In this document: positions 1 through 64,000 of the stretch, piece by piece
Numbering within the stretch: the first letter of the stretch is position 1
How the letters are laid out: the number at the start of each line of letters is the position of its first letter
From: Hydrogenobacter thermophilus TK-6
Lineage (GTDB): Bacteria; Aquificota; Aquificia; Aquificales; Aquificaceae
DNA length: 64,000 bases
NCBI RefSeq assembly: GCF_000010785.1
Contig: NC_013799.1
Location: forward strand, 1,550,001 to 1,614,000
Direction of reading: 5' to 3'
Notes under the pieces: generated by a model
What the model was told of the DNA's origin: nothing
Database searches by the model: none
Seen by the model: the letters and a program-made list of their open reading frames with translations, nothing else
Made by a program: the position numbers and the translations under genes

Positions 1-207
1 AACATCTATCTTTATAGCTTTTACCTTCTGCCTTTTCTTTCTGAGGATGCTGGACACATCAACGCCGGAGCAACCTGCGAGAGCAACAAGAAGAAGCTCC
101 ATAGGTCTGTACCCCCCCTCACCCACTTTTATCTCACCTGAGGATGTTAAAGCTATGTAGGTGTCCTCTTCCTCAGAAAGGGTAAGACTTACATGCTTTT
201 CTTCCAT
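1..207 (-). CDS. OsmC-family protein (N-terminal 69 residues, cut by window edge)
   Basis: The reading frame starts with ATG at 205-207 on the minus strand and runs open off the left edge. The visible residues include a beta-strand-rich start, the stretch GYRPMELLLVALAGCSGVDV and a following basic helix. This pattern, P-x-E-L-L-L-x-x-L-x-G-C, is the signature around the first peroxidatic cysteine (residue about 46) of OsmC/Ohr proteins, thiol-dependent peroxidases or related enzymes of the cytoplasm. It begins only 3 nt after the accB stop codon, so it is probably the third gene of an efp-accB-osmC transcript. The second catalytic cysteine lies outside the window, so the exact subfamily cannot be settled. 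Confidence 0.75.
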   Translation of the reverse strand, partial: MEEKHVSLTLSEEEDTYIALTSSGEIKVGEGGYRPMELLLVALAGCSGVDVSSILRKKRQKVKAIKIDV

Positions 208-210
208 AAC

Positions 211-651
211 CTAAACGCTCGTATCTATCAAAAATAGGGGCTGGCCATACTCCACCGTCTCTCCGTTTTCAACAAGTATCTTTACCACTCTGCCTCTTAC
301 ATCGCTTTCTATCTCGTTCATAACTTTGAGAGCTTCTATTATGCAAAGCACCTGACCAGAAGATACTATGTCGCCAACTTCCACAAAGGGTGGGGCACCC
401 GGTGAAGGAGATCTGTAAAAGGTGCCTACTAATGGGCTTTTTATCACATGCAAATGCTTCTCTTCTGCAACCTCTTGGGAAGGAGGCAGTATCTCCATAT
501 GCTTGAGCTCTTTGTAAACTTCCCCCTTAGGCAGGGGTTCCCTTTGGTAGGTTTCTATGTGGATTTTGAGCCCCTCCGCTTCTATACTTACAGTCTTTAT
601 GTCGCTCCCTTTTACCAAGTTTATGATCTCCTTTATAAAGTCTTTGTCCAT
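211..651 (-). CDS. accB: Biotin carboxyl carrier protein of acetyl-CoA carboxylase
   Basis: A 146-residue protein with the usual AccB plan: a helical N-terminus, a Pro-rich linker near residues 55-65, and a C-terminal biotinyl domain of about 75 residues. The biotin site is [12 protein letters not shown] with Lys109 as the acceptor; most AccB proteins have EAMKMMN, so this is a conservative variant. It carries carboxybiotin between biotin carboxylase and carboxyltransferase in the cytoplasm. The start ATG at 649-651 overlaps the efp TGA as TGATG; a GTG one codon upstream is possible but less likely. The efp-accB order is a known arrangement in many bacteria. Confidence 0.93.
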
Positions 652-1220
652 CACTTCACTCTCTCAATATAGATACCCTTTCTTGTATCAACCTTTATAA
701 TGTCTCCCTCGTTCACAAAGAAGGGTACCTGAACCACCGCGCCAGTCTCCAGCTTGGCAGGTTTTGAACCACCAGCTGCGGTATCTCCCTTAAAAGCTGG
801 ATCTGTCTCAATAACTTTGAGTTCTACATGCTTGGGAAGCTCTATACCTATAGGCTGACCTTTGTAAAGGAATACTACAACCGTCATGCCCTCTTTTAAA
901 AACTTTATTTCCTCCGCTATGTTCTCTGCAGGAACGGGTATCATTTCGTAGGTTTGCTGGCTTATAAAGTAGTAATTGCTACCATCGTTATAAGAGTACT
1001 CTGCAAAGACCTGTTCAAAGTCCGCTAGCTCAATAGTGTCCGATGATTTGTAGGTAATTTCAATCACATTGCCCGTTTGCATGTTTTTGGCTTTGACCCT
1101 TACAAAAGCTTGTCCCTTACCCGGCTTTACATGTTCATAATCAAGCACTCTGTATGGCTGTCCTGCATGCTCAATGAACATATCTCTCTGGATGCTGTTT
1201 ATGTCTATTCTCACTGCCAT
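651..1220 (-). CDS. efp: Translation elongation factor P
   Basis: A 189-residue protein beginning [15 protein letters not shown]. It has the EF-P fold sequence: an N-terminal KOW-like domain with the loop [17 protein letters not shown], whose Lys about residue 36 is the modified or tip residue, a middle OB domain, and a C-terminal OB domain ending in [14 protein letters not shown] binds between ribosomal P and E sites and relieves stalling at polyproline. The frame extends 19 codons further upstream to 1277, but that extension has no similarity to EF-P and would cover the divergent gene, so ATG 1218-1220 is chosen. There is no room for a leader with a Shine-Dalgarno site (see the promoter entry). 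Confidence 0.95.
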
Positions 1221-1239
1221 AGGCAGTATTTTAACATAT
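1221..1239. promoter_or_regulatory. 19-bp divergent promoter between efp and SAM adenosyltransferase
   Basis: Only 19 bp separate the two start codons. The centre reads TATTTTA on the plus strand, which is TAAAATA on the minus strand, so one block offers a -10-like hexamer in both directions, each about 7 nt from its ATG. Transcription from these would give leaderless or nearly leaderless mRNAs. This is inference from spacing and base composition; no -35 is obvious. Confidence 0.5.
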
Positions 1240-2001
1240 ATGCAGGCTGTTATAGCTTTAATTACGGACTTTGGCACTAAGGACGGTTTTGTGGGTGCTA
1301 TGAAGGGTGTAATGCTCTCAATAAATCCCCAGCTTCAGATAGTTGATATTACTCACCATGTTGAGCCTTTTAATGTGTTTGAGGGTGCACTTCTTCTAAA
1401 GGCTCACTACAAGTACTTCCCAAAAGGAACGATTTTTGTGTGCGTTGTAGACCCCGGAGTAGGCTCAAGCAGGAAGCCTCTTGCAGTAAGGTGTGGTAGC
1501 TACACTTTTGTTGGTCCTCACAACGGCATATTTGACCTGGCTCTAAGAGAAATGGGCGGTGATGTACTGGCTTACCAGATAGAAAACTACACACTAAAGA
1601 GAGTTAACGAAACCTTTCACGGAAGAGACATATTTGCACCTGTTGCCGCTCACCTGAGCTTAGGCCTTCCCATAGAAGAGGTGGGAAAGAGGATAACATA
1701 CACTTTTTTACTCCAATGGGAAGAGCCTGTAGTCTGTGGAAACCAAGTTAGAGGAAAGATAGTGTACTTTGACAGATTTGGCAACTGCATCACCAATGTC
1801 CCCTGCGGTGCTTACACAGAAGCTGAGTTCAGAGGAAAGAAGGTGCGCATTGTGTCTCACTTCTTGGAGCAAAAAGAAAACGAGCCAGCCTTCCTGTGTG
1901 GAAGTTTTGGCCTTATGGAGCTTTTTTTACCCATGGATAGTGCCAAAGACAGGCTGAAGATAAGGCTGGGAGAGGAGGTGGTCCTCTTAACCAAATCTTA
2001 A
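1240..2001 (+). CDS. SAM hydroxide adenosyltransferase (DUF62 family)
   Basis: A 253-residue protein starting MQAVIALITDFGTKDGFVGAM. The N-terminal ITDFGTKDGFVG, the VDPGVGSSRKPL segment, the GPHNGIFDLAL segment and ETFHGRDIFAPVAAHL are the conserved blocks of the SAM hydrolase/chlorinase/fluorinase fold. Characterised members without the halogenase insertion use water (hydroxide) to split S-adenosylmethionine into adenosine and methionine. An ATG at 1174 is in frame but lies inside efp and adds a non-conserved extension, so 1240 is preferred. It is transcribed divergently from efp. The biological role of this enzyme group is still poorly understood; the family assignment itself is secure. 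Confidence 0.88.
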   Translation: MQAVIALITDFGTKDGFVGAMKGVMLSINPQLQIVDITHHVEPFNVFEGALLLKAHYKYFPKGTIFVCVVDPGVGSSRKPLAVRCGSYTFVGPHNGIFDLALREMGGDVLAYQIENYTLKRVNETFHGRDIFAPVAAHLSLGLPIEEVGKRITYTFLLQWEEPVVCGNQVRGKIVYFDRFGNCITNVPCGAYTEAEFRGKKVRIVSHFLEQKENEPAFLCGSFGLMELFLPMDSAKDRLKIRLGEEVVLLTKS

Positions 2002-2043
2002 CAATACATAGTTAGAATCCTTTACGCAAAGGAGGTGAAGGTT

Positions 2044-2268
2044 ATGAGAAAGAGCTTATTGGCGCTCATTTTAGGCTTGCCACTTTTTGCCTTTGCCGGC
2101 ACAAATCATCCGGCTCTGGACACACTGCTGGAGATGCTGACTGAAAAGGGGGTTATTAGCCCCGAAGAGGCCATGAAGGTGGCAGACCAGCTACGCAAAG
2201 ATATGGACGAGAGGAACAAAGAGATCCAGTCCATGATTAAAAAAGCTGTGGAAGAAAAATCCAAGTAA
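2044..2268 (+). CDS. Small exported protein upstream of pstS
   Basis: A 74-residue protein with a clear signal peptide (MRKSLLALILGLPLFAFA, cleavage after Ala18). The mature part has a helix LDTLLEMLTEKGVISPEEAMKVADQL followed by a charged, probably coiled helix. A strong Shine-Dalgarno GGAGGT at 2031-2036 fixes the ATG at 2044; a GTG at 2035 would lie inside the SD and is rejected. The segment L-x2-L-x-E-K-G-V-I-S-P-E-E-A resembles the short helical region just after the signal peptide in OprP/OprO-type phosphate-selective porins, here with no barrel. It ends 12 nt before pstS, so a periplasmic role linked to phosphate uptake is likely. I do not recognise the family. Confidence 0.7.
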   Translation: MRKSLLALILGLPLFAFAGTNHPALDTLLEMLTEKGVISPEEAMKVADQLRKDMDERNKEIQSMIKKAVEEKSK

Positions 2269-2280
2269 GGAGGTGTTAAG

Positions 2281-3276
2281 ATGAAAAAGCTAGCCTTGGC
2301 TGTAGCGGTTTTGACAGGTAGTGCTTTAGCTGTTGAAATTACCGGTGCGGGAGCAACTTTTCCTTACCCTGTTTACTCCAAGTGGGCCTACTACTTTGAG
2401 AAGGAAACGGGCAACAGGGTGAACTATCAGAGTATAGGCTCAGGTGGTGGCATAAGGCAGATAACAAACAGGACGGTGGACTTTGGAGCTTCAGACGCTC
2501 CTCTAACACCGGAGGAGCTTCAAAAGCACAACCTGCTTCAGTTCCCCACCGTGATAGGTGCGGTGGTGCTTAGCTACAATGTGCCAGAAATAGGAAAGAC
2601 AGTTATAAACCTGGACCAGAAGGCTGTGTGCGACATATACATGGGCAAGATTAAAAAGTGGAACGACCCCTACCTAAAACAGCTAAACCCCAATGTGAAC
2701 CTGCCAGACAGAAACATAGTGGTAGTCCACAGGTCTGACGGCTCCGGAACTACATGGATATTTACCAACTGGCTCTCCAAGGTATGTCCTGAATGGAAGG
2801 AAAAGGTGGGGTTTGGTACATCCGTCAAGTGGCCTACAGGCGTTGGCGGTAAAGGAAACGAAGGCGTGACCAACTATGTAAAGAGGTCCCAAGGTGGTAT
2901 AGGTTATGTGGAATACATCTACGCCAAGCAAAACAACCTCCCCATGGCAAGGATAAAGAACAGAGAGGGCAACTTTGTAGAGCCATCAGTAAGAACAATA
3001 CAGAACGCTGCAGGATACGCCAAGTGGGACAAGTCTAAACACTTTTACGAAGTCCTTACAGACCAGCCCGGCAAGGACACCTATCCCATATCGGGTGCCA
3101 CCTTCATACTGCTGGCAAAGGACCAGCCCGAGAGGTCCAAGAAGGCTACCACCTTCTTCAAGTGGGCTTACGAAAAGGGAGACAAGTATGCTCAGGAGCT
3201 CAATTACATACCCATGCCTCAAAATGTCAAGAAGCTGATATTCGAGTACTGGAAGGAAAACGGTGTAGCTCCGTAA
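2281..3276 (+). CDS. pstS: Phosphate ABC transporter substrate-binding protein PstS
   Basis: A 331-residue periplasmic binding protein with signal peptide MKKLALAVAVLTGSALA and no lipobox cysteine. The mature start ITGAGATFPYPVYSKWAYYF and the phosphate-ligand loops SIGSGGGIRQ and RSDGSGTTWIFTNWLS are the standard PstS signatures. SD AAGGAGGTG lies just upstream of ATG 2281. It delivers inorganic phosphate to PstCA. It is the first transporter gene of pstSCAB. No phoU or phoBR is present here, and I see no sequence I would call a Pho box. Confidence 0.95.
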   Translation: MKKLALAVAVLTGSALAVEITGAGATFPYPVYSKWAYYFEKETGNRVNYQSIGSGGGIRQITNRTVDFGASDAPLTPEELQKHNLLQFPTVIGAVVLSYNVPEIGKTVINLDQKAVCDIYMGKIKKWNDPYLKQLNPNVNLPDRNIVVVHRSDGSGTTWIFTNWLSKVCPEWKEKVGFGTSVKWPTGVGGKGNEGVTNYVKRSQGGIGYVEYIYAKQNNLPMARIKNREGNFVEPSVRTIQNAAGYAKWDKSKHFYEVLTDQPGKDTYPISGATFILLAKDQPERSKKATTFFKWAYEKGDKYAQELNYIPMPQNVKKLIFEYWKENGVAP

Positions 3277-3288
3277 GGATGTTATAAT

Positions 3289-4266
3289 ATGGAAAAGGTG
3301 GCTTTGGCAGAGGAAAGGGTCAACAAACTGAGGAACGGAGGAGCCTTTACGGAAGGTATTGTAAAGCTGTCTCTTGGTTTTTGGGCTCTATTTATAGGGC
3401 TTCTCTTCCCCCTTCTCATAGCTCTTATACTTTATTACGAGTCAAGGCTCGCCATAGAAAAGTTTGGGGTTATTCACTTCCTGACTAATACCAACTGGGA
3501 CCCTGTAGCGGAGGACTTTGGCGCTCTTACCATGGTGGTGGGAACAGCCATCAGCACACTAATTGCGATAGCGATTGCCTCACCTGTGTCCATAGGCATA
3601 GCCATATTTATCACCGAGCTGGCTCCCAGATGGCTAAAACCCATAGTCTCTGGAGCTATAGAGCTTCTGGCTGCCATTCCCAGCATCATATACGGCATGT
3701 GGGGGTTTTTCGTTCTTACACCTGTAATGGCTAACAAAGTAGAGCCGTGGCTACAGGAGAAATTGGGGGGGCTTCCCCTGATAGGCCAGCTCTTTTCAGG
3801 CGCACCTACCGGTGTGGATGTTTTTACCACAAGCCTGGTACTTTCCATCATGATCATACCCTTTATGGCTTCTGTGGTGCGAGACAGCTTTAACATGGTG
3901 CCCTCCATAATGAAGGAGTCAGCCTATGGTCTTGGTGCTACCCAATGGGAAGTTATAAGGCAGGTGGTAATACCCTATACCGCTTCGGGGATAGCTGGAG
4001 GGCTCATACTTGCCACTGGAAGGGCTCTTGGTGAGACTATGGCGGTGACCTTTCTTGCGGGCAACAACCCCCAGATACCCAGATCCCTATTTGACTCTTT
4101 CACCACCATAACGGTAGCTCTCGCCAATCAGTTTACGGAGGCTGATACCGACATATACCTATCTGCTCTTTATTATGTTTCCATGATCCTCTTCTTGGTT
4201 TCCTTCATCATACTGACTATCGCCAAGCTTATGGTGCTTCGCTTAGAAAAGAGGTGGAAAGCATGA
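3289..4266 (+). CDS. pstC: Phosphate ABC transporter permease PstC
   Basis: A 325-residue inner-membrane permease with about six transmembrane segments: one near residues 28-50, then the MetI-like domain. The EAA loop ESAYGLGATQWEVIRQVVIPYTASGI (about 211-236), which contacts the ATPase, is clear. LAAIPSIIYGMWGFFVL is the typical PstC segment. It forms the channel with PstA. It follows pstS by 12 nt and its TGA overlaps the pstA ATG as ATGA. The SD ahead of it is weak, so translation may rely on coupling with pstS. Confidence 0.93.
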   Translation: MEKVALAEERVNKLRNGGAFTEGIVKLSLGFWALFIGLLFPLLIALILYYESRLAIEKFGVIHFLTNTNWDPVAEDFGALTMVVGTAISTLIAIAIASPVSIGIAIFITELAPRWLKPIVSGAIELLAAIPSIIYGMWGFFVLTPVMANKVEPWLQEKLGGLPLIGQLFSGAPTGVDVFTTSLVLSIMIIPFMASVVRDSFNMVPSIMKESAYGLGATQWEVIRQVVIPYTASGIAGGLILATGRALGETMAVTFLAGNNPQIPRSLFDSFTTITVALANQFTEADTDIYLSALYYVSMILFLVSFIILTIAKLMVLRLEKRWKA

Positions 4267-5150
4267 AGGCATACAGAAAGTTTTTAAATGTGTTTATGCT
4301 CTCTCTCTCTTCCTTAATGGCTCTTTACGGCATTTTCTGGCTCTTCTGGATACTGGGGAGTTTATTTCTAAATGGTCTTAAGTATCTTAAACCAGAACTG
4401 GTGTACTTAGACCCTACCCCACCCGGCATGGAGGGCGGAGGGCTAAGACCAGCTTTTGTAGGGCACATCATCATCACCTCCCTTGCAACTCTTATGGGAG
4501 TACCTATGGGTATAATGGCAGGAGTGTACTTTTCCGAATACGGAAGGGAGAGTGCCTTTTTCAGGGTTCTCAGGCAAATCACTGACATAATGGTGAGCAC
4601 CCCATCCATCATAATGGGTGCTGTGGTGTATGCGGTGCTGGTAAAGCCTATCGGACACTTTAATGGCATTTCTGGAGCGGTTGCTTTAGCCCTTTTGATG
4701 ATGCCTGTTATAGCCATAACCACTGACGAGATGCTAAAGCTTGTGCCTCAGCAGATGAGGGAAGCAGCTTACGCTCTGGGAGCATACAAGTGGCAGGTTA
4801 TAAGCAAGGTGGTTTTCAGAGCAGCGAAGGTGGGCATCCTCACAGGGGTAATCCTGGGTGTGGCAAGAATAACGGGAGAAACCGCACCTCTACTCTTTAC
4901 ATCCTTTAACAACAACTTCCTAAACTTGAACCTCCTCAAACCTATGGCCTCTTTGACGGTTACCATGTTTAACTACGTGATGGGTCCGTACCACTACTGG
5001 CACCAGCAGGCATGGGCTGCGGCCTTTATACTCACTATGGGAGTTCTGGCGCTTTCGGTGATAGCAAGGGTTCTTCTACATAGGGACATTATATCACCCA
5101 TTGCTTACATAGCCCGCTCCATAGTTAGAAGGAACAGAAAGGGGGAATAG
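4263..5150 (+). CDS. pstA: Phosphate ABC transporter permease PstA
   Basis: A 295-residue permease paired with PstC, with six predicted membrane spans, the segment [17 protein letters not shown] and the EAA loop [35 protein letters not shown] near residue 206 is characteristic of PstA. ATG 4263 overlaps the pstC TGA (ATGA) and has SD GAGGTGG at 4251-4257; the GTG three codons upstream lies within that SD and is rejected. It is separated from pstB by 2 nt, so the two are surely co-transcribed. Confidence 0.93.
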
Positions 5151-5152
5151 TT

Positions 5153-5926
5153 ATGGTAGAAGTCCAAACAGCTCTCAAAAAGCGCATGGAGGTTGCAAAC
5201 CTCAACTTCTATTATGGGGACCATCATGCCCTCAAAAGTATAAACATGCCCATTTACGACAGAAAGGTGACTGCTCTCATAGGACCCTCTGGCTGTGGCA
5301 AAACCACGCTTCTGAGATGCTTTAACAGAATGCACGACCTTTACCCGGGTAACAGGTACGAAGGGGATATACTTCTGGACGGCAAGAGCATATTTGACAA
5401 GGATGTGGACCTTATAGACCTCAGAAGCAAGGTGGGGATGGTTTTTCAGAAACCCACTCCCTTTCCCATGTCCATATTTGACAACATAGCCTTTGGACTC
5501 AGACTAAAAGGTATAAAGGGTAGTGAGCTAAAAGACAGGGTGGAAAAGGCTCTCAAAGACGCAGCTTTGTGGGATGAGGTAAAGGACAGGCTAAAGGAGA
5601 GTGCTTTTTCCCTGTCGGGTGGTCAGCAGCAAAGGCTCTGTATAGCAAGAGCCATAGCGGTAGAGCCTGAAGTTCTGCTCTTTGACGAGCCTACCTCCGC
5701 TCTGGACCCTATATCCACTGCCAAGATAGAGGAGCTTATAGTAGAACTCAAAAAAAGCATAACCATAGTGATAGTGACCCACAACATGCAGCAGGCGGCA
5801 AGAATATCGGATTACACAGGCTTTATGTACTTAGGTGAGCTTGTAGAATTTAACTACACAGAGAAGATATTCACAAAGCCTGACAATAAGCTCACCGAAG
5901 ACTACATTACAGGTAGGTTCGGATAA
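5153..5926 (+). CDS. pstB: Phosphate ABC transporter ATPase PstB
   Basis: A 257-residue ABC ATPase. Visible motifs in order: Walker [10 protein letters not shown] (about 44-52), Q-loop [18 protein letters not shown], which is the PstB-specific version, signature LSGGQQQR, Walker [13 protein letters not shown] and the H-loop [10 protein letters not shown]. It energises phosphate import through PstCA. It is the last gene of the operon; a tRNA gene with its own TATAAT follows 16 nt later. Confidence 0.96.
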
Positions 5927-5928
5927 GC

Positions 5929-5934
5929 TATAAT
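5929..5934 (+). promoter_or_regulatory. -10 element of tRNA-Ser
   Basis: A perfect TATAAT sits 8 nt before the first base of the mature tRNA. A start at the usual 6-7 nt downstream would give a tRNA precursor with a 5' leader of only 1-2 nt. Read-through from pstB could also supply transcript. Confidence 0.6.
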
Positions 5935-5942
5935 TATTATCA

Positions 5943-6030
5943 GGCGAGGTGCCGGAGTGGACGAACGGGGCGGTCTCGAAAATCGCTGTGGGTTTACAGC
6001 CCACCGGGGGTTCGAATCCCTCCCTCGCCG
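5943..6030 (+). tRNA. tRNA-Ser (anticodon CGA)
   Basis: Folding by eye gives acceptor stem GGCGAGG with CCTCGCC, discriminator G at 6030, anticodon stem GCGGT with ATCGC around loop CTCGAAA (anticodon CGA, reads UCG), a long class II variable arm (GTGGG pairing with CCCAC), and T arm GGGGG-TTCGAAT-CCCTC. The long variable arm and G73 fit serine identity. The 3' CCA is not encoded and must be added afterwards. Confidence 0.96.
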
Positions 6031-6042
6031 TAAGAGGAAGGG

Positions 6043-6615
6043 ATGAGTTATTTAGTAAGAGAGCTAAAGCCACACTTTGAAAGAAATATACAGCCCTTAC
6101 TAACCTTGCTTTCAAAAGCACATGTAGACCCTAACGTAATAACTCTTTTGGGTTTAGTTTTTGTCATAGTAGGTTCTTTCTTTCTTTACATGCACACATA
6201 CTTTTGGAGTTTTGTATTCCTTGCTTTAGGTGGTTTTGCTGACGCCATAGACGGTGCCCTTGCGAGAAAAAACGGCTCTAAGAACGAGTTTGGTGCTTTC
6301 TTAGACTCACTTACTGACCGCTTTTCTGACGCTTTTCCACTCATAGCTATAAGCCTCTCTTCCGAGAAGTTATTTTCCTTTATATCCCTGCTGGCTCTGG
6401 TTTTCTCCTTTGGAGTTAGCTACGCAAGAGCAAGAGCAGAAGGGCTGGGACACGAGCTAAAGGTGGGACTCTTTGAGAGACCAGAAAGGTGGATAACCTT
6501 GCTCCTGGGTATACTCATCGGTGCGATAGAACTTGCCCTGATGGTTATCCTGCTGGGGTCCTTTATAACCCTTATCCAAAGAGTGTACGCCTTTAAAAAC
6601 CGCACTTCCAGGTGA
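6043..6615 (+). CDS. CDP-alcohol phosphatidyltransferase
   Basis: A 190-residue integral membrane enzyme. The family motif D-x2-D-G-x2-A-R-x8-G-x3-D-x3-D is complete (D67, D70, G71, A74, R75, G84, D88, D92). It transfers a phosphatidyl group from a CDP-activated lipid to an alcohol in the inner leaflet. The acceptor (glycerol phosphate, inositol phosphate or another) cannot be read from the motif. An SD-like AAGAGGAAGGG precedes ATG 6043, 12 nt after the tRNA. The last 23 nt overlap the 3' end of the convergent torD-like gene. Confidence 0.85.
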   Translation: MSYLVRELKPHFERNIQPLLTLLSKAHVDPNVITLLGLVFVIVGSFFLYMHTYFWSFVFLALGGFADAIDGALARKNGSKNEFGAFLDSLTDRFSDAFPLIAISLSSEKLFSFISLLALVFSFGVSYARARAEGLGHELKVGLFERPERWITLLLGILIGAIELALMVILLGSFITLIQRVYAFKNRTSR

Positions 6616-7261
6616 CGCCTTCTAAGGTTTCCTTCCTGTAAGTTTCCACATCCACAATTCCGTCAACACCTTCCCTCTCCTTGTCCAAAAAGCTCCTGAG
6701 TAGCTCTCCCAAAAGTTTATAGTACTCCTCCTCCGTTTGCTGTTTTAGTAGGTCCGTAAAAATCCTGTACCACCTGCCCAGGTGATCTCTGAAGAAGGAG
6801 GTGATGGCTTTACTGACTATGCTCAGAGCTTCCGCATCGCCCTTTTCTTTCAGATATACCTTCTTCTTTACGAGGTAAGCCATGAATTCAAGCTCTGCCA
6901 CTAGGCTGTCTGGCTCTACAGATGCTTTAACTTCAAGACCAAAAGCTTTATAAAACCCTTCTATGTCTGCCAGCTCTGCCGCCTTCCTTCCTGCTTTTTC
7001 AAGCTCGTAAGCGGTTTCGTTGGCCGGAGCTTTCAGGCTGGTAGAAAACAGAGCGTTCCACTCTCCCTGAAGGTTCAGAAGTCTTTCCTTTGCACCTTTG
7101 AGCGCTTTCCTCAGAAGGTCAACATCAAAGTCTATGCCTAAGGCTTTGAGAGAGAGGGAGAGGTCGTCAAGACCCTCCTCAACCTCTTTAAGAGCTTCCT
7201 CATATGGATAAGAGAAAGCAACCGAAAGGAAGGTGTAAATGTACATCCTGTAAATATCCAT
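6593..7261 (-). CDS. TorD/NarJ-type molybdoenzyme maturation chaperone
   Basis: A 222-residue, mostly helical acidic protein. The N-terminal half begins with a helix Y-x5-L-S-V-A-F-S-Y-P. The sequence LAGEWNALFSTSL-like region and the block ELEFMAYLVKKK resemble the TorD/DmsD/NarJ family, which binds the apo-form and Tat signal of a partner molybdoenzyme before export. Its place as the last gene of the molybdoenzyme operon, 1 nt after the gamma subunit gene, supports this. Its sequence is divergent, so the family call rests on both composition and context. The C-terminus overlaps a convergent gene by 23 nt. Confidence 0.75.
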   Translation of the reverse strand: MDIYRMYIYTFLSVAFSYPYEEALKEVEEGLDDLSLSLKALGIDFDVDLLRKALKGAKERLLNLQGEWNALFSTSLKAPANETAYELEKAGRKAAELADIEGFYKAFGLEVKASVEPDSLVAELEFMAYLVKKKVYLKEKGDAEALSIVSKAITSFFRDHLGRWYRIFTDLLKQQTEEEYYKLLGELLRSFLDKEREGVDGIVDVETYRKETLEGVTWKCGF

Positions 7262-7262
7262 A

Positions 7263-8105
7263 TCACTTACCCTCTATCTTTAAAGGTATCCAGGAGTAGC
7301 TCAGGGACTTCCTCGCTCCTACCTCTCCGTTGGAGCCATCCCAGACGGCAAAGGTCACATAGGTTTCCTTACCGGGTCCCCAGTCGGGGTTGCTGGTACT
7401 TTCCTCCACAAAGGCTCTTTTAATTACTACATACCACTTGCCATCCTTGTAAACACCTTTCCCCTCAGCTCCTTGGATGTCCTTCCATGTAGAGGAACCA
7501 AAACCTTCCGCCACCACCTCTCTGACGGGGGTTTTTAGGGTGTTCTTTCTAAAGACCTTCTCTCCACCTATGTAGTTGAGGGCGTACTGATTAGCCCAGT
7601 CTTTTGGATAAATGTAAGGTGGGATGGCATGGGGATACCAGTCATACACAAAGTTTGGGTAGACCTTTACAACATCCGAGTAGCCGTGGTCTATGTTCTC
7701 CTGTCTTGCTGCAGTCCAGTGAAGTATGAGCACTCTGTGATCTTTGTCCCCCATCGTTATGGGTACATCTGTGGTTGGTTTGTAAGGTATCTGGACAGCA
7801 ACCGCATCGGAGAACCTTCCTACCAGGTGAAAGCTGTCTTTGGTCTTATCTTCCCAGACGAGTAAGAAGGCTATGTACTTCCCATCGTTGACGCTCTTGA
7901 CCGTTATTTTAGTCACAGAAGGCTTTAGTTCCATGGGTGTAGTGACCGCCTGACCTGACAGGGGTACCTCTATCGCTTGAGCGGTATCCCACACTTTACT
8001 GAACGGGTCAAGGGGCACTTCCTGAACTTTCTTGGAGACAAGCTCCTGAGCTAAGGCAAAGCCAAGGAGCATCACATTCAGTAGTAAGATCTTAAGCGTC
8101 CTCAT
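7263..8105 (-). CDS. Heme b gamma subunit of periplasmic molybdoenzyme (ethylbenzene dehydrogenase type)
   Basis: A 280-residue exported protein with Sec signal MRTLKILLLNVMLLGFALAQ. The mature part is beta-rich, with a conserved strand KYIAFLLVWEDKTKD and GRFSDAVAVQIPYKP, the typical core of the EB_dh/SerC/ClrC/DdhC heme b domain. In EbdC the heme is held by Met and Lys; I cannot assign ligands here with confidence. It should accept or donate electrons between the beta-subunit iron-sulfur chain and a periplasmic carrier. It lies 13 nt after the beta subunit gene. A soluble gamma subunit instead of a NarI-type membrane protein implies a periplasmic enzyme. Confidence 0.82.
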   Translation of the reverse strand: MRTLKILLLNVMLLGFALAQELVSKKVQEVPLDPFSKVWDTAQAIEVPLSGQAVTTPMELKPSVTKITVKSVNDGKYIAFLLVWEDKTKDSFHLVGRFSDAVAVQIPYKPTTDVPITMGDKDHRVLILHWTAARQENIDHGYSDVVKVYPNFVYDWYPHAIPPYIYPKDWANQYALNYIGGEKVFRKNTLKTPVREVVAEGFGSSTWKDIQGAEGKGVYKDGKWYVVIKRAFVEESTSNPDWGPGKETYVTFAVWDGSNGEVGARKSLSYSWIPLKIEGK

Positions 8106-8118
8106 GGCTTACCTCCTT

Positions 8119-9228
8119 TTAAGGTATATCCTGCCTTACTACATCAAGCCTTGGGTCCTTGTGAGGTCTGTACTGCAGAGGTTCCACGAGAGGAACTCTG
8201 ACAATCTCTCTACCCTTTTCATCAAAGGCTATGACCTCGTTGGGACCCACAGCGAAGGAGTAAGGTATTCTTGGTGTTGAGCCAAAAAGGTGCAGCAAAG
8301 CTTGAAGTTCAGGTTCTTTACCCTCTCTCATAGCCATGTAAGTCTTCACTGCATGCTCCGCACCCGGTCCGAACATCTGTTTCAGGAATCTGATGGGTAC
8401 ATTTATGGGTGGTATGTAATAAACATTGGGCTCAAGACCTGTCTGGGGATAAATGGGCAGAGCAACCTTCTTTATGTGTACCAGAAAGTCTATGGGGTTT
8501 TCTGGTCTTGCCTTCTCCGGTGGGCTTATAAATCCCATCAGCCTTATCTTACCTATGCATGTTATTACGCACTGAGGTTGAAGTCCTTCCTCCACCCTTG
8601 GGAAGCATCCTATGCATTTTTGGGATATTCTCGCCACAAAGTTAAACATGGTTTTTTTGTAAGGACAGGCTTTTACACATTCCTGATAGCCTTCGCACCT
8701 CTCTGGGTCTATGAGGACTATGCCGTCCTCCTCCCTTTTGTATATGGCCTGTCTTGGGCATGCAGCAACACACGCGGGATAGGTACAGTGATTGCATATC
8801 CTCGGAAGGTAAAACATCCATATGGGATGAGGGAAGTTTTCAAGCACGGTTCCTATGTCCACAGGCTCATTCACCTCATCCTCCCCTATGTTGGGATACA
8901 TCCAGTCCATGTCTTCGGGCTTCCATCCCAAAACTCTCTCACCTTCGGGGGCATCAAAGACGGTCTTTTTATCTCCCTCTAGTAGTTCAAGAAGCTTTGC
9001 ATCCCATCCGAGGGGATAAAAACCCCAAGGCTTGGTCTCTACATTGTTCCAGAGCATGTACTCCTGACCCCTTCCCGATGTCCATGTGGTCTTGCAAGCT
9101 ATGGTGCATGTCTGACAGGCTATGCACTTGTTGAGGTCCATAACTACCGCAAACTGTTTCTTTGGTCTCTTTGGCTCGTAAGGATAGCTTACTTCCTTAC
9201 TTAGTTGCCAGTTAAACGCCTTAGCCAT
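8119..9228 (-). CDS. NarH/NXR-beta-type iron-sulfur subunit
   Basis: A 369-residue ferredoxin-like protein with four cysteine clusters: CIACQTCTIACK near the N-terminus, CNHCTYPACVAACPRQA, CEGYQECVKACPYKK and CIGCFPRVEEGLQPQCVITC. This order and spacing match NarH and related DMSO-reductase family beta subunits. In NarH the [3Fe-4S] motif contains a Trp between the first two cysteines; here it is Tyr (CEGYQEC). It should wire the alpha-subunit [4Fe-4S] cluster to the heme b subunit. It has no signal peptide and is presumably carried out by the Tat signal of the alpha subunit. ATG 9226-9228 has SD AGGAGG; the longer frame to 9324 overlaps the alpha gene and is rejected. Confidence 0.9.
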   Translation of the reverse strand: MAKAFNWQLSKEVSYPYEPKRPKKQFAVVMDLNKCIACQTCTIACKTTWTSGRGQEYMLWNNVETKPWGFYPLGWDAKLLELLEGDKKTVFDAPEGERVLGWKPEDMDWMYPNIGEDEVNEPVDIGTVLENFPHPIWMFYLPRICNHCTYPACVAACPRQAIYKREEDGIVLIDPERCEGYQECVKACPYKKTMFNFVARISQKCIGCFPRVEEGLQPQCVITCIGKIRLMGFISPPEKARPENPIDFLVHIKKVALPIYPQTGLEPNVYYIPPINVPIRFLKQMFGPGAEHAVKTYMAMREGKEPELQALLHLFGSTPRIPYSFAVGPNEVIAFDEKGREIVRVPLVEPLQYRPHKDPRLDVVRQDIP

Positions 9229-9239
9229 GATAAACCTCC

Positions 9240-12200
9240 TTACTTTACATACTCTCCCTTTAAATACTTTTTGAGCATTTCGTTGGCTGTCATGGGTCTG
9301 TAGCCAAGCCTTACAGGTCTCCACACACCTTTACCGCCTATGCCTCCGTCCTCCGCTTTGGCTATCTTGCAAAAGCCTTCCCTCGGTGCTCCTATAAGTC
9401 CATGTACATCAAGCTCAAAACCTTTGCCTATTATCTGACCCATGAGGTTCTTTCTGACAAGGGTATCCGTTTGATATGTAGGCTTAAACCAGCCTCTGGT
9501 GATTGACTGGTGGCTACCCCTTCTGTAAAGGGACTGGTAGCCTGTGTTCGGATTTTTGGCAAGTCCGTTGGGATTCTCCTTAGTTCCTCTCACAGAGCCG
9601 TGGGAGGAACCGTACATGTTGAACCATATCTTGGCACATCCCGGAGGTGTGTTGTTGGAGGCTCTTGCCCTCAGAAGCAGCCTTCCCACCTCGTAGTCTT
9701 CAGGTCTCTTCTGCCAGCCAGCAAAAGGTCTATCCTGAGGGTCCGCATCCACCCACACATAATCCCCATCTTGAATCCCCATCTTTTTGAGGTCTTTGGG
9801 GTTTATGTCTATGTAAGCCTCTGACACGAAGGGCATTCTCTTGTCGTGCCTGTATATGTCCCCGAAGGGTCCAAAGAGCAGCACTATTATGTCTGTATCT
9901 CCTGTAGTTGTGTGAGCTGAGTGTCTGTACTTGGGCGTGTGGACTATGTGGGTAGCACCGACGGTAACCATGAGAGGATGTTTGGTGTTGGGAAGCTTTT
10001 CCGGTGATACAAGAACGTTTCTTGCTTGCCTCCACTCGGTGCTTAAAAGAGCATCCTTCGCACTTAAGCCGTAGTCCTCTGGCTTTTTAGGTCTTAAAAG
10101 CGGGTGAGGTCTTGCCACTATCACATTAGGTTCGTGATGGGTGGAGTCTATGGGCTCTCTGTAAACGGGGAGGTTTTCTCCAGCATCCATAAACTCCGGC
10201 TCTTCCCTGTAAAACTCAAGCCTTCCACTTTTGGTGTACCAAGGCATGCCTTCCTTTGTCTGGTCCTCTCCCACATACTTGGGATAGCTTCTGGTCATTA
10301 TCAGGGACGGTATACCTTCGTGAGCCTTTTTGGCTATCTCCTCAAGCCTGTAGCCTCTCAGGTTGGAGGAAGCATTTATGACCCTCTGCACATAAACCAC
10401 ATCTTGCTTACCTTCCAGCACAAACTTCCAGTAATTTCTGAATCTTTCATCTCCCGTTAGCTCACTGAGCCTGTTTGCTACGATGGCAAAGGCTTCCGCA
10501 TCGTTCTTAGTATCAAAAAACCTTCTGTGCCCGGTTTTGGGCCACACGTAAACGAAGGGGTTTGTAACAGAGCCGGCTATGTCCCAGTACTTGTTTTCGT
10601 TCCACGCATCCACACCGAGAACTATGTCCGAATACTCGCAGGTCATGGACCACCACCACTCGTTGGTTACTATGCACTCTATCTTGGGAAGGGTGTTCAT
10701 GATGATGTTATACTGCCATTTGGCGTTTCCGAGTGCAGAATTGGCATCAACGAACCACACAAACTTGGTGGGTGTAGGCATGTGGGTTTTTCCCGTTATC
10801 AGATGCTCTCCCATATATTGGGGATGGTCGTCGTGAGAGTAGTAGTGAGCGGACTCGGGTTTCCAATAAAACTTCACTTTAGCAGGCTTTTCAGGGTCAA
10901 GCTCTATGTTGAAGGGGTCTTCCGCAAGATACTGGGGCGCACCGTTAAAGAGGGCGAGCCTAAAGTTGCCTGCATAAGAACCTATGTTTCCGGTAGCATG
11001 CCCTATGTTGTCCGTAAGAGCGCATATCATATACATGGCTCTGTCTTTCAGGTCCGCGTGCTGGTACTGGTTCACCCCCATACCCTGCGCAAGCTTCATG
11101 TTTCTCGGATGGGAAGCTATCTCCCTGGCAAGCTTCTCTATCTTCTTTGCTGGAACACCTGTTATGACCTCCGCCTGTTTGGGTGTGTAGCTCTTTTCAA
11201 AGAACTCAAGGTAAACTTGAAAGAGGGGCTTTACCTCCACCTCTTTGCCTTCAACGGTCTTTACCCTGTATGTGCCGTAAAGAGCCGGGTCTATGCCGAG
11301 CTTCCAGAAATCTTCTCCCACATGGTCTCTGGTTATCACCTTGGGTGAGTTGCTCTTAGTGTCCCATACCACGAAGTCATCCATGTCTCCCTTCCTTATG
11401 GGTTCCGGTATGTACTGTTTGTCCTGCTTGTAGAAGGGTGGGAGTGTCTCTCCGGGCTTAAAGACTACCGCCTTTTGCAAGGGTTGAGGCTGGTAGTTGG
11501 GTATTATATCCCTCGCTCTCAGTACCTTTCCGTTGTCCATCCTGACAAGCAGGGGCATGTCGGTAAAGCTCTTTACGAACCGCTCCTGATAGAGTTTCTC
11601 CTTCATTATTACATAAGCTATAGAAAGGGCTAAAGCCGTATCCGTTCCAGTCCTTACCACTATAAGCTCGTCGGAGGCTCTCGCGGTAGGCGAGTAGTCG
11701 TTGGATATGACTATCACCTTTGAGCCTTTTATCCTTGCTTCTGTGAGCCAGTGGCAGTCTGGCATCTTGGTGGTGAAGGGATTCATACCCCAGAGGATTA
11801 TTAATTTGGAATGCTCCCACATGCAGAGATCAAACTCCACATTCTGCTGACCAGAGACCATAGGATGTCCTGGTGCAAGGTCCGTGTGGAAGGCGTAGTT
11901 GTCCCATCCTCTTCCGCCAAGGGCTTTGTCAGGTCCCACACCCCTTATATGGCTATCAAGTAATGCCATCATGTTGGCAAATCTGTATGGTGATGTGTAT
12001 CTTACAACCGCAAGGAAAGGCATACTACCTCTGAACTTTAACACCCTCGTTCCCGCACCTTCCATTGCATCAAGCATAGGCTTTGGATAGTGTCCCTGGG
12101 CTTCAAGCCTCTTCCTTCCCTCTTCTCCGCTGTAAGTGGTAGCTATGTTTATCAGAGTCTTGGCTATTATATCCGCCACCTCGTCCCATGTAACCTTTAT

Positions 12201-12704
12201 GAACTTGTCTTTCCCCCTCTGGAAGTACTTTTCCAGAGGTTTGCCAGTAATGGGATCACGAGGAAAGCCTGCTTTGTACCACTCGTAAAATCCCCTCCTG
12301 ACCATGGGACCCTTCACCCTCCTGTCTCCGTAAAACCTCCTCATAAGAGCAAGACCTTTATTGCAACATCTTGGGTCCCACCTGTGAGAAGCCTTCAGTC
12401 CATAGATATCCGTAGCCTCTCCAAACTTATAAGTGGGTTCGATCCTCGTTATAACACCGTTCTTCACATGAGCGGTAAGCAGGCAGTTGTGGGTATCGTT
12501 GGGAGCGCAGAGGAAGGTAAAAGTGGCTTCTGACTTGAATATGTCCCTGTAGAACCTCTCCCAGTCTCTGTTGGGGTAGTAGGCAAGTGGGTTTTCTACC
12601 CTAACTACAGGCTCCATAACCCTGAAGGCAAAGGAGGGGCTTAGCATGGCGGTAAGCGAAAGCCCTCCCATCTTTAAAAGGTCCCTTCTCGTGAGGTCGC
12701 TCAT
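9240..12704 (-). CDS. NarG/nitrite-oxidoreductase-like molybdopterin alpha subunit, Tat-exported
   Basis: A 1154-residue molybdo-bis-PGD oxidoreductase. A twin-arginine signal (TRRDLLKMGGLSLTAML) is present, so the enzyme faces the periplasm. The [4Fe-4S] (FS0) site is C66-x3-D70-x3-C74 with C113 or C114, whereas E. coli NarG has H-x3-C-x3-C. The segment AFHTDLAPGHP places Asp275 at the molybdenum-ligand position of NarG. The N-terminal blocks CAPNDTHNCLL and ASHRWDPRCCNKGLALMRRF resemble what I remember of periplasmic NxrA of Nitrospira/anammox and related archaeal-type nitrate reductases. Direction of catalysis (nitrate reduction or nitrite oxidation) cannot be read from sequence; other oxyanions are possible. 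It is the first gene of a four-gene operon with a strong promoter. Confidence 0.85.
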   Translation of the reverse strand: MSDLTRRDLLKMGGLSLTAMLSPSFAFRVMEPVVRVENPLAYYPNRDWERFYRDIFKSEATFTFLCAPNDTHNCLLTAHVKNGVITRIEPTYKFGEATDIYGLKASHRWDPRCCNKGLALMRRFYGDRRVKGPMVRRGFYEWYKAGFPRDPITGKPLEKYFQRGKDKFIKVTWDEVADIIAKTLINIATTYSGEEGRKRLEAQGHYPKPMLDAMEGAGTRVLKFRGSMPFLAVVRYTSPYRFANMMALLDSHIRGVGPDKALGGRGWDNYAFHTDLAPGHPMVSGQQNVEFDLCMWEHSKLIILWGMNPFTTKMPDCHWLTEARIKGSKVIVISNDYSPTARASDELIVVRTGTDTALALSIAYVIMKEKLYQERFVKSFTDMPLLVRMDNGKVLRARDIIPNYQPQPLQKAVVFKPGETLPPFYKQDKQYIPEPIRKGDMDDFVVWDTKSNSPKVITRDHVGEDFWKLGIDPALYGTYRVKTVEGKEVEVKPLFQVYLEFFEKSYTPKQAEVITGVPAKKIEKLAREIASHPRNMKLAQGMGVNQYQHADLKDRAMYMICALTDNIGHATGNIGSYAGNFRLALFNGAPQYLAEDPFNIELDPEKPAKVKFYWKPESAHYYSHDDHPQYMGEHLITGKTHMPTPTKFVWFVDANSALGNAKWQYNIIMNTLPKIECIVTNEWWWSMTCEYSDIVLGVDAWNENKYWDIAGSVTNPFVYVWPKTGHRRFFDTKNDAEAFAIVANRLSELTGDERFRNYWKFVLEGKQDVVYVQRVINASSNLRGYRLEEIAKKAHEGIPSLIMTRSYPKYVGEDQTKEGMPWYTKSGRLEFYREEPEFMDAGENLPVYREPIDSTHHEPNVIVARPHPLLRPKKPEDYGLSAKDALLSTEWRQARNVLVSPEKLPNTKHPLMVTVGATHIVHTPKYRHSAHTTTGDTDIIVLLFGPFGDIYRHDKRMPFVSEAYIDINPKDLKKMGIQDGDYVWVDADPQDRPFAGWQKRPEDYEVGRLLLRARASNNTPPGCAKIWFNMYGSSHGSVRGTKENPNGLAKNPNTGYQSLYRRGSHQSITRGWFKPTYQTDTLVRKNLMGQIIGKGFELDVHGLIGAPREGFCKIAKAEDGGIGGKGVWRPVRLGYRPMTANEMLKKYLKGEYVK

Positions 12705-12747
12705 GTCTCACCTCCTGAATTGAATACTCACTTACTGACTTAGATCA

Positions 12748-12786
12748 CTTATAATCAATATAAGTTTTTCTTATAAATTTGTCAAG
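12748..12786 (-). promoter_or_regulatory. Promoter and palindromes upstream of the NarG/NXR-like operon
   Basis: On the minus strand TTGACA (12780-12785) and TATATT (12757-12762) are separated by 17 bp, a good sigma-70-type promoter about 50 bp before the start codon. The palindrome CTTAT-N7-ATAAG at 12748-12764 covers the -10. A second, half-conserved copy (CTTAT-N7-TCAAG, 12770-12786) covers the -35, centre to centre 22 bp. Related sequences occur upstream of the soeA-like gene at 42211-42248. Confidence 0.6.
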
Positions 12787-13001
12787 AAGTAAAGAGACTG
12801 TTTAAAAAATTCCCAATATCGCACTCCCAAGGCTTCCAGGCGTGCCATAGCTCTCAAAAGCAAAAGACACAATAAAAGGAGCGTGGTAAAGTCAGGGACT
12901 TTTGGGAAGAGTTCTTTTAGTCTTTCTTCCAGGTCTCTGAGGGAGAGGTTTTTTCTCAAGATTTTTTAAACGGGCTCAGTTTTATAAAGTAACAGTTAAA
13001 G
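12787..13001. other. Intergenic stretch without a supported gene
   Basis: Between the molybdoenzyme promoter and the ABC-transporter ATPase. A 62-codon minus-strand frame (12771-12959) fills most of it and has a Leu-rich centre, but its 3' end overlaps the promoter palindrome and I recognise no family. It may be a decayed fragment. No RNA structure or repeat is evident. Confidence 0.4.
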
Positions 13002-13670
13002 TCAGCTCGCTTTCACGCTTACTACTTCTCCGTCCCTTATCTCCACTATTCTATGCGCTCTTTCCGCAAGGTAAAGCTCGTGGGTAACCATAACTATTGC
13101 TGTCCCAGCTCTGTTTATTTCCTGAAAGATCTCCATAACCATCTGTGTATTTTTGCTGTCCAGATTGCCTGTAGGTTCATCCGCCAGTATTACCTCAGGG
13201 TCATTGGCTAAGGCTCTTGCTATGGCAACCCTTTGCATCTCTCCTCCTGATATTTGGTATATCTTCCTCATTTCCTTTTTACCAAGACCCAGCCTTTGGA
13301 GTAGCTGGCGAGCTTTCTCTTCAGCCTCTTGCCTGTCTATGCCTCTTTTGAGCATGGGGATCATGACATTTTCCAAAAGCGTAAACTCGGGAAGAAGGTA
13401 ATGAAATTGAAAAACAAAACCTATGCTCTCGTTTCTTATCTTGGAGATGAGCTTTCCCTTTGTGCCTTCTATCTCTTGCCCCTTGAAAAACACTTTGCCT
13501 TCCGTAGGAAAGTCCAAGAGCCCCATTATGTAGAGTAAGGAGCTTTTCCCCGACCCGGAAGCACCTATTATAGAAAGAAACTCTCCAGCATAAACCTTAA
13601 GACTTATACCCTTTAGTATCTCTTCATTTCTTATGCGCTTTTTAACATCAACAAGCTCTATAAGCACCAT
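13002..13670 (-). CDS. ABC exporter ATPase, LolD/MacB-type
   Basis: A 222-residue ATPase. Walker A is GASGSGKSS, the signature ISGGEMQR and Walker B VILADEPTGNLD; the ending ADEPTGNLD is typical of the LolD/MacB/FtsE group. It is coupled to the upstream permease gene: its ATG overlaps the permease TGA (TGATG at 13668-13672). Together with the MFP gene this forms a three-gene DevBCA- or MacAB-like exporter using mechanotransmission rather than a transport channel in the membrane. Substrate unknown. Confidence 0.88.
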   Translation of the reverse strand: MVLIELVDVKKRIRNEEILKGISLKVYAGEFLSIIGASGSGKSSLLYIMGLLDFPTEGKVFFKGQEIEGTKGKLISKIRNESIGFVFQFHYLLPEFTLLENVMIPMLKRGIDRQEAEEKARQLLQRLGLGKKEMRKIYQISGGEMQRVAIARALANDPEVILADEPTGNLDSKNTQMVMEIFQEINRAGTAIVMVTHELYLAERAHRIVEIRDGEVVSVKAS

Positions 13671-14914
13671 CAGCCACTTCTAAAGATGTCCACAGGATTT
13701 AGCTTGCTTGCTTTATAAGAGGGATAAAAGCTTGCCATGAAAGAGAAGAATATGGAAAATACAAAGGCATACAGGTAGTAAAGGGGGCTTCTATCCAGTA
13801 TAAAACCCTTAGTCCTTATGAGACCTTCCACTTCAAGCTTTACGGAAGAAAGGTACTCCTGAAGCCCATATCCCAGAAGGAACCCTAAGACCGCACCCAA
13901 GAAGCCTATTATAAATCCCTGAGCAAGAAACAAAAGGAGAATGTCCCTTCTGGTGTATCCCATCGCCATGAGTATGGCTATGTCCTTTTTCTTTTCCAGA
14001 ACCGTCATCATAATTATGTTAAAGATGCCAAAGGCAGAGACAGTTAGTATAGCAAACACTATCATGTAAGTTATGAGATTCTGTATCTTGAATATTTGAA
14101 GAAAGTTTATATACGCCCTCTGCCAGCTTTCCACATCATACTTTAAGCTCTTCTGAAGTTCCAAAGCTATTTTCTGTGCCTGGTTTACATCTTTGACTTT
14201 TATCACTATTTCATTAACCTCATCTACTCTGTCCATAAGTGCCTGCAAGGTTCTTATGTGCATATAAACCCTCGTATTATCTATGTTGGTTATACCCGAA
14301 TTGAAGAAGTCTTCCACCTTAAGAAGATAGGTTTGCCCGTTGGGAAGCACTAAAATCACCTTCCTTCCAGTTTCTCTTATTCCCAGGTCCTTAGCCACCA
14401 GCTTACCCAATATTACAGCATCCTTATTGGTTTTTAGACTTTCAAGCCTTTTGTATTCAAGGAATCTCTGTATAACCGACGCCTTTGGTTCCATATCCGG
14501 GTCTATGCCTATGAGCGTAACTGGTTTTTCCTTGGTTCCGTATTTTAGTATGCCTCTGACCACTAAGTGTGGAGCCACTCCTACCACATCTTCCCTTTTT
14601 TCTATGTCTCTGAGTATTTCCCTCCAGCCTATTATTTTGTCCTCTTCTTTGGGCTTGCTGGAGTAGACTTTCCACAGCGCATTAGGCTGGACCATCTTTA
14701 CTATTCTCTCCTCATCCGCATACTCTTTTGGTTTTATGCTTATGTGCGCTTCCAAGTCTATAACCTGCTGTATAAAGTAGTTTTGAAAGCCAAACATAAG
14801 GGAACTCATAACTATTAGTGCACCAACTCCTATGGCAACACCGCTTACCGACACCAATGTCTGCCTTTTCCTCTCAAGGAGAAGCTTGTAGGCTATAAAG
14901 ATAATGTAATTCAT
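13670..14914 (-). CDS. ABC exporter permease, FtsX/MacB-type
   Basis: A 414-residue protein with the four-helix FtsX plan: one N-terminal membrane span (about residues 20-43), a periplasmic domain of roughly 230 residues, and three C-terminal spans (about 270-400). The N-terminal stretch RKRQTLVSVSGVAIGVGALI and the C-terminal PSYKASKLNPVDIFRSG are typical of MacB/LolC permeases. It is fused to no ATPase; that role is filled by the downstream gene. Its ATG overlaps the MFP gene TGA (ATGA). Lipoprotein release (LolCE) is less likely because a periplasmic adaptor gene is present. Confidence 0.85.
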   Translation of the reverse strand: MNYIIFIAYKLLLERKRQTLVSVSGVAIGVGALIVMSSLMFGFQNYFIQQVIDLEAHISIKPKEYADEERIVKMVQPNALWKVYSSKPKEEDKIIGWREILRDIEKREDVVGVAPHLVVRGILKYGTKEKPVTLIGIDPDMEPKASVIQRFLEYKRLESLKTNKDAVILGKLVAKDLGIRETGRKVILVLPNGQTYLLKVEDFFNSGITNIDNTRVYMHIRTLQALMDRVDEVNEIVIKVKDVNQAQKIALELQKSLKYDVESWQRAYINFLQIFKIQNLITYMIVFAILTVSAFGIFNIIMMTVLEKKKDIAILMAMGYTRRDILLLFLAQGFIIGFLGAVLGFLLGYGLQEYLSSVKLEVEGLIRTKGFILDRSPLYYLYAFVFSIFFSFMASFYPSYKASKLNPVDIFRSG

Positions 14915-16032
14915 TCTACTACCACCTTATCCCCCTTTTTCAAACCTTCCAGAACCTCAAGATAACCGTTGACTTCCTCACCCACCTTGACAGGAACCTT
15001 GACCCTTCTCACTTTTTCGTACTTGTATACAAAGCCGTTCTTGTATGCCGACTTGGGTATAACGAGAGCTTTTCTGTCCTCTACAAGTATGTTAGCCTCA
15101 ACTGTGGCGTTGGCAGGCACTTCCGGGGGAAGATCAGCCACAGCCTTTACTTCAAGGGTCTTTTTATTCTTGTTAATCTCTCCCTCTATCAGCACCAATC
15201 TACCTTCAAAAACTCTGCCGGGATAAACATCAAGAGAGATATAAACCTTCATACCACTTTTTATAGAAGAAGCGTACTCTTCATCTACATTAAGCACTAT
15301 CTCTTTTGCATCACTTTCTCCCACGCTGAAGAGTTTGTTATCTTGACTTATGTGATTTATGTACTCTCCCACCTCCACATACTTGTTTAGCACCACACCA
15401 TTTATGGGGCTCTTTATGTAGTATTTGTCCAGCTCTTTCTTTATTCTCTCTACAGACGCACTAAGGAACCTCTCCTCCGATTCAAGAGCTTTAATGCTAT
15501 CTCTGTATGTTGTCAGTGCTTTCTCATACTCACTTTTGGCATTTTCGTAAGACCTTTTTGCCTCTTCGTACTGCTCTCTGGGTATTAGTCCCCTCTGTGC
15601 AAGGCTTTCCCTTCTGAAAAGGTATCTCTGTGCTTGTTCCATATTCCTCTTTGTTATTTCCACTTGCTTTTCAAGGCTCCTTCTGTAGTCTGAGTCTTCC
15701 CTGAGTCTCTCTTGTGATAACCTCAACCTCTCTTGTGCCTCCCTTAAGGATTCTTCAACTGGTCCTGCATCCATAACAGCTAATATCTCTCCTTTCCTTA
15801 CCTTATCTCCCTCTTTGACCCTTATCTCTTTGACATAACCAGATACCTCTGATCTTATTACCACATAGTTCCTTGGCTTTACATATCCCGAGGCATAAAT
15901 CACCTTCTTTATAGGTTTTTCCTCAACTGTGAAGACCTTAACATTGTTGCTTCTGTTAAATAATATCAGGAGGATGCTAACTGTGAGTATAACTCCTATG
16001 GGAAATAGTATCCTCTTCATAGAAGATAACAT
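14911..16032 (-). CDS. Periplasmic adaptor (HlyD/MacA-type membrane fusion protein)
   Basis: A 373-residue protein with an N-terminal membrane anchor (residues about 5-25), a split lipoyl domain (SGYVKEIRVKEGDKVRKGEILAVMDAG, and later YIKSPINGVVLNKYVEVGEYI), a long coiled-coil hairpin of about 100 residues between them, and a beta-barrel domain. It should link the inner-membrane ABC permease to an outer-membrane TolC-type channel. No TolC lies next to it; the one at 23.7 kb could serve both systems. The start follows the glycosyltransferase stop closely (TAAAATG), so the genes are one transcript. Confidence 0.86.
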   Translation of the reverse strand: MLSSMKRILFPIGVILTVSILLILFNRSNNVKVFTVEEKPIKKVIYASGYVKPRNYVVIRSEVSGYVKEIRVKEGDKVRKGEILAVMDAGPVEESLREAQERLRLSQERLREDSDYRRSLEKQVEITKRNMEQAQRYLFRRESLAQRGLIPREQYEEAKRSYENAKSEYEKALTTYRDSIKALESEERFLSASVERIKKELDKYYIKSPINGVVLNKYVEVGEYINHISQDNKLFSVGESDAKEIVLNVDEEYASSIKSGMKVYISLDVYPGRVFEGRLVLIEGEINKNKKTLEVKAVADLPPEVPANATVEANILVEDRKALVIPKSAYKNGFVYKYEKVRRVKVPVKVGEEVNGYLEVLEGLKKGDKVVVE

Positions 16033-16033
16033 T

Positions 16034-16822
16034 TTAAAGCGGTAAAAGGCTTTTTATAGCTTCAACAAAGCTGTTAAAAAGCCTATCTTTGTTTAAACAG
16101 TCTCTTTCTTTGCATGTATTGGGAAAGCATGGAGAGCAGGCAAGATTTAGACTTATCTGAAAAACCCTTTCTCCTATTGGCTTCCAAACTACTACATCTG
16201 TAGGTCCATAAAAGATAAAGGAGGGAAGTCCTACATAAGATGCCAGATGAGACACTCCGCTATCGTTGCCAACGAATAGTTTTGCACCCTTTAGGGCTTT
16301 TGCCATGTTTAAAGGGTCGCTCATCTGAACAAACCTTGACACATACCCTTTTATCCACTCGTCAGCTTCTCCCACAAGATATACAACCTCATAACCGTGC
16401 TTTCTAAGATACTCTTCTATCCTCAAAAAAAGGGCTATGTCTGGATTTTTCCGCATGGAACCGCTTGAAGGGTGTAAAACAGCTTTATCCATGAGGGGAT
16501 TATCACGAAGAGTGGGAAGGTTCAGCACCCGAGAGTAATTGCCATCCAGAGCAAGGGATTTAAGGTAATATTCAACTATCCACCTTCTTTCATCTGGGAA
16601 GGGCTTTATATTACCATCTACGCTTATGCTTATCACCTTGCTAAACTCTCTCTCAGGTATCTGGTAGTGCACTTCATCAACCCATCCCAATTCTTTGGCT
16701 ATCTTGAGGTAATCCGTGTTGCCTACAGCAAAGATTCTCTCCCCCCTCTTTTTCAGCAGTTCCAGCACAGGAAAGGTAAGCAGTGTATCACCAAGCCCAC
16801 CTCTTCTGTAAAAGAGTATCAC
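16034..16822 (-). CDS. Glycosyltransferase family 9 (heptosyltransferase-like)
   Basis: A protein of about 262 residues. The start VILFYRRGGLGDTLLTFPVLELL is the GT9 N-terminal beta-alpha unit with the G-G-L-G-D loop. The C-terminal half has GAKLFVGNDSGVSHLASYVGLPSFIFYGPTD, the ADP-sugar-binding block of this family. Members add heptose or related sugars to lipopolysaccharide core on the cytoplasmic face. I choose GTG 16820-16822 because family members begin right at this strand; ATG codons at 16850-16855 are in frame but would overlap glmS. It is shorter than WaaF/WaaC (about 330-350), so substrate is uncertain. Confidence 0.8.
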   Translation of the reverse strand: MILFYRRGGLGDTLLTFPVLELLKKRGERIFAVGNTDYLKIAKELGWVDEVHYQIPEREFSKVISISVDGNIKPFPDERRWIVEYYLKSLALDGNYSRVLNLPTLRDNPLMDKAVLHPSSGSMRKNPDIALFLRIEEYLRKHGYEVVYLVGEADEWIKGYVSRFVQMSDPLNMAKALKGAKLFVGNDSGVSHLASYVGLPSFIFYGPTDVVVWKPIGERVFQISLNLACSPCFPNTCKERDCLNKDRLFNSFVEAIKSLLPL

Positions 16823-16841
16823 AGAGCTATAATTTATTCCT
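16823..16841. promoter_or_regulatory. 19-bp divergent promoter, glycosyltransferase/glmS
   Basis: If the glycosyltransferase starts at GTG 16822, the gap is exactly 19 bp. A perfect TATAAT at 16828-16833 points toward glmS, 8 nt before its ATG, giving a leader of about 0-2 nt. No glmS ribozyme can fit in such a leader. The reverse strand offers TAAATT at a similar distance from the GTG. Confidence 0.5.
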
Positions 16842-18620
16842 ATGTGTGGCATCATAGGTTATGCGGGGAAAAATCCCGCTGTGTTGGTTTTGCTGGAGGG
16901 TTTGGAAAGGCTTGAATACAGAGGTTATGACTCGGCTGGTGTAGCTCTCATAGAGAACGGGCGCATATTTGTAGAAAAGAAGGTGGGTAAGATAAGGGAG
17001 CTGATAAGAAGCTTGTGGGGCAAACCTCTTAAGGCTACTGTAGGTATAGGGCATACCAGGTGGGCAACCCATGGCGAGCCTTGTGAGATAAACGCACACC
17101 CTCACACTGACTCAACGGGTGAGATAGCAGTGGTGCATAACGGCATTATAGAGAATTACAGAGAGCTAAAAGAGAAGCTTCAGGCGCAAGGCATACAGTT
17201 TAAATCTCAGACGGATACGGAAGTTATAGCACACCTTATATCGCTTTACTATCAAGGTGATCTTCTTGAAGCGGTAATTAAAGTGGTACCTGAGCTGAAG
17301 GGTTCTTACGCTTTTTGTGTCATAACCAACAGAGAACCTTACAGGATAGTCGGTGTAAGATACGGCAACCCTCTGGTGGTAGGCATAGGTGATGGCGAAA
17401 ACTTTATGGCTTCGGACATTCCAGCCCTTCTTCCCTTTACAAGGCACATAATACCACTGTCCGATGGGGAGATAGTAGACCTAAGAATTGACAGCGTTGA
17501 CATATACGATGCTGAAGGAAACAGAATAGTAAAAGAGGCTATAAATGTTCCATGGGACATAATATCTGCGGAAAGGGGAGGGTTTAAACACTTTATGCTC
17601 AAAGAGATCTTTGAACAGCCAAGAACGGTGGGAGATACAATAAAGGGTTATGTATCAAGAGATTACCTTCTGCCCTTTAATCTGAGAGACTTTAGAAGAA
17701 TACTCATTCTGGCGTGCGGTACATCCTATCACGCAGGTCTTGTGGGAAGCTACTGGATGAACAAGTACCTTCAGACACCTGTGGAGGTCATGTATGCCTC
17801 TGAGTTCAGATACGCAGATGTGCCTGTAGGCGAAAGAGACCTGGTAATAGCCATATCCCAATCTGGTGAAACAGCAGACACGCGCTACTCTGCCCTTTCA
17901 GCTAAGGAGAAGGGTGCAACCGTCTTATCTTTGGTGAATGTGATGGGTAGTGCCCTGGACAGGGAGTCTGACTACACTCTTTACACTCACGCAGGTCCCG
18001 AGATAGGCGTTGCAGCAACAAAGACCTTTACATCTCAGCTTGCTGTCCTTTACAGCCTTGCTGTATCTCATCTGCCCGATAGAGACAGATTTATGGAGAA
18101 ACTATCCAGTGTGCCTCACATGATGGAGGAGGTATTGGGAGAAGCTGAGCAGATAAAAAAGGTAGCTCTCAAGTATGCCAACAGAAAGAACATGCTTTAT
18201 TTGGGAAGGTACCTGAGCTATCCTGTAGCCTTGGAGGGTGCGCTAAAGCTCAAAGAGATCTCTTACATACACGCGGAGGGGTACCCCGCAGGTGAGATGA
18301 AACACGGACCTATTGCTCTCATAGATGAAAACATGCCCGTCTTGGTGGTGGTACCAAGGGATAGGGTTTACGAGAAGGTACTTTCCAATATAGAGGAGGT
18401 GCTTACCAGAAGGGGATCAGTGATAAGCGTAGGCTTTAGGGATGACGAAACTTTAACGAAAGTGTCAAAAGACCTAATAGGTGTGCCAGAGGTGGACGAG
18501 GATCTTACCCCCTTCCTGACGGTTATTCCCCTACAGCTCTTTGCTTATTACATAGCCGACCACCTGGGGCTTGATGTGGACCAGCCAAGGAACTTGGCAA
18601 AAACTGTCACCGTTGAATAA
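16842..18620 (+). CDS. glmS: Glutamine-fructose-6-phosphate aminotransferase (isomerizing)
   Basis: A 592-residue enzyme. The N-terminal nucleophile class II amidase begins MCGIIGYAG with Cys2 as catalytic residue, followed by GHTRWATHGEP and NGIIENYRELK. Two SIS sugar-isomerase domains follow (ACGTSYHAG, SQSGETADTRYS and the second repeat), and the C-terminus DQPRNLAKTVTVE is the conserved GlmS tail. It makes glucosamine-6-phosphate for peptidoglycan and lipopolysaccharide. Length is normal. Expression appears to be from a nearly leaderless promoter. Confidence 0.97.
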   Translation: MCGIIGYAGKNPAVLVLLEGLERLEYRGYDSAGVALIENGRIFVEKKVGKIRELIRSLWGKPLKATVGIGHTRWATHGEPCEINAHPHTDSTGEIAVVHNGIIENYRELKEKLQAQGIQFKSQTDTEVIAHLISLYYQGDLLEAVIKVVPELKGSYAFCVITNREPYRIVGVRYGNPLVVGIGDGENFMASDIPALLPFTRHIIPLSDGEIVDLRIDSVDIYDAEGNRIVKEAINVPWDIISAERGGFKHFMLKEIFEQPRTVGDTIKGYVSRDYLLPFNLRDFRRILILACGTSYHAGLVGSYWMNKYLQTPVEVMYASEFRYADVPVGERDLVIAISQSGETADTRYSALSAKEKGATVLSLVNVMGSALDRESDYTLYTHAGPEIGVAATKTFTSQLAVLYSLAVSHLPDRDRFMEKLSSVPHMMEEVLGEAEQIKKVALKYANRKNMLYLGRYLSYPVALEGALKLKEISYIHAEGYPAGEMKHGPIALIDENMPVLVVVPRDRVYEKVLSNIEEVLTRRGSVISVGFRDDETLTKVSKDLIGVPEVDEDLTPFLTVIPLQLFAYYIADHLGLDVDQPRNLAKTVTVE

Positions 18621-18645
18621 CTTTAAGAGTGTATAATAGGAGGCC

Positions 18646-18908
18646 ATGAACAGAGATTTAAGAAAAGAGGCAAGAAGGTAAAAGTTTACCTCTTTGGTTC
18701 AAGAGTAAAAGGACAAAATACGCCAAGAAGCGACCTTGACCTTGGGTTTCTTTCTGAGGAGGAAATAGGTTATGAACTTTTTCTTCTGAGGGAACTATTA
18801 GAGGAGTCAAACCTTCCTTTTTCTGTGGACGTTGTTGACCTGTCAAGAGTAGGGGAAGAGTTCAGGAATTTAGTTTTGAAGGAGGGCAAACTTTGGATAA
18901 GCTTTTAA
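18646..18908 (+). pseudogene. Frameshifted MNT-type nucleotidyltransferase (antitoxin-like)
   Basis: From ATG 18646 the frame stops after 11 codons. In another frame, from about 18657 to TAA 18906-18908, the sequence reads KKVKVYLFGSRVKGQN, then RSDLDLGFL and later SVDVVDLSRV. G-S-x-A/V-(R/K)-G-x7-S-D-x-D is the active-site signature of minimal nucleotidyltransferases (MNT). There is no in-frame start codon for this part, so the gene is broken close to its N-terminus. It overlaps the start of the HEPN-like remnant, the usual MNT-HEPN order. Confidence 0.75.
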
Positions 18909-19213
18909 AACAGTTAGGGTATTTTGAAAAGGCAGTAAAGAGATTAATGGAAGCGCTGAAGCTTACGCAAGAAAAGAAGCATACAAAACTCTACTCACTT
19001 CTGAGAGATTCCTCCATTCAGGGATTTGAATTTACCTTTGAAATATTCTGGAAGCTTGTTAAGACAGCAAAGAACTCCTTCAGATGGTTGACGACAGGAA
19101 CTTAACATCACACCTATAACGAGGATATTGCGGAATATCTTTTTAAAAAACTGGAGGTTTACGCTAAGCTTATGAGGGTTGCGGTAGAAAAGCTCAAAAG
19201 GAATCTTGTCTAA
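18893..19213 (+). pseudogene. Decayed HEPN-family (HI0074-like) partner of MNT
   Basis: TTG 18893 opens a 70-codon frame whose first 55 residues (including SIQGFEFTFEIFWKLVK) match the N-terminal helices of the HI0074-like nucleotidyltransferase substrate-binding/HEPN family. Beyond that the similarity moves to a second frame (LLQMVDDRNLTSH, about 19070-19110), then a third (YNEDIAEYLFKKLEVYAKLM to TAA 19211-19213). About 20-25 residues normally found between the halves are also missing. At least two frameshifts and one deletion are therefore present and the protein cannot be made intact. Confidence 0.75.
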
Positions 19214-19331
19214 GTCCTTAGAAAGTCATACATTTAGGGAGTTAAAGGAGCTTTACGACAAGGACTTTCCCCTTTGGGCTGAGATAAATCTGCAACTTCT
19301 TAAAGAGAAAGCCTACGACTTTTACATATAA
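19206..19331 (+). pseudogene. Short DUF29-like fragment
   Basis: A 41-codon frame from TTG 19206 to TAA 19329-19331 contains KELYDKDFPLWAEINLQLLKEKAYD. The pattern L-Y-x-x-D-F-x-x-W-x-x-x-x-x-x-L-L-(R/K) is the start of DUF29 proteins, which are normally about 140-150 residues. The rest is missing, so this is probably a truncated remnant next to the decayed MNT/HEPN pair. Identification is by eye and tentative. Confidence 0.45.
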
Positions 19332-19334
19332 CCA

Positions 19335-22300
19335 TCATCTCAGTATGTCCTTCTGTACCTCCTCAGGTGATGGCACTACCGCAAGCTTCTTTACTTTTGA
19401 TGCATAGTACATGATGGGAATAAGTACTAAGGTGAGAGTGGTTGATCCTATTGTGCCAAATATTAGAGATATGGCAAGACCATTGAATATTGGGTCAAAG
19501 AGAATCACAAAAGCACCCACAATAACTGCAACAGCTGTAAGCAGTATGGGGCGAGTCCTTATAACTCCTGCCTCAACGACAGCTAAGTGTGGAGGCACAC
19601 CATCTTTTATCCTTTCCTCGGCAAAGTCCACAAGAAGTATGGAGTTCCTCACTATAATGCCAGCAAGGGCTATAAAACCTATCATGGATGTGGCGGTGAA
19701 GAAAGCACCAAGCAAAAGGTGACCCGGCACGATACCCACTAAGGTTAGGGGAATAGGTGCCATTATGACCCCCGGTATCTTAAAGTCTTTGAACCATCCG
19801 AGGATAAGCACATACATGGCAAAAAGAGCCACACCAAAGGCAAGACCCAAATCCCTGAAAACTTCCAGGGTGATATGCATCTCACCGTCCCACTTGACAT
19901 ATATACTGTCCTCTATAAGTGGCAAGGACATCCAAAGCTCTTTTACGCTTCCGTAGGGATTTGGAAGGCTAAGTACTTTTTTTCTCACATCCAGTATACC
20001 GTAAAAAGGTGCCTCCTCCCTTCCTGCCACATCACCTATCACATATATAACCCTTCTGAGGTTCTTGTGGTAAATGGTAACCGGCCTTGTATCCTCTTTT
20101 ATCTCAACCAGCTCCGTAAGAGGTATAAGCTTGCCCTCTCTGTTTGGAATTTTGAGATTTTTCAAAAGCTCCAAGGTTCTGTACTTTTCGTCAAACCTTA
20201 TCACTATAGGCACATGTTCTGTATCTGTGCTTTGAAGTAAGCCCACCTGATAACCTCCTATCAACGCTCTTAAGGTGAGTACCAGCTCTTCTTTGCTTAT
20301 ACCCGAAAGCTTAAGTTTGTCCTCCTTTGCGACGAGCCTTATCATAGGCGCTGGTTTTTCCAGGTATATACCTGCATCCGTTATGGAAGGTGTTTCCTCA
20401 AAGACCCTTAGGACTTCCTTAGCAAACCTCTCTTGCTCTTTAAGGTCAGGTCCGTAAACCTCCGCCACTATGGGGGAAAGCACCGGTGGACCGGGTGGGA
20501 CCTCCACTACAGCCACATACTTAGCTCCGTATTGCTGTGCTATCTTATGCACCATAGGTCTTATTTTCTTGGCAAAGTCATGGGACTGCTCTATCCGCTC
20601 ATGCTTGTTTATGAGATTTATTTGAATATCTGCCATGTTGCTACTCTGCCTCAAATAGTAATGTCTTACAAGACCATTAAAGTTAAAGGGCGAAGCGGTA
20701 CCTACATATATCTGATAATCGGTTACTATGCTCTGTCTTGACACATAATCACCTATGGCTTTTGCCACCTCAAGAGTCCTCTCTATGGGGGTGCCTTCTG
20801 GCATATCAAGAACTATCTGAAGCTCACTCTTGTTGTCATAGGGGAGCATCTTTACCACTACAGTCTTTGTAATAAATAGGCTAAGAGATAGTCCCATAAG
20901 CAGAAGGACAAAACCGTAAAAGGCATACCTTTTGGGCTTGCTAACTATGAGGGGCAGCATAATTTTGGAATAAACTTTCCAGAAGGTGGTGCTCTTTATG
21001 TCTATTTCCTGCTTTTTGTGGTTTTCTTCGTGCTTTAAAAACTTGTAAGAAGCCCAAGGGGTCACTATGAAAGCTACCAGCAGTGAGAAAAACATGGCAA
21101 CAGAAGCATTTATAGGGATAGGTCTCATGTATGGTCCCATAAGTCCACTTACAAAAGCCATTGGCATAAGTGCCGCTATAACGGTAAAGGTTGCCAATAC
21201 TGTTGGGTTTCCTACTTCGTCAGTGGCTCTGACTATTGCCTCCCTTGGTGTTTTTGCAAGTTTTAGCTCAAACCACCTGTGTATGTTTTCCACAACTACT
21301 ATAGCGTCATCCACCAGTATACCTATGGCGAATATGAGAGCAAACAGTGTGACCCTGTTTAGGGTAAAACCATACATCTCGCTCAAAAAGAGGGCTATGG
21401 CAAGAGTTATGGGCACCGCCACACCTACTACAGCTGCCTCTCTGATGCCAAGAGCTACAGCTATTAGCAGTATTACCGAGAAGGTGGCAATAAAAAGATG
21501 CTCCAAAAGCTCATCCGCTTTCTCTTTTGCCGTCTCTCCGTAATTTCTCGTAACTGTGATGTTTACATCTTTGGGGATTACATTACCTTTAAGATGGTCC
21601 ACCAATTTTAAGACTTCTTGTGCAACATTTACCGCATTTGTGCCCTTTCTTTTGGATACTGCAATGGTCACCGCTGGATATAGCTCTCCTTCCTTAACTC
21701 CCTGTATACCTTTCTCCTCAGCCTTGGGACCAAAACCCATAAGCACATAGTCCTTTATCTCAGAAGGACCATCCACCACAGTGGCTACATCCCTAAGATA
21801 AACAGGCTTTCCATCCACTACGCTTATAAGTATGTTTTCTACATCTTCCTTGGACTTTAGAAACTCACCGGTTCTTATCTGATATACTTTGTTGGATTGG
21901 GTTAAGTTCCCGCTAACTTCTTGAGCGTTAGCACTCTTTATAACCTGAGCTACATAAAGGGGTGAGATACGATATGCGGCCATTTTTGCAGGGTCAAGTA
22001 TCACCCTTATCTCCCTCGATCTGCCTCCTACCAAAAACACATCTGCTACATTGTTTATCTTCTTTATCTCGTTTTCCACCGTTGAAGCTATCCTCCTCAA
22101 ACTGTACCAGTCGTAAGGCTTGCCCCAGAGAGTAAGTGTTAGTATAGGGACATCGTCAATGGACTTGGGTTTTATAAGAGGTGGAAGCATAACGCCAGGT
22201 GGTGCCAGGTCCATAGCAGACATCATTTTGGTGTTTAAATCTACCAGAGCTTTTACGGGATCAGTTCCCACATAGAACCTTGCTGTTACAACAGCACCAC

Positions 22301-22571
22301 CTTCTGAAGATGCGGAATATATGTACTCTATGTCTTTTAGCTCCCAGAGTTTTTTCTCAAGGGGTGTGACCACCCTCCTTTCCACCTCTTCAGGTGTTGC
22401 ACCTGGATAGCTTATGAATATGTCTATCATAGGCACCACTATCTGAGGCTCCTCTTCCTTTGGAGTAGTGATTACAGCAAATAAACCAAGTGCAAGAGAG
22501 ACTAGCACCAGCACAGGAGTGAGCTTGGAGTCTATAAAGTAGTTGGCCAGTCTTCCCGCAAGCCCATACAT
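19335..22571 (-). CDS. RND efflux transporter permease (AcrB-like)
   Basis: A 1078-residue inner-membrane pump with the two-fold RND layout: a membrane span, a large periplasmic domain, six spans, and a repeat of this. The span-4 motif FAIGILVDDAIVVVENIHRWFE carries the adjacent Asp pair used for proton translocation in hydrophobe/amphiphile exporters (HAE), unlike the metal exporters of the CzcA/CusA type. It works with the MFP and TolC genes directly upstream in the same operon. Substrate is unknown; the acidic pair argues against a pure metal pump. Confidence 0.9.
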   Translation of the reverse strand: MYGLAGRLANYFIDSKLTPVLVLVSLALGLFAVITTPKEEEPQIVVPMIDIFISYPGATPEEVERRVVTPLEKKLWELKDIEYIYSASSEGGAVVTARFYVGTDPVKALVDLNTKMMSAMDLAPPGVMLPPLIKPKSIDDVPILTLTLWGKPYDWYSLRRIASTVENEIKKINNVADVFLVGGRSREIRVILDPAKMAAYRISPLYVAQVIKSANAQEVSGNLTQSNKVYQIRTGEFLKSKEDVENILISVVDGKPVYLRDVATVVDGPSEIKDYVLMGFGPKAEEKGIQGVKEGELYPAVTIAVSKRKGTNAVNVAQEVLKLVDHLKGNVIPKDVNITVTRNYGETAKEKADELLEHLFIATFSVILLIAVALGIREAAVVGVAVPITLAIALFLSEMYGFTLNRVTLFALIFAIGILVDDAIVVVENIHRWFELKLAKTPREAIVRATDEVGNPTVLATFTVIAALMPMAFVSGLMGPYMRPIPINASVAMFFSLLVAFIVTPWASYKFLKHEENHKKQEIDIKSTTFWKVYSKIMLPLIVSKPKRYAFYGFVLLLMGLSLSLFITKTVVVKMLPYDNKSELQIVLDMPEGTPIERTLEVAKAIGDYVSRQSIVTDYQIYVGTASPFNFNGLVRHYYLRQSSNMADIQINLINKHERIEQSHDFAKKIRPMVHKIAQQYGAKYVAVVEVPPGPPVLSPIVAEVYGPDLKEQERFAKEVLRVFEETPSITDAGIYLEKPAPMIRLVAKEDKLKLSGISKEELVLTLRALIGGYQVGLLQSTDTEHVPIVIRFDEKYRTLELLKNLKIPNREGKLIPLTELVEIKEDTRPVTIYHKNLRRVIYVIGDVAGREEAPFYGILDVRKKVLSLPNPYGSVKELWMSLPLIEDSIYVKWDGEMHITLEVFRDLGLAFGVALFAMYVLILGWFKDFKIPGVIMAPIPLTLVGIVPGHLLLGAFFTATSMIGFIALAGIIVRNSILLVDFAEERIKDGVPPHLAVVEAGVIRTRPILLTAVAVIVGAFVILFDPIFNGLAISLIFGTIGSTTLTLVLIPIMYYASKVKKLAVVPSPEEVQKDILR

Positions 22572-22572
22572 C

Positions 22573-23688
22573 TTATCCTCCTACCTTACACCCATCGCAA
22601 GCTTTTTCTATACCATCTACAACTATCCTCTCATCGCCACTAAGACCCGAAAGCACCTCCACCATGTTGCCCCTCTTCTCTCCAAGCTTTACAAAGCGAA
22701 GCTCCAGAGTGTTGTCAGGTTTTACTACCCACACGCCAGTGAAGTCAAACCTTCTAAAGATGGCGCTCTCTGGCACCAAGATTACGCTTAACTTCTCCGA
22801 TATGAGCATTTTGGCGTACATGCCACTCTTCAAATCGCCTGATTCTAAACTCAGCTTTACTCGGAATGTCCTGGTTATAGGGTCAACTGAAGGAGAAACT
22901 TCAGAGACTCTTCCCTGCACAGTCTTGTTTAAGGCATCTATGTAAACGGGGTAAACATCTCCCACTCTTATCCTGCCCACATACTTCTCGGGCAGGTTAA
23001 CCTCCAGCTTGTAAGGGGGTCTTTCTATAACCAAAAGCACAGTGCCAGGACCTGCGAGATCTCCCATATCCACCTTTTTGTGAGCCACATACCCGTCAAA
23101 AGGCGCTCTAATTGTTGTGTAATCCAAGTTGGAAACAACTGCCTTCCTTTGGAACTGAGCCGCTCTTATACCAGCTTTTGCCTGCTCCACCTGAGCCTTT
23201 GCAGCATCATACTGAGCCTTTATCTGGTCAAATTCCTGCTGAGTTATGGCATTTTCCTTAAGAAGGGATAAGTACCTCTCATAAGTCTTTTTCACAGCCT
23301 CGTAGTTAGAAATTGCAGATTTGTATGCTTCTTCCGCCTGCTTTACCTGCTCACTTACAGCGCTGGCTTGGGCTAATATATCAGAAGCGTCCAAAGTAAG
23401 AAGAATCTGACCCTTTTTTACAGCCTGCCCCTCCTTTACTCTCACGCTTGTAATCTTTCCTGCAACTCTGGTGGATATCTCAGCTACATGGTCCGCCACT
23501 ATGTTGCCCACATAACCCACCTGAACTTCTTGAGCTCTTTCCACCTTGCCTATCTTTAAACCTTCTACGGTTTTTGCTTTTTTCTCCACCTCAAAAGTCC
23601 TTTCCCTGTGGCTGAAAACACCCGCCAACCAAAGCACAACAAGGGAGATAACTACCAAAAAGCCTATGTATTTTATGTATCTTCTCAT
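22573..23688 (-). CDS. RND periplasmic adaptor protein
   Basis: A 371-residue membrane fusion protein. N-terminal anchor MRRYIKYIGFLVVISLVVLW, lipoyl halves RVAGKITSVRVKEGQAVKKG and TIRAPFDGYVAHKKVDMGD, a coiled-coil hairpin rich in Ala/Lys/Glu (about residues 95-165), and a beta-barrel domain. ATG 23686-23688 overlaps the tolC TGA (ATGA) and has SD GGAGGTG inside the tolC end; the longer in-frame extension is rejected. The C-terminus has a CDGC motif (GIEKACDGCKVGG), which could bind a metal or form a disulfide; this is unusual for MFPs. Confidence 0.88.
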   Translation of the reverse strand: MRRYIKYIGFLVVISLVVLWLAGVFSHRERTFEVEKKAKTVEGLKIGKVERAQEVQVGYVGNIVADHVAEISTRVAGKITSVRVKEGQAVKKGQILLTLDASDILAQASAVSEQVKQAEEAYKSAISNYEAVKKTYERYLSLLKENAITQQEFDQIKAQYDAAKAQVEQAKAGIRAAQFQRKAVVSNLDYTTIRAPFDGYVAHKKVDMGDLAGPGTVLLVIERPPYKLEVNLPEKYVGRIRVGDVYPVYIDALNKTVQGRVSEVSPSVDPITRTFRVKLSLESGDLKSGMYAKMLISEKLSVILVPESAIFRRFDFTGVWVVKPDNTLELRFVKLGEKRGNMVEVLSGLSGDERIVVDGIEKACDGCKVGG

Positions 23689-24995
23689 TTTAGCACCTCC
23701 CTTATTAAGCCTCCTGCGTAAAGAAGGTCGGCATATGCCTTCTGACAAGCATTCAAAGCCTGTACCCTCTCAAGTCTTGCTTTATCCAGCTCCGTTTGAG
23801 CATCAAGAAGGTCTACTATCCTTGCAAGCCCTACTTTGTATCTTAGTTCTATGACCCTGAGCACCTCCTCACTTGCCTTTATCCTCTCCTCTGCAGACCT
23901 TAGAGAGTGCAGAGCGTTTTGGTAATTGGCGTAGGCTTTTTCTATGTCAAAGATCACCGATGATTGTAAGAGCTTTAGCCTCTCCTCCAGAGACCTTTTG
24001 ATTTCAAGATATGACTGTGCTTTTCTGAGCGTAGAAAGGCCTGTGTCAAAACTCCAAGATATGCCCGCACCCACCATATAACCGCTACCGTCTGACCCCA
24101 AAGGCGCACTTTTGCTATATAGAGAGTAAGAGCCAAAGGCATAAACCTGAGGTAAGTTGTCAGAAAGAGCAAGCCTGTAGCTTTGCTCCAGAGACTTTAT
24201 TCTCTCTTGCAGGGCTTTTATGTCCTGTCTTTTTTGCAAAGCCATGCTCTTTATCTCTTCCACATCAACCGCCGGACAGCTATCCATATCTGACACATCA
24301 AACTCCCCGAGCTTTTTATTGGTTATAAGCTCAATGGCTTTTCTGGATATGTTGTAGTTGTTTTTTGAAGCTTCAAGAGACTCCTCCGCTTTTGAAAGGT
24401 AAACTCTTGCTCTTAGCACATCAGACAGCAGAGCTGTACCTACCTTTTGCATACTTTCTGCAAGCCTTACATGCTCCTGTGCATCTTTTACTGATTGCTG
24501 GCTCACCTTTATGGCGTTTTTGGAAAGCACTGCATCCATGTAAGCATGATAAACCCTAAGAACCACCTCGTCCTGCTTTCTCTCAAACTCTTCCCTCAAG
24601 GCAGAGAGGTTATGGGATGCTACCCTCTCCATAGCTTGGACTTTCCCTCCCAGCCAGATGGGAATCTCTACGCTCAGCTTGGTCTCAAAGTTATTTATGG
24701 CAGAAGGATTGTTAAGCTTGGCTGGATTGAAGTCTTCCATCTTGAAGCGCTCTTGGTTTAGCTTAGACATAAAGGCATAAACAGGTATGTCCGTTCTGGT
24801 AAAGATCTCTTCAGCTTTTATCTTGGGAAAGTATCCTCCCCTTGCAGCTTTGAGCTCCAGCTCACCAGCTTTTATCTCGTTCCTAAAAGCCCTTATCTCA
24901 AGGTTATTATCCAATGCAAGACGGATAGCTTCTTGCAGTGTTAGCTCTCCAGCCTGAGCCACAGCTACAAAAACCAGCACCAGCAGCAGTTTCAT
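23685..24995 (-). CDS. TolC-family outer membrane channel
   Basis: A protein of about 436 residues with signal peptide MKLLLVLVFVAVAQA. It consists of two similar halves rich in long helices, e.g. LTLQEAIRLALDNNLEIRAFRNEI at the N-terminus and the C-terminal RYKVGLARIVDLLDAQTELDKARL, both typical OEP (outer membrane efflux protein) repeats. It forms the exit duct for the RND pump. GAGGTT lies ahead of two adjacent ATG codons (24998 and 24995); the second gives better spacing. It is the first gene of the operon. Confidence 0.9.
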   Translation of the reverse strand: MKLLLVLVFVAVAQAGELTLQEAIRLALDNNLEIRAFRNEIKAGELELKAARGGYFPKIKAEEIFTRTDIPVYAFMSKLNQERFKMEDFNPAKLNNPSAINNFETKLSVEIPIWLGGKVQAMERVASHNLSALREEFERKQDEVVLRVYHAYMDAVLSKNAIKVSQQSVKDAQEHVRLAESMQKVGTALLSDVLRARVYLSKAEESLEASKNNYNISRKAIELITNKKLGEFDVSDMDSCPAVDVEEIKSMALQKRQDIKALQERIKSLEQSYRLALSDNLPQVYAFGSYSLYSKSAPLGSDGSGYMVGAGISWSFDTGLSTLRKAQSYLEIKRSLEERLKLLQSSVIFDIEKAYANYQNALHSLRSAEERIKASEEVLRVIELRYKVGLARIVDLLDAQTELDKARLERVQALNACQKAYADLLYAGGLIREVLK

Positions 24996-25045
24996 CATGC
25001 TAACCTCGTAGAGCAATATAATTATATTCTAATATTCTTAAAATT

Positions 25046-25633
25046 TCAACCAAGCAGGAGCCTTCTCACTGTCTTGTGTAAATAATCTCTGACCTTGGCT
25101 TTACCTTCTCCATCTGGCACCATACTTAAGCTGGCTTTTAGTCTCCCTTCACCATCCTCTAAAAGGCTCAGGAGCCAAGCTTCACCCTCAATCTGCTCAT
25201 GCTCATCAAGGATCATACGGAATCTGATGGTTTTATCTGTAAGCTCCTCTATCACGTGGTAGCCGGTAACACGAACAGTAAAGCTATCCTCAGACATATC
25301 CGTCATTTCAAAAGGTCTTAACAGATTGCCCATTTTCAAAAAGACCAGAGGAGGCTTCTTGGTGATGGGGATCTTTATCTTTCCTAAGCTCAGAGCATCC
25401 TGTGATATGGAGAGGATGATCTCCTTCTGACTTTTCCCTACTATCCTGCAAGGTATGATGGTTTCGTCCCAGCTTATCTTTGCTGTGCTTCCCAAGATGG
25501 CGTAGCGGTCCAAAAGTGGAGTTAGATATAAGTGTAGCTTCTCACCCTCTGACTTTACCTTCCTGGTGTAAGCTTTAAAGCTTACTGTAACTTTTTCTCC
25601 TTCCTTCTCCCAGTATAAACCTAATTTTTCCAT
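25046..25633 (-). CDS. PilZ-like hypothetical protein
   Basis: A 195-residue cytoplasmic protein without signal or membrane spans. The first half is beta-rich (a YcgR-N-like barrel is possible). The second half carries LLRPFEMTDMSEDSFTVRV, which resembles the PilZ c-di-GMP pattern R-x3-R ... D-x-S-x2-G but lacks the full Arg pair and has Ser in place of Gly. It could therefore be a PilZ-fold protein that no longer binds c-di-GMP, or something else. It follows murF by 1 nt and is presumably co-transcribed with it. No firm function. Confidence 0.5.
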   Translation of the reverse strand: MEKLGLYWEKEGEKVTVSFKAYTRKVKSEGEKLHLYLTPLLDRYAILGSTAKISWDETIIPCRIVGKSQKEIILSISQDALSLGKIKIPITKKPPLVFLKMGNLLRPFEMTDMSEDSFTVRVTGYHVIEELTDKTIRFRMILDEHEQIEGEAWLLSLLEDGEGRLKASLSMVPDGEGKAKVRDYLHKTVRRLLLG

Positions 25634-25634
25634 G

Positions 25635-26945
25635 TTATATCTCCCTCACTAAGTCTTCCATCTTCATGCCCCTTGACCCCTTTACAAGTATAACGCTTCC
25701 CTCTCTTATAAGACTTGACAGGTATCTTAAAGCCTCCTCCTTTGAAGAGCTATGATAGCAAAGGACGCCGTGCCGTAGGCATTCCTCATAAGCAAAGCGC
25801 ATGTGTGTGCCGTAGAATATACACGCATCTATCCCAAGCTCTGCACAGAGTTTGCCTACCTCTCTGTGATAGGCTTCTGACATGGGACCAAGCTCAAGCA
25901 TATCTCCCAGAAGAGCTATCCTGTATCCATCAAACAAAGATAGAGATAAGAGGGCTTTTCTCACAGAAGGTGGATTGGCATTGTAGGTATCATCTATTAT
26001 CAAGAATGACCCTTTCCTTATAAGATGAAATCGCTGTGGTGCTGGGGAAAAGTTGGCAAGGTGATGCGATAGCTCTTTCCAGTTATAACCCAGAGCCTTT
26101 AAAACTCCCAGACTGCAGAGGGCATTCTCTAAGACGGCTAAGCTGGGGACTCTTAAGCTCAAGCTAACATCCTCCACTTGGAAAGTTATTCCTTCTTTGC
26201 TGAGCTTTATATTGGTTGCTTGCAGGTCTCCACCCTCACCAAAAGTTATGACATTTTTTAGCTCATAGCAGTGGGATACATACTTGGGCAAAACCGCCAC
26301 ATCTCTTTCTTGCATATCCTCAAATATCTCCCCATTTCCCACAATTACATCATCCAAGCATCCAAAGGTTTCCAAGTGTTCTTCACCTATTGCGGTTATT
26401 ACCCTCACATGTGGCTTTGCTAATTTTACAAGGTTTTTGACATCACCCTTCTGACTTGCTCCCATCTCCACCACCCAAAACTGGCAGTCCTCCTCAAAGT
26501 TAGCTATAGAGAAAGGTAAACCTATCTGAGAGTTATAGTTTTTTGGAGTTTTACATACCTTACCTATCTTTGAGAGCAAGAAGGCTATCATCTCCTTGGT
26601 GGTGGTTTTCCCGGCGGACCCAGCCACACCTATAACTCTGCCAGTAAATAGCCTTCTCCTATAGAGAGCTATTCTTCTTAAAGCTTCAAGCGTGTCATCC
26701 ACCAGCACATAAAACTTTCCTTTGGGAACTTTTATCCCTCGCTGGACTATTGCTCCCACCGCCCCCCTTGAAAAAGCTTCCTGAGCAAAGTCGTGACCAT
26801 CGTGCCTGCCTCCTCTCAAAGCTACAAAAACATTTCCTTCCTTTACTTCCCTGCTGTCTATGCAAAATCCTGAGAAGGTGGTGCTTTCTCCGTAGAGTTT
26901 TCCTCTGCAAATGCTGGCAAGCTCCCGCGCGCTTAACTCTCCCAT
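25635..26945 (-). CDS. murF: UDP-N-acetylmuramoyl-tripeptide--D-alanyl-D-alanine ligase
   Basis: A 436-residue Mur ligase. The ATP loop is GVAGSAGKTTTKEM; further conserved blocks are KTPKNYNSQIGLPFSI, VVEMGASQKGDVKNL and DDTYNANPPSVRKAL, the latter being characteristic of MurF. It adds D-Ala-D-Ala to the UDP-MurNAc-tripeptide in the cytoplasm. Start ATG 26943-26945 lies 19 bp from the divergent aroA start. Length is normal. Confidence 0.95.
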   Translation of the reverse strand: MGELSARELASICRGKLYGESTTFSGFCIDSREVKEGNVFVALRGGRHDGHDFAQEAFSRGAVGAIVQRGIKVPKGKFYVLVDDTLEALRRIALYRRRLFTGRVIGVAGSAGKTTTKEMIAFLLSKIGKVCKTPKNYNSQIGLPFSIANFEEDCQFWVVEMGASQKGDVKNLVKLAKPHVRVITAIGEEHLETFGCLDDVIVGNGEIFEDMQERDVAVLPKYVSHCYELKNVITFGEGGDLQATNIKLSKEGITFQVEDVSLSLRVPSLAVLENALCSLGVLKALGYNWKELSHHLANFSPAPQRFHLIRKGSFLIIDDTYNANPPSVRKALLSLSLFDGYRIALLGDMLELGPMSEAYHREVGKLCAELGIDACIFYGTHMRFAYEECLRHGVLCYHSSSKEEALRYLSSLIREGSVILVKGSRGMKMEDLVREI

Positions 26946-26964
26946 GGGTTATAATCTTAATGTA
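26946..26964. promoter_or_regulatory. 19-bp divergent promoter between murF and aroA
   Basis: TATAAT at 26950-26955 faces aroA and ends 9 nt before its ATG. On the other strand TAAGAT lies about 8 nt before the murF ATG. This is the third divergent pair in the window with exactly 19 bp between the start codons. Confidence 0.5.
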
Positions 26965-28263
26965 ATGTACAAACTTAAAAAAGCAAAGTCGGTAAAAGGT
27001 GAGCTGAGAGTCCCCTCCGACAAGTCCATATCCCACAGGGCTGTTATCCTGTCCGCCATTGCAGAAGGAAAAAGTGTGATAAGAAACTGGCTAAGTTCGG
27101 AAGATACGCTGGCAACTCTTCAAATAGCTAAGGCGCTGGGGACAAAAGTAGAAACAAAAGGAAATGAACTTATGATTACTGGCAGAGATTTTAACTTTTG
27201 CGAACCAGACTATGTTTTGGATGCAAGAAATTCGGGAACTACCGCAAGGCTCTTTTTGGGAGTGCTTGCCACACAGGAGTTTTTCAGTGTTATTACTGGA
27301 GATGAAAGCCTCAGAAACAGACCCATGCTAAGGGTGGTAGAACCTCTCAGGCAAATGGGTGCTTTTCTGGACGGAAGGGAAAAAGGGAACAAACTCCCCA
27401 TATGTGTCAGAGGAGGCAAGTTAAAGGGTGTATCCTTTTTTAACAAGCGTGCTTCTGCACAGGTAAAGTCCTCCCTTTTGCTGGCAGGTCTGAAAGCCGA
27501 AGGCATAACAGAAATAACCGAGCCGTATCTTTCAAGGGATCACACAGAGAGGATGCTTAAACTCTTTGGAGCTAATATCACGCAGTTAGAAGGCAGTAGC
27601 GGACACATAATAAAAATAGCAGGAGGACAAAAGCTTTATGGCTGTGAAGTCTTATGCCCTGCCGATCCTTCTTCCGCAGCCTTCTTTGTAGCACTTGCCA
27701 CTCTTTTGGAAGACTCTCAGCTGATTCTTAAGGATGTTCTTATAAATCCTACAAGGGACGGCTTTTTTAGAAAGCTCAGGCAGATGGGTGCTTATGTAGA
27801 GTATGCCAATGTTAGGGAGGTCTCAGGTGAGCCTGTGGCAGACATAGTGGTAGAGGGAGGGAGAAAACTAAAAGGTCTAAACATAACCAAAGAGGATGTG
27901 CCTTCCTTGATAGATGAACTACCTCTTTTGGCTCTGGTTATGTCCTTAGCAGAAGGGTCTTCAATAGTAAAAGGTGCGGAGGAGCTGAGATTTAAAGAGA
28001 GTGATAGGATTAAGGCGGTGGTAGAAAACTTAAGGAGCATGGGAGCCAACATTGAGGAGTACCAAGACGGTTTTTACATAGAAGGAGTAGAAAAACTGAA
28101 AGGTGCTAACATAAAGACATACTCAGACCACCGCATAGCCATGACCTTTTCCGTAGCAGGACTTGTAGCCGAAGGAGAAACCACCATAGACAATCCCGAA
28201 TGCGTATCTGTATCTTACCCCAACTTTTATGAAGACTTAAACAAGATCATCCTCCAAACCTGA
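26965..28263 (+). CDS. aroA: 3-phosphoshikimate 1-carboxyvinyltransferase (EPSP synthase)
   Basis: A 432-residue enzyme of the shikimate pathway that joins shikimate-3-phosphate and phosphoenolpyruvate. Conserved blocks: VPSDKSISHRAVIL near the N-terminus (Lys/Ser substrate ligands), LDARNSGTTARLFLG, and the C-terminal RFKESDRIKAV and TYSDHRIAMTFSVAGL. The frame is open to 26911 but the extension overlaps murF and lacks similarity, so ATG 26965 is used. The 3' end overlaps the convergent CopD-like gene by 17 nt. Confidence 0.96.
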   Translation: MYKLKKAKSVKGELRVPSDKSISHRAVILSAIAEGKSVIRNWLSSEDTLATLQIAKALGTKVETKGNELMITGRDFNFCEPDYVLDARNSGTTARLFLGVLATQEFFSVITGDESLRNRPMLRVVEPLRQMGAFLDGREKGNKLPICVRGGKLKGVSFFNKRASAQVKSSLLLAGLKAEGITEITEPYLSRDHTERMLKLFGANITQLEGSSGHIIKIAGGQKLYGCEVLCPADPSSAAFFVALATLLEDSQLILKDVLINPTRDGFFRKLRQMGAYVEYANVREVSGEPVADIVVEGGRKLKGLNITKEDVPSLIDELPLLALVMSLAEGSSIVKGAEELRFKESDRIKAVVENLRSMGANIEEYQDGFYIEGVEKLKGANIKTYSDHRIAMTFSVAGLVAEGETTIDNPECVSVSYPNFYEDLNKIILQT

Positions 28264-28699
28264 GAACGACTGCAAAATAAACTATAGCAAGTCCTAAAAT
28301 AAGATTAACAAAGCCCAGAATACGAGCCATTATCCTATAAAAGCCACTCTCTAAAGCTCTCTTTCCAAAGTAAAGATCATGCACAAGAGAAACTACCACA
28401 ACTATTAAGAAGAGGCCTATTTTGTGCCAAAGGGTAAGCGTATACTGGTTTGAGAAGTTAAACAAGTTAGGAAAGCCAAGTATGTAATGTATGTTAAAAA
28501 GACCAGTTATAAAAAGCCCCAACAGTGTCAGAAGAGTTCCATAAAAACTAAAACGCCTACCCACCTCCTGAAAAGCCTGATCTCTAATAGGTAGCTTTCT
28601 GACAAAGGGTGATAGCACAAGTACTAAAAAGATCATTCCACCAACCCAAAAGCTTGCAAAGATTATGTGAAGGAAGAGCATAAACTCCTTTATACCCAT
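28247..28699 (-). CDS. CopD-family four-helix membrane protein
   Basis: A 150-residue inner-membrane protein with about four spans. The N-terminal FLHIIFASFWVGGMIFLVLVLSP and the third-span LWHKIGLFLIVVVVSLVHDL match the CopD/YcnJ domain pattern (His at the start of spans 1 and 3, W-V-G-G). CopD proteins are linked to copper import, but many free-standing members have unknown roles and possibly bind heme or copper via the histidines. It is monocistronic here, with a 17-nt convergent overlap with aroA. Confidence 0.7.
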   Translation of the reverse strand: MGIKEFMLFLHIIFASFWVGGMIFLVLVLSPFVRKLPIRDQAFQEVGRRFSFYGTLLTLLGLFITGLFNIHYILGFPNLFNFSNQYTLTLWHKIGLFLIVVVVSLVHDLYFGKRALESGFYRIMARILGFVNLILGLAIVYFAVVLRFGG

Positions 28700-28741
28700 A
28701 GTAATATATTAGCATTATTTTCCTTTGTCCAATAATTTTAT

Positions 28742-28770
28742 GTTTCAACTCCACACGGATGATTAGAAAC
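28742..28770 (-). CRISPR. Solitary CRISPR-type repeat (29 nt), array remnant
   Basis: On the minus strand this 29-mer begins GTTTC, ends GTGTGGAGTTGAAAC and has terminal GTTTC/GAAAC complementarity. The ending GTTGAAAC and the length are typical of repeats in type I-B systems of Aquificales and other thermophiles. I find no second copy within the surrounding 700 bp, so there is no array, only one leftover unit, 43 bp beyond the end of the cas5-like remnant. Spacer identity cannot be assessed. Confidence 0.6.
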
Positions 28771-28812
28771 CCAACTGCCTGTATTAATATTATACTACTC
28801 TATCAACATTTT

Positions 28813-29414
28813 TCAAGAGGGTATATCCCCTTTCCGGTGAAGTTTATTCTTCACCAGAGCAGGATACTCACCTCCACCAAGAGAAAGAAATACAGATGGT
28901 CTCTCCAGAGCTCCTTTAAAGGTCCTTAAAAGCTGTTCTTCTCCTACTATATGGACTATAACGTTAAGCCGAAAGAAGTTCATATCACCTGAGAATTCAG
29001 ATATGGAAAAAGCGTAGGTGAATTTAACCGCCCATGTTCTTTTAACACTCGGGCTTTCCTTATTACCTTTTTCTTTTTTCTTATTTTTTTGTGTCCTCAA
29101 TCTTTAAGTTCGTAAATAACCCTCCAAAAAGGTCAAATTCGTGGTATTCTTTGACAAGAGCCTTTCCAAAAGCGTCCACATCAAGCTCTGAGTTTTTAAG
29201 GTTTCCTTCTATGTACTTTTTCAGCTTTTCATCAAGCAACTGCCAGCCTTTTTCTTCTTCTTATCTCGTACTTGAGGGCTTTGTCAGAGACAAAGGTTAG
29301 CTGAGAGCCGTCCCCGCGTGTGAGCTTCTTAAGAGTAGACACGTTCCCTATAGTCTCTCCGTAGTTTAAGCTTCATGCCTTAGAAGTTATCACGGTAATG
29401 GTAAGTCCTCCCAT
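28813..29414 (-). pseudogene. Relic of type I CRISPR cas7 (Cst2/DevR) joined to cas5 tail
   Basis: ATG 29412-29414 follows SD GGAGGT and opens GGLTITVITSKA, then an in-frame TGA. The same frame continues SLNYGETIGNVSTLKKLTRG and TFVSDKALKYEI, a classic Cas7 (Cst2/DevR) N-terminus. The match then moves to another frame (GWQLLDEKLKKYI to EYHEFDLFGGLFTN) and to a third (RTWAVKFTYAFSISEFSGDM), again Cas7-like. Within this last frame the sequence turns into ERPSVFLSLGGGEYPAL, resembling the C-terminal ALxxPxxPLxLGxxE block of Cas5. So one stop, two frameshifts and a fusion deletion are visible. The cas7-cas5 order is that of type I-B (Tneap) loci. Confidence 0.75.
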
Positions 29415-29487
29415 TTTCTTACCTCCTGACTTTCCTTAGTGTTTATATTAACTGCCCCTTTTTGGAATTTCTGACACTGGGAAAATT

Positions 29488-29560
29488 TCGGGGTGAGGGG
29501 ACTTGAACCCCTGACCTTCGGCTCCCGAAGCCGACGCTCTGCCACCTGAGCCACACCCCG
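29488..29560 (-). tRNA. tRNA-Pro (anticodon CGG)
   Basis: On the minus strand: acceptor CGGGGTG with CACCCCG, discriminator A (29488), D arm with GGTGGCAGAGC, anticodon stem TCGGC with GCCGA around loop TTCGGGA (anticodon CGG, reads CCG), and T arm AGGGG-TTCAAGT-CCCCT. Length 73 nt. CCA is not encoded. It lies 10 nt after the coaBC stop on the same strand. Confidence 0.96.
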
Positions 29561-29569
29561 GATAAGTAA

Positions 29570-29575
29570 ATTATA
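29570..29575 (-). promoter_or_regulatory. -10 element of tRNA-Pro
   Basis: TATAAT on the minus strand, 9 nt before the mature tRNA 5' end and overlapping the coaBC stop codon. The spacing is almost the same as for tRNA-Ser, predicting a 5' leader of 2-3 nt. Confidence 0.55.
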
Positions 29576-30740
29576 GGCTCTTGGAGAGCAAACCGTTTAT
29601 GACCTTTTTGACTATAAGCTCTGCGGAGATAACCTTATCACCAAACTCTATCTTCTCCTCCCTGCCGTCTGCGTAAAGTATATACCCTTCGTGAAAGTCC
29701 CTGTCCATCACCTCAAGAGGATTGGCTATAAGCATGTCCAAGTTTTTCCTTCGGAGCTTCTGACGGCTATTTTCCAGAAGATTTTCCCTTTCTTCCAGAG
29801 CAAAGCCTATAAGTAACTTATCTCCTTTTCTTTCTCCAAGATGCAAGAGTATGTCGGGTGTGCTCACAAGCCTTAGGGTAAGGCTCTGTGTCTTTTTGAT
29901 CTTGCCCGTTTCTTTCCTTTCTGGCATATAGTCAGAGACTGCTGCGTTCATAACTATTATGTCTGCCCAGTCTTTTAACTCCATCACCTTTTGGTACATA
30001 TCTTGAGCGGATACTACCCTTTGCACATGAGTTTCTGGTGGCTCTTGAGCTGTTGTAAAGCCGGCTACTACCTTTACTTGCGCACCATACCACCTAAAAA
30101 CCCTCGCCAGTGCAAACCCCATCCTACCGCTGGATGAGTTGGACAAAAAGCGCACTCCGTCTATGTACTCCCTTGTAGCACCGCAGGTGATGAGCACCCT
30201 TTTACCTGCTAAAGGTTTGGGTCTTAGGGAATACTCTATCCAGTCCAGCAGTCTCTCTTCGCTGGCAAGTTTTCCCTGCCCTTCCTCCTCACAAACCAGC
30301 TTGCCTTCCTCTGGCTCTATGATGATGTGTCCTAAACTTTTTAGCTTCTCCACATGCTCTTTTATTATGGGATTTGTCCACATGGATACATTCCCGGCAG
30401 GAGCTATGAGGAGGTTTTTCTCGTAAGCCAAAACTGTGGTGGTAAGGAGATTATCACCTATACCGAGAGCTATCTTAGATAGGGTGTTTACGCTGCAGGG
30501 GGCTATGAGAAACACATCACACCACCGTGCAAGGTTTATGTGAGCTAAAGGGTCCTCTTCCCATTGGGAGTAAACTCTATAACCTGTTAGAGCTTCAAAG
30601 GTCATCTTGCTTAAAAACTTTTCCGAAAAGGGCGTCATTATTACCTTTACCTGATAACCCTTTTTCTTTAAAGTTCTTACAAGATCACAAGCCTTGTATA
30701 TAGCTATGCTGGAAGAAACACCAAGAAGGACCCTAGTCAT
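29571..30740 (-). CDS. coaBC: Bifunctional phosphopantothenoylcysteine decarboxylase/synthetase
   Basis: A 389-residue fusion. Residues 1-180 form the FMN-dependent decarboxylase Coa[54 protein letters not shown] with the catalytic His, and the substrate clamp. Residues 185-389 form the synthetase Coa[26 protein letters not shown] and [21 protein letters not shown]. It makes 4'-phosphopantetheine for coenzyme A. The start overlaps the kdsC stop by 4 nt. Confidence 0.95.
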
Positions 30741-31258
30741 TGGAGATAATATTTTAGCATCTTGTCAAGCTCACCCCTGAGTTCCAGTAGATACTCCACC
30801 GCCTCTCTAACTGCACCTTCTCCACCTGAGGCTTTTGTAATGTATAGTGCTATCCTCTTTATGGCTTCTGGTGCATTACTTACTACGATGGGAAAGCCTA
30901 CCCTCATCAAAACAGGCGCATCTACATAATCATCCCCTATAAAAGCTATCTCCTCGTAGCTCAGCTGATTTCTCCTCAGTATTTCATCAAGAAGTGGTAA
31001 TTTGTCATTATAGCCTAAATGTATTTCTTCAACACCTAACTCTTTTAGCCTATTTAAGAGAGGCTTTGAATTTCTTCCAGATATTACCCCCGTCTTGATG
31101 CCAGCCTTCTGAATTAGCTTTATACCAAAACCATCCCTAACATTAAAGACCTTTATCTCCTCACCCTTCTCCGTGTAATAAAGTTTTCCATCTGTCAGGA
31201 CACCGTCCACATCCATAAGGAGAAGCTTTATCCTCTTAGCTCTTTCGCTCAGATCCAT
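30737..31258 (-). CDS. kdsC: 3-deoxy-D-manno-octulosonate 8-phosphate phosphatase
   Basis: A 173-residue HAD phosphatase of the C0 (capless) type. Motif I is [10 protein letters not shown], followed by the KdsC-typical [17 protein letters not shown], motif [10 protein letters not shown], and motifs III/IV around Lys and [12 protein letters not shown]. It releases phosphate from KDO-8-P for lipopolysaccharide synthesis, consistent with the LPS transport and glycosyltransferase genes elsewhere in the window. Length is normal. Confidence 0.93.
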
Positions 31259-31294
31259 GTATAATATTCAATATAACTCCTCAGGAGGAAGCTA

Positions 31295-32584
31295 ATGAAT
31301 TTATACGAGTATGAAGCTTACGACAAGATTTTCAAAAAGTACGGTATACCTACACCTGAGTATATGTTTGAAAGCAGCGTAAGCGATAGGCTTGTGGAGT
31401 TTGTAAATCAGCTGGGTGAGTGCGTGGTAAAGTCTCAGGTGCTTGTAGGCAAAAGAGGAAAAGCTGGAGCTGTAAAGGTATGCTCTGACCCTCAAAGTGC
31501 CATTGAAACAGCGCAGGCTCTTCTTAACTATCCCGTTTACGGTGAGATGCCTGTGGGCGTGCTTGTAGCAAGAAAGGTAAACATCCTTAAGGAACTTTAT
31601 GCTTCCATTACCTATTCAACGGAAGTGAGAGCTCCTGTGCTTACCCTAAGCTTGGAAGGTGGTATGGACATAGAGGAAGTCCCTCCTGAAAAGGTCAGAA
31701 GCTGGACCATAAACCCCCTCAAAGGGCTTTATCCCCACATGGTGAGAAACTATCTTTTGGAGCTTGGCTTTCCTCAGGAATATATGGGCATTTTGAGGGA
31801 GCTTTCCGAAGTTGTATCCAACATGTACAGAGCCTTCTGGGAAGCGGAAGCAAGGCTTTTGGAGATAAACCCTCTTGCCATATGTGATGTAAATGGTAAG
31901 CTAAAGGTTTATGCCCTTGATGCGGTGGTAACCATAGACGATGATGCATCTGTGCCACCTTCTAAGATATACGGAGTAAGAACTGCCATGAAGAGACCCC
32001 CAACAGAGAGAGAGATAGAAGCTTCACTTATAGATAGGGACGACCACCGTGGAAAGGCAGGCTCTTATGTGGAGGTGGATGGCGATATTGCCATGATGAC
32101 CTTTGGAGGTGGAGGTTCTACAGTTACCATAGAGACTACCTATGCCATCGGTCTAAAACCGGCCAACTTCACCGATATAGGTGGAAACCCACCGGCTGAG
32201 AAGATGTACAAGATAACCAAGATCATCCTCTCAAAACCCGGTATAAGAGGTGTTTTGGTGTGCGGTGGAACTGCCAATAACACAAGAATAGATGTAACTC
32301 TTGGTGAAGGTGTGGCAAACGCCATAAGGGACCTTTACAAGGAAGGTAAGCTAAATCCTGACTGGATATGGGTAGTACGCAGAAACGGACCAGAAGCAGA
32401 GAAAGGTCTTCGCATGCTATACGAAGCCTTCAAAGAGTGCAAGGTAAAAGGTGAAATATATGACTCATCTCTACCTCTGACTGAGGCACCCATAAGGCTA
32501 AAAGAGTTGCTTGACATATGCACATCAGCGCAAAGCGAGGACAGGCACTTGACGGAAGAACAAGCTAAAGACATGGGGATATAA
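31295..32584 (+). CDS. ccsA: Citryl-CoA synthetase large subunit (ATP-citrate lyase N-part-like)
   Basis: A 429-residue ATP-grasp/CoA-ligase protein. It resembles SucC but is longer than the usual 380-390 residues, and several blocks fit the N-terminal part of ATP-citrate lyase: MMTFGGGGSTVTIETTYAIG, RGVLVCGGTANNTRID and WVVRRNGPEAEKGLRMLYEAF. In Hydrogenobacter thermophilus citrate is split by citryl-CoA synthetase (CcsAB) plus citryl-CoA lyase, in the reverse TCA cycle; CcsA is about 46 kDa, which agrees. SD GGAGGA precedes ATG 31295. The small subunit (ccsB) is not next door. Succinyl-CoA synthetase beta is the main alternative. Confidence 0.75.
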   Translation: MNLYEYEAYDKIFKKYGIPTPEYMFESSVSDRLVEFVNQLGECVVKSQVLVGKRGKAGAVKVCSDPQSAIETAQALLNYPVYGEMPVGVLVARKVNILKELYASITYSTEVRAPVLTLSLEGGMDIEEVPPEKVRSWTINPLKGLYPHMVRNYLLELGFPQEYMGILRELSEVVSNMYRAFWEAEARLLEINPLAICDVNGKLKVYALDAVVTIDDDASVPPSKIYGVRTAMKRPPTEREIEASLIDRDDHRGKAGSYVEVDGDIAMMTFGGGGSTVTIETTYAIGLKPANFTDIGGNPPAEKMYKITKIILSKPGIRGVLVCGGTANNTRIDVTLGEGVANAIRDLYKEGKLNPDWIWVVRRNGPEAEKGLRMLYEAFKECKVKGEIYDSSLPLTEAPIRLKELLDICTSAQSEDRHLTEEQAKDMGI

Positions 32585-32588
32585 TCCC

Positions 32589-33332
32589 TCACCTTAGTGC
32601 ACATTCAGAAAAATTATCCTTTATAAAGGAAAGTATCTCTGCGAACTCTTCGTCCGAGTAAGTGGTTTTGTTGGAAAAATCCGGGTCAAGAGTCTTGCCC
32701 GGAAGGAACTTCTGAAGGTAGTACCTCTTTGCCTCCTTTATCCATTCAGCTATTTTGAGTATATCATCCTTTGATAGCTGGTTTTTAACTACCGTGGTTC
32801 TAAACTCGTAATCTACTCCAGAATTCATTATAAGGTTTATGCTTCTGTTTATAGCTTTTATGTCTACTTTTGCCCTCACCACCTCTTCATACTTATCAGG
32901 AGGAGCTTTTATATCCATAGCTATGTAATCTACAAGCTTGTCCTTTATAAGCTCTTCTATCACCTCAGGCATAGACCCATTGGTATCAAGCTTTACGGAA
33001 AAAGAAGGTTTCTTAACCTTTTCTATAAAATCCTTAAGTCCCGCATGTATGGTGGGTTCACCACCCGTAATGACTACACCTTCAAGCTTGCCTACCCTTT
33101 GTTCTAAGAAGGAAAGGATCTCCTCCTGTGGTATAGTTTTCCCAAAGTACTCTGGAAGAACAAGCTCCACATTGTAGCAGTATGGACATCTAAAGTTACA
33201 CCCTTGAGTAAACACTATGCATGACACCTTACCCGGATAATCTATCAGAGTGAATCTTTGGAAGCCTCCTATCTTGAAAAGGCAGTGAGGAGTCTTTCCC
33301 TTTAAAGAACGTTCTTCATAATCCCTCATCAT
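32589..33332 (-). CDS. nrdG: Anaerobic ribonucleotide reductase activating protein (radical SAM)
   Basis: A 247-residue radical SAM enzyme. GFQRFTLIDYPGKVSCIVFTQGCNFRCPYCYN contains the C-x3-C-x2-C cluster site, then GVVITGGEPTIH for SAM binding. The start resembles NrdG2-type activases (K-I-G-G-F-Q-x-F-x-L-I-D-Y-P-G-K). It would generate the glycyl radical on NrdD. It is translationally coupled to the upstream nrdD fragment (TAATG). About 19 N-terminal residues precede the usual start, so a shorter protein is possible. Confidence 0.88.
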   Translation of the reverse strand: MMRDYEERSLKGKTPHCLFKIGGFQRFTLIDYPGKVSCIVFTQGCNFRCPYCYNVELVLPEYFGKTIPQEEILSFLEQRVGKLEGVVITGGEPTIHAGLKDFIEKVKKPSFSVKLDTNGSMPEVIEELIKDKLVDYIAMDIKAPPDKYEEVVRAKVDIKAINRSINLIMNSGVDYEFRTTVVKNQLSKDDILKIAEWIKEAKRYYLQKFLPGKTLDPDFSNKTTYSDEEFAEILSFIKDNFSECALR

Positions 33333-34393
33333 TAAGACATTTTCTCCTTACTGAAAGTCTTTCTCAGCTTAAATTCTTCGTTTACAAAGTTGGCAAAGTA
33401 CGGAATGCCATACTTACCAGTCATCTTCCATAAACCTTCGTAGTTGGGATTGTCCCAGTCAAAATCTTTTGTGATGTTGTATGTGGGTATAGGAAAGGTA
33501 AATACCCTTCCCTTCGCATCTCCCTCCATCATAACTTCAAAGAAAGCCCTGTTTAACATATCCATCTCTTCCTGAAACTCTCCGTATGTTTCGTTCCTTA
33601 TCTCTCCACCTATCAAAACACCTTGATGCATGTAGTACTCGGGAACCTTCAGGTCAAAGGTGAGGTTGGTAAATGGTGCCTGAAAACCTGTCCTTGTAGG
33701 TACATTGAGATTGTATATAAACTCCTGCACAGCCTGTTTTACCTGTTTGTAGTCCAGCCTATCGTACCTTATAAAGGGTGCAAGTAGGGTATCAAAGTTG
33801 GAAAAGGCTTGCGCACCTGTAGCTTCACCTTGCAGAGTGTATAAGAAGTTAACCACCTGACCTAGGGCAGAGCTCAGATGTTTTGGTGGTTTGCTTTCGG
33901 TTTTTCCGGGAACACCCCTAAAGCCGGTAGCCAGTAGGTCCCACAGATCCCATCCTACGCAATACACGCTCAGGGCATGCAGCTGGTGTATGTGAAAGTC
34001 ACCTTCTTTATGCGCCTTCTTTATATCTCTCCCGTATATTTTGTTGAGCCAGTAATCCTTGCTTGCATGCGATGTTATGTAGAAGTTAAGCCCTTGAAGG
34101 GAGTAAGTCATGTTACTGTTTTCTTTAACTTCCCAATCCTCTAAGTTTATGTACCTCTCAACAAGCTGTGTATTGCTCCTATAGAGTATAAAAGCCCTGG
34201 CAAGATGTTTAAAAGGGCTTTCCAGAATTACATCTTCCAAAAGGCGGAGTATCTCTCTTTCGCTTAGCTTTTCTTTTCCAATGCGCCTTATTACCTCAGA
34301 AATAAGACCTTCTATGTCCTCATCACTTATTTTGCTTTCTTCGGTAGCAAGATTTCTAATGATATTTGCCAACTTTTCTTCTGTTGTGTCCAT
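33332..34393 (-). pseudogene. nrdD: Anaerobic ribonucleoside-triphosphate reductase, N-terminal half only
   Basis: A 353-residue product that matches class III NrdD from the start of the catalytic barrel (NMTYSLQGLNFYIT, GDFHIHQLHALSVYCVGWDL, FPIPTYNITKDFDW) as far as GKYGIPYFANFVN. After that it ends with an unrelated tail, EFKLRKTFSKEKMS, and a stop. NrdD is normally 600-700 residues; the catalytic cysteines, the C-terminal zinc site and the glycyl-radical loop are absent. No ATP-cone is visible. The frame is otherwise clean and nrdG is coupled to it, so either the gene is truncated recently or the other half is encoded elsewhere as a split gene. Confidence 0.75.
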
Positions 34394-34404
34394 ATATATA
34401 AATA

Positions 34405-35421
34405 TTAGCTACGAAGACTTATTTTGGTTTTCTTCTTCTCCATGTAGCCCTTTCTGAGCCTGTAGCCTTCTTCAGGATAAAGCCCGTAAAAGAGGTTCTG
34501 TACATGATTACCTTCTACAAAGAAGGACCACCTTTCTAATGCACTTCCTACAAAAAGGCTGGCATAGGCAAGAGCGTAAAAAGCATACTTATAGTTGGCA
34601 CTTATAAGTGAGTAAAGCAAAAGCATCAGGGGGATTACAAAGGTAAAGATGTATGCTAAAGGTAGTACAAAACTGAGCATCTCTTTGCCACGCCTGTAGT
34701 AAAACTCCTCTGTGCAGTAATTGTTGGTGGTGGTGCCTGTATCCAGCACTTTTACTGGTCTGTTGTGGGGAAGGTTCAAAGCTTCATTGATGGTGGGTCT
34801 TTTTAAGAAGAACTGTCTTACATTGAAGGCAATTCTTAACGCAAGCCCTAAGAATACAAACAGAAGAGCAAGGAGCAGATAGGGTTTTATAAGCTCGGGC
34901 TTGTAGTGGTACGCTGTAGCCAAAAAGGCAGAGGAGCCAAGCATAAGATACATGTTGAGGTAATAAAGTACTGTTAGGGAAGTATTCCACTCAAGCACAA
35001 ACCTATTAGAGGCGTATATCATGGCTGTGGAAAAGGCAGAGAGCCAACCTAATAAAAGGGTAGAGATGCCAAAAAAGTGCTGTACCGCTGGGTGGAGGTT
35101 AAAGTAGTAAGAAACACCATAAAGAAGCAGTGTAAAGCCATAAGCTCCGCTAAAGACAGCTTCGCGCGAAAGCCAAGAGGTGTGGAATCTTTTTATGGCT
35201 TTCCAAGCCCTTAGCTTATGTCCCAGGTGAAAGCTTGCACCAATGGCTCCAAGAGCTATAAGCACCAAAGATATTACGCACGAAAAGAGTATCATGTTAG
35301 GGGGGAGGCTTGTGTTTAAACCAAAGAGGGACAGGAAATCTGTAAGATAGATAAAGCTGAAAAGCCCTATAGATGTGCCTGCTGTAAGGAAAAACCATAT
35401 GAGCGACAGCGGTGGATGCAT
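34405..35421 (-). CDS. soeC: DmsC/SoeC-type membrane anchor of molybdoenzyme
   Basis: A 338-residue inner-membrane protein with about eight spans. RFHTSWLSREAVFSGAYGF is the hallmark of the DmsC anchor family (S-W-L-S-R-E). It should carry electrons between the iron-sulfur subunit and the quinone pool. It follows the beta subunit gene by 2 nt with SD AAGGAGG. Anchor and beta subunit match the SoeABC sulfite dehydrogenase pattern; a DMSO or polysulfide reductase anchor would look similar. The symbol depends on the alpha subunit assignment. Confidence 0.75.
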   Translation of the reverse strand: MHPPLSLIWFFLTAGTSIGLFSFIYLTDFLSLFGLNTSLPPNMILFSCVISLVLIALGAIGASFHLGHKLRAWKAIKRFHTSWLSREAVFSGAYGFTLLLYGVSYYFNLHPAVQHFFGISTLLLGWLSAFSTAMIYASNRFVLEWNTSLTVLYYLNMYLMLGSSAFLATAYHYKPELIKPYLLLALLFVFLGLALRIAFNVRQFFLKRPTINEALNLPHNRPVKVLDTGTTTNNYCTEEFYYRRGKEMLSFVLPLAYIFTFVIPLMLLLYSLISANYKYAFYALAYASLFVGSALERWSFFVEGNHVQNLFYGLYPEEGYRLRKGYMEKKKTKISLRS

Positions 35422-35423
35422 CT

Positions 35424-36122
35424 TTATCCTCCTTTATAATGTCTTTGTACTACCTCAAGGAATAGTGGGTTTTCGGGCTTTAGAAGGTGCTCGTCTATAT
35501 GCACTTTGGTTTCTGTCCTAGGAAGGTAATGGTTAGCTGGGTTTGTGCCCATGTCGGGGAACAATACAAAGCCATTGCGTTCCTTTATGACTTTGTAGGC
35601 TTCGCTGCTGGGGTCTTCTATGTCTCCAAAGAATCTGGCTCTTGCAGGACAGGTGAGCACGCAGGCAGGTTTTCTGTGCTCGGGAGGGAGCGTCTCGTCG
35701 TATATCCTGTCTATGCACAGGGTGCACTTTTTCATGACTTTGTCCGCCTCATCAAACTCTCTACACCCATAAGGACAGGACCAAGAGCAGAGCTTACAGC
35801 CTATGCAGTCATCGTAGTTTACGAGCACAATCCCATCCTGCTCCCTCTTGTAGCTGGCACCCGTGGGACACACAGGTACGCACGGCGCATCCTGACAGTG
35901 AAGGCAGGACTTGGGAAGGTGAAACACCTGTGTGTTGGGAAACTCACCTACCTCGTAGGTCATTATCCTGTTGTACCATACACCCTGAGGCTCTCTCCCG
36001 TAGGGGTCAAAGTCAGAGAGGGGACCAAAGGACGCCTGCGTGTTCCACTCCTTACAGTTGGTAGCACAGGCATGACAACCTACGCAGGTGTTTAAGTCTA
36101 TAACCAAAGCAAACTGAGCCAT
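35424..36122 (-). CDS. soeB: SoeB-type four-cluster iron-sulfur subunit
   Basis: A 232-residue ferredoxin-type protein with four cysteine sets: CVGCHACATNCKEWN, CLHCQDAPCVPVCPTGA, CIGCKLCSWSCPYGC and CTLCIDRI...ACVLTCPARA. This is the DmsB/PsrB/SoeB layout. It has no signal peptide, so it can sit on the cytoplasmic side. ATG 36120-36122 has only a weak SD (AGGTTTAGGG), and the TnpB element ends about 10 nt upstream, so its original translation signal and its link to soeA were probably disturbed by the insertion. Confidence 0.8.
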   Translation of the reverse strand: MAQFALVIDLNTCVGCHACATNCKEWNTQASFGPLSDFDPYGREPQGVWYNRIMTYEVGEFPNTQVFHLPKSCLHCQDAPCVPVCPTGASYKREQDGIVLVNYDDCIGCKLCSWSCPYGCREFDEADKVMKKCTLCIDRIYDETLPPEHRKPACVLTCPARARFFGDIEDPSSEAYKVIKERNGFVLFPDMGTNPANHYLPRTETKVHIDEHLLKPENPLFLEVVQRHYKGG

Positions 36123-36134
36123 CCCTAAACCTGG

Positions 36135-37775
36135 TTATCCAAAGTGCATAAAACCGCACTTTGGGCTGGGGTATTTGTATCCCGCCTCTTTCAGGTATGG
36201 ACATGTCCCCAGCTGGCGGTATTCGTCCATACCATAGCCCCTGTCCCAAGAAACAGGAGCTAACCTTCTTGCTACTCTGTCCCAATCCCCTGAAACTATT
36301 ATACCTCTCAAGGGTGATAAGTCCCTGCTTAGAGACTTACCCAGAACAGGGATAGCAAGGGCTACCTTCACAATTTGCCACAGCTTATAACTTGTCCAAG
36401 ACAAGCCTCTCACCTGCTGCTTCCATCGGTTGACAGGTTCTTGAGCCTGTGGCTCACTGTAAAGGCTTTGGATTATCTTTAAGTTTTTGTTTAGCTCTTT
36501 TAGTTTCTTTTGTATCGGTTTTCTCTTATACTGGTTTTTCTCTTCTTTTAAACTCTCTTGTGTTTTTTGTTTTTCTTCTTGTAGTCTTTCCATCGCAAAA
36601 TCCAAATACTCTTTATCTGTTATTAGTTTTTTGTAATTTTCTGGCAACCTTTCTTTAAATCCTAATGCTTTTCTCCCTATTACAAATGCTCCTGCCGTGT
36701 CTTTATCTAAACTATACTGTGGTGCGTACTTTAACGCCCCCACAACTGATGTGTAAGCCGGGTTTACTTCTATAACTTGAATGCGTTTTCTTTTAGCAAG
36801 TGTTTTTATTTTCTCTAACAAACCTTTGTATATCCATTGCTGTAGTCTCTTCCTTAGCTTCTTACTACCATCTCCTCTTTCACCTCTTGGTATATCTTGT
36901 AATTTTTCTATAGCTATCGCTTTATTCTCTTCCTTAGCCATATCTGTTATCTGATGTGCTATTTGCCAAGACAGGTATTCCCTCTGGTTTTTTGTCTTAT
37001 TCAAAAGAGCAGCTAAAGATACCCTTTTTGTCTTTTCTAAGTTCCCATCTGGTTTGACACTTGCCATAGCTATGTGAAATGGGCTTGCGTTTATGTCTAT
37101 CCCTATTACGCCACTGTCTTTAGTTATAATGGGTTCTTCCAATTTCACCTCTTCATAGCTTATGAATGCATAAAAGTTATTGTTTATCTTTCTTATCTCT
37201 ACTGAATACGGGAAATACTCTCCTGTTATTTCTGCTCGTATTAAGTCTGCTATAAAGTTTATCCATTTATCGTTTTGTCTGGTTGCTGTTCTTTTTATGT
37301 CTGCTTTTATCCAGTTTCTATCTCCTGTGTTTATTCTGAGTGTTAGTTTCTCTTTCTCAAATTCTATTCTGGTATTGAGGTTTCCTTTCTTTGTTTTGTC
37401 TCCTCTTGAGTATAAAAGTCCTTTTCTTCTTTCTTCCCATTTTTGCCGTAGTTTTTCTAATTGCTGTCCATTTAAGTGTTTTTTCTTTAATTTTTCAAAG
37501 AGTTTTCTACCACCAAATATTACTTTTTCTGGGTTTTTCCCTGTTTCTTTGCATAGGTTTATAAGACTTTGTGCCTTAAATATAGCATCATCACAATATC
37601 TTGAGTTTAGGTAGAATATCTTTTGTAGTTCTTTTTTAAGGTCTTTTCTCTCTTGTTTTTCAAGTAGTCTACTGTATGCATACCTATAGCAGGATGAAAA
37701 CCTTCTCATCAATTTCATCAGCTTTTCTTTGTCCTTTTTGCTTTCAAAAGCTATTTTACAGTGTAGTGTTATCAT
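36135..37775 (-). CDS. tnpB: TnpB-related RuvC nuclease, long variant (IS200/IS605 group)
   Basis: A 546-residue basic protein. The RuvC catalytic triad can be placed at D227 (GVIGIDINAS), E290 (KAIAIEKLQD) and D359 (YSLDKDTAGAF). The C4 zinc ribbon usual in TnpB between the last two is absent; LKYAPQYSLDKDTAGAFVIGRKALG occupies the place. About 180 residues extend beyond the last Asp, including a coiled coil (residues about 385-430). TnpB proteins are RNA-guided DNA nucleases using a guide from the 3' end of the element. No tnpA is present. The C-terminal codons run through the right-end hairpin. Confidence 0.85.
   Translation of the reverse strand: MITLHCKIAFESKKDKEKLMKLMRRFSSCYRYAYSRLLEKQERKDLKKELQKIFYLNSRYCDDAIFKAQSLINLCKETGKNPEKVIFGGRKLFEKLKKKHLNGQQLEKLRQKWEERRKGLLYSRGDKTKKGNLNTRIEFEKEKLTLRINTGDRNWIKADIKRTATRQNDKWINFIADLIRAEITGEYFPYSVEIRKINNNFYAFISYEEVKLEEPIITKDSGVIGIDINASPFHIAMASVKPDGNLEKTKRVSLAALLNKTKNQREYLSWQIAHQITDMAKEENKAIAIEKLQDIPRGERGDGSKKLRKRLQQWIYKGLLEKIKTLAKRKRIQVIEVNPAYTSVVGALKYAPQYSLDKDTAGAFVIGRKALGFKERLPENYKKLITDKEYLDFAMERLQEEKQKTQESLKEEKNQYKRKPIQKKLKELNKNLKIIQSLYSEPQAQEPVNRWKQQVRGLSWTSYKLWQIVKVALAIPVLGKSLSRDLSPLRGIIVSGDWDRVARRLAPVSWDRGYGMDEYRQLGTCPYLKEAGYKYPSPKCGFMHFG
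36139..36164 (-). repeat. Perfect hairpin at the right end of the TnpB element
   Basis: CCAAAGTGC (36139-36147) and GCACTTTGG (36156-36164) are perfect 9-bp inverted arms around an 8-nt loop. It overlaps the last codons of tnpB. Subterminal hairpins are how IS200/IS605 ends are recognised, and the 3' end of the TnpB guide RNA normally lies here. Confidence 0.7.
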
Positions 37776-37827
37776 TGCCTAATCCTCTTAAGATTATACA
37801 ATTCTATACAGTTCTTAACGATTCTAC

Positions 37828-38214
37828 TCAACTGTTTTTAACCTCCTTATCAATTAGCCGTTTTAGAGATAAAAGTTTTTGAAAAAGTTCAGCTGACAAG
37901 TCTTTCCCTCTTTCAAGGTTTTCCGCATCAGTTTCCCCTCTATTTTCTGGGTCTATCTGCATACTAATCTCGTGAAATTCACAGTGAATGCTCTCTATTT
38001 CCTCCACCACAGCTCTTATATCTTCTGGAAGTTCCTCCTTTACTGGAGCTATCAACTCGTCCCACCTTTTGCCAAAATTACAGCTATGGCAGTCTTTGTG
38101 CTCAAAGGGTGTGCCTTCCTTTATAGCTCTTTCCAGCTTGTTTATGTAAAGAGAGTGCTGAGAGATAAATATATCCACATCCTTTAGAAACTTCGCAACC
38201 TTGGTCAGGGGCAT
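37828..38214 (-). CDS. Stand-alone CZB (zinc-binding) domain protein
   Basis: A 128-residue helical, cytoplasmic protein. His20, the CNFGKRW motif (Cys45) and the downstream IHCEFHEIS histidines fit the CZB domain (chemoreceptor zinc-binding: 3His/1Cys site). CZB domains usually occur attached to chemoreceptors or diguanylate cyclases, where they sense zinc or hypochlorous acid through the Cys; stand-alone forms exist. Here it follows the two Uma2 genes directly (no gap after 38215), so it belonged to the soe transcript before the transposon entered. Confidence 0.72.
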   Translation of the reverse strand: MPLTKVAKFLKDVDIFISQHSLYINKLERAIKEGTPFEHKDCHSCNFGKRWDELIAPVKEELPEDIRAVVEEIESIHCEFHEISMQIDPENRGETDAENLERGKDLSAELFQKLLSLKRLIDKEVKNS

Positions 38215-38775
38215 TCAGTCTACCTCCAAAAAGATTTCTTTTAGCTCCACCTCAAACTCGGGAATAACCGAGGATTTTACCTTTCCGCTACCCTTTACCT
38301 TTGAGTAGAGTTCAAAGCCCTTTTCGGTATTCTTATATACTTCTATCGCTTTTCTTTTTGGGTCCACTATCCAGTACTCCTTAACGCCTACCCTCTCATA
38401 GACTTCTTTCTTCTCCGTAAGGTCATAGTAGGCTGTGGAAGGGGAGAGTATCTCTATAACCATGTCCGGAGGTCCCTCCACACCCCTTTCGGTTAACTTA
38501 GCCTTTCCGTCTCTGAGGACAACCACTATATCCGGCTGGTATGCGTTCTCTTCATTAAGGTATACATCTACGGGAGCGTAGAGAACTTCACCCTTTTTGC
38601 TCTTGCTAAGTAGGTTAAAGAGCTTTGATGACAATCTGATGGAAACCCTCTGATGTTCAGGCGATGGTGCTGGACTCATAATAAGCTCTCCTTCTATCAG
38701 CTGGTAGGGGCTACCCTCTGGAAGTTTTTCATAGTCCTGAGTGGTGTATTTTTTCTTTTTCAAAACCACTTTCAT
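38215..38775 (-). CDS. Uma2-family (DUF820) PD-(D/E)XK nuclease-like protein, copy 2
   Basis: A 186-residue protein. SPYQLIEGELIMSPAPSPEHQR, NAYQPDIVVVL, DMVIEILSPSTAYYDL and KEYWIVDPKRKAIEVY are the conserved Uma2 blocks; the D ... E-x-L motif is the presumed nuclease core. Uma2 genes are common and multiplied in cyanobacteria and some thermophiles, with unknown biological role. It is a tandem paralog of the next gene upstream (about 60-65 percent identity by eye, 47 identical nucleotides in one block). It begins directly after copy 1 ends. Confidence 0.85.
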   Translation of the reverse strand: MKVVLKKKKYTTQDYEKLPEGSPYQLIEGELIMSPAPSPEHQRVSIRLSSKLFNLLSKSKKGEVLYAPVDVYLNEENAYQPDIVVVLRDGKAKLTERGVEGPPDMVIEILSPSTAYYDLTEKKEVYERVGVKEYWIVDPKRKAIEVYKNTEKGFELYSKVKGSGKVKSSVIPEFEVELKEIFLEVD

Positions 38776-39252
38776 CTACCCAAGCACCTCCTTTAGCTCC
38801 AGTTCTATCCTAAGAAGCTCAGACCTTACCTTGCCTTCCTTTTTTGCTTCAGAGACGAGTCTGAAACCCTCAGGAGTGTTTGAATAAACCTCTATGCTCT
38901 TCATGTGTGGGTCCACTATCCAGTACTCTTTTACACCGGCTTTTTCGTAAACCTCCTTCTTTACCCTAAGGTCATAGTAAGCTGTGGAAGGAGAGAGTAT
39001 TTCCACCACAAGGTCAGGCGCTCCTTCTATGCCTTTTTCCGTTATCTGAGCTTTTGAGCCTTCCAAGACTACTACTATGTCCGGCTGGTATGCGTTCTCC
39101 TCATCCAGATAGACATCTATGGGCGCGTAGAAAACCTCACCTCTTTTTGTTTCTTCAAGAAATGAGTAAAGTTTAGTAAACAGTCTCTTGGAACTTCTCT
39201 GATGCTCAGGCGATGGTGCTGGACTCATAATAAGCTCTCCTTCTATCAGCTG
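38657..39252 (-). repeat. 47-bp direct repeat between the two Uma2 genes
   Basis: The stretches 38657-38703 and 39206-39252 are identical over 47 nt, in the same orientation and frame, encoding the LIEGELIMSPAPSPEH region. The genes differ more elsewhere, so this block was kept by recent duplication, gene conversion or strong constraint. Confidence 0.85.
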
Positions 39253-39315
39253 ATAGGGGCTACCTTCCGGAAGAGCTTCGTAATCTTTTACGGTTTTTTT
39301 ATCCAGCACCTTCAT
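38776..39315 (-). CDS. Uma2-family (DUF820) PD-(D/E)XK nuclease-like protein, copy 1
   Basis: A 179-residue protein, start MKVLDKKTVKDYEALPEG. Same Uma2 blocks as copy 2: SPYQLIEGELIMSPAPSPEH, QPDIVVVL, DLVVEILSPSTAYYDL, KEYWIVDPHMKSIEVY. Its ATG (39313-39315) overlaps the soeA TGA as ATGA, which couples its translation to the alpha subunit gene. A nine-residue longer start is in frame but less likely. Whether it has any role with the molybdoenzyme is unknown. Confidence 0.85.
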   Translation of the reverse strand: MKVLDKKTVKDYEALPEGSPYQLIEGELIMSPAPSPEHQRSSKRLFTKLYSFLEETKRGEVFYAPIDVYLDEENAYQPDIVVVLEGSKAQITEKGIEGAPDLVVEILSPSTAYYDLRVKKEVYEKAGVKEYWIVDPHMKSIEVYSNTPEGFRLVSEAKKEGKVRSELLRIELELKEVLG

Positions 39316-42152
39316 GGCTTGTACCTCAGGACAGGCACCCATCTCTCTTTAATATAGTCCAGGGGCTCTACCTCAAACTGAGGGTATGTCTCTGGCGTTT
39401 GGTCCTCTGCCTTGTAAACCTTTACCTTTGTGTCAAACCAGGCTAAGTGTCCCGTGATGGGGTCTCCGTAATAGACTTCCCTGCCGTTTATGTTTATGCT
39501 GTGGGGGACAACGTGGTTGAGCAGAAATCCCTCGTGTCCTTCTTCCGCCTCGGGCTTTAGTCCCCAGGTGCCTTTCATCTTGCCTATGGCGTTCCATGTC
39601 CAGACGGAGTTAGGCTCTGTAGTGTTGGTAAGGAAAGCCTGACACTTTACCTTTCCCACTCTTGACTCTACCCACACCCAGTCTAAGTGCTTTATACCCA
39701 GCTTCTGGGCGGTCTTGGGGTTCATGTAAAGGTAGTTTCTTGAAGATATCTGCCTGAGCCAAGCGTTCTGAGAGTCCCAGGAGTGGTACATCCACTGGGG
39801 TCTCTGGGTAAAAGCATAAAGGGGGTATTCTTCTCCGGAGACTTCCTCCTCAAAGGGAGGATACCAGAAAGGAAGAGGGTCAAAGTACTTTACCAGCCTG
39901 TCTCTCAGAACCGGGTCGTTAGGTGGCTGATTTTTGCCCTCCCAAAGTCCTTGACCGGCCAGCCTGAAGGTCTGCAGTGTCTCCAAGTAAAAGTTGAAGG
40001 TTATGGGTGCCACCTTTTTAATAAATCCTACACTTACAGCCCACTCCTGATAGTCTTTGTTGACATGCCTATAATAGCGCATATGCTCTGGAAGCTTATA
40101 GTAAAAAAATCCTTTGTTCTTTATATACATCTCCAGCTGGTTGGGGTTTGGCTCGCCCACAAAGTGCTTGTCTCCGTTTTTGCCTCTCCAACCTGCCAAC
40201 GCACCAACTCCAGGCTTTACCTGCCAGTTTATCAAAAAGTCCTTAAAGTCTTTGTACTTTCTGGTGCCATCCTCGTTTACAAAGCCGGGAAGTTTTAGCC
40301 TAGAGCCTATCTCCACCATAACATCTCCCCAGCCTTTTACATCGTAGCCGTTAGCCACAGGGTCCACTATGGGATGTCTGAGGGCATCCACAGGACCGTC
40401 CACGGCGGAGGGGGGTCTGTCCAGCAAAGACAGGGCAAACCACTGCTCCAGATAGGTGGCATCGGGAAGGACTAAGTCAGAGTATGCTACTTGCTCGCTG
40501 TAGAAGGCATCTATAGTGATGATCCTGGGTATTATGTAGTTGCCGGAGGGGTCTGTGGCGGTGAGAGCCTTAAGGATATAAGGTATGTTCTGGGAAGAGT
40601 TCCAAGCCATGTTTGCCATGTATATCATCAGCACCTCTATACCGTAGGGGTTTTGCTGGTATGCGGCGGGTATCACATTCTGTATGCATCCGTGAGCGGT
40701 GAGAGGAAACCACCAGCTGTAAGCCCAGTCTATCCTTATGGGATTGCCCTTTTGGTCCACCAGAAGGTCGTCAGGGTTCTGAGGGTATCCCAGGTGAGGT
40801 CCTGGGTATACCTCTCCGTACTTTATCTCATCAGGCTTTGATATTTTATAAGGCTTGGGAAGGTCTTCTATGTGCTTGGGATATGGTGGTTTGTTGAGGA
40901 ATCCTCCGGGCACATCCACCACACCCAGGAGCATCATAAGAAGGAAAATGGCTCTTGCGGTTTGGAAGCCGTTGGTGTGGGATGCCACACCCCTCATCAC
41001 ATGAAAGGATACGGGTCTTCCTATTACCTTTTTGTGCCTTCTTCCCCACACATCCGTCCACTCTATGGGTAGCTCTATGGGATGGTAAAGGGCAATGCTC
41101 CCCATCTCTTTGGCTATGCGTTCTATATCCTTTGCTGGGATACCCGTAATCTTCTCTACTTTCTCAGGCTCATAATCTTTTACAAGCCTTTCGGCAAATA
41201 TGTCAAAAGCGGGTCTTACCTTGTAGCCTTCTGGAGTGGTAAACTCTCCTATAAAGGCAGGGTCAAGGTCTTCAGGCACTATACGGTCTGCGGATTTAAA
41301 GCTATTAGACTTTTTATCAAAGACCATAGGCTTTCCTTCCTCGTTGCGGTAAAAGAGTCCGTCCTTGGATGTGCCAGGTGCCTGAATGACCAGCCACGGC
41401 GCGTTGGTATACTCTTTCAAAAACTCCCAGTTTATCAGGTTGTATTTGAAAAGCGCGTGCATTATGCCCATAAAAAAGGCTCCGTCTGTGCCAGGCTTTA
41501 TGGGAACCCACTCGTCCGCTACAGCTCCGTAGCCCCAGCGCACTGGGTTTACCACTACAAACTTTCCGCCCTTGCGCTTCATCTCTTGAATGCCCAGCTT
41601 GAAGGGGTTAGAAGAGTGGTCTTCTGCCACGCCTATGAGCATAAAGTACTTGGTGTGCTCAAAGTCCGCCTCTCCAAACTCCCAGAAAGAGCCTCCTATG
41701 GAGTAAAGCCCGGAGGCAGCTATGTTTACAGAGCAAAAGCCCCCGTGAGCTGCCCAGTTTATTGTGCCCAGCTGGCTGGCAAACCAGCTGTTTATAGCTT
41801 GCATCTGGTCTCTTCCGGTAAAGAAGGCTATCTTGTAAGGTCCCTTTTTGCGAGCCTCTTCCAGCCACTGGGTGGCAATTCTGAAAGCCTCTTCCCACTC
41901 TATCTCCACAAACTGACCAGAACCTCTTGGACCCACCCTCAAAAGCGGTTTTTTTAGCCTCGCAGGACTGTACTCCTTCATTATTCCAGAAGAACCTTTT
42001 GCACACAAAACCCCCCTGTTGGTAGGATGCTCATCGTTGCCCTTTATGTAAGTAACTTTGTTGTTTCTCACATAAACTTCTATACCGCACCTGCAGGCGC
42101 ACATATAACATGTGCTGTAAGACTTCCTCTCGTAAAAACTTCCGCCTATCAT
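39312..42152 (-). CDS. soeA: SoeA-type cytoplasmic molybdopterin oxidoreductase (probable sulfite dehydrogenase)
   Basis: A 946-residue molybdo-bis-PGD enzyme. The N-terminal [4Fe-4S] site is C15-x2-C18-x3-C22 ... C50-A-K-G. The stretch VLCAKGSSGIMKEYSPARLKKPLLR is the same as I remember from SoeA of purple sulfur bacteria. There is no twin-arginine signal, so it should face the cytoplasm, as SoeABC does and unlike PsrA/SreA/TtrA. SoeABC oxidises sulfite to sulfate and feeds electrons to quinone. ATG 42150-42152 has SD AGGAGG; an extension to 42206 begins with TTG and is rejected. The beta and anchor genes follow only after a 3.2-kb interruption. Confidence 0.75.
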   Translation of the reverse strand: MIGGSFYERKSYSTCYMCACRCGIEVYVRNNKVTYIKGNDEHPTNRGVLCAKGSSGIMKEYSPARLKKPLLRVGPRGSGQFVEIEWEEAFRIATQWLEEARKKGPYKIAFFTGRDQMQAINSWFASQLGTINWAAHGGFCSVNIAASGLYSIGGSFWEFGEADFEHTKYFMLIGVAEDHSSNPFKLGIQEMKRKGGKFVVVNPVRWGYGAVADEWVPIKPGTDGAFFMGIMHALFKYNLINWEFLKEYTNAPWLVIQAPGTSKDGLFYRNEEGKPMVFDKKSNSFKSADRIVPEDLDPAFIGEFTTPEGYKVRPAFDIFAERLVKDYEPEKVEKITGIPAKDIERIAKEMGSIALYHPIELPIEWTDVWGRRHKKVIGRPVSFHVMRGVASHTNGFQTARAIFLLMMLLGVVDVPGGFLNKPPYPKHIEDLPKPYKISKPDEIKYGEVYPGPHLGYPQNPDDLLVDQKGNPIRIDWAYSWWFPLTAHGCIQNVIPAAYQQNPYGIEVLMIYMANMAWNSSQNIPYILKALTATDPSGNYIIPRIITIDAFYSEQVAYSDLVLPDATYLEQWFALSLLDRPPSAVDGPVDALRHPIVDPVANGYDVKGWGDVMVEIGSRLKLPGFVNEDGTRKYKDFKDFLINWQVKPGVGALAGWRGKNGDKHFVGEPNPNQLEMYIKNKGFFYYKLPEHMRYYRHVNKDYQEWAVSVGFIKKVAPITFNFYLETLQTFRLAGQGLWEGKNQPPNDPVLRDRLVKYFDPLPFWYPPFEEEVSGEEYPLYAFTQRPQWMYHSWDSQNAWLRQISSRNYLYMNPKTAQKLGIKHLDWVWVESRVGKVKCQAFLTNTTEPNSVWTWNAIGKMKGTWGLKPEAEEGHEGFLLNHVVPHSININGREVYYGDPITGHLAWFDTKVKVYKAEDQTPETYPQFEVEPLDYIKERWVPVLRYKP

Positions 42153-42210
42153 GAAAAACCTCCTGCTTAATAAGATATCCCATCGCTGGCAACCTTGATG
42201 TTTCAAGTTT

Positions 42211-42248
42211 CTTATGAAATTATAAGAAATGCTTATGAAATTTATAAG
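42211..42248 (-). promoter_or_regulatory. Paired palindromes upstream of soeA
   Basis: Two palindromes: CTTAT-N6-ATAAG at 42211-42226 and CTTAT-N7-ATAAG at 42232-42248, centres about 21-22 bp apart, 59-96 bp before the soeA ATG. A possible -10 TATCTT lies at 42172-42177 on the minus strand, without a clear -35, which fits activation by a regulator bound upstream. The 13-mer AAATTTATAAGAA here recurs in the promoter at 12.77 kb. Confidence 0.5.
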
Positions 42249-42253
42249 AATAT

Positions 42254-43294
42254 CTAATCTTCTCTCCAGTACTCTTCAAAGGCTATCCAGGTTCTGGGAA
42301 TGATGTAAGAAAGGTTGTCCCACCTTTTCATATATTTTTTTCGCTTTTTAGCCGCCCTTTCAAGAGTAGTCCCAAAGACCTCCCAAGCTTCTTCTTCATA
42401 GTCAGAGAGTTTTCCACTGGCTATAGCTTTACCTGCCATAGTGCCAGAGATTATGGCATTGGCTATACCACCGCCCGTTATAGGATGACAAAAGCCTCCT
42501 GCATCACCCACCAGAAGTACGCGGTTGCGAATAACATCAAGCAGCCCCTCCGCGGGGATCCAGCCTCCTGTTCTTGATAGCACCTTCTCTCCTGTTAGCC
42601 CCTCTTTAAGAAGCTCGCTTAAAAAAATCTTCAGGCTTTCCATCACATTCATGTTATAGGCAGGGTCTATACCTACGCCCACATTGGCGGACTCACCCTT
42701 AGGAAAGACCCAGCCATAACCACCGGGTATATACTCTCTAAAGTAAATAAGAAGGTCTTTAACTTTTGTATTTAGTGGCACTCTTACCTGTGCTGTAGTG
42801 AGAAAGTCTTTTGTGTGCTTTCCAGTTTGCTTGGCAACCCTTGACCTTGGTCCATCTGCACCCACTACCACATTTGCCTCTACAAAAAACCTCTCCCTTG
42901 TGTGTATCCTTTCAAGCCATACCTTGGGACCCTCCATGCCTACAAAAAGCGTACCAAGTAAGTACTCTGCCCCTTCCTCTCTTGCAAGCTGAGATATATG
43001 ATAATCAAAAACCTCCCTATTTAGCACAAACCCTTTGGAATTCATCAAAACAGTTTCTCCCCAAGGTGTGAAGTGTAGCATGTTATCCACTTCCTGGCTT
43101 ATACTCTCTGGTGTAAAAAATTCCGGAAAGGAGTTAAAGAGTTGCACAGGAACAAACTCGGCACACTGAACTGGAGTGCCTATTTTTCTTTTAAAGTCCA
43201 CCACCAGCACCTTAAGACCGCTCTTTGCCAGAGTGTAAGCGCAGGAAGAACCAGCAGGACCTCCACCTACTACGAGGACATCATACTTTCTCAT
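42254..43294 (-). CDS. Geranylgeranyl reductase-family flavoprotein
   Basis: A 346-residue FAD protein. DVLVVGGGPAGSSCAYTLAKSGLKVLVVD is the dinucleotide-binding motif, VVGADGPRSRVAK the second FAD motif, and RVLLVGDAGGFCHPITGGGIANAIISG the third. These match the GGR family, which saturates isoprenoid chains of lipids or quinones. In an Aquificaceae cell a likely substrate is the side chain of the membrane quinone; that is inference. It is the last gene of the pyrB-lptC-lptA-HU run, with a 14-nt overlap with the HU gene. Confidence 0.82.
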   Translation of the reverse strand: MRKYDVLVVGGGPAGSSCAYTLAKSGLKVLVVDFKRKIGTPVQCAEFVPVQLFNSFPEFFTPESISQEVDNMLHFTPWGETVLMNSKGFVLNREVFDYHISQLAREEGAEYLLGTLFVGMEGPKVWLERIHTRERFFVEANVVVGADGPRSRVAKQTGKHTKDFLTTAQVRVPLNTKVKDLLIYFREYIPGGYGWVFPKGESANVGVGIDPAYNMNVMESLKIFLSELLKEGLTGEKVLSRTGGWIPAEGLLDVIRNRVLLVGDAGGFCHPITGGGIANAIISGTMAGKAIASGKLSDYEEEAWEVFGTTLERAAKKRKKYMKRWDNLSYIIPRTWIAFEEYWRED

Positions 43295-43562
43295 TGAGTC
43301 TTTTGAGAAGTTTTTTAGAAGGTTTAAAGCTCATCAGATACCTCTCTTCCACATACATCTCTATGCCAGTTTTGGGATTTTTTGTAAAGCGACCACCTCT
43401 CCGCCTTAGCTTGAAAACTCCAAATCCCCTTATCTCCACCCTGCCATCTTCCGCAGTTTTTTGAACTATCCACGAAAAGACACCCTCCACAAGACTTTTT
43501 GCCAACTCTAAAGGTATCTGATACTCCTTTGAGATTTTACTTGCTATCTCTGACTTTTTCAC
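43281..43562 (-). CDS. HU/IHF-family DNA-binding protein
   Basis: A 93-residue histone-like protein: VKKSEIASKISKEYQIPL at the start, the GRVEIRGFGVFKLRRRGGR turn and arm, and KNPKTGIEMYVEERYLMSFKPSKKLL. HU/IHF dimers bend DNA with the beta arms. GTG 43560-43562 has an ideal SD GGAGG 6 nt upstream; ATG at 43577 is an alternative that would add five residues. The gene overlaps the end of lptA. Confidence 0.9.
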   Translation of the reverse strand: MKKSEIASKISKEYQIPLELAKSLVEGVFSWIVQKTAEDGRVEIRGFGVFKLRRRGGRFTKNPKTGIEMYVEERYLMSFKPSKKLLKRLNEKV

Positions 43563-43986
43563 CTTTTTCCTCCACATAGAAGGTTCTAACCCTTTTGCCC
43601 TCGCTCATTGCTACAGCTCTGTCCTCCTTTCTGTAATAAACTATCTGGTCCGCCTCAACAAAGTTTTTGCCCTCCTCCACCTTCGCATTTCCAAAGAGCT
43701 TTATTACATCGGACTGAAAGTCATACTCCGCTCTGTCTGCAGATGCTCTTCTGTTTCCTTCCACATACTTTACATGACCCTCCGCTTCTGCCTTTTTTGC
43801 CTTTCTGTTTTCGTCCAGATATATCACCACCTTATCCGCGGTAATTATCGCATTGCCTCTGCTCAGCTTTACATGGCCTGTATATATGATCCTGTCCTTT
43901 TCGTAAGTGAGAGAGTCAGCCTCACCAAGTATCGGCTGGGAAAGTGCTATACCACCCAGAAGGATAAGCATCAAAAAGATTATCAT
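43537..43986 (-). CDS. lptA: LptA-like periplasmic LPS transport protein
   Basis: A 149-residue protein with signal peptide MIIFLMLILLGGIALSQ and an OstA/LptA beta-jellyroll: repeated D-(S/R)-x3-(Y/A)-E-x-(D/K) strands such as ADSLTYEKDRIIYTGHVKLSRGNAIITADKVVIY. LptA builds the periplasmic bridge that carries lipopolysaccharide to LptDE. It lies directly after lptC with a 4-nt overlap, the usual order. Confidence 0.85.
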   Translation of the reverse strand: MIIFLMLILLGGIALSQPILGEADSLTYEKDRIIYTGHVKLSRGNAIITADKVVIYLDENRKAKKAEAEGHVKYVEGNRRASADRAEYDFQSDVIKLFGNAKVEEGKNFVEADQIVYYRKEDRAVAMSEGKRVRTFYVEEKGEKVRDSK

Positions 43987-44480
43987 TCCAGTCTCACCTT
44001 AGCACTTTTAATTATAATCTTAAGAGGTCTCAGTTGCACCTGAAAGCCTCTGCCTTCCGTCTCTTTTTTGTCCTCTTTTAGGAACACTCTCCCCTCACCC
44101 CAAATTTTTCCATCTTTTAGGTCAAGGTCAGCTCTATCCGTTTGCGCGTAAAAGTCTTCTCCCCATATCTCCACTTTCCCCTCAGCATAACCTTTGAGAG
44201 TATCGCGATCTATAAAGACCTGGTCAGCTCTGATCCTTTCCTTATCTGTATGCAAAAGCGCATCTTTTAGCGTCACACTTCTTCCTTCCGCATAAAGACT
44301 CTTACCTTTGAGCGTCCATTCAATCCCAGACTTTCCATAAGCCTTTATACTTATATCCTGTGCAACACCTTTTTCCTCCTGCCTGACCTTGGGAAGGTCC
44401 TGATAAGTTTTTTCCACATAGAGCTTCAGAAGGGTAAAAAGAGTTATTAAAGATAGGCTAAATAGAATGATCTTAAGCAT
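43983..44480 (-). CDS. lptC: LptC-like LPS export protein
   Basis: A 165-residue protein: one N-terminal span (MLKIILFSLSLITLFTLLKL) and a periplasmic beta-jellyroll (IKAYGKSGIEWTLKGKSLYAEG, then alternating D/R strands). This is the LptC form, which links the LptBFG ABC transporter to LptA. It overlaps pyrB by 8 nt and lptA by 4 nt. Identity is supported by position next to lptA. Confidence 0.82.
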   Translation of the reverse strand: MLKIILFSLSLITLFTLLKLYVEKTYQDLPKVRQEEKGVAQDISIKAYGKSGIEWTLKGKSLYAEGRSVTLKDALLHTDKERIRADQVFIDRDTLKGYAEGKVEIWGEDFYAQTDRADLDLKDGKIWGEGRVFLKEDKKETEGRGFQVQLRPLKIIIKSAKVRLE

Positions 44481-45357
44481 CTTTCAAAACTTCATACAGT
44501 ACGGCGGTGCGAACATAAACACCATTTTCCACCTGCTTTAGAATAAGAGACTTTTCTGTATAGACCAGCTCCGCCTCTATGTCCACATTTATATTAACAG
44601 GCCCAGGGTGCATAAAAAAGCCTTTGAGCTTTTTATAACGCTCTTTGGTAAGCCCAAACTGTAAAAAGTAGCTTTCCTTTGAAGGTATGTAATTCTCTTT
44701 AAATCTCTCCTCCTGGAGCCTTAGATATATGACCAGATCAGCCCACTCTAAAGCGGTTGTAATATCGTCAAACACCACCTCTACACCAAAGGGAGTAAGG
44801 TCCTTAGGCAGAAGCGTTCTTGGACCTACCACTCCCACCTTTGCCGAATACATGCTAAAAAGGTGAGAGCCAGACCTGAAGACCCTGCTGTGAGCTATGT
44901 CTCCTACATAAAGCACCTTAAGACCTTCCAAAGAGCCATACACTTCTATGGCTGTGAAAAGGTCCACAAGCCCCTGTGTGGGGTGTTGATGGGAACCATC
45001 ACCAGCATTTATCAAAGAGATGCTCTCTTTCAGATAGCTATCGTAAGGAAAGAGCACAAAAGGCACTCTAAAGATCAAAGCTCTAAAGCCCAAAGAGGAC
45101 AGAGTTTTTACAGTGTCATAAAAAGTCTCGCCTTTCTCTATGGAGCTCTCCCTTGGTCCTGCCCAGTAAGTTCTCAAAGACAGATTCCTACAAGCCATTT
45201 CAAAGGAAAACCTTGTCCTTGTAGAACTCTCTAAGAAAAGCAGAGCTACGTCTCCTTTGAGTTTTTCCTGCCTGCCTCCTTTGAACTCGGTATATAACCT
45301 AAAAAGATAATCCACCTGACCTTTTGTTAGGTCAAAGGTGCTTATCAGGTGCTTCAT
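44473..45357 (-). CDS. pyrB: Aspartate carbamoyltransferase catalytic subunit
   Basis: A 294-residue enzyme of pyrimidine synthesis. Carbamoyl-phosphate motif SSTRTRFSFE, the loop GDGSHQHPTQGLVDL, the aspartate-binding LRLQEERF and the C-terminal MHPGPVN are all present. It is the first gene of an operon that continues with lptC and lptA. The divergent ispF start is 27 bp away. Confidence 0.95.
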   Translation of the reverse strand: MKHLISTFDLTKGQVDYLFRLYTEFKGGRQEKLKGDVALLFLESSTRTRFSFEMACRNLSLRTYWAGPRESSIEKGETFYDTVKTLSSLGFRALIFRVPFVLFPYDSYLKESISLINAGDGSHQHPTQGLVDLFTAIEVYGSLEGLKVLYVGDIAHSRVFRSGSHLFSMYSAKVGVVGPRTLLPKDLTPFGVEVVFDDITTALEWADLVIYLRLQEERFKENYIPSKESYFLQFGLTKERYKKLKGFFMHPGPVNINVDIEAELVYTEKSLILKQVENGVYVRTAVLYEVLKDA

Positions 45358-45371
45358 GGGTATTATTAGTA

Positions 45372-45377
45372 TATCAT
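45372..45377 (+). promoter_or_regulatory. -10 element of ispF
   Basis: TATCAT, 7 nt before the ispF ATG in a 27-bp divergent gap. It predicts a leaderless mRNA. The minus strand of the gap is also rich in TAATAAT toward pyrB. Confidence 0.4.
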
Positions 45378-45384
45378 TATCCTT

Positions 45385-45858
45385 ATGACTTTTAGGATAG
45401 GTTTAGGATTTGATGCTCACGAGTTTGAAGAGGGAAAGCCTCTTTACTTGGGAGGCATACTTATAAAGCACCACGAAGGTTTAAAAGGTCACTCTGATGG
45501 TGATGTTTTGCTCCATGCCATCACTGATGCCTTGCTTAGCGCCATAGGAGAACCCGATATAGGTGAGCTTTTTTCTGATAAGGATGTAAGGTGGAAAAAT
45601 GCTTCTTCAGAGATCTTTTTAAAAGAGGCTTTAAGAAGAACGAGAGAAAAGGGCTACAGCATTGTAAACCTTGATTGCGTCCTGGTGTTGGACAGCCCTA
45701 AAATATCCCCTTTAAAAAGTGCCATCGTAGAAAACCTTTCTAAGATAATGCAGGTGGATAAAAGCTGCATATCCATAAAAGGCAAGACAAGGGAGGGCTT
45801 TTGTAAAGAGAAAGGTGTGGTATGCTATTGTGTCATCCTTTTGAGTCATGAAGGTTAA
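45385..45858 (+). CDS. ispF: 2-C-methyl-D-erythritol 2,4-cyclodiphosphate synthase
   Basis: A 157-residue enzyme of the MEP isoprenoid pathway. IGLGFDAHEFEEGKPLYLGGI with the zinc ligands Asp/His, LKGHSDGDVLLHAITDALL with the third ligand His, and IKGKTREGFCKEKGVVCYCV match IspF. It is the first gene of an operon with the patatin and MATE genes, each overlapping the next. Confidence 0.95.
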   Translation: MTFRIGLGFDAHEFEEGKPLYLGGILIKHHEGLKGHSDGDVLLHAITDALLSAIGEPDIGELFSDKDVRWKNASSEIFLKEALRRTREKGYSIVNLDCVLVLDSPKISPLKSAIVENLSKIMQVDKSCISIKGKTREGFCKEKGVVCYCVILLSHEG

Positions 45859-46606
45859 TCTGGTTCTATCGGGTGGTGCGGCAAGAGGGATCGCTCACAT
45901 TGGTGTTATCAAAGCTCTTGTAGATATGGGGTTTGACATTCAGTCGGTGAGCGCAGTCAGTGCCGGTGCGCTGGTAGGAGCCTTCTTCTGCGCGGGATAT
46001 TCACCTGAGGAGATGATAAAGATAGTGAAATCTACTGAATGGATAAAGGTCTTGCGTCCCAAGGTGCCAAGATACGGGTTTTTCAGTCTTAGTAAGGCGG
46101 AGAAGTTTCTAAGGAGGTATTTAGAGGTGGAGCTTATAGAGGATTTGGGGAAAAGCCTATATATTGGGGTTTTGGACATAAAGAGCGGTAAGAGCTTTCA
46201 CCTTAGCAAGGGACAGCTTTATCCTATACTTCTGGGGAGCTGTGCGCTTCCCGGTGTTTTTGAGCCTATAAGGTACGGAGATTACATACTTATTGATGGT
46301 GGCGTCACCAACAACCTGCCTGTGGAACCACTTCTTAGCAAGGATGGGCTTTTGGTGGGAGTGGATGTAAACCCTACCAATGCGGTGGAGAAGGTCAGAA
46401 ATGTGTTTCATATAATAGCGCGAAGCTTTCTTCTGGCAGTGAGGTCCAATGTGGAAAAGAGGAAAGAGCTATGCCATGTTGTTATAGAACCAGAGCTTCA
46501 AAATTACTCAGTTATAGATATTTGGAAGGCTGAGGAGATTTATATGCTTGGCTACCAAAAAACCATAGAGGTGATGAAAAATTATGTCCAACAGACTTCT
46601 CGTTGA
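45848..46606 (+). CDS. Patatin-like phospholipase (RssA type)
   Basis: A 252-residue cytoplasmic or membrane-attached protein. It has the oxyanion loop LVLSGGAARGIAHIGVIKAL, the nucleophile region SVSAVSAGALVGAFF and the catalytic Asp in LIDGGVTNNLPV. The nucleophile motif is A-V-S-A-G rather than the usual G-x-S-x-G, so the first Gly is replaced by Ala while Ser and Asp remain. Activity is likely but not certain. It overlaps ispF by 11 nt and the MATE gene by 23 nt. Confidence 0.86.
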   Translation: MKVNLVLSGGAARGIAHIGVIKALVDMGFDIQSVSAVSAGALVGAFFCAGYSPEEMIKIVKSTEWIKVLRPKVPRYGFFSLSKAEKFLRRYLEVELIEDLGKSLYIGVLDIKSGKSFHLSKGQLYPILLGSCALPGVFEPIRYGDYILIDGGVTNNLPVEPLLSKDGLLVGVDVNPTNAVEKVRNVFHIIARSFLLAVRSNVEKRKELCHVVIEPELQNYSVIDIWKAEEIYMLGYQKTIEVMKNYVQQTSR

Positions 46607-47978
46607 TGCCGGCGAAAGCTGGCGATCCGTTGCCAAAAAAGTGACAAAACTTGCTATGCCCATAATACTCTCCAATCTACTTTACACCGTAGAGAGTGCC
46701 TTTTCCATAATACTGGTCTCTGGTCTTTCTGCCACTGCGGTGGCTGCAGTGGGCTACTCTGCCAGCATGCTATGGTTTATATACTCCCTCATGGCACTCT
46801 CTTATACAGGTACATCCGTTTTGGTTGCCCAGATGACGGGTGCAAGGAAAGATCCATCTCCTGCTCTGCTCTGGGGTTTAGTCATGTCCTTTTTTACAGC
46901 CCTGCCTCTTACCTTCGTAGGCACTCATCTGGTAGCCTTTCTCATGGAAAGGTTCGGTGCGTCCAAGGGTGTTGTCTTTCTGGCAAGAGAATATCTTGAC
47001 CCAATATTTGCCTTTATAACAGTAGGCTTTATAACCAACACCATATACGCAGCATACAACGGCTACGGAGACACAAAAACTCCCTTCAAAGTGGCTCTGA
47101 TTATGAATTTGGTTAACATATCAAGCGCATACCTTCTTATATACGGCAACTTGGGGTTTCCAAGACTTGAGACAAGAGGAGCAGGATGGGGCATAGCACT
47201 CTCTGAGGTGGTAGGGCTTTTGGCTTATGCATACTTATACCTGAGGAAGAAAAAGCCGTTTCCCATATCCATGTGCTTTAGCAGAGATGTTCTTGCCAAG
47301 ATGCTGCGTATAGGCACTCCTACAGCTCTTGAAAGAGCCTTTTCCAGCCTGTCTTTTAATATATTTGTAGGTTTTCTTGCCAGTTTTGGTGATAAGGTGC
47401 TGGCAGCTCATCAGATAGGTCTCAGAGTTGAGAGCGCCTCCTTTATGATAGGCTTTGGGTTTATGGTGGCAGCTACAACCCTTTCAGGTCAAAACTGGGG
47501 AGCTAAAAACTACGCCGGTCTACACCATGGTATAAGAATTACCGCCCACCTGACTGCTTTTGTGATGGGGCTTATGGGAGTGTTTTTGCTTGTCTTTCCT
47601 TATTACTTCTCCCTCATATTTACCAGAGATACTCAGGTTATAGAGTACGCAGTTTACTATCTGGTAATAGTTGCTCTGTCTCAGCCACAGATGGCATACG
47701 CCAGCATATACTCTGGAGCCTTAAAGGGAATGGGAAAAACTCACATACCTTTAGCGGTTAACTTAACATCCTTTTGGGTCTTTAGAATAATTCCATCTTA
47801 CTTGCTTCTAAAGTATTTTCACACACCACTGATCCCATGGATCTTTATGAGCGTTGAGATGACACTGAGGGCAATTATATTCTATTGGGCTTATAGAAGG
47901 CAGATAACTAGGTTCTTGAGTGCAAAAGTAGAAGAAGAGAGGTATATAAAAGCACCGCCTGAAGAAGTAAAAAAGTAA
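46584..47978 (+). CDS. MATE-family efflux transporter
   Basis: A 464-residue membrane protein with 12 spans in two similar halves. KLAMPIILSNLLYTVESAFSIILVSGLSATAVAAVGYSA is the MATE N-lobe start, and RIGTPTALERAFSSLSFNIFVGFLA begins the C-lobe. MATE pumps export organic cations or other drugs with H+ or Na+; the substrate is not predictable. The 3' end overlaps the convergent membrane protein gene by 71 nt. Confidence 0.9.
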   Translation: MSNRLLVDAGESWRSVAKKVTKLAMPIILSNLLYTVESAFSIILVSGLSATAVAAVGYSASMLWFIYSLMALSYTGTSVLVAQMTGARKDPSPALLWGLVMSFFTALPLTFVGTHLVAFLMERFGASKGVVFLAREYLDPIFAFITVGFITNTIYAAYNGYGDTKTPFKVALIMNLVNISSAYLLIYGNLGFPRLETRGAGWGIALSEVVGLLAYAYLYLRKKKPFPISMCFSRDVLAKMLRIGTPTALERAFSSLSFNIFVGFLASFGDKVLAAHQIGLRVESASFMIGFGFMVAATTLSGQNWGAKNYAGLHHGIRITAHLTAFVMGLMGVFLLVFPYYFSLIFTRDTQVIEYAVYYLVIVALSQPQMAYASIYSGALKGMGKTHIPLAVNLTSFWVFRIIPSYLLLKYFHTPLIPWIFMSVEMTLRAIIFYWAYRRQITRFLSAKVEEERYIKAPPEEVKK

Positions 47979-48828
47979 GCATTTTAAGAATAGCCAACTC
48001 AGGATGAACAAACCTCACCAAAAAACCAGCCAGGTTGTCAAGAAAAGAGAGAATAAAGAGGGATAAACCCAGCCAGAACCTCCCCTTGGAATTGATAAAC
48101 AAAAGCAGGTGAGCAACAGCCAAAGAGTAAAAAGCCATAGAAAGAAGGTGAGGATGAAAAACCTTAAACATTCCCTCAAAAGTCTTGGGTTTTGCAAAAA
48201 TCTGAGGATTGCCAAGATAATAACTTTTCACGCTCTCAAAGGTAAAACCCATTTTTGAAGAGAAAACCAGAAAGTTCACAAAGGTAAAGAGAAGCAAAAA
48301 CAGAGAAAATAGAAAAAGCACCAGCTTTATGTTGGATGTGCCAGATGCTTTATCCTCACCCATAAAAAGAAAAAAAATCAGCGTTAAAAAGAGAGCTATA
48401 CCACTTGATACCTGAAATAAGAAGAAAGATGTAAGCTTTATGTATATAAAGAAAGGAGATACATACAGGATAAAGAGGTCAGAAGCTATCTCCGTTAAAC
48501 CAAAGAGGGCAGATATTATTATAAGAGATACCTTCCACCTTTCCGAAAAGGAAGAGAGTAAAAAGAGGGAAAAGAGCAGGAGTACATAAAAGGCTTTTAG
48601 GAAAGTTTCTATGTGCATATCCTCCGAAAGCTGGGACAAAGATATCCTCTCTGGAAAACTTGGGTCTCCAAAAAAGTACTTAAAAACAGATGTATAGATA
48701 AAGCCGTACTTGCTATAAAAGAAAAACCAGGAACTCAGCCAGTATAGAAGCAAGAGAATCAAGAAAGCAAGCACAAGATAATAAAGAGGTCTGTTTTCTT
48801 TTATGTTGGCAGATATAAAAAATCTCAT
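47908..48828 (-). CDS. Internally duplicated eight-span membrane protein of unknown function
   Basis: A 306-residue, very hydrophobic protein. It is a tandem duplication of a four-span unit of about 150 residues: YSKYGFIYTSVFKYFFGDP (39-56) matches SSKMGFTFESVKSYYLGNP (190-208), and LFILYVSPFFIYIKLTSFFLFQ (118-139) matches GFLVRFVHPELAILKMLTFLLLQ (about 270-292). His72, His225/227 and His240 lie near membrane edges and could be heme or metal ligands. It is the last gene of the porin-diheme-FMN operon, with a 4-nt overlap to the FMN gene. I do not recognise the family. Confidence 0.7.
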   Translation of the reverse strand: MRFFISANIKENRPLYYLVLAFLILLLLYWLSSWFFFYSKYGFIYTSVFKYFFGDPSFPERISLSQLSEDMHIETFLKAFYVLLLFSLFLLSSFSERWKVSLIIISALFGLTEIASDLFILYVSPFFIYIKLTSFFLFQVSSGIALFLTLIFFLFMGEDKASGTSNIKLVLFLFSLFLLLFTFVNFLVFSSKMGFTFESVKSYYLGNPQIFAKPKTFEGMFKVFHPHLLSMAFYSLAVAHLLLFINSKGRFWLGLSLFILSFLDNLAGFLVRFVHPELAILKMLTFLLLQAVLLYTSLLLLLHSRT

Positions 48829-49379
48829 CTTTCACCTCCGAATATTACCTGCCACATGGCAAGAACTTTTCTTGTGTTGTCAGTTATTGCTCTTGATGTA
48901 AGGGTGGCTCCCGTCATGTTGGGGATGTCCCTTCTTAGCCTGAGAGTATCTGGACCAAGACTTTTACCCTTAAAGAGTTTTAGCCAGTTCTCATCAGGCA
49001 TGTATTCTAAAGGCTCATTGAAAGCAAGCACCTCCACTATATCTATCCTTCCGTCGGGGGTGAGCGTATAGAGTACCACCTCGGGATGAGTTCTGACTAC
49101 ATGGCTGTCTATATAGGCATAACCTACCACCGAGTCTCCTCTTTTGGCTATGTACCAGGAAACTAGCCTGCTGGAGAGCCTCACTCCAGAGAGCTTTTCT
49201 ATCTTTTCTACCTGCTGTTTTGAAAGCACTATGTTTTTTATCTCTATATTAGCACCGGGAAAAGCATCTTTCAAAGCTTGCTGTGGTGTTTTAAAGTCCC
49301 TTGCGGGACTGTCTATCCCGAAGGAGACAAAGCAGAAGAAGAGGAAGGTCAGAAAACACCACCTGCACATGCCTACCAT
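48825..49379 (-). CDS. FMN-binding domain protein, exported
   Basis: A 184-residue protein with a signal peptide or membrane anchor (residues about 1-21). The C-terminal NMTGATLTSRAITDNTRKV (residues 154-172) is the covalent flavinylation motif of NqrC/RnfG/NosR-type FMN-binding domains, with Thr159 the expected FMN acceptor. Upstream, VGYAYIDSHVVRTHPEVVLYTLTPDGRID is the domain core. It should hold FMN outside the cytoplasm. ApbE, the flavin transferase, is not in this window. It lies between the diheme lipoprotein and the duplicated membrane protein. Confidence 0.85.
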   Translation of the reverse strand: MVGMCRWCFLTFLFFCFVSFGIDSPARDFKTPQQALKDAFPGANIEIKNIVLSKQQVEKIEKLSGVRLSSRLVSWYIAKRGDSVVGYAYIDSHVVRTHPEVVLYTLTPDGRIDIVEVLAFNEPLEYMPDENWLKLFKGKSLGPDTLRLRRDIPNMTGATLTSRAITDNTRKVLAMWQVIFGGER

Positions 49380-49383
49380 AATT

Positions 49384-51048
49384 TTACCTTATAAGCAGGA
49401 GGGTTTTTATGACCATCCACAGGCCGGAGGTTTTGACTCCCGTCTCTTTTAAGTTAGTCAGCTTTTCTAAGGAGTTGCCACCTGAAGATACACCAAAGGG
49501 TCTGTCAAAAACATCCCTGCCAAACTTAAAGGCTTGAGCTTTAACAATTCTTATGTACTGCTTGTCTATGCCGTAAGCACGCTCAGCAGATGGCAGGAAA
49601 AGGTCTGGCTTTACATACCCATCTGTGTCCAGATAGTTAATCAAACTGGGATTGCTCAGGATGTTGTCCTCGGGTGATAGCACAGGGGATATCTTGGTGG
49701 GGTCTTTGCTGATGCGCGAGCGCACCTCTGCGTTGCTCCTAAAGTGGTCTCCCCCGTCCGTCATGGCAAAGTAAAGCTGATACTCCCCTTTTACGAAGGC
49801 AAGGAGTCTCTCAAGAGCAGGTCCTACGTTTGCCTCGTAGCTCCTGTAGTTCCAGTCTTTTATGCTCTTTGCGGTGAGGTTATAGTCCTGCTCCATCCAT
49901 CCACCAGCGCCGGGGACTTTACGCCAGTAGGTGAAGGTGCCATCCACAGTCCCGCCTATGCCTCCGTGGCAGGCTATGCAGAACTTCATCTCCTCCGCTG
50001 TCTGGGCTCTTAGCCTGCCGTTTTTGTCTTCTATAAAGCCTGCCATGAGCCAGTTTTTACTGTCATTAAAGACAAGCCCCCTGTCATAGAAGAACTTACC
50101 TTCTTCTTCCTCCTCTCCTTCATCTCTTGTGTCTGCGTAAGCTACCTTTTTCATGTATCGCATCTCCTTTATGCGCACAGACTTGTAGGATATGGTGTTT
50201 TCGGGCTCCAGGTAATAAATGGGGTGGGCAAACTCTGTGCCGGACGGGTACTGATAAACCACCACAGGAACATCCTTTGCATCACCCTCGTAATAGGAGG
50301 GCATGGTAAAGTCCCCCACCTCCGTACCTTTGCAAACCTCTCCCGGTTGGACACCCTTTACCGCACACTCCACTATAGCTAAGTTTTTCTTATAGGTGTT
50401 TATGTCTAGCTTTCCGTCCTTTTCCCTAAAGGGCTTGTCAAGCCTTATGAAGGTAGAATCTATCCGGCCGTTGGTGGGGAAAAAGCCGGGGAAGGGCTTC
50501 CACTTGAAGGCTCTCCATCCTGTGTGTTCTCCGGTAGATGGCTCTCTTACAAAGCCTTCGCTGTCTATGTTTATAAGAGCGTAGCTTCCGCTGTAGGTGT
50601 ATATGGGTGGAAGGTCTGGAAAGTAGTATAGCTCTCCCTTTCCTCTGTTGGCGTAAGCCTCTGTCCAGTTGTCCTGCTTTATGTAGCTTTTTACTTCCTC
50701 ATCAGAAGGCATGGGGACATCTTTCAGGGTCAGGTCCGGTCTTATTGCATTGAGCCAAGGGTTTCCTGCCTTTATGATGCTTTCGGGGAAGGAGTAGCTA
50801 AAGGTCAGGTCAAAGTCCGTCTTTTCGTTCATGTAGGGAGTATTTGCCTGCGTGTGGCACACATAGCAGGGGTTGGCTACAGCCTTTCCGTAGCGCAAAA
50901 CTCCTGTGTCCGTGTAACACTCAAGGGGAATGTTGGGCTCTGGGTTGGAAAAGCTGTAGGTGTCTATCATGGTCTTTTTCTTCTCTCCGCCTCCCCCTCC
51001 TCCACACGAAAAGATAAAGATGGCAGAAAGGAGCAAATACTTTTTCAT
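49384..51048 (-). CDS. Diheme c-type cytochrome lipoprotein
   Basis: A 554-residue protein. Signal peptide with lipobox I-F-S-C (Cys15) followed by six glycines, a flexible lipoprotein tether. Two heme c sites: CYVCH (61-65) and CIACH (357-361). Between and after them lie long regions without recognised domains. It should be anchored in the outer (or inner) membrane facing the periplasm or the outside. It sits 12 nt after the porin gene and 4 nt before the FMN gene. I know no named family with this spacing. Confidence 0.82.
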   Translation of the reverse strand: MKKYLLLSAIFIFSCGGGGGGEKKKTMIDTYSFSNPEPNIPLECYTDTGVLRYGKAVANPCYVCHTQANTPYMNEKTDFDLTFSYSFPESIIKAGNPWLNAIRPDLTLKDVPMPSDEEVKSYIKQDNWTEAYANRGKGELYYFPDLPPIYTYSGSYALINIDSEGFVREPSTGEHTGWRAFKWKPFPGFFPTNGRIDSTFIRLDKPFREKDGKLDINTYKKNLAIVECAVKGVQPGEVCKGTEVGDFTMPSYYEGDAKDVPVVVYQYPSGTEFAHPIYYLEPENTISYKSVRIKEMRYMKKVAYADTRDEGEEEEEGKFFYDRGLVFNDSKNWLMAGFIEDKNGRLRAQTAEEMKFCIACHGGIGGTVDGTFTYWRKVPGAGGWMEQDYNLTAKSIKDWNYRSYEANVGPALERLLAFVKGEYQLYFAMTDGGDHFRSNAEVRSRISKDPTKISPVLSPEDNILSNPSLINYLDTDGYVKPDLFLPSAERAYGIDKQYIRIVKAQAFKFGRDVFDRPFGVSSGGNSLEKLTNLKETGVKTSGLWMVIKTLLLIR

Positions 51049-51060
51049 CTTTTACCTCCT

Positions 51061-52419
51061 TCAGAACATCCAGCCAAGGGCAAGCCTGTAAATGTTTTGC
51101 TTTTTGGCATCTTTTGGGGAGTACCTCACATAGTCCGCCTTTAGAGCCACGAGGGGGTGGGGTTTGTACGAAAGACCCAAGTTAAAAACCTGCACCTTGT
51201 GCCCTTCTGGCTTTTCAAAGCCTTCTGGCACGCTGGCGTGGGTGTTGTAGTTCTCATAAATGCCAAATAGGTAAAGCTGTTGGTCAGAAACTCTGATAAG
51301 CCTAAATATATCATAAGCCACCTGAGTGTAAAAGCCGTAAAACTTCTTGGGGAAGGTGGTGCACTCTGCTTTGTCCCCCAGCTCGGTGCAGGCGGGATTG
51401 GTGCTTATGGCTTCTGAGACTTTGTCCGCTCCTGACACGCTCCCGTAGGCTCCCACAAATCTTATGTCCCAGGGACCGTACTGCCACCAAGCGTGAGGAG
51501 AAACCAGTGTGAGAGTGCCCAGCTTTTTGCCCTCATTGTTTTGGACACCACCCACAAAGGTGCTGGCGCCCACCTTGAGATTGTAAGGGAGGTTATAGTC
51601 CAGCCTGCCTGTGAAGGCTATTTGGTCTGAGGCAGCCTTAAAGCCATTCTGCCTAAAGCCCTTGAGAAGCTCACCACTTTCCACCTTTTCCCCCGCTTCC
51701 TCGTTGGGTTTCAGCCCGTTGGTTATGTAAGCCCTGTACTCAAGGTTTGCCAGTTTTCCGTAAACTCCAAAGCCCAGCTCTCTCCAGGTGGTGGGTATGA
51801 TGTTTCTCTCCAGGTAGGGTCTGTCCACGGACGGAAATGTGGGAGGCTCGTGGTACTCGTTTATTATGCCCACAGGAATAAGAAGAAGACCGCCTCTCAG
51901 TCCCAATTTTTCGTTAAAGCTGTAGTCCAGAAAGGCAAACTCTACTGCAGTTTCACCGCTTTCTTCCCCTCCCTCCACGAAGGCGTGTTCCCACTCAATT
52001 TCTGAGTTAAACTTTAGCTTTTCGTTAAAAGCGTATCCAAAGTAGAGTATTAGCCTTTTTGCATCTATAGTGTTTTTGGGTTTTTTGTCAGGGTTGTGGA
52101 CAAAGTGCACCTCACCGTAGCCACCTATGGAAACACCCCTCGGATTGAAGAGAGCCTTGGAAGCTGCAGGTCCTAAACCAGAGTAAGATTTAATCTCAAG
52201 TTGAGGCATGGCAATCTCAAGCCTGAGCTTCCTTATCTCTTCCTTGAGAACTTCCGTCTCCTGCCTTGTCTCTTCGGACTTTTTCTGCTCTTCCTTTAGC
52301 TTCTGAACCTCCTGCTGGAGAAGTCTTATCTGCTCTTCTAGCTGTTTTATGCGTTCCTCCGCAGGCTGGGCAAACACCAGGCTGGAAAAAAGGGCAGACA
52401 AAAGAAAGGCACGCCTCAT
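51061..52419 (-). CDS. Outer-membrane porin with N-terminal coiled coil
   Basis: A 452-residue protein with signal peptide MRRAFLLSALFSSLVFAQ, a coiled coil (EERIKQLEEQIRLLQQEVQK and onward, about residues 20-70), and a beta-barrel of alternating strands ending in the terminal aromatic signature YRLALGWMF. The GGYGEVHF and RLILYFGYAFNEKLKFNSEIEWEHAF strands resemble OprP/OprO-like porins. It is the first gene of the cytochrome/FMN operon. ATG 52417-52419 has SD AAGGAGG; the extension to 52452 is rejected. Substrate unknown. Confidence 0.85.
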   Translation of the reverse strand: MRRAFLLSALFSSLVFAQPAEERIKQLEEQIRLLQQEVQKLKEEQKKSEETRQETEVLKEEIRKLRLEIAMPQLEIKSYSGLGPAASKALFNPRGVSIGGYGEVHFVHNPDKKPKNTIDAKRLILYFGYAFNEKLKFNSEIEWEHAFVEGGEESGETAVEFAFLDYSFNEKLGLRGGLLLIPVGIINEYHEPPTFPSVDRPYLERNIIPTTWRELGFGVYGKLANLEYRAYITNGLKPNEEAGEKVESGELLKGFRQNGFKAASDQIAFTGRLDYNLPYNLKVGASTFVGGVQNNEGKKLGTLTLVSPHAWWQYGPWDIRFVGAYGSVSGADKVSEAISTNPACTELGDKAECTTFPKKFYGFYTQVAYDIFRLIRVSDQQLYLFGIYENYNTHASVPEGFEKPEGHKVQVFNLGLSYKPHPLVALKADYVRYSPKDAKKQNIYRLALGWMF

Positions 52420-52454
52420 GATTAACCTCCTTAAACTGAGATTTAGTGTCAATA

Positions 52455-52484
52455 ATCTTACGAGAAACTGAAATCAGATGTCAA
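52455..52484 (-). promoter_or_regulatory. Promoter of the porin-cytochrome-FMN operon
   Basis: On the minus strand TTGACA (52479-52484) and TAAGAT (52455-52460) with an 18-bp spacer, 36-65 bp before the porin ATG. A leader of about 30 nt with a good SD follows, so this operon, unlike many in the window, has a conventional 5' end. Confidence 0.55.
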
Positions 52485-52529
52485 TATGATAGAAATCAGG
52501 GAAGGTGTAGGGCTACCCGCGGACGCTCT

Positions 52530-53099
52530 CTAAAGAGTCTTGGATAGGAGCAGTTTGACCTCTTCCAGATAGCCCTTTCTTACCTCATCCGAAACGTATG
52601 GAACCGCGTAGAAGAACTTAACCAGCGGAACTTCTATCCCACAGAACTCAAAGGTGGCTTTGAAGGTGTTTTCCAGACATCTGGCAAAGTCTTGGTAATC
52701 TTCTTCCGAGCCTCCCAGAGTGCAGAGTATCAAGGCTCTTTTGCCTTTAAGCAGTCCCACCACATCTCCGTTTTCTTCCTTGTAAGCAAAACCGTAAGAA
52801 AACACTCTGTCAATGTATCCCTTTAGGATAGCTGGGAAGCTATACCACCACATGGGGAATATAAATACCAGCGTCTTTGCTTGTCTTATGAGCTCTTGCT
52901 CCCTTTTAATGTCTTCAAAGACCTCACCTCTTTCAAACGCCAAAAAGTCCTGAGCCGAGAGGATAGGGTTAAAGCCCATGGTGTAGAGGTCTCTCACTTC
53001 AAAGGCAAGCCCTCTCTCTTTTAGGTACTCTTCTACAGTTTTTCTTATGGCAGAGTTAAAACTCTCAGGGTTAGGGTGAGCATACACCACCAGGACCAT
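52530..53099 (-). CDS. NAD(P)H:quinone oxidoreductase (flavodoxin-like fold)
   Basis: A 189-residue flavodoxin-like protein: VVYAHPNPESFNSAIRKTV at the start and FIFPMWWYSFPAILKGYIDRVFSYGFAY, the hallmark of NQO1/MdaB/YwrO-type NAD(P)H dehydrogenases. It reduces quinones by two electrons using FMN or FAD, avoiding radical semiquinones. It is the last gene of the CDGSH-pirin-methyltransferase run, whose divergent regulator is of the HxlR type; this context suggests quinone or electrophile defence. Its start overlaps the methyltransferase by 29 nt. Confidence 0.86.
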   Translation of the reverse strand: MVLVVYAHPNPESFNSAIRKTVEEYLKERGLAFEVRDLYTMGFNPILSAQDFLAFERGEVFEDIKREQELIRQAKTLVFIFPMWWYSFPAILKGYIDRVFSYGFAYKEENGDVVGLLKGKRALILCTLGGSEEDYQDFARCLENTFKATFEFCGIEVPLVKFFYAVPYVSDEVRKGYLEEVKLLLSKTL

Positions 53100-53670
53100 T
53101 TAGCTCCTCCTTTCCAAAGATTAAAAAGTAATGATAAGGGTAAACCTCCAGGTCTTCCACCAAAATAAAACCGTTTTCCTCCATGAGCTTTTTTGCTTCC
53201 TCTTTGGGTATCCTCTCCTCCAGGGGTGGTCCTGCAGGGGAGGGTATTGGGTGCCAATCTATAACCACTATTTTAGCGTTGGGTCTTGATATTCTTCTTA
53301 CCTCCGCCAGAAACCCTGCGGGCTTTACAAGCTCGTGAAGGAGGTTTGCCATCAGGATTCTGTGCGCAACCTCGTCAGGCAGGGGTATGCAGTCTTCCTG
53401 GCACTTTATGAGCTCCATATTGGTTATGCCTTCCTCCTTAGCTCTTGAGGCGCAGACCTCCAGCATTCTCTCCTCAAGATCCACCGCGTACACCTTTTTG
53501 ACCTTGCTGGCTAAAGGAATGGTAAAGTAGCCGGGTCCACAGCCCAGGTCCGCCCATACCTCTTCCTCTGATGGGTTTACTGCACTCAAAAAGACCTCTA
53601 TGCTCTGCCAGCTGGACCTTTCGGGGTTTAAAAGCACTTTCCAGTTTTCCGCGGGGAATTTGAAAGCCAT
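53071..53670 (-). CDS. Class I SAM-dependent methyltransferase
   Basis: A 199-residue protein. Motif I is VWADLGCGPGYFTIPLA, followed by acidic VYAVDLEERML; later blocks ILMANLLHELVKPAGFLAEVRRISRPNAKIVVIDW are typical of UbiE-like small methyltransferases. Target unknown. ATG 53668-53670 overlaps the upstream gene TGA (TGATG); the frame is open to 53949 but that part overlaps another gene and is rejected. Confidence 0.85.
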   Translation of the reverse strand: MAFKFPAENWKVLLNPERSSWQSIEVFLSAVNPSEEEVWADLGCGPGYFTIPLASKVKKVYAVDLEERMLEVCASRAKEEGITNMELIKCQEDCIPLPDEVAHRILMANLLHELVKPAGFLAEVRRISRPNAKIVVIDWHPIPSPAGPPLEERIPKEEAKKLMEENGFILVEDLEVYPYHYFLIFGKEELNGPGGVCSP

Positions 53671-54080
53671 CAGTCTTTCTCCGGTGGACTGTAAAGAAAG
53701 CCCGTCAGACCTCCCCACACCAGGTGAAGTATGAAGGTAGACACCTGAGCGTTCAGGCTCATGGGTCTTTGGAACCACTCCGCACCTCCAAAGGCTCCCA
53801 TCAGGGACACAACTATCACGAATATGTGCCAGAGAACTCCGTATATGAGCCCCTTGACAAGACCCGGACCAGGAAGCCTCTTCCAAACCACAGGAAGCAC
53901 CAGAGGTATGGCAAAGAGCGTGGCGTCTATCTGGTGTTTGATGAACCAAGCGGGGTCTTTAAGTCCCGGAAAGAGACCAAAGAGCCCAAACCACTTGGCG
54001 TAAACCCCATCCAGCAAAACCATGGCGTAGCCACCCATCTGGCTGGCAAAGATAAAGCTGAGCAAATTGACTCCTCTCAT
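53670..54080 (-). CDS. Small integral membrane protein
   Basis: A 136-residue protein with about four spans: LLSFIFASQMGGYAMVLLD, ATLFAIPLVLPVVW, GLIYGVLWHIFVIVVSLMGA and FILHLVWGGLTGFLY. It has no recognised motif. It lies between the 76-residue protein (3 nt) and the methyltransferase (TGATG) in the HxlR-linked operon. Confidence 0.7.
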   Translation of the reverse strand: MRGVNLLSFIFASQMGGYAMVLLDGVYAKWFGLFGLFPGLKDPAWFIKHQIDATLFAIPLVLPVVWKRLPGPGLVKGLIYGVLWHIFVIVVSLMGAFGGAEWFQRPMSLNAQVSTFILHLVWGGLTGFLYSPPEKD

Positions 54081-54083
54081 GGC

Positions 54084-54314
54084 TTAACCCTCCTTGTTTG
54101 CTGTCCACTCCCAGTGTTCTATAGCTTCACTAACGGCTTCTAAATGCTCACTTATTGCATCGTATAACCTCTTCATGAAAAGTTCGCACCCCTCAACGGG
54201 AGCGTAAGGCACAGTATCCTGTATGTCTTTTATAAGCCCTTGCATGTCATCTTTAAGGACCTTTAGCCTTTCCACATAAGCCAGCAGTTTTTCCTTTGGT
54301 ACTTCTTGCTTCAT
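54084..54314 (-). CDS. Small helical protein of unknown function
   Basis: A 76-residue acidic protein of probably three helices (VERLKVLKDDMQGLIKDIQD, LFMKRLYDAISEHLEAVSEAIEHW). It has no signal or membrane span. The single Cys and the three His do not form a motif I know. Its start lies just after the pirin remnant. Confidence 0.65.
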   Translation of the reverse strand: MKQEVPKEKLLAYVERLKVLKDDMQGLIKDIQDTVPYAPVEGCELFMKRLYDAISEHLEAVSEAIEHWEWTANKEG

Positions 54315-54328
54315 GGCTTAAACCTCCC

Positions 54329-54496
54329 TTAATTATCTCCTCCTGACTGCTCATGACGAAAGGTCCCCAGCGAACCACAGGCTCGCCAAGGGGTCTGGCA
54401 CTTCCAAATAGGTTCACCTATGTGCATAGTTCCTATGTACCTTCTTATCCTGACGCCCGCACCGTCAATGACCTCTGCGGTGGGATAAACTTTCAT
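54329..54496 (-). pseudogene. Pirin remnant
   Basis: From ATG 54494-54496 the frame reads VYPTAEVIDGAGVRIRRYIGT, the start of pirin, then leaves the family. In another frame the DNA encodes GSARPLGEPVVRWGPFVMSS, the conserved C-terminal pirin block. So N- and C-terminal ends remain, joined by a deletion of more than 200 residues plus a frameshift (pirins are about 280-300 residues). The ATG overlaps the CDGSH gene TGA (ATGA), showing it was an operon member. Confidence 0.75.
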
Positions 54497-54681
54497 ACCT
54501 CTACCCTACCCTTTTCGTCATATATGTACAGCTTTCCCTCTTCTTCGTCCCTTGTCTTTTTGTGGGAGCCATCGCAGAAAGGCTTATTTTTAGAAAGTCC
54601 GCACTGGCATATAAAGTATGTTTCCTCTCCCACTTCAAGCTTGTATGGACCCTTTTCCGTATGTTTTACAAGTCTTGCCAT
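54493..54681 (-). CDS. CDGSH iron-sulfur domain protein
   Basis: A 62-residue protein containing [19 protein letters not shown], i.e. C-x-C-x2-S-x3-P-x-C-D-G-S-H, the [2Fe-2S] site of the mitoNEET/CDGSH family. These proteins transfer electrons or clusters and respond to redox state. It is the first gene of the operon facing hxlR. Confidence 0.92.
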
Positions 54682-54758
54682 GTTTCACCTCCTACTATGA
54701 TTTTAACTCTTGGTGTTTAACTGTCAATAACTGACTTTTATGTTATATACTATACTTT
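54682..54758. promoter_or_regulatory. Divergent control region CDGSH operon/hxlR
   Basis: 77 bp. TATACT at 54746-54751 lies 7 nt before the hxlR ATG (leaderless prediction). The region has TAACT-type direct repeats (TTAACTC, TTAACTG, TAACTGA at about 54709-54735) that could be an operator for HxlR. The CDGSH gene has a proper SD. Confidence 0.45.
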
Positions 54759-55088
54759 ATGAAACTTAATAACAGAGATTACATCTGTCCCGTGGAGGCA
54801 GTTATAGACATTCTAGGTGGCAAATGGAAGCTCCTCATACTGAGAGAGCTTATGAGTGGAACTAAGAGGTTCTCCCAGCTAAGGAGAGCTATACCCAACA
54901 TAACTCAAAAGATGCTTTCAAAGCAACTCAGAGAGCTTGAGGAGCGAGGCATAGTCAAAAGGACGGTTTATCCACAGGTACCTCCTAAGGTGGAGTATTC
55001 TCTCACCCCCATAGGTAAAAAGCTGAGCAAGGTTTTTGATGCCATGCACCAGTGGGGAGCTGAATATATAAAAACTTACCTCAGATGA
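54759..55088 (+). CDS. HxlR-family transcriptional regulator
   Basis: A 109-residue winged-helix protein: CPVEAVIDILGGKWKLLILRELMSGTKRFSQLRRAIPNITQKMLSKQLRELEERGIV is the HxlR core. The N-terminal Cys (residue 10) is at the position used by YodB/HypR/QorR relatives to sense quinones, aldehydes or disulfide stress. It faces the CDGSH-NQO operon and probably controls it. The 3' end overlaps the crp-like gene by 8 nt. Confidence 0.9.
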   Translation: MKLNNRDYICPVEAVIDILGGKWKLLILRELMSGTKRFSQLRRAIPNITQKMLSKQLRELEERGIVKRTVYPQVPPKVEYSLTPIGKKLSKVFDAMHQWGAEYIKTYLR

Positions 55089-55800
55089 CGAGCTTCTCCA
55101 GCTCTCTCCTCTTTAGTATCTCTATGTAGCCTCTTTCTGTATTTATGATGCCCTGCTTTTTCCACTTGCTCATAACTCTTATGGTGGTTTCTACGGTGGT
55201 GCCTGTCATCTCTGCTATATCAAGCCTCGTAAGAGGAGCTTCTATGATGATAGTATCCTCGTACTTTTTGCCTATCCTGTCAGCTATCTCCAGTATTACC
55301 TTAGCAATTCTCTCCTCCACTTTACCACCCGCTATGCTCTTTAGCGTCTCATAAGTCTGTATGAGGTTGGCGGTAGCCTCACAGGTCATCTTTATGGCTA
55401 TGGCTGGGTGCTTTATGGCTAAGTTTATAAAGTCTTTGTTGGATATGTAAAGTGTCTTTGACTCGGTCATGGACTTGGCGGTATAAGTGTTTTTGGGAGC
55501 CTTTTTGCCCCACTCTATCCAGCCAAAGACATCTCCGGGATACACCAGCCTGACTATCACTATTCTCGCATCCTGAGTCTCTTTAAGTAGCTTTATGAGT
55601 CCATCTATGAGGATGTATATGCCTGGCTCTGCCTCTTCTTCAAAGAATATATACTCGTTGCGCCTGAATTCTCTGAGTTGCATGTACTTTACAGCTTCTT
55701 TGAGTTCCTCCTCTCCCAAGCCCTCAAACATGTGAACGTTTTTGAGCATTTCAAGCTTCAGGTGCATATCTTCCCTTTCTCTAAGAGCCTCTTTTGCCAT
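55081..55800 (-). CDS. Crp/Fnr-family transcriptional regulator
   Basis: A 239-residue protein: N-terminal cyclic-nucleotide-binding-like beta-roll (IFFEEEAEPGIYILIDGLIKLL, YPGDVFGWIEW), a dimerisation helix, and a C-terminal winged helix PLTRLDIAEMTGTTVETTIRVMSKWKKQGII. The recognition helix has E-T-T-I-R where Fnr has E-T-I-S-R. It lacks the N-terminal Cys cluster of Fnr, so it does not sense oxygen through [4Fe-4S]. SD GGAGGT is 5 nt before ATG 55798-55800. It overlaps the peptidase gene by 43 nt. It could be a regulator of the respiratory operons, but nothing here proves that. Confidence 0.88.
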   Translation of the reverse strand: MAKEALREREDMHLKLEMLKNVHMFEGLGEEELKEAVKYMQLREFRRNEYIFFEEEAEPGIYILIDGLIKLLKETQDARIVIVRLVYPGDVFGWIEWGKKAPKNTYTAKSMTESKTLYISNKDFINLAIKHPAIAIKMTCEATANLIQTYETLKSIAGGKVEERIAKVILEIADRIGKKYEDTIIIEAPLTRLDIAEMTGTTVETTIRVMSKWKKQGIINTERGYIEILKRRELEKLVI

Positions 55801-56846
55801 CCTCTACCTCCTACTATGACTTCTGGTTCAAAAACTACATAATCCGTGTGGAAGGGCACCTTATTGGTACCCCCAAAGGTGTGGTTATCACCTATGGCTA
55901 TGTGGACTGTTCCCAGTATTTTTTCCGCTTCTAACACATTGTCCGGTCTTTTTGCTCCCGGATTTGTTCCAACTCCAAACTCCGCTATGTACCTTGCTCC
56001 ATCGTACTTTTTAAATATTTCTTCAAGAGTATAACGATACGGTTCAAACCCTTCTATCTCCTCCACCGCACCATCCTTGAACTTTAGACTTATAGGTCTT
56101 TCCAGCCTTCTGTCCGGACCGTAAGTTATGACTAACCTTCCGTAGGCGGAGGTTTCTACAGGTGCTACAAAGCCCTCTCCCGCAGGCAGGTTTCCAAAGT
56201 CCCCACCCCTGTGAAAGAGTCCCGTGTCCGCTATGGCTTTTCTGTCCTTTACGGAAAATTCCATACTGGTCCCCTCCGCGCCCTTTACCAGTACCCATTC
56301 GGCTTCTGTGAGTATGTCCGCCACATCCGTGCTCAGCCTGCTAACCATGCCCCAGTCCACATTCATAGGACCTGAGAACATGCTGGGTTCAAAGAGAGGC
56401 ATGGAGGCGTATCTTGTGCCAAAGTGTTCTGTTAACACCTTTCTGTAAAAGGTGTGGGTGGTAGAGTAGTACGCAAAGGCTACCACTACCTGAGGAACAT
56501 CCTGCGCATACTTTTTAAGTATGTTTACAACATCATACTCAGAATACTGCTCTTTGCTAATGACCTTTTCAAAAAGCCCCACATCCTTTAACGCATCTAT
56601 TGCCCTATCTCCAAAGGTTATTCTCCATACCTCTTCGGGTGGTTCTGTGCCATGCACTCCTAAGGATGGGTAAAGCACATACCTTACATGAGGGGTAATC
56701 TCCTCCGCCACTTTAACAAACTCCTGAAGAAGCCTTACAAGGTAGTCCTTTTCGTCATCCACCAGCAGTAGCAGGCTTTCACCCTCTTTGAGGTTCATGT
56801 TCACCCTATAAAGCCTGTAAATATGATCTTCATACATGGTATTCAC
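55758..56846 (-). CDS. M29-family metallo-aminopeptidase
   Basis: A 362-residue protein. The C-terminal part has PAGEGFVAP and AEFGVGTNPGAKRPDNVLEAEK (metal-binding Glu residues) and GTVHIAIGDNHTFGG with FHTDYVV (His, His-x-Asp), the co-catalytic metal ligands of thermophilic M29 aminopeptidases (AmpS/AmpT). The N-terminal half is less conserved. Cytoplasmic. It precedes the crp-like gene and overlaps its start. Confidence 0.8.
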   Translation of the reverse strand: MNTMYEDHIYRLYRVNMNLKEGESLLLLVDDEKDYLVRLLQEFVKVAEEITPHVRYVLYPSLGVHGTEPPEEVWRITFGDRAIDALKDVGLFEKVISKEQYSEYDVVNILKKYAQDVPQVVVAFAYYSTTHTFYRKVLTEHFGTRYASMPLFEPSMFSGPMNVDWGMVSRLSTDVADILTEAEWVLVKGAEGTSMEFSVKDRKAIADTGLFHRGGDFGNLPAGEGFVAPVETSAYGRLVITYGPDRRLERPISLKFKDGAVEEIEGFEPYRYTLEEIFKKYDGARYIAEFGVGTNPGAKRPDNVLEAEKILGTVHIAIGDNHTFGGTNKVPFHTDYVVFEPEVIVGGRGWQKRLLEKGKICT

Positions 56847-56870
56847 TATTAAAATTTAAGTCAATTTCTC

Positions 56871-58442
56871 TCAAGGCAAGGGTATTTTTACAGCGCCCAG
56901 CAGGTATTTTAGGTCGTTGTCTGTAAAGAGTAGCCCCACTCCACCAAAGGCTCCCCTGAGTTTTGAGTTCAGAAGGTCATCTCCTCCAAAACGCACATAA
57001 AGGGGTCCCTTTACTTTGTAATTGACACCCACCTGAAAGTTAGGCTTTAGGTTCTTGTCCTGAGGTCTGTCTTTCCTTCCAAAGTCCCACAGGTCCGATG
57101 TAAAGGTTATCCTGTCGCTGTATATGAGGTCCGCTCCCACACCTCCAGTGGATTCTTTGAGACCACCTCTTAGCACCAGATACTTGTCTTCAAAAAGTGG
57201 AAATATTCTTGCATACTGCAGTGTGAACTCGGGCTTGAACTCTTTTTTTACCACTGTCTGATTGGGAAGGATCTCCTCCCTGTATACCCTACCTCTGGAA
57301 TCACCTACCACTTCAAGTAGATAGTACTTTTGGTTATCAGGCTGCAGGATTACGCTCAGTATTCCCTTGGAGTCTCCAGCTCTGTAGAGCTCACCTCTGA
57401 ATCCTATGTAAAGGTTAGTTTTGTCTGCCACCTCTCCCGCCTTGGCAAAGGTTTTTGTAGCGGATGTGATGTTTCTGTAAAGTTCCTCATCCTTTACCAA
57501 CTTTCCAAGTGTCCCTTCTCCTCTCTCTATCCTGGCGAGTATGCTCTGAAGGTCCTGAGAGCTTTTCTTAAGAGATGTGGTAAGTTCTGCAAGGTTTGAA
57601 GTAGTAGCTCTGAGGTTCTCTCTGTTTTCCGTTGCTATTGCGTTTAGATTTCTGGAAAGGTCGTTGAGGTTTTTGACCAGCTCGGGAAGGGAGGTTTTCA
57701 GGTCAGAGGTAAGGCTTCTTAAGTTCTCAAGACTTTCTTTTATATCCCCTCTGTTTTCAACCACCGCCCTGTCAAGGTCGTTGGAAAGCCTCTCTATGGA
57801 AGCTATGGTAGATGGCAGAGTCCTGCTTAGGCTCGCCACTAATATGTTGAGGTTGGCTATGGTCTGCCTGAGGTTTTCCCTGTTCTCAAGAGCCATCTTA
57901 TTAAGGCTGTCTGATAGCATCTCAAGGTTCTGCACTATCCTTCTTATGTCCTCTCTGTTTTCCATCAATATAAGTTGGAAATTCTCCACCATGAGCCTTA
58001 TTGACTCGGAAGCGTTGGTAAGCTCTTTGACAAGTCTGTCCGTATCAGCATAGCCGTAGGTTTTTTGTATGACTTGTCCTTCTGATAAAAGACCCGAGGA
58101 GGGATTGCCCGGGTTTATGGCTAAATATTTGTCCCCCATAAGCCCCAGAGTTCCTATCTGTGCGCTGGCATCCCTGTAAAGATTTATGCTTTTGTCTACC
58201 TCAAAAATCACCTCCACCTTTCCGTCCTTTAGCTCCACGCTCCTGACCTTGCCGCTCTTTATGCCTGCCACCCTCACCTCCGCACCCTTTGAAAGCCCTG
58301 CCACATTGTCAAAGTAAACCTTATACACCTTAACACCCGGTTTTAAAAAAGGTATCTCCCCAAAGGTGAGTATAAGGAAGGCAAAAGCAAGGGAAACGGC
58401 TATTACAAAAGTGCCTACCTTGAACTCTGTAGAAAACCTCAT
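56871..58442 (-). CDS. MCE (MlaD-like) protein with helical repeats and probable C-terminal outer-membrane barrel
   Basis: A 523-residue protein. Residues 8-29 are a membrane anchor; 37-115 an MCE domain (VYFDNVAGLSKGAEVRVAGIKSGKV, LGLMGDKYLAI). Residues 135-320 are a long helix with repeats starting ENR at 161, 186, 229 and 272, the last ones 43 residues apart. Residues about 345-523 are beta-strand-rich with alternating polar/apolar residues (YLVLRGGLKESTGGVGADLIYSDRI, FQVGVNYKVKGPLYVRFGGDD), ending in a strand LLGAVKIPLP, like an outer-membrane barrel. So a single chain may span the periplasm for lipid transfer. mlaE/mlaF are not adjacent. Confidence 0.82.
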   Translation of the reverse strand: MRFSTEFKVGTFVIAVSLAFAFLILTFGEIPFLKPGVKVYKVYFDNVAGLSKGAEVRVAGIKSGKVRSVELKDGKVEVIFEVDKSINLYRDASAQIGTLGLMGDKYLAINPGNPSSGLLSEGQVIQKTYGYADTDRLVKELTNASESIRLMVENFQLILMENREDIRRIVQNLEMLSDSLNKMALENRENLRQTIANLNILVASLSRTLPSTIASIERLSNDLDRAVVENRGDIKESLENLRSLTSDLKTSLPELVKNLNDLSRNLNAIATENRENLRATTSNLAELTTSLKKSSQDLQSILARIERGEGTLGKLVKDEELYRNITSATKTFAKAGEVADKTNLYIGFRGELYRAGDSKGILSVILQPDNQKYYLLEVVGDSRGRVYREEILPNQTVVKKEFKPEFTLQYARIFPLFEDKYLVLRGGLKESTGGVGADLIYSDRITFTSDLWDFGRKDRPQDKNLKPNFQVGVNYKVKGPLYVRFGGDDLLNSKLRGAFGGVGLLFTDNDLKYLLGAVKIPLP

Positions 58443-58481
58443 GCTATAATTATATAAAACTGTGCATCAGGGGGTTTTGCT
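58443..58481. promoter_or_regulatory. Divergent promoter of the MCE and PA2779-like genes
   Basis: The palindrome TATAATTATA (58445-58454) reads as TATAAT on both strands. On the minus strand TATAAT ends 6 nt before the MCE gene ATG (leaderless); on the plus strand the leader would be about 25 nt with a GGGGG SD-like run. Confidence 0.5.
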
Positions 58482-58874
58482 ATGACAAAGTATCTCAGGA
58501 AGAGGGCTCTTGTACTTGGTGTTGCCGGTGCCTTTTTCTTTATGAATTCTGTGCCTGCCATTGCAGGACTTGTGGAGTCCAAACCCTCCTCTGAGGTTAT
58601 CATATCCCAGAGGGATCAGGACATGCAAAAGGTGCAAAGAGCGCTGGAGAGCAAGCTCTTGCAGGAAAAGCTAAAAGCTTACGGACTTACCAAAGAGGAA
58701 ATAGAGAAAAAGCTCTCACAGCTAAGCGACGAGCAACTGCACACGCTGGCAAAGGCTTCCGATAAGGTATTGGCAGGAGGTGATGGTCTTGGTGTAGCCA
58801 TAGCGGTAGTAGTTCTTCTGATACTCATCGTCATACTTCTTAAGCTCCTCAATAAAGAGATAATCATTAGGTGA
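58482..58874 (+). CDS. PA2779-family membrane protein
   Basis: A 130-residue protein with signal/span (RALVLGVAGAFFFMNSVPAIA), a helical centre with LTKEEIEKKLSQLSDEQLHTLA, and a C-terminal span VAIAVVVLLILIVILLKLL. The L-x-x-(E/D)-E-(I/V)-x-x-(K/R)-L-x-x-L-S-D-x-(E/Q)-L block is typical of the PA2779 family. It is coupled to the downstream C39 peptidase (GTGA overlap), the known PA2779-PA2778 pair; the function of the pair is not established. Confidence 0.82.
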   Translation: MTKYLRKRALVLGVAGAFFFMNSVPAIAGLVESKPSSEVIISQRDQDMQKVQRALESKLLQEKLKAYGLTKEEIEKKLSQLSDEQLHTLAKASDKVLAGGDGLGVAIAVVVLLILIVILLKLLNKEIIIR

Positions 58875-59350
58875 GAAGAGCCTTAGCTCTTCTTCTGCCC
58901 TTTCTTCTTTCTTTAAAGCTCCTTGATGTGCCTTTTGTAAAACAAAAGGATAACTTTTGCGGTCCTGCATCCCTGAGCAGCGTTTTGGAGTACTACGGGG
59001 TTAAAAAAAGTCAGGAGGAGATAGCAAAAGCGGTATATGACCCTAAGCTCAAAGGCGCTCTTATCACAGACCTGCAAAACTACGCTCAGAGTCTTGGCTT
59101 TAAGACACAGCTTTTTACAGGAAGCCTTCAGGAAGTTAAAGGCTACATAAACAAAGGCTTTCCCGTTATACTGCTCATAGATAACGGTTTTCTCTGGGTG
59201 AGTGTGCCTCACTATGTTGTGGTTATTGGCTACGATGAGAGCCACTTTTACGCTCATACTGGCTACGAAGAGAAAAGAGCTTTCAGCTACTCAGAATTGG
59301 ACAAAAAGTGGGCAAAGATGGGAAGGGTGGGGCTGGTAGTCTATCCCTGA
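58871..59350 (+). CDS. PA2778-family C39-type cysteine peptidase
   Basis: A 159-residue protein with an N-terminal signal (LALLLPFLLSLKLLDVP). KQKDNFCGPASLSSVLEYYG holds the catalytic Cys, and VPHYVVVIGYDESHFYAHTG the catalytic His and Asp, as in bacteriocin-processing C39 domains. GTG 58871-58873 overlaps the TGA of the previous gene. It is exported or membrane-attached; its substrate is unknown. Overlaps purC convergently by 10 nt. Confidence 0.85.
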   Translation: MRRALALLLPFLLSLKLLDVPFVKQKDNFCGPASLSSVLEYYGVKKSQEEIAKAVYDPKLKGALITDLQNYAQSLGFKTQLFTGSLQEVKGYINKGFPVILLIDNGFLWVSVPHYVVVIGYDESHFYAHTGYEEKRAFSYSELDKKWAKMGRVGLVVYP

Positions 59351-60039
59351 AGCTTTTCAAGCACCTTCCTGTATCCTTCCAGAAGGTCTCCCAGGTCAAA
59401 CCTAAACCTGTCCTTGTCCAGCTTTTCTCCCGTTTTGGCATCCCAGAGCCTACAAGTATCTGGTGAGACCTCGTCCACAACAGCCAAGCTACCATCTGGC
59501 AACTGACCAAACTCCAGTTTGAAGTCCACCAGAATAAGACCGTGCTGAGAGAAAAACTCTCTTAAGATTTCGTTGACCCTAAAAGTTATGTGTTTAATTT
59601 CATGTATCTGCTCTTCCTTAAGAAGTCCAAGAAGAATTATGTGATCGTAGCACACAAGAGGATCATGAAGCTCATCATTCTTATAGAAGAACTCCACCAA
59701 CGGTTTTTCAAGAGGTTTCCCCTCCTCTATGCCAAGCCTTTTACAGAGACTCCCGGCAGATATGTTTCTGACAACCACCTCCAGCTCAAACCTCTTTGCT
59801 CTCCAAACGAGCATCTCCCTGCTGGAGAGCTTGCGAATAAAGTGAGTCCTTATGCCTCTTTCTTCCAGCAATTGAAAAATTAAGCTTGATATGTTATTAT
59901 TAAGCTCACCTTTACCCTCTACTTCTGCCCTTTTGGTGGCGTCAAAGGCGGTGGCGGTGTCCTTAAAGTAAAGGATATATTTGTCAGGATCCTCGGTTTT
60001 GTAGACAATTTTAGCTTTCCCTTCGTAAACCTTTTCCAT
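59341..60039 (-). CDS. purC: Phosphoribosylaminoimidazole-succinocarboxamide synthase
   Basis: A 232-residue SAICAR synthetase of purine synthesis. YEGKAKIVYKTEDPDKYILYFKDTATAFD at the start, VVVRNISAGSLCKRLGIEEG, and LILVDFKLEFGQLPDG with VSPDTCRLWD are diagnostic. TATAAT lies 6 nt before the ATG, so no SD leader is expected. Length normal. Confidence 0.96.
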   Translation of the reverse strand: MEKVYEGKAKIVYKTEDPDKYILYFKDTATAFDATKRAEVEGKGELNNNISSLIFQLLEERGIRTHFIRKLSSREMLVWRAKRFELEVVVRNISAGSLCKRLGIEEGKPLEKPLVEFFYKNDELHDPLVCYDHIILLGLLKEEQIHEIKHITFRVNEILREFFSQHGLILVDFKLEFGQLPDGSLAVVDEVSPDTCRLWDAKTGEKLDKDRFRFDLGDLLEGYRKVLEKLQG

Positions 60040-60045
60040 ACAGAA

Positions 60046-60051
60046 ATTATA
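60046..60051 (-). promoter_or_regulatory. -10 element of purC
   Basis: TATAAT on the minus strand, 6 nt before the purC ATG and directly after the fadL terminator hairpin. It predicts a leaderless purC mRNA. Confidence 0.55.
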
Positions 60052-60052
60052 A

Positions 60053-60072
60053 GCGGGGAGAGTTCTCCCCGC
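60053..60072 (-). terminator. Hairpin terminator after the FadL-like gene
   Basis: GCGGGGAGA (60053-60061) and TCTCCCCGC (60064-60072) form a perfect 9-bp stem with a very tight loop, 7 nt after the stop codon. On the minus strand it is followed by TTATAATTT, a weak T-tract that also forms the purC -10. Confidence 0.75.
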
Positions 60073-60079
60073 AAGGAGC

Positions 60080-61327
60080 TTAAAACTTCCAGTTTAGACC
60101 CAAAGATAGGGCATCCTGAGCGTTTTTACCCTGCACCACAAAGCCAAAGCCCATGTTATCTGTTGCAGTAACTGTCTTTTCAAAGGCGTGTTTGTATGCA
60201 ATATCCACACTGAAAGTTTTGGTAAATTCGTATCCAAGACCCAAAGTTATGTGCTGTTCAGCAACAGCGGGAAAGCCTATGAGGTTAAAGTATGCCACAT
60301 TAAAGTCGCTGAAAGGTGCAACAAAATTAGGTATGTTATTGGCATTCATAAGGTTCTTTGCCCCACCTCTGATGGGAGACTTGCCGTAGTTGTAGCCAGC
60401 TCTCAGAGCGAGTTTTTCGGTAGGTTTATACTCACCGCCTATGCCTATCACCCACTGGTCCTTCCACTGAAACTCTTTGTAGCCTTTTGCGTTTTTCCAG
60501 TTTATCCAGCGTATGTCCATACCTATCTTAAAGTTCTGCATAGGCTTTACACCCACACCAAAGGCAAACTCCTGAGGTTGAGTGAGCTTAAGGTCCTCAA
60601 ACCTCCCATCACCGTTGGAGTCAAAGACTCTCTTGTACTTCATCTCCACAGGACTTTGGTAAGTAAGACCTGCAAATACAAAGTCTCCCATGTTGTAAGC
60701 AATACCTACCTGCGCTCCTATGCCGTATGTTTGGGACTGCCCACCTCCTGCATTCCAGCAGTTGGTAGTAAAAGGCTGACACATGTTAGCTCCCATATCC
60801 AAAGAGCCATAAGCTAAGTGCAAAGCACCCGACAGAGAAATGGCATCGTTTACCTTGTAAGCTAAGGCAGGTATGACCCTCATGAACTGCAGAGTTGTGT
60901 GCATGTTGGCAAGTCTTGGGTCTTTATTTCTGTAATCTACTCCCATACCTGAAACACCAAAGGCTCCTATACCGAAGGTTAGCTTGTCGTTTATCTGATG
61001 GACTATTCCCACCTCTGGCACTACAAAGACCTTTGCATCGCTGGTGGCTTCCGCTGGTGGGTTCATGGGTCCCATTGGTGTGACATTGCTCTTTCCTTTC
61101 ACATGAGGCATAAACAGTATTCCACCAAAGCTGAGGTTAAAGCCTTTGTAGTAGCTCATCCAAGCGGGGTTTCTGAAGATGGTATCGGTTGGTCCTACTG
61201 GCATACCTACGCCTATACCACCCATACCTCTTGATGCGGGAGAGACCCCTATCAGATTGTCCCCGTTGGTGGCAAAGCTTACTCCTGCTACTGACAGAAG
61301 CCCTGAAATTAAGAAAAACTTCCTCAT
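60080..61327 (-). CDS. FadL/OmpP1-family outer membrane transport protein
   Basis: A 415-residue beta-barrel protein with signal peptide [19 protein letters not shown]. The N-terminal [42 protein letters not shown] resembles the FadL hatch start (N-G ... P-A), and the C-terminus [11 protein letters not shown] ends in an aromatic as usual. FadL proteins pass hydrophobic compounds through the outer membrane. Its own unit, ended by a hairpin. Confidence 0.88.
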
Positions 61328-61440
61328 TTTACTACCTCCCTTTCAAGTCTTAACTACTTTCATTATAAAAGCAAAGCATGTTAAAACTATTCAACTTACT
61401 TATAGTGTGTTAAGTGGATGTTATATTGTGAACTACCCCA
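61328..61440. other. Intergenic, upstream of the FadL-like gene and right flank of TnpB element 2
   Basis: A/T-rich. Next to the FadL-like start is an SD (GGGAGGTAGTAAA on the minus strand). The part near 61400-61440 is probably the right flank of the TnpB element. No further gene seen. Confidence 0.4.
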
Positions 61441-61466
61441 CATCACAGATGCGGAGCTTCGTGATG
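61441..61466 (-). repeat. Inverted repeat at the right end of TnpB element 2
   Basis: CATCAC (61441-61446) and GTGATG (61461-61466) form 6-bp perfect arms around a 14-nt loop, overlapping the last tnpB codons, the same position as in the first element. Weaker than the hairpin of element 1. Confidence 0.45.
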
Positions 61467-62813
61467 GGTCTGGACACCTGATGTGTCCCTTACCACCACA
61501 GGCAGGTTCACACTGCCTCTACTCCTGCCCCCTATTTGACCATATAGGGAGCTAACGGAGATACTTTTGAATATCCTCACCCTTACTGGTTTAGCAACTG
61601 CAGTTATCTGGTCAAATCTTTCCAGCTTCTTGAGCATGTTCCTTACCGCATTCACATCAGCATTCAAGTACCCCCTTGAGGTTTTAAATAGTCCTCTTTT
61701 TATCCTGCCTTCGGGAGTGTAGTTTTCCTTGCAAACCCCACACTCAAGCGTGGAGTCCACTCCCGAAGTATATCTTTCATCTATGTAGCGGGCTGCTATG
61801 CCGTAAGGCTCTGCTTTGTATTCCAGATACTCCTTTACCTTACCGTGAGGTAGCAAGCTCCATATCTGGTCTGCTATTGAGTTTAGATTGCTCTCCCTGT
61901 TCTTGTTCTTTACAGAGTTTCCTATCCAGATTTCCTTAACTCTGTGTTTGATTGCAAGCTCAAGTATCAGGTTGCTAACAGTATGCGCGTAATGCCTGAG
62001 TAATCTCTTTACCTTAGTCCACAATTTGTTTATCCTCTCCTCTACTCTGTGATACGGAAGTCTCTTGTTCTTAAGGTTGTCCTTCAAGCTCTGAAGTTTG
62101 GCTATCTTCTTCAGATACTTTCTGAGCAAACTTTTGAGTCCTCTCCCATCTACTATGTATGGAGTTTTCACTCCATCTATACCTATCACCATGAAGTTTT
62201 CTGAGTTAGGGTCTATGACCATAGCTCTGTTCCCTTCCTGCTCCTTAGTTTCCTTTTCAGCGGAGTATACTATGTGAAGCTCAAACTCATTTCCTTTAGG
62301 GACTATTTGAATGTTCCTTATGAGTTCCTCTCTTAGCTCAAGTCCTGTCTCTATCCACAGGTATTTGATATGGATGTCATGTTTTTCCTTGAGAAACTTT
62401 CTAAGATCTTTAGACAGAGATAGCCTGATTTTAGTTCCCACAATTTTAAAACCTGTTCTGTCATAAGTTAGTGTTCTATGAGGTTTTGTCTTCTTTCTGA
62501 ATTTGGGAGGTTTTATCTCCTGTCCTTTGAACTTCTGAGGATTTTTCAGATATTCAAACCAGTTTCTGTAAGCTCTCACGAGCTGGTCAAGGACTATCTG
62601 AGCTGAGCGGGATTGGAGGGCTTTCAGATGGATTGAAGAATTTAACTTATTATACAGGTCAAACATGTTGACTCTTGCAAGCTTATTTTTAAGCAGATAG
62701 AGAGCTTGGTTGTAGAGTCTGCCTGAGTGGTAGGTCAGATATCCCAGAGCTATTTTGTATTCTTCAGGAACATCGGTTAAGGCTATGGTGAGACATCTTA
62801 GAAGTTTTGGCAT
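61443..62813 (-). CDS. tnpB: TnpB-type protein with altered RuvC-II site (IS200/IS605 group)
   Basis: A 456-residue protein when started at ATG 62811-62813, which has SD AGAGGTAG. The first RuvC Asp is D201 (AMVIDPNSENF), the last D386 (LNADVNAVRNML). The place of the RuvC-II Glu reads KEIWIGNSVKN, with Gly298 instead of Glu. The zinc ribbon keeps the first pair C358/C361 but the second pair is lost (GLFKTSRG). It may be a nuclease with a displaced Glu (as in some TnpB clades) or inactive. No tnpA. The element sits directly after the bioW stop. Confidence 0.82.
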   Translation of the reverse strand: MPKLLRCLTIALTDVPEEYKIALGYLTYHSGRLYNQALYLLKNKLARVNMFDLYNKLNSSIHLKALQSRSAQIVLDQLVRAYRNWFEYLKNPQKFKGQEIKPPKFRKKTKPHRTLTYDRTGFKIVGTKIRLSLSKDLRKFLKEKHDIHIKYLWIETGLELREELIRNIQIVPKGNEFELHIVYSAEKETKEQEGNRAMVIDPNSENFMVIGIDGVKTPYIVDGRGLKSLLRKYLKKIAKLQSLKDNLKNKRLPYHRVEERINKLWTKVKRLLRHYAHTVSNLILELAIKHRVKEIWIGNSVKNKNRESNLNSIADQIWSLLPHGKVKEYLEYKAEPYGIAARYIDERYTSGVDSTLECGVCKENYTPEGRIKRGLFKTSRGYLNADVNAVRNMLKKLERFDQITAVAKPVRVRIFKSISVSSLYGQIGGRSRGSVNLPVVVRDTSGVQTHHEAPHL

Positions 62814-62876
62814 TAGAGCTACCTCTTTAGAGATTATTTTAAACTGCTTATGCAGGGTTTTAGCCCCCAAATTTTT

Positions 62877-63611
62877 CTATAAAAGCTGTTCTATAAGCAT
62901 AACTTTCCTTTCCAAGCACTCTATAAGCTCCTGCAGGCTCTCCCTTTTGACAAAATACACTCTACCGCCTGTGGGTGTATGCTCTTCCTTCATGGGTTTT
63001 ATTCTTATGTAGCCAAATTCTTTACTGGCTATGTATCCAGTGGTGTACTCAGGGTCATCGCTCCAACATATCTCCGCTATAACACCGCAATGTATATTTT
63101 TTGTAGCTATAGCGAGGGCATCTATGAGCCTCTCTAAGTAAAACTTCTTTATACCTCTTTCCCTCAGGGCTTCTTTTATAGCTGTGCGATTCCTCCAGTC
63201 TATTCTTGTAGTCCTTATACCCCTTTCCTGATCCGGTTCAAGCCTCTCCCCGCTAACTGGATCCATAAGCACAGCACCTCTCATGTTTCCACCCTTGGGG
63301 TTTGGTCCCTCTGTCAGAAGCTTTAGAGCCTTTTGAGTGATGCTCTCTTCTATGCCTATCTCTTTGAGTTTCTTTATTACAAACTCATGAGCCTGTTCTA
63401 CATCTGCAAAATCATGGCTCTTTATGGGCAAGGATTTTGGTATGGTCTCAAGATTTTCAACCCTCTCAATGGTTATAACTATCTTATCGTACCTTTTTGG
63501 TCTTTTTAAAAGCTCCATCACTACCTTTTCAAGTTCGTAGTGGGGGATTACTCTTTCTGCACCCGAGACATGCATTCCATCCAGCTCAGCCCTCATCCTA
63601 ACGCTACGCAT
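62877..63611 (-). CDS. bioW: 6-carboxyhexanoate-CoA ligase (pimeloyl-CoA synthetase)
   Basis: A 244-residue enzyme. SVRMRAELDGMHVSGAERVI at the start is the BioW signature; further blocks are TEGPNPKGGNMRGAVLMDPVSGERLEPD and GIRTTRIDWRNRTAIKEAL. It activates pimelate to pimeloyl-CoA for biotin synthesis, and Aquifex is among the organisms known to carry BioW. SD AAGGAGAAAG precedes ATG 63609-63611. It follows the yifB-like gene by 12 nt, so likely one transcript. Confidence 0.92.
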   Translation of the reverse strand: MRSVRMRAELDGMHVSGAERVIPHYELEKVVMELLKRPKRYDKIVITIERVENLETIPKSLPIKSHDFADVEQAHEFVIKKLKEIGIEESITQKALKLLTEGPNPKGGNMRGAVLMDPVSGERLEPDQERGIRTTRIDWRNRTAIKEALRERGIKKFYLERLIDALAIATKNIHCGVIAEICWSDDPEYTTGYIASKEFGYIRIKPMKEEHTPTGGRVYFVKRESLQELIECLERKVMLIEQLL

Positions 63612-63623
63612 AGCCTTTCTCCT

Positions 63624-64000
63624 TCAAATTAACAATTTATCCTCCACTCTGAACTGCAGAGCTTCAGAGATGTGATGAGCCTTTATAATCTCCTCTCCAT
63701 CCAGATCCGCTATAGTCCTTGAAACCTTCAAAAGTCTTATGTAAGACCTGCCTGTTAGGTTTAGCCTTTCTATAGCCTGCCTTAAGAAGCTCTTGGCATC
63801 TTTGTCCATAGTGCAGTACTTTTCCACCTCCTTTTCCTTCATTCTCCCGTTAAAGAGCGTATGACTGCCTTTGAATCGCTCCTTTTGAATCTCAAAAGCT
63901 CTCTTTATCCTTTCCCTCACATAAGAGGAGCTTTCACCACCTTTGGCATTTAGGAGGTCTTCTTTATCTACTGGCTCTACCCATACTTTTAGGTCTATAC
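63624..64000 (-). CDS. YifB/ComM-like Mg-chelatase-type ATPase, C-terminal part
   Basis: The frame is open to the right edge. The visible 124 residues begin IDLKVWVEPVDKEDLLNAKGGESSYVRERIKRAFEIQKERF and end in NLTGRSYIRLLKVSRTIADLDGEEIIKAHHISEALQFR. This is the C-terminal region of YifB/ComM (Mg-chelatase-related AAA+ ATPases), with the S-R-T-I-A-D-L-x-G-x3-I block. ComM acts in natural transformation as a branch-migration helicase. The N-terminal ATPase core is outside the window. Confidence 0.88.
   Translation of the reverse strand, partial: IDLKVWVEPVDKEDLLNAKGGESSSYVRERIKRAFEIQKERFKGSHTLFNGRMKEKEVEKYCTMDKDAKSFLRQAIERLNLTGRSYIRLLKVSRTIADLDGEEIIKAHHISEALQFRVEDKLLI

Follow-up and report, generated by a model that had tools for sequence, protein, structure and literature searches.

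A porin, a predicted flavinylated protein and a duplicated membrane protein form a module with a probable role in iron assimilation in Hydrogenobacter thermophilus and other bacteria

Introduction

ApbE-flavinylated systems outside the cytosol have been described with membrane cytochromes of the PepSY-like, MsrQ-like or DUF4405 types, and several of them are linked to iron assimilation, so that iron-linked flavinylated systems as such are already known (PMC8238504, PMC11334425). The locus described here shares with them a predicted ApbE substrate outside the cytosol and a membrane partner with conserved histidines, but this partner, of eight spans here and of four spans per chain in many relatives, belongs to a family outside these Pfam families. 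Neither a porin nor a partner of the 8-span/4-span type is found among the flavinylated systems in the two papers. P19-FTR1 iron uptake clusters, which occur mostly in Gram-positive bacteria, also contain an FMN-binding gene (PMC8238504). They resemble some relatives of this locus in joining an FMN_bind protein with FTR1 and in their link to iron assimilation, whereas no porin or 4-span protein is mentioned for them in that paper.

The porin has a probable counterpart in psp, a Fur-regulated porin of Geobacter metallireducens and Desulfuromonas reported in 2004; psp carries Fur boxes in tandem, and Aquifex aeolicus encodes a homologue of it (PMC545781, available text). The two porins probably belong to the same family, but the available text of PMC545781 describes no FMN protein or membrane partner for psp. 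The FMN protein shares the FMN_bind fold and a TGAT motif with RnfG and NqrC and weakly matches the G subunit of an Rnf complex (9eri_G, E 4.5e-4). In contrast to these subunits, it scores 21.5 with the rnfG model against a cut-off of 102, and its operon holds no Rnf or Nqr partner gene. A literature search that took in a minority of subscription papers retrieved no description of the membrane family or of its union with a porin and an FMN protein.

Results and Discussion

The window analyzed, a stretch of 64,000 nucleotides, comes from the single-contig genome (1,743,135 bases) of Hydrogenobacter thermophilus. It carries on the minus strand the four-gene operon that a preliminary description had proposed, and reanalysis confirmed both the gene content and the intergenic distances of 12, 4 and −4 nt. 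The first gene (51061 to 52419) encodes a 452-residue porin with an N-terminal coiled coil; several phyla conserve a gene of this family next to the FMN gene. It is followed by the genes for a diheme c lipoprotein of 554 residues (49384 to 51048), an exported FMN_bind protein of 184 residues (48825 to 49379) and an 8-span membrane protein of 306 residues (47908 to 48828). The 3′ end of the last gene overlaps that of a convergent MATE-family gene (46584 to 47978) by 71 bp, at 47908 to 47978. Upstream of the porin, the sequence TTGACA-18-TAAGAT (52455 to 52484, minus strand) is a fair match to the sigma-70 consensus, on which its assignment as a promoter is based. This candidate corresponds to the single clear promoter proposed earlier, but the segment from 52420 to 52485 is better described as promoter plus operator, since the coding sequence reaches only to 52419.

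Three of the four genes form a widespread module. The conserved core consists of the FMN protein and the membrane protein, usually with the porin and ApbE, and it was found in Aquificota, Campylobacterota, Dadabacteria/Desulfobacterota-type and Kryptonia genomes. Among 136 Aquificota genomes, 68 encode the FMN protein, 71 ApbE and 69 the membrane protein; outside Aquificota, 23 of the 298 genomes sampled from the Sulfurimonas phylum encode the FMN protein, as do 41 of the 58 sampled from the phylum around locus L134, to which a Dadabacteria genome also belongs. Of 148 FMN genes, a set that is partly redundant and includes some cut contigs, 141 have a membrane-protein gene within 5 kb, 106 the porin gene, 83 ApbE, 12 the diheme gene and 7 FTR1. 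The presence of the membrane-protein gene at 141 of these partly redundant 148 loci excludes a chance arrangement. The usual order is (ApbE)-porin-FMN-4TM(-4TM), with ApbE often convergent. Conserved co-occurrence across genera, which the preliminary description named as support for a system, holds for three genes, whereas the exact four-gene set, with the diheme gene between the porin and FMN genes, was found only in Hydrogenobacter and a few other Aquificota (G045, G050, G099 and G001). Acidobacteria were left out of the counts because the record "Acidobacteria bacterium J001" (L126/G138) appears to be the Aquificaceae genome G039, the ApbE contig number, coordinates and score being identical.

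The FMN_bind domain of the operon protein scores 24.9 bits against a Pfam cut-off of 22, and it is the only copy above the cut-off in the whole genome. The protein has a hydrophobic N-terminal segment and carries the motif N-M-T-G-A-T159, in agreement with the [ST]GA[ST] motif used to recognize exported FMN_bind proteins of ApbE-flavinylated systems. Residues kept in 26 aligned relatives are Y76, Y87, H93, V95 to T97, E122-P123, E125-Y126, N154 and the invariant G157-A158-T159, and FMN is predicted to be covalently bound to Thr159. The check for an apbE gene elsewhere in the genome, suggested in the preliminary description, revealed a single one about 250 kb from the FMN gene; in many relatives ApbE adjoins it. 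The two genes go together in Aquificota, where 64 of the 136 genomes have both and 61 have neither. A flavinylated system of the ApbE type that includes a membrane partner and a porin is well supported. In Sulfurimonas and a Helicobacteraceae genome (L162, L169 and L184), genes for relatives of the FMN protein lie divergently to a di-haem gene of the DHOR type (PF06537 for L162).

The duplication noticed earlier in the 8-span protein is genuine, as HHalign aligns the two halves with 99% probability (E 5e-18). Its AlphaFold2 model (pLDDT 93.8) presents eight long helices, and each half follows the layout TM1, short helix, TM2, TM3 and TM4. By the positive-inside rule the N terminus is predicted to be cytosolic, which would place H72 and H227 in the periplasmic portion of their helices, TM2 and TM6, respectively, with H240 lying 13 residues beyond H227, presumably toward the cytosolic side. 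In 19 fused 8-span proteins these three histidines show no variation, nor do K131 and K282. The protein thus has conserved histidines, whose binding of heme is a prediction. Membership in a characterized transporter family, which would have spoken against the electron path first proposed, was ruled out in that neither Pfam nor NCBIfam returned a match. No Pfam family, the PepSY-like, MsrQ-like and DUF4405 models included, matched the 8-span protein at E values up to 1, and none matched the single 4-span proteins at 0.01. PDB sequence profiles returned nothing useful, and PDB fold searches with the model gave no confident match, a result that does not prove a new fold.

The repeat occurs in three forms: as a single 4-span gene in Dadabacteria, Desulfobacterota and Geopsychrobacter, as a pair of neighboring 4-span genes in Hydrogenothermaceae, in Campylobacterota and in a single Nitrospinae genome, and as the fused 8-span protein in Aquificaceae and Kryptonia. 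Single-gene proteins (n = 5) keep three histidines, equivalent to positions 225, 227 and 240. In split pairs (n = 21), the first copy retains only the equivalent of 225, which in the half-to-half alignment corresponds to H72 of the 8-span protein, and the second retains those of 227 and 240. Such complementary loss is expected if the residues cooperate across a dimer interface, and on this evolutionary argument the histidines of the 4-span repeats would act together across it. In some Campylobacterota (L185, L188, L191 and L201), the two 4-span genes are followed by a gene for a protein of 366 to 367 residues with five CxxCH motifs.

The porin promoter of the window holds two near-identical operator copies 32 bp apart on the minus strand. 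The first, ATTGACATCTGATTTCAGTTT (52465 to 52485), is Fur-family-like, overlaps the −35 hexamer TTGACA and has no mismatch to the motif common to the porin promoters of related genera. The second, ATTGACACTAAATCTCAGTTT (52433 to 52453), lies directly 5′ of the porin ribosome-binding site and has three mismatches to the Aquificota palindrome ATTGAGATTnAATCTCAAT. This palindrome, a candidate variant of the Fur box, precedes the module in 20 of 32 Aquificota promoters and in 5 of 86 controls (at most three mismatches to the 17-base core), the motif having been derived from some of the promoters in which it was then counted. The classical Fur box TGATAATnATTATCA is found in 16 of 18 module promoters of Campylobacterota and in none of 60 controls (at most two mismatches). 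In the Dadabacteria/Desulfobacterota set, 14 of 20 module promoters and 6 of 67 controls carry a delta-type box (WTGAAAATnATTTTCAW, at most three mismatches; consensus from the available text of PMC545781). All three comparisons count genomes that are related to each other.

The full palindrome, allowing three mismatches, occurs at four places in the genome and its reversed control pattern at none. These are the operon promoter, the interior of the porin gene, where the copy is possibly due to chance, and two upstream regions, that of a DUF2325 gene (219393) and that of a gene for an outer-membrane protein (779546). Apart from the module, the palindrome in Aquificota is carried by feoA, by DUF2325 genes and by small genes next to the module. 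The copy before the DUF2325 gene (PF10087) is near perfect (L230; genome 219393 to 219411), and in G045 and G050 DUF2325 genes with similar boxes lie directly upstream of the porin. From the palindromes and this position, DUF2325 may share the regulon of the module. The remaining copy (L239; genome 779546 to 779564) is located 26 bp upstream of a gene for a 214-residue outer-membrane-like protein, a homologue of which (29% identity, E 1e-8) is encoded between feoA and the module in Sulfurihydrogenibium.

No iron transporter gene occurs within the 64,000-nt window, and feoAB or FTR1 adjoins the module in relatives. In Sulfurihydrogenibium (L242 and L243), feoB-feoA carries the Aquificota palindrome and is divergent from the adjoining module. 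The FTR1 iron permease adjoins it at seven Dadabacteria-type loci (L214, L218 to L221, L224 and L225). At L214 and L218 to L221 the permease is divergent from the module. That of L218 is fused to a cytochrome c domain recognized by Pfam; those of L214 and L219 to L221 match the same profile, have a similar length and contain one CxxCH each, and they appear to share the fusion. As FTR1 is absent from all 136 Aquificota genomes, it was ruled out as the transporter in Hydrogenobacter thermophilus. In the genomes of about 1 Mb that contain L224 and L225, a 116-residue secreted protein of unassigned family is encoded between the 4-span gene and FTR1. At L126, FbpABC-like ABC transporter genes, whose substrate the models leave unsettled, are directly upstream of the FMN and 8TM genes.

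The diheme lipoprotein has a lipobox-like FSC and the heme motifs CYVCH and CIACH, both invariant in 14 relatives. It is encoded in 25 of the 136 Aquificota genomes, all of which also encode the FMN protein. Separate occurrence of the genes in relatives, which was to refute the first proposal, is thus seen in part: the FMN and membrane genes mostly stay together, but the diheme gene is often absent or lies elsewhere, several times with its own porin copy. These detached genes mostly keep the upstream palindrome (L069, L073, L077 and L082). In some Campylobacterota (L151, L153 and L159), a MauG/CCP-type diheme protein (PF03150) fills the slot between porin and FMN protein. A diheme c partner is therefore optional, and the module apparently acquired one on more than one occasion. 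Its low frequency in Aquificota and its frequent location elsewhere led to its rejection as a core subunit. The structure model is poor (pLDDT 57.7), and cytochrome P460 and cytochrome c′-beta chains recur among its weak Foldseek matches; this agrees with a sub-threshold Pfam P460 match and serves as a lead only.

The gene module, the flavinylation motif with ApbE, the duplication, the operators and the iron-transporter neighbors of relatives are read from the sequences themselves. We consider it probable that the module is a periplasmic ferric reductase for iron assimilation, controlled by a Fur-family regulator and equipped with its own porin, that feeds Fe(II) uptake. Ferric iron, free or in small complexes, would come in through the porin. 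The 8-span protein may draw electrons from the quinol pool, because it has no cytosolic NADH domain; these would probably cross the membrane through a heme b ligated across both repeats by H72 and H227 and be handed to the FMN that the periplasmic protein is predicted to bind covalently. The FMN would reduce Fe(III) to Fe(II), which would enter by Feo or, in other phyla, by FTR1. In the minority of Aquificota that have it, the diheme lipoprotein could be an extra relay or a metal-binding terminal component. The heme or quinol site, the direction of electron flow, the ferric substrate, the diheme role and the identity of the regulator in Aquificota are in this sense putative.

A broader proposal, to which we give even chances, is that the 4-span repeat, whether single, tandem or fused, constitutes an undescribed class of transmembrane electron carriers for flavinylated proteins. 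An ancestral homodimer would have given rise to a heterodimer and then, by fusion, to a pseudodimer, the repeats losing heme-ligating histidines in a complementary way. Together with the porin, the class would serve Fur-controlled reductive iron uptake across several phyla, among them Dadabacteria-type bacteria whose genomes measure about 1 Mb. With this family, the known flavinylated systems would gain a further membrane partner, one that operators and neighbors tie to iron supply in vent, hot-spring and open-ocean bacteria. If true, a widespread group of hypothetical proteins would acquire a function, and the retention of apbE in many Aquificota and Sulfurimonas genomes would be explained.

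Of the functions first listed for the operon, uptake linked to reduction is thus favored, and the iron-type operators and the feoAB and FTR1 neighbors speak for a role in iron assimilation over respiration of metals or sulfur compounds. A dissimilatory or extracellular route, leading from quinol by way of the 8-span protein, FMN, the diheme lipoprotein and the porin to an outside acceptor for respiration, is unlikely, even though a heme c lipoprotein and a porin share the operon here and pentaheme or MauG-type cytochromes adjoin the module in some Campylobacterota. Most related modules are without any cytochrome, no constant pairing of a multiheme cytochrome with the porin was found, and the lipoprotein here has two hemes. 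Moreover, the module is retained in Dadabacteria-type genomes of about 1 Mb, and a coiled-coil porin of 452 residues seems too small to hold a cytochrome. With cytochromes optional and operators of the iron type, a respiratory conduit was rejected as the main reading.

Reductive handling of another metal, or of several, is quite improbable as the general role, given the canonical Fur boxes and the iron-specific neighbors FeoAB and FTR1, but manganese or copper is a possible substrate in some lineages. In Sulfurimonas an MntP-like gene lies beside the module, after the 4-span genes; in some Campylobacterota the porin-FMN gap holds the gene for a MauG-like protein with a sub-cut-off match to the MbnH family; and in Methylocystis a copper oxidase is encoded near a distant FMN_bind relative. 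Inward flow, with a ferroxidase that oxidizes periplasmic Fe(II), delivers the electrons to the quinone pool and is coupled to permease uptake, is very improbable: FTR1 permeases elsewhere pair with ferroxidases and the cytochrome c-fused FTR1 of L218 lies beside the module, but the feoAB neighbors require Fe(II) and covalent FMN of this kind is usually a low-potential electron donor.

Searches of plasmids retrieved only distant FMN_bind relatives and diheme homologues of Pseudoalteromonas. One diheme relative of Pseudoalteromonas (L088, 4869 to 6542) is flanked on one side by a PhoX phosphatase gene and on the other by a convergent cluster of PepSY-type membrane genes. The Hydrogenobacter thermophilus genome itself contains, at G000:C1:199041-199316, a partial N-terminal copy of the diheme gene with 44% identity and a stop.
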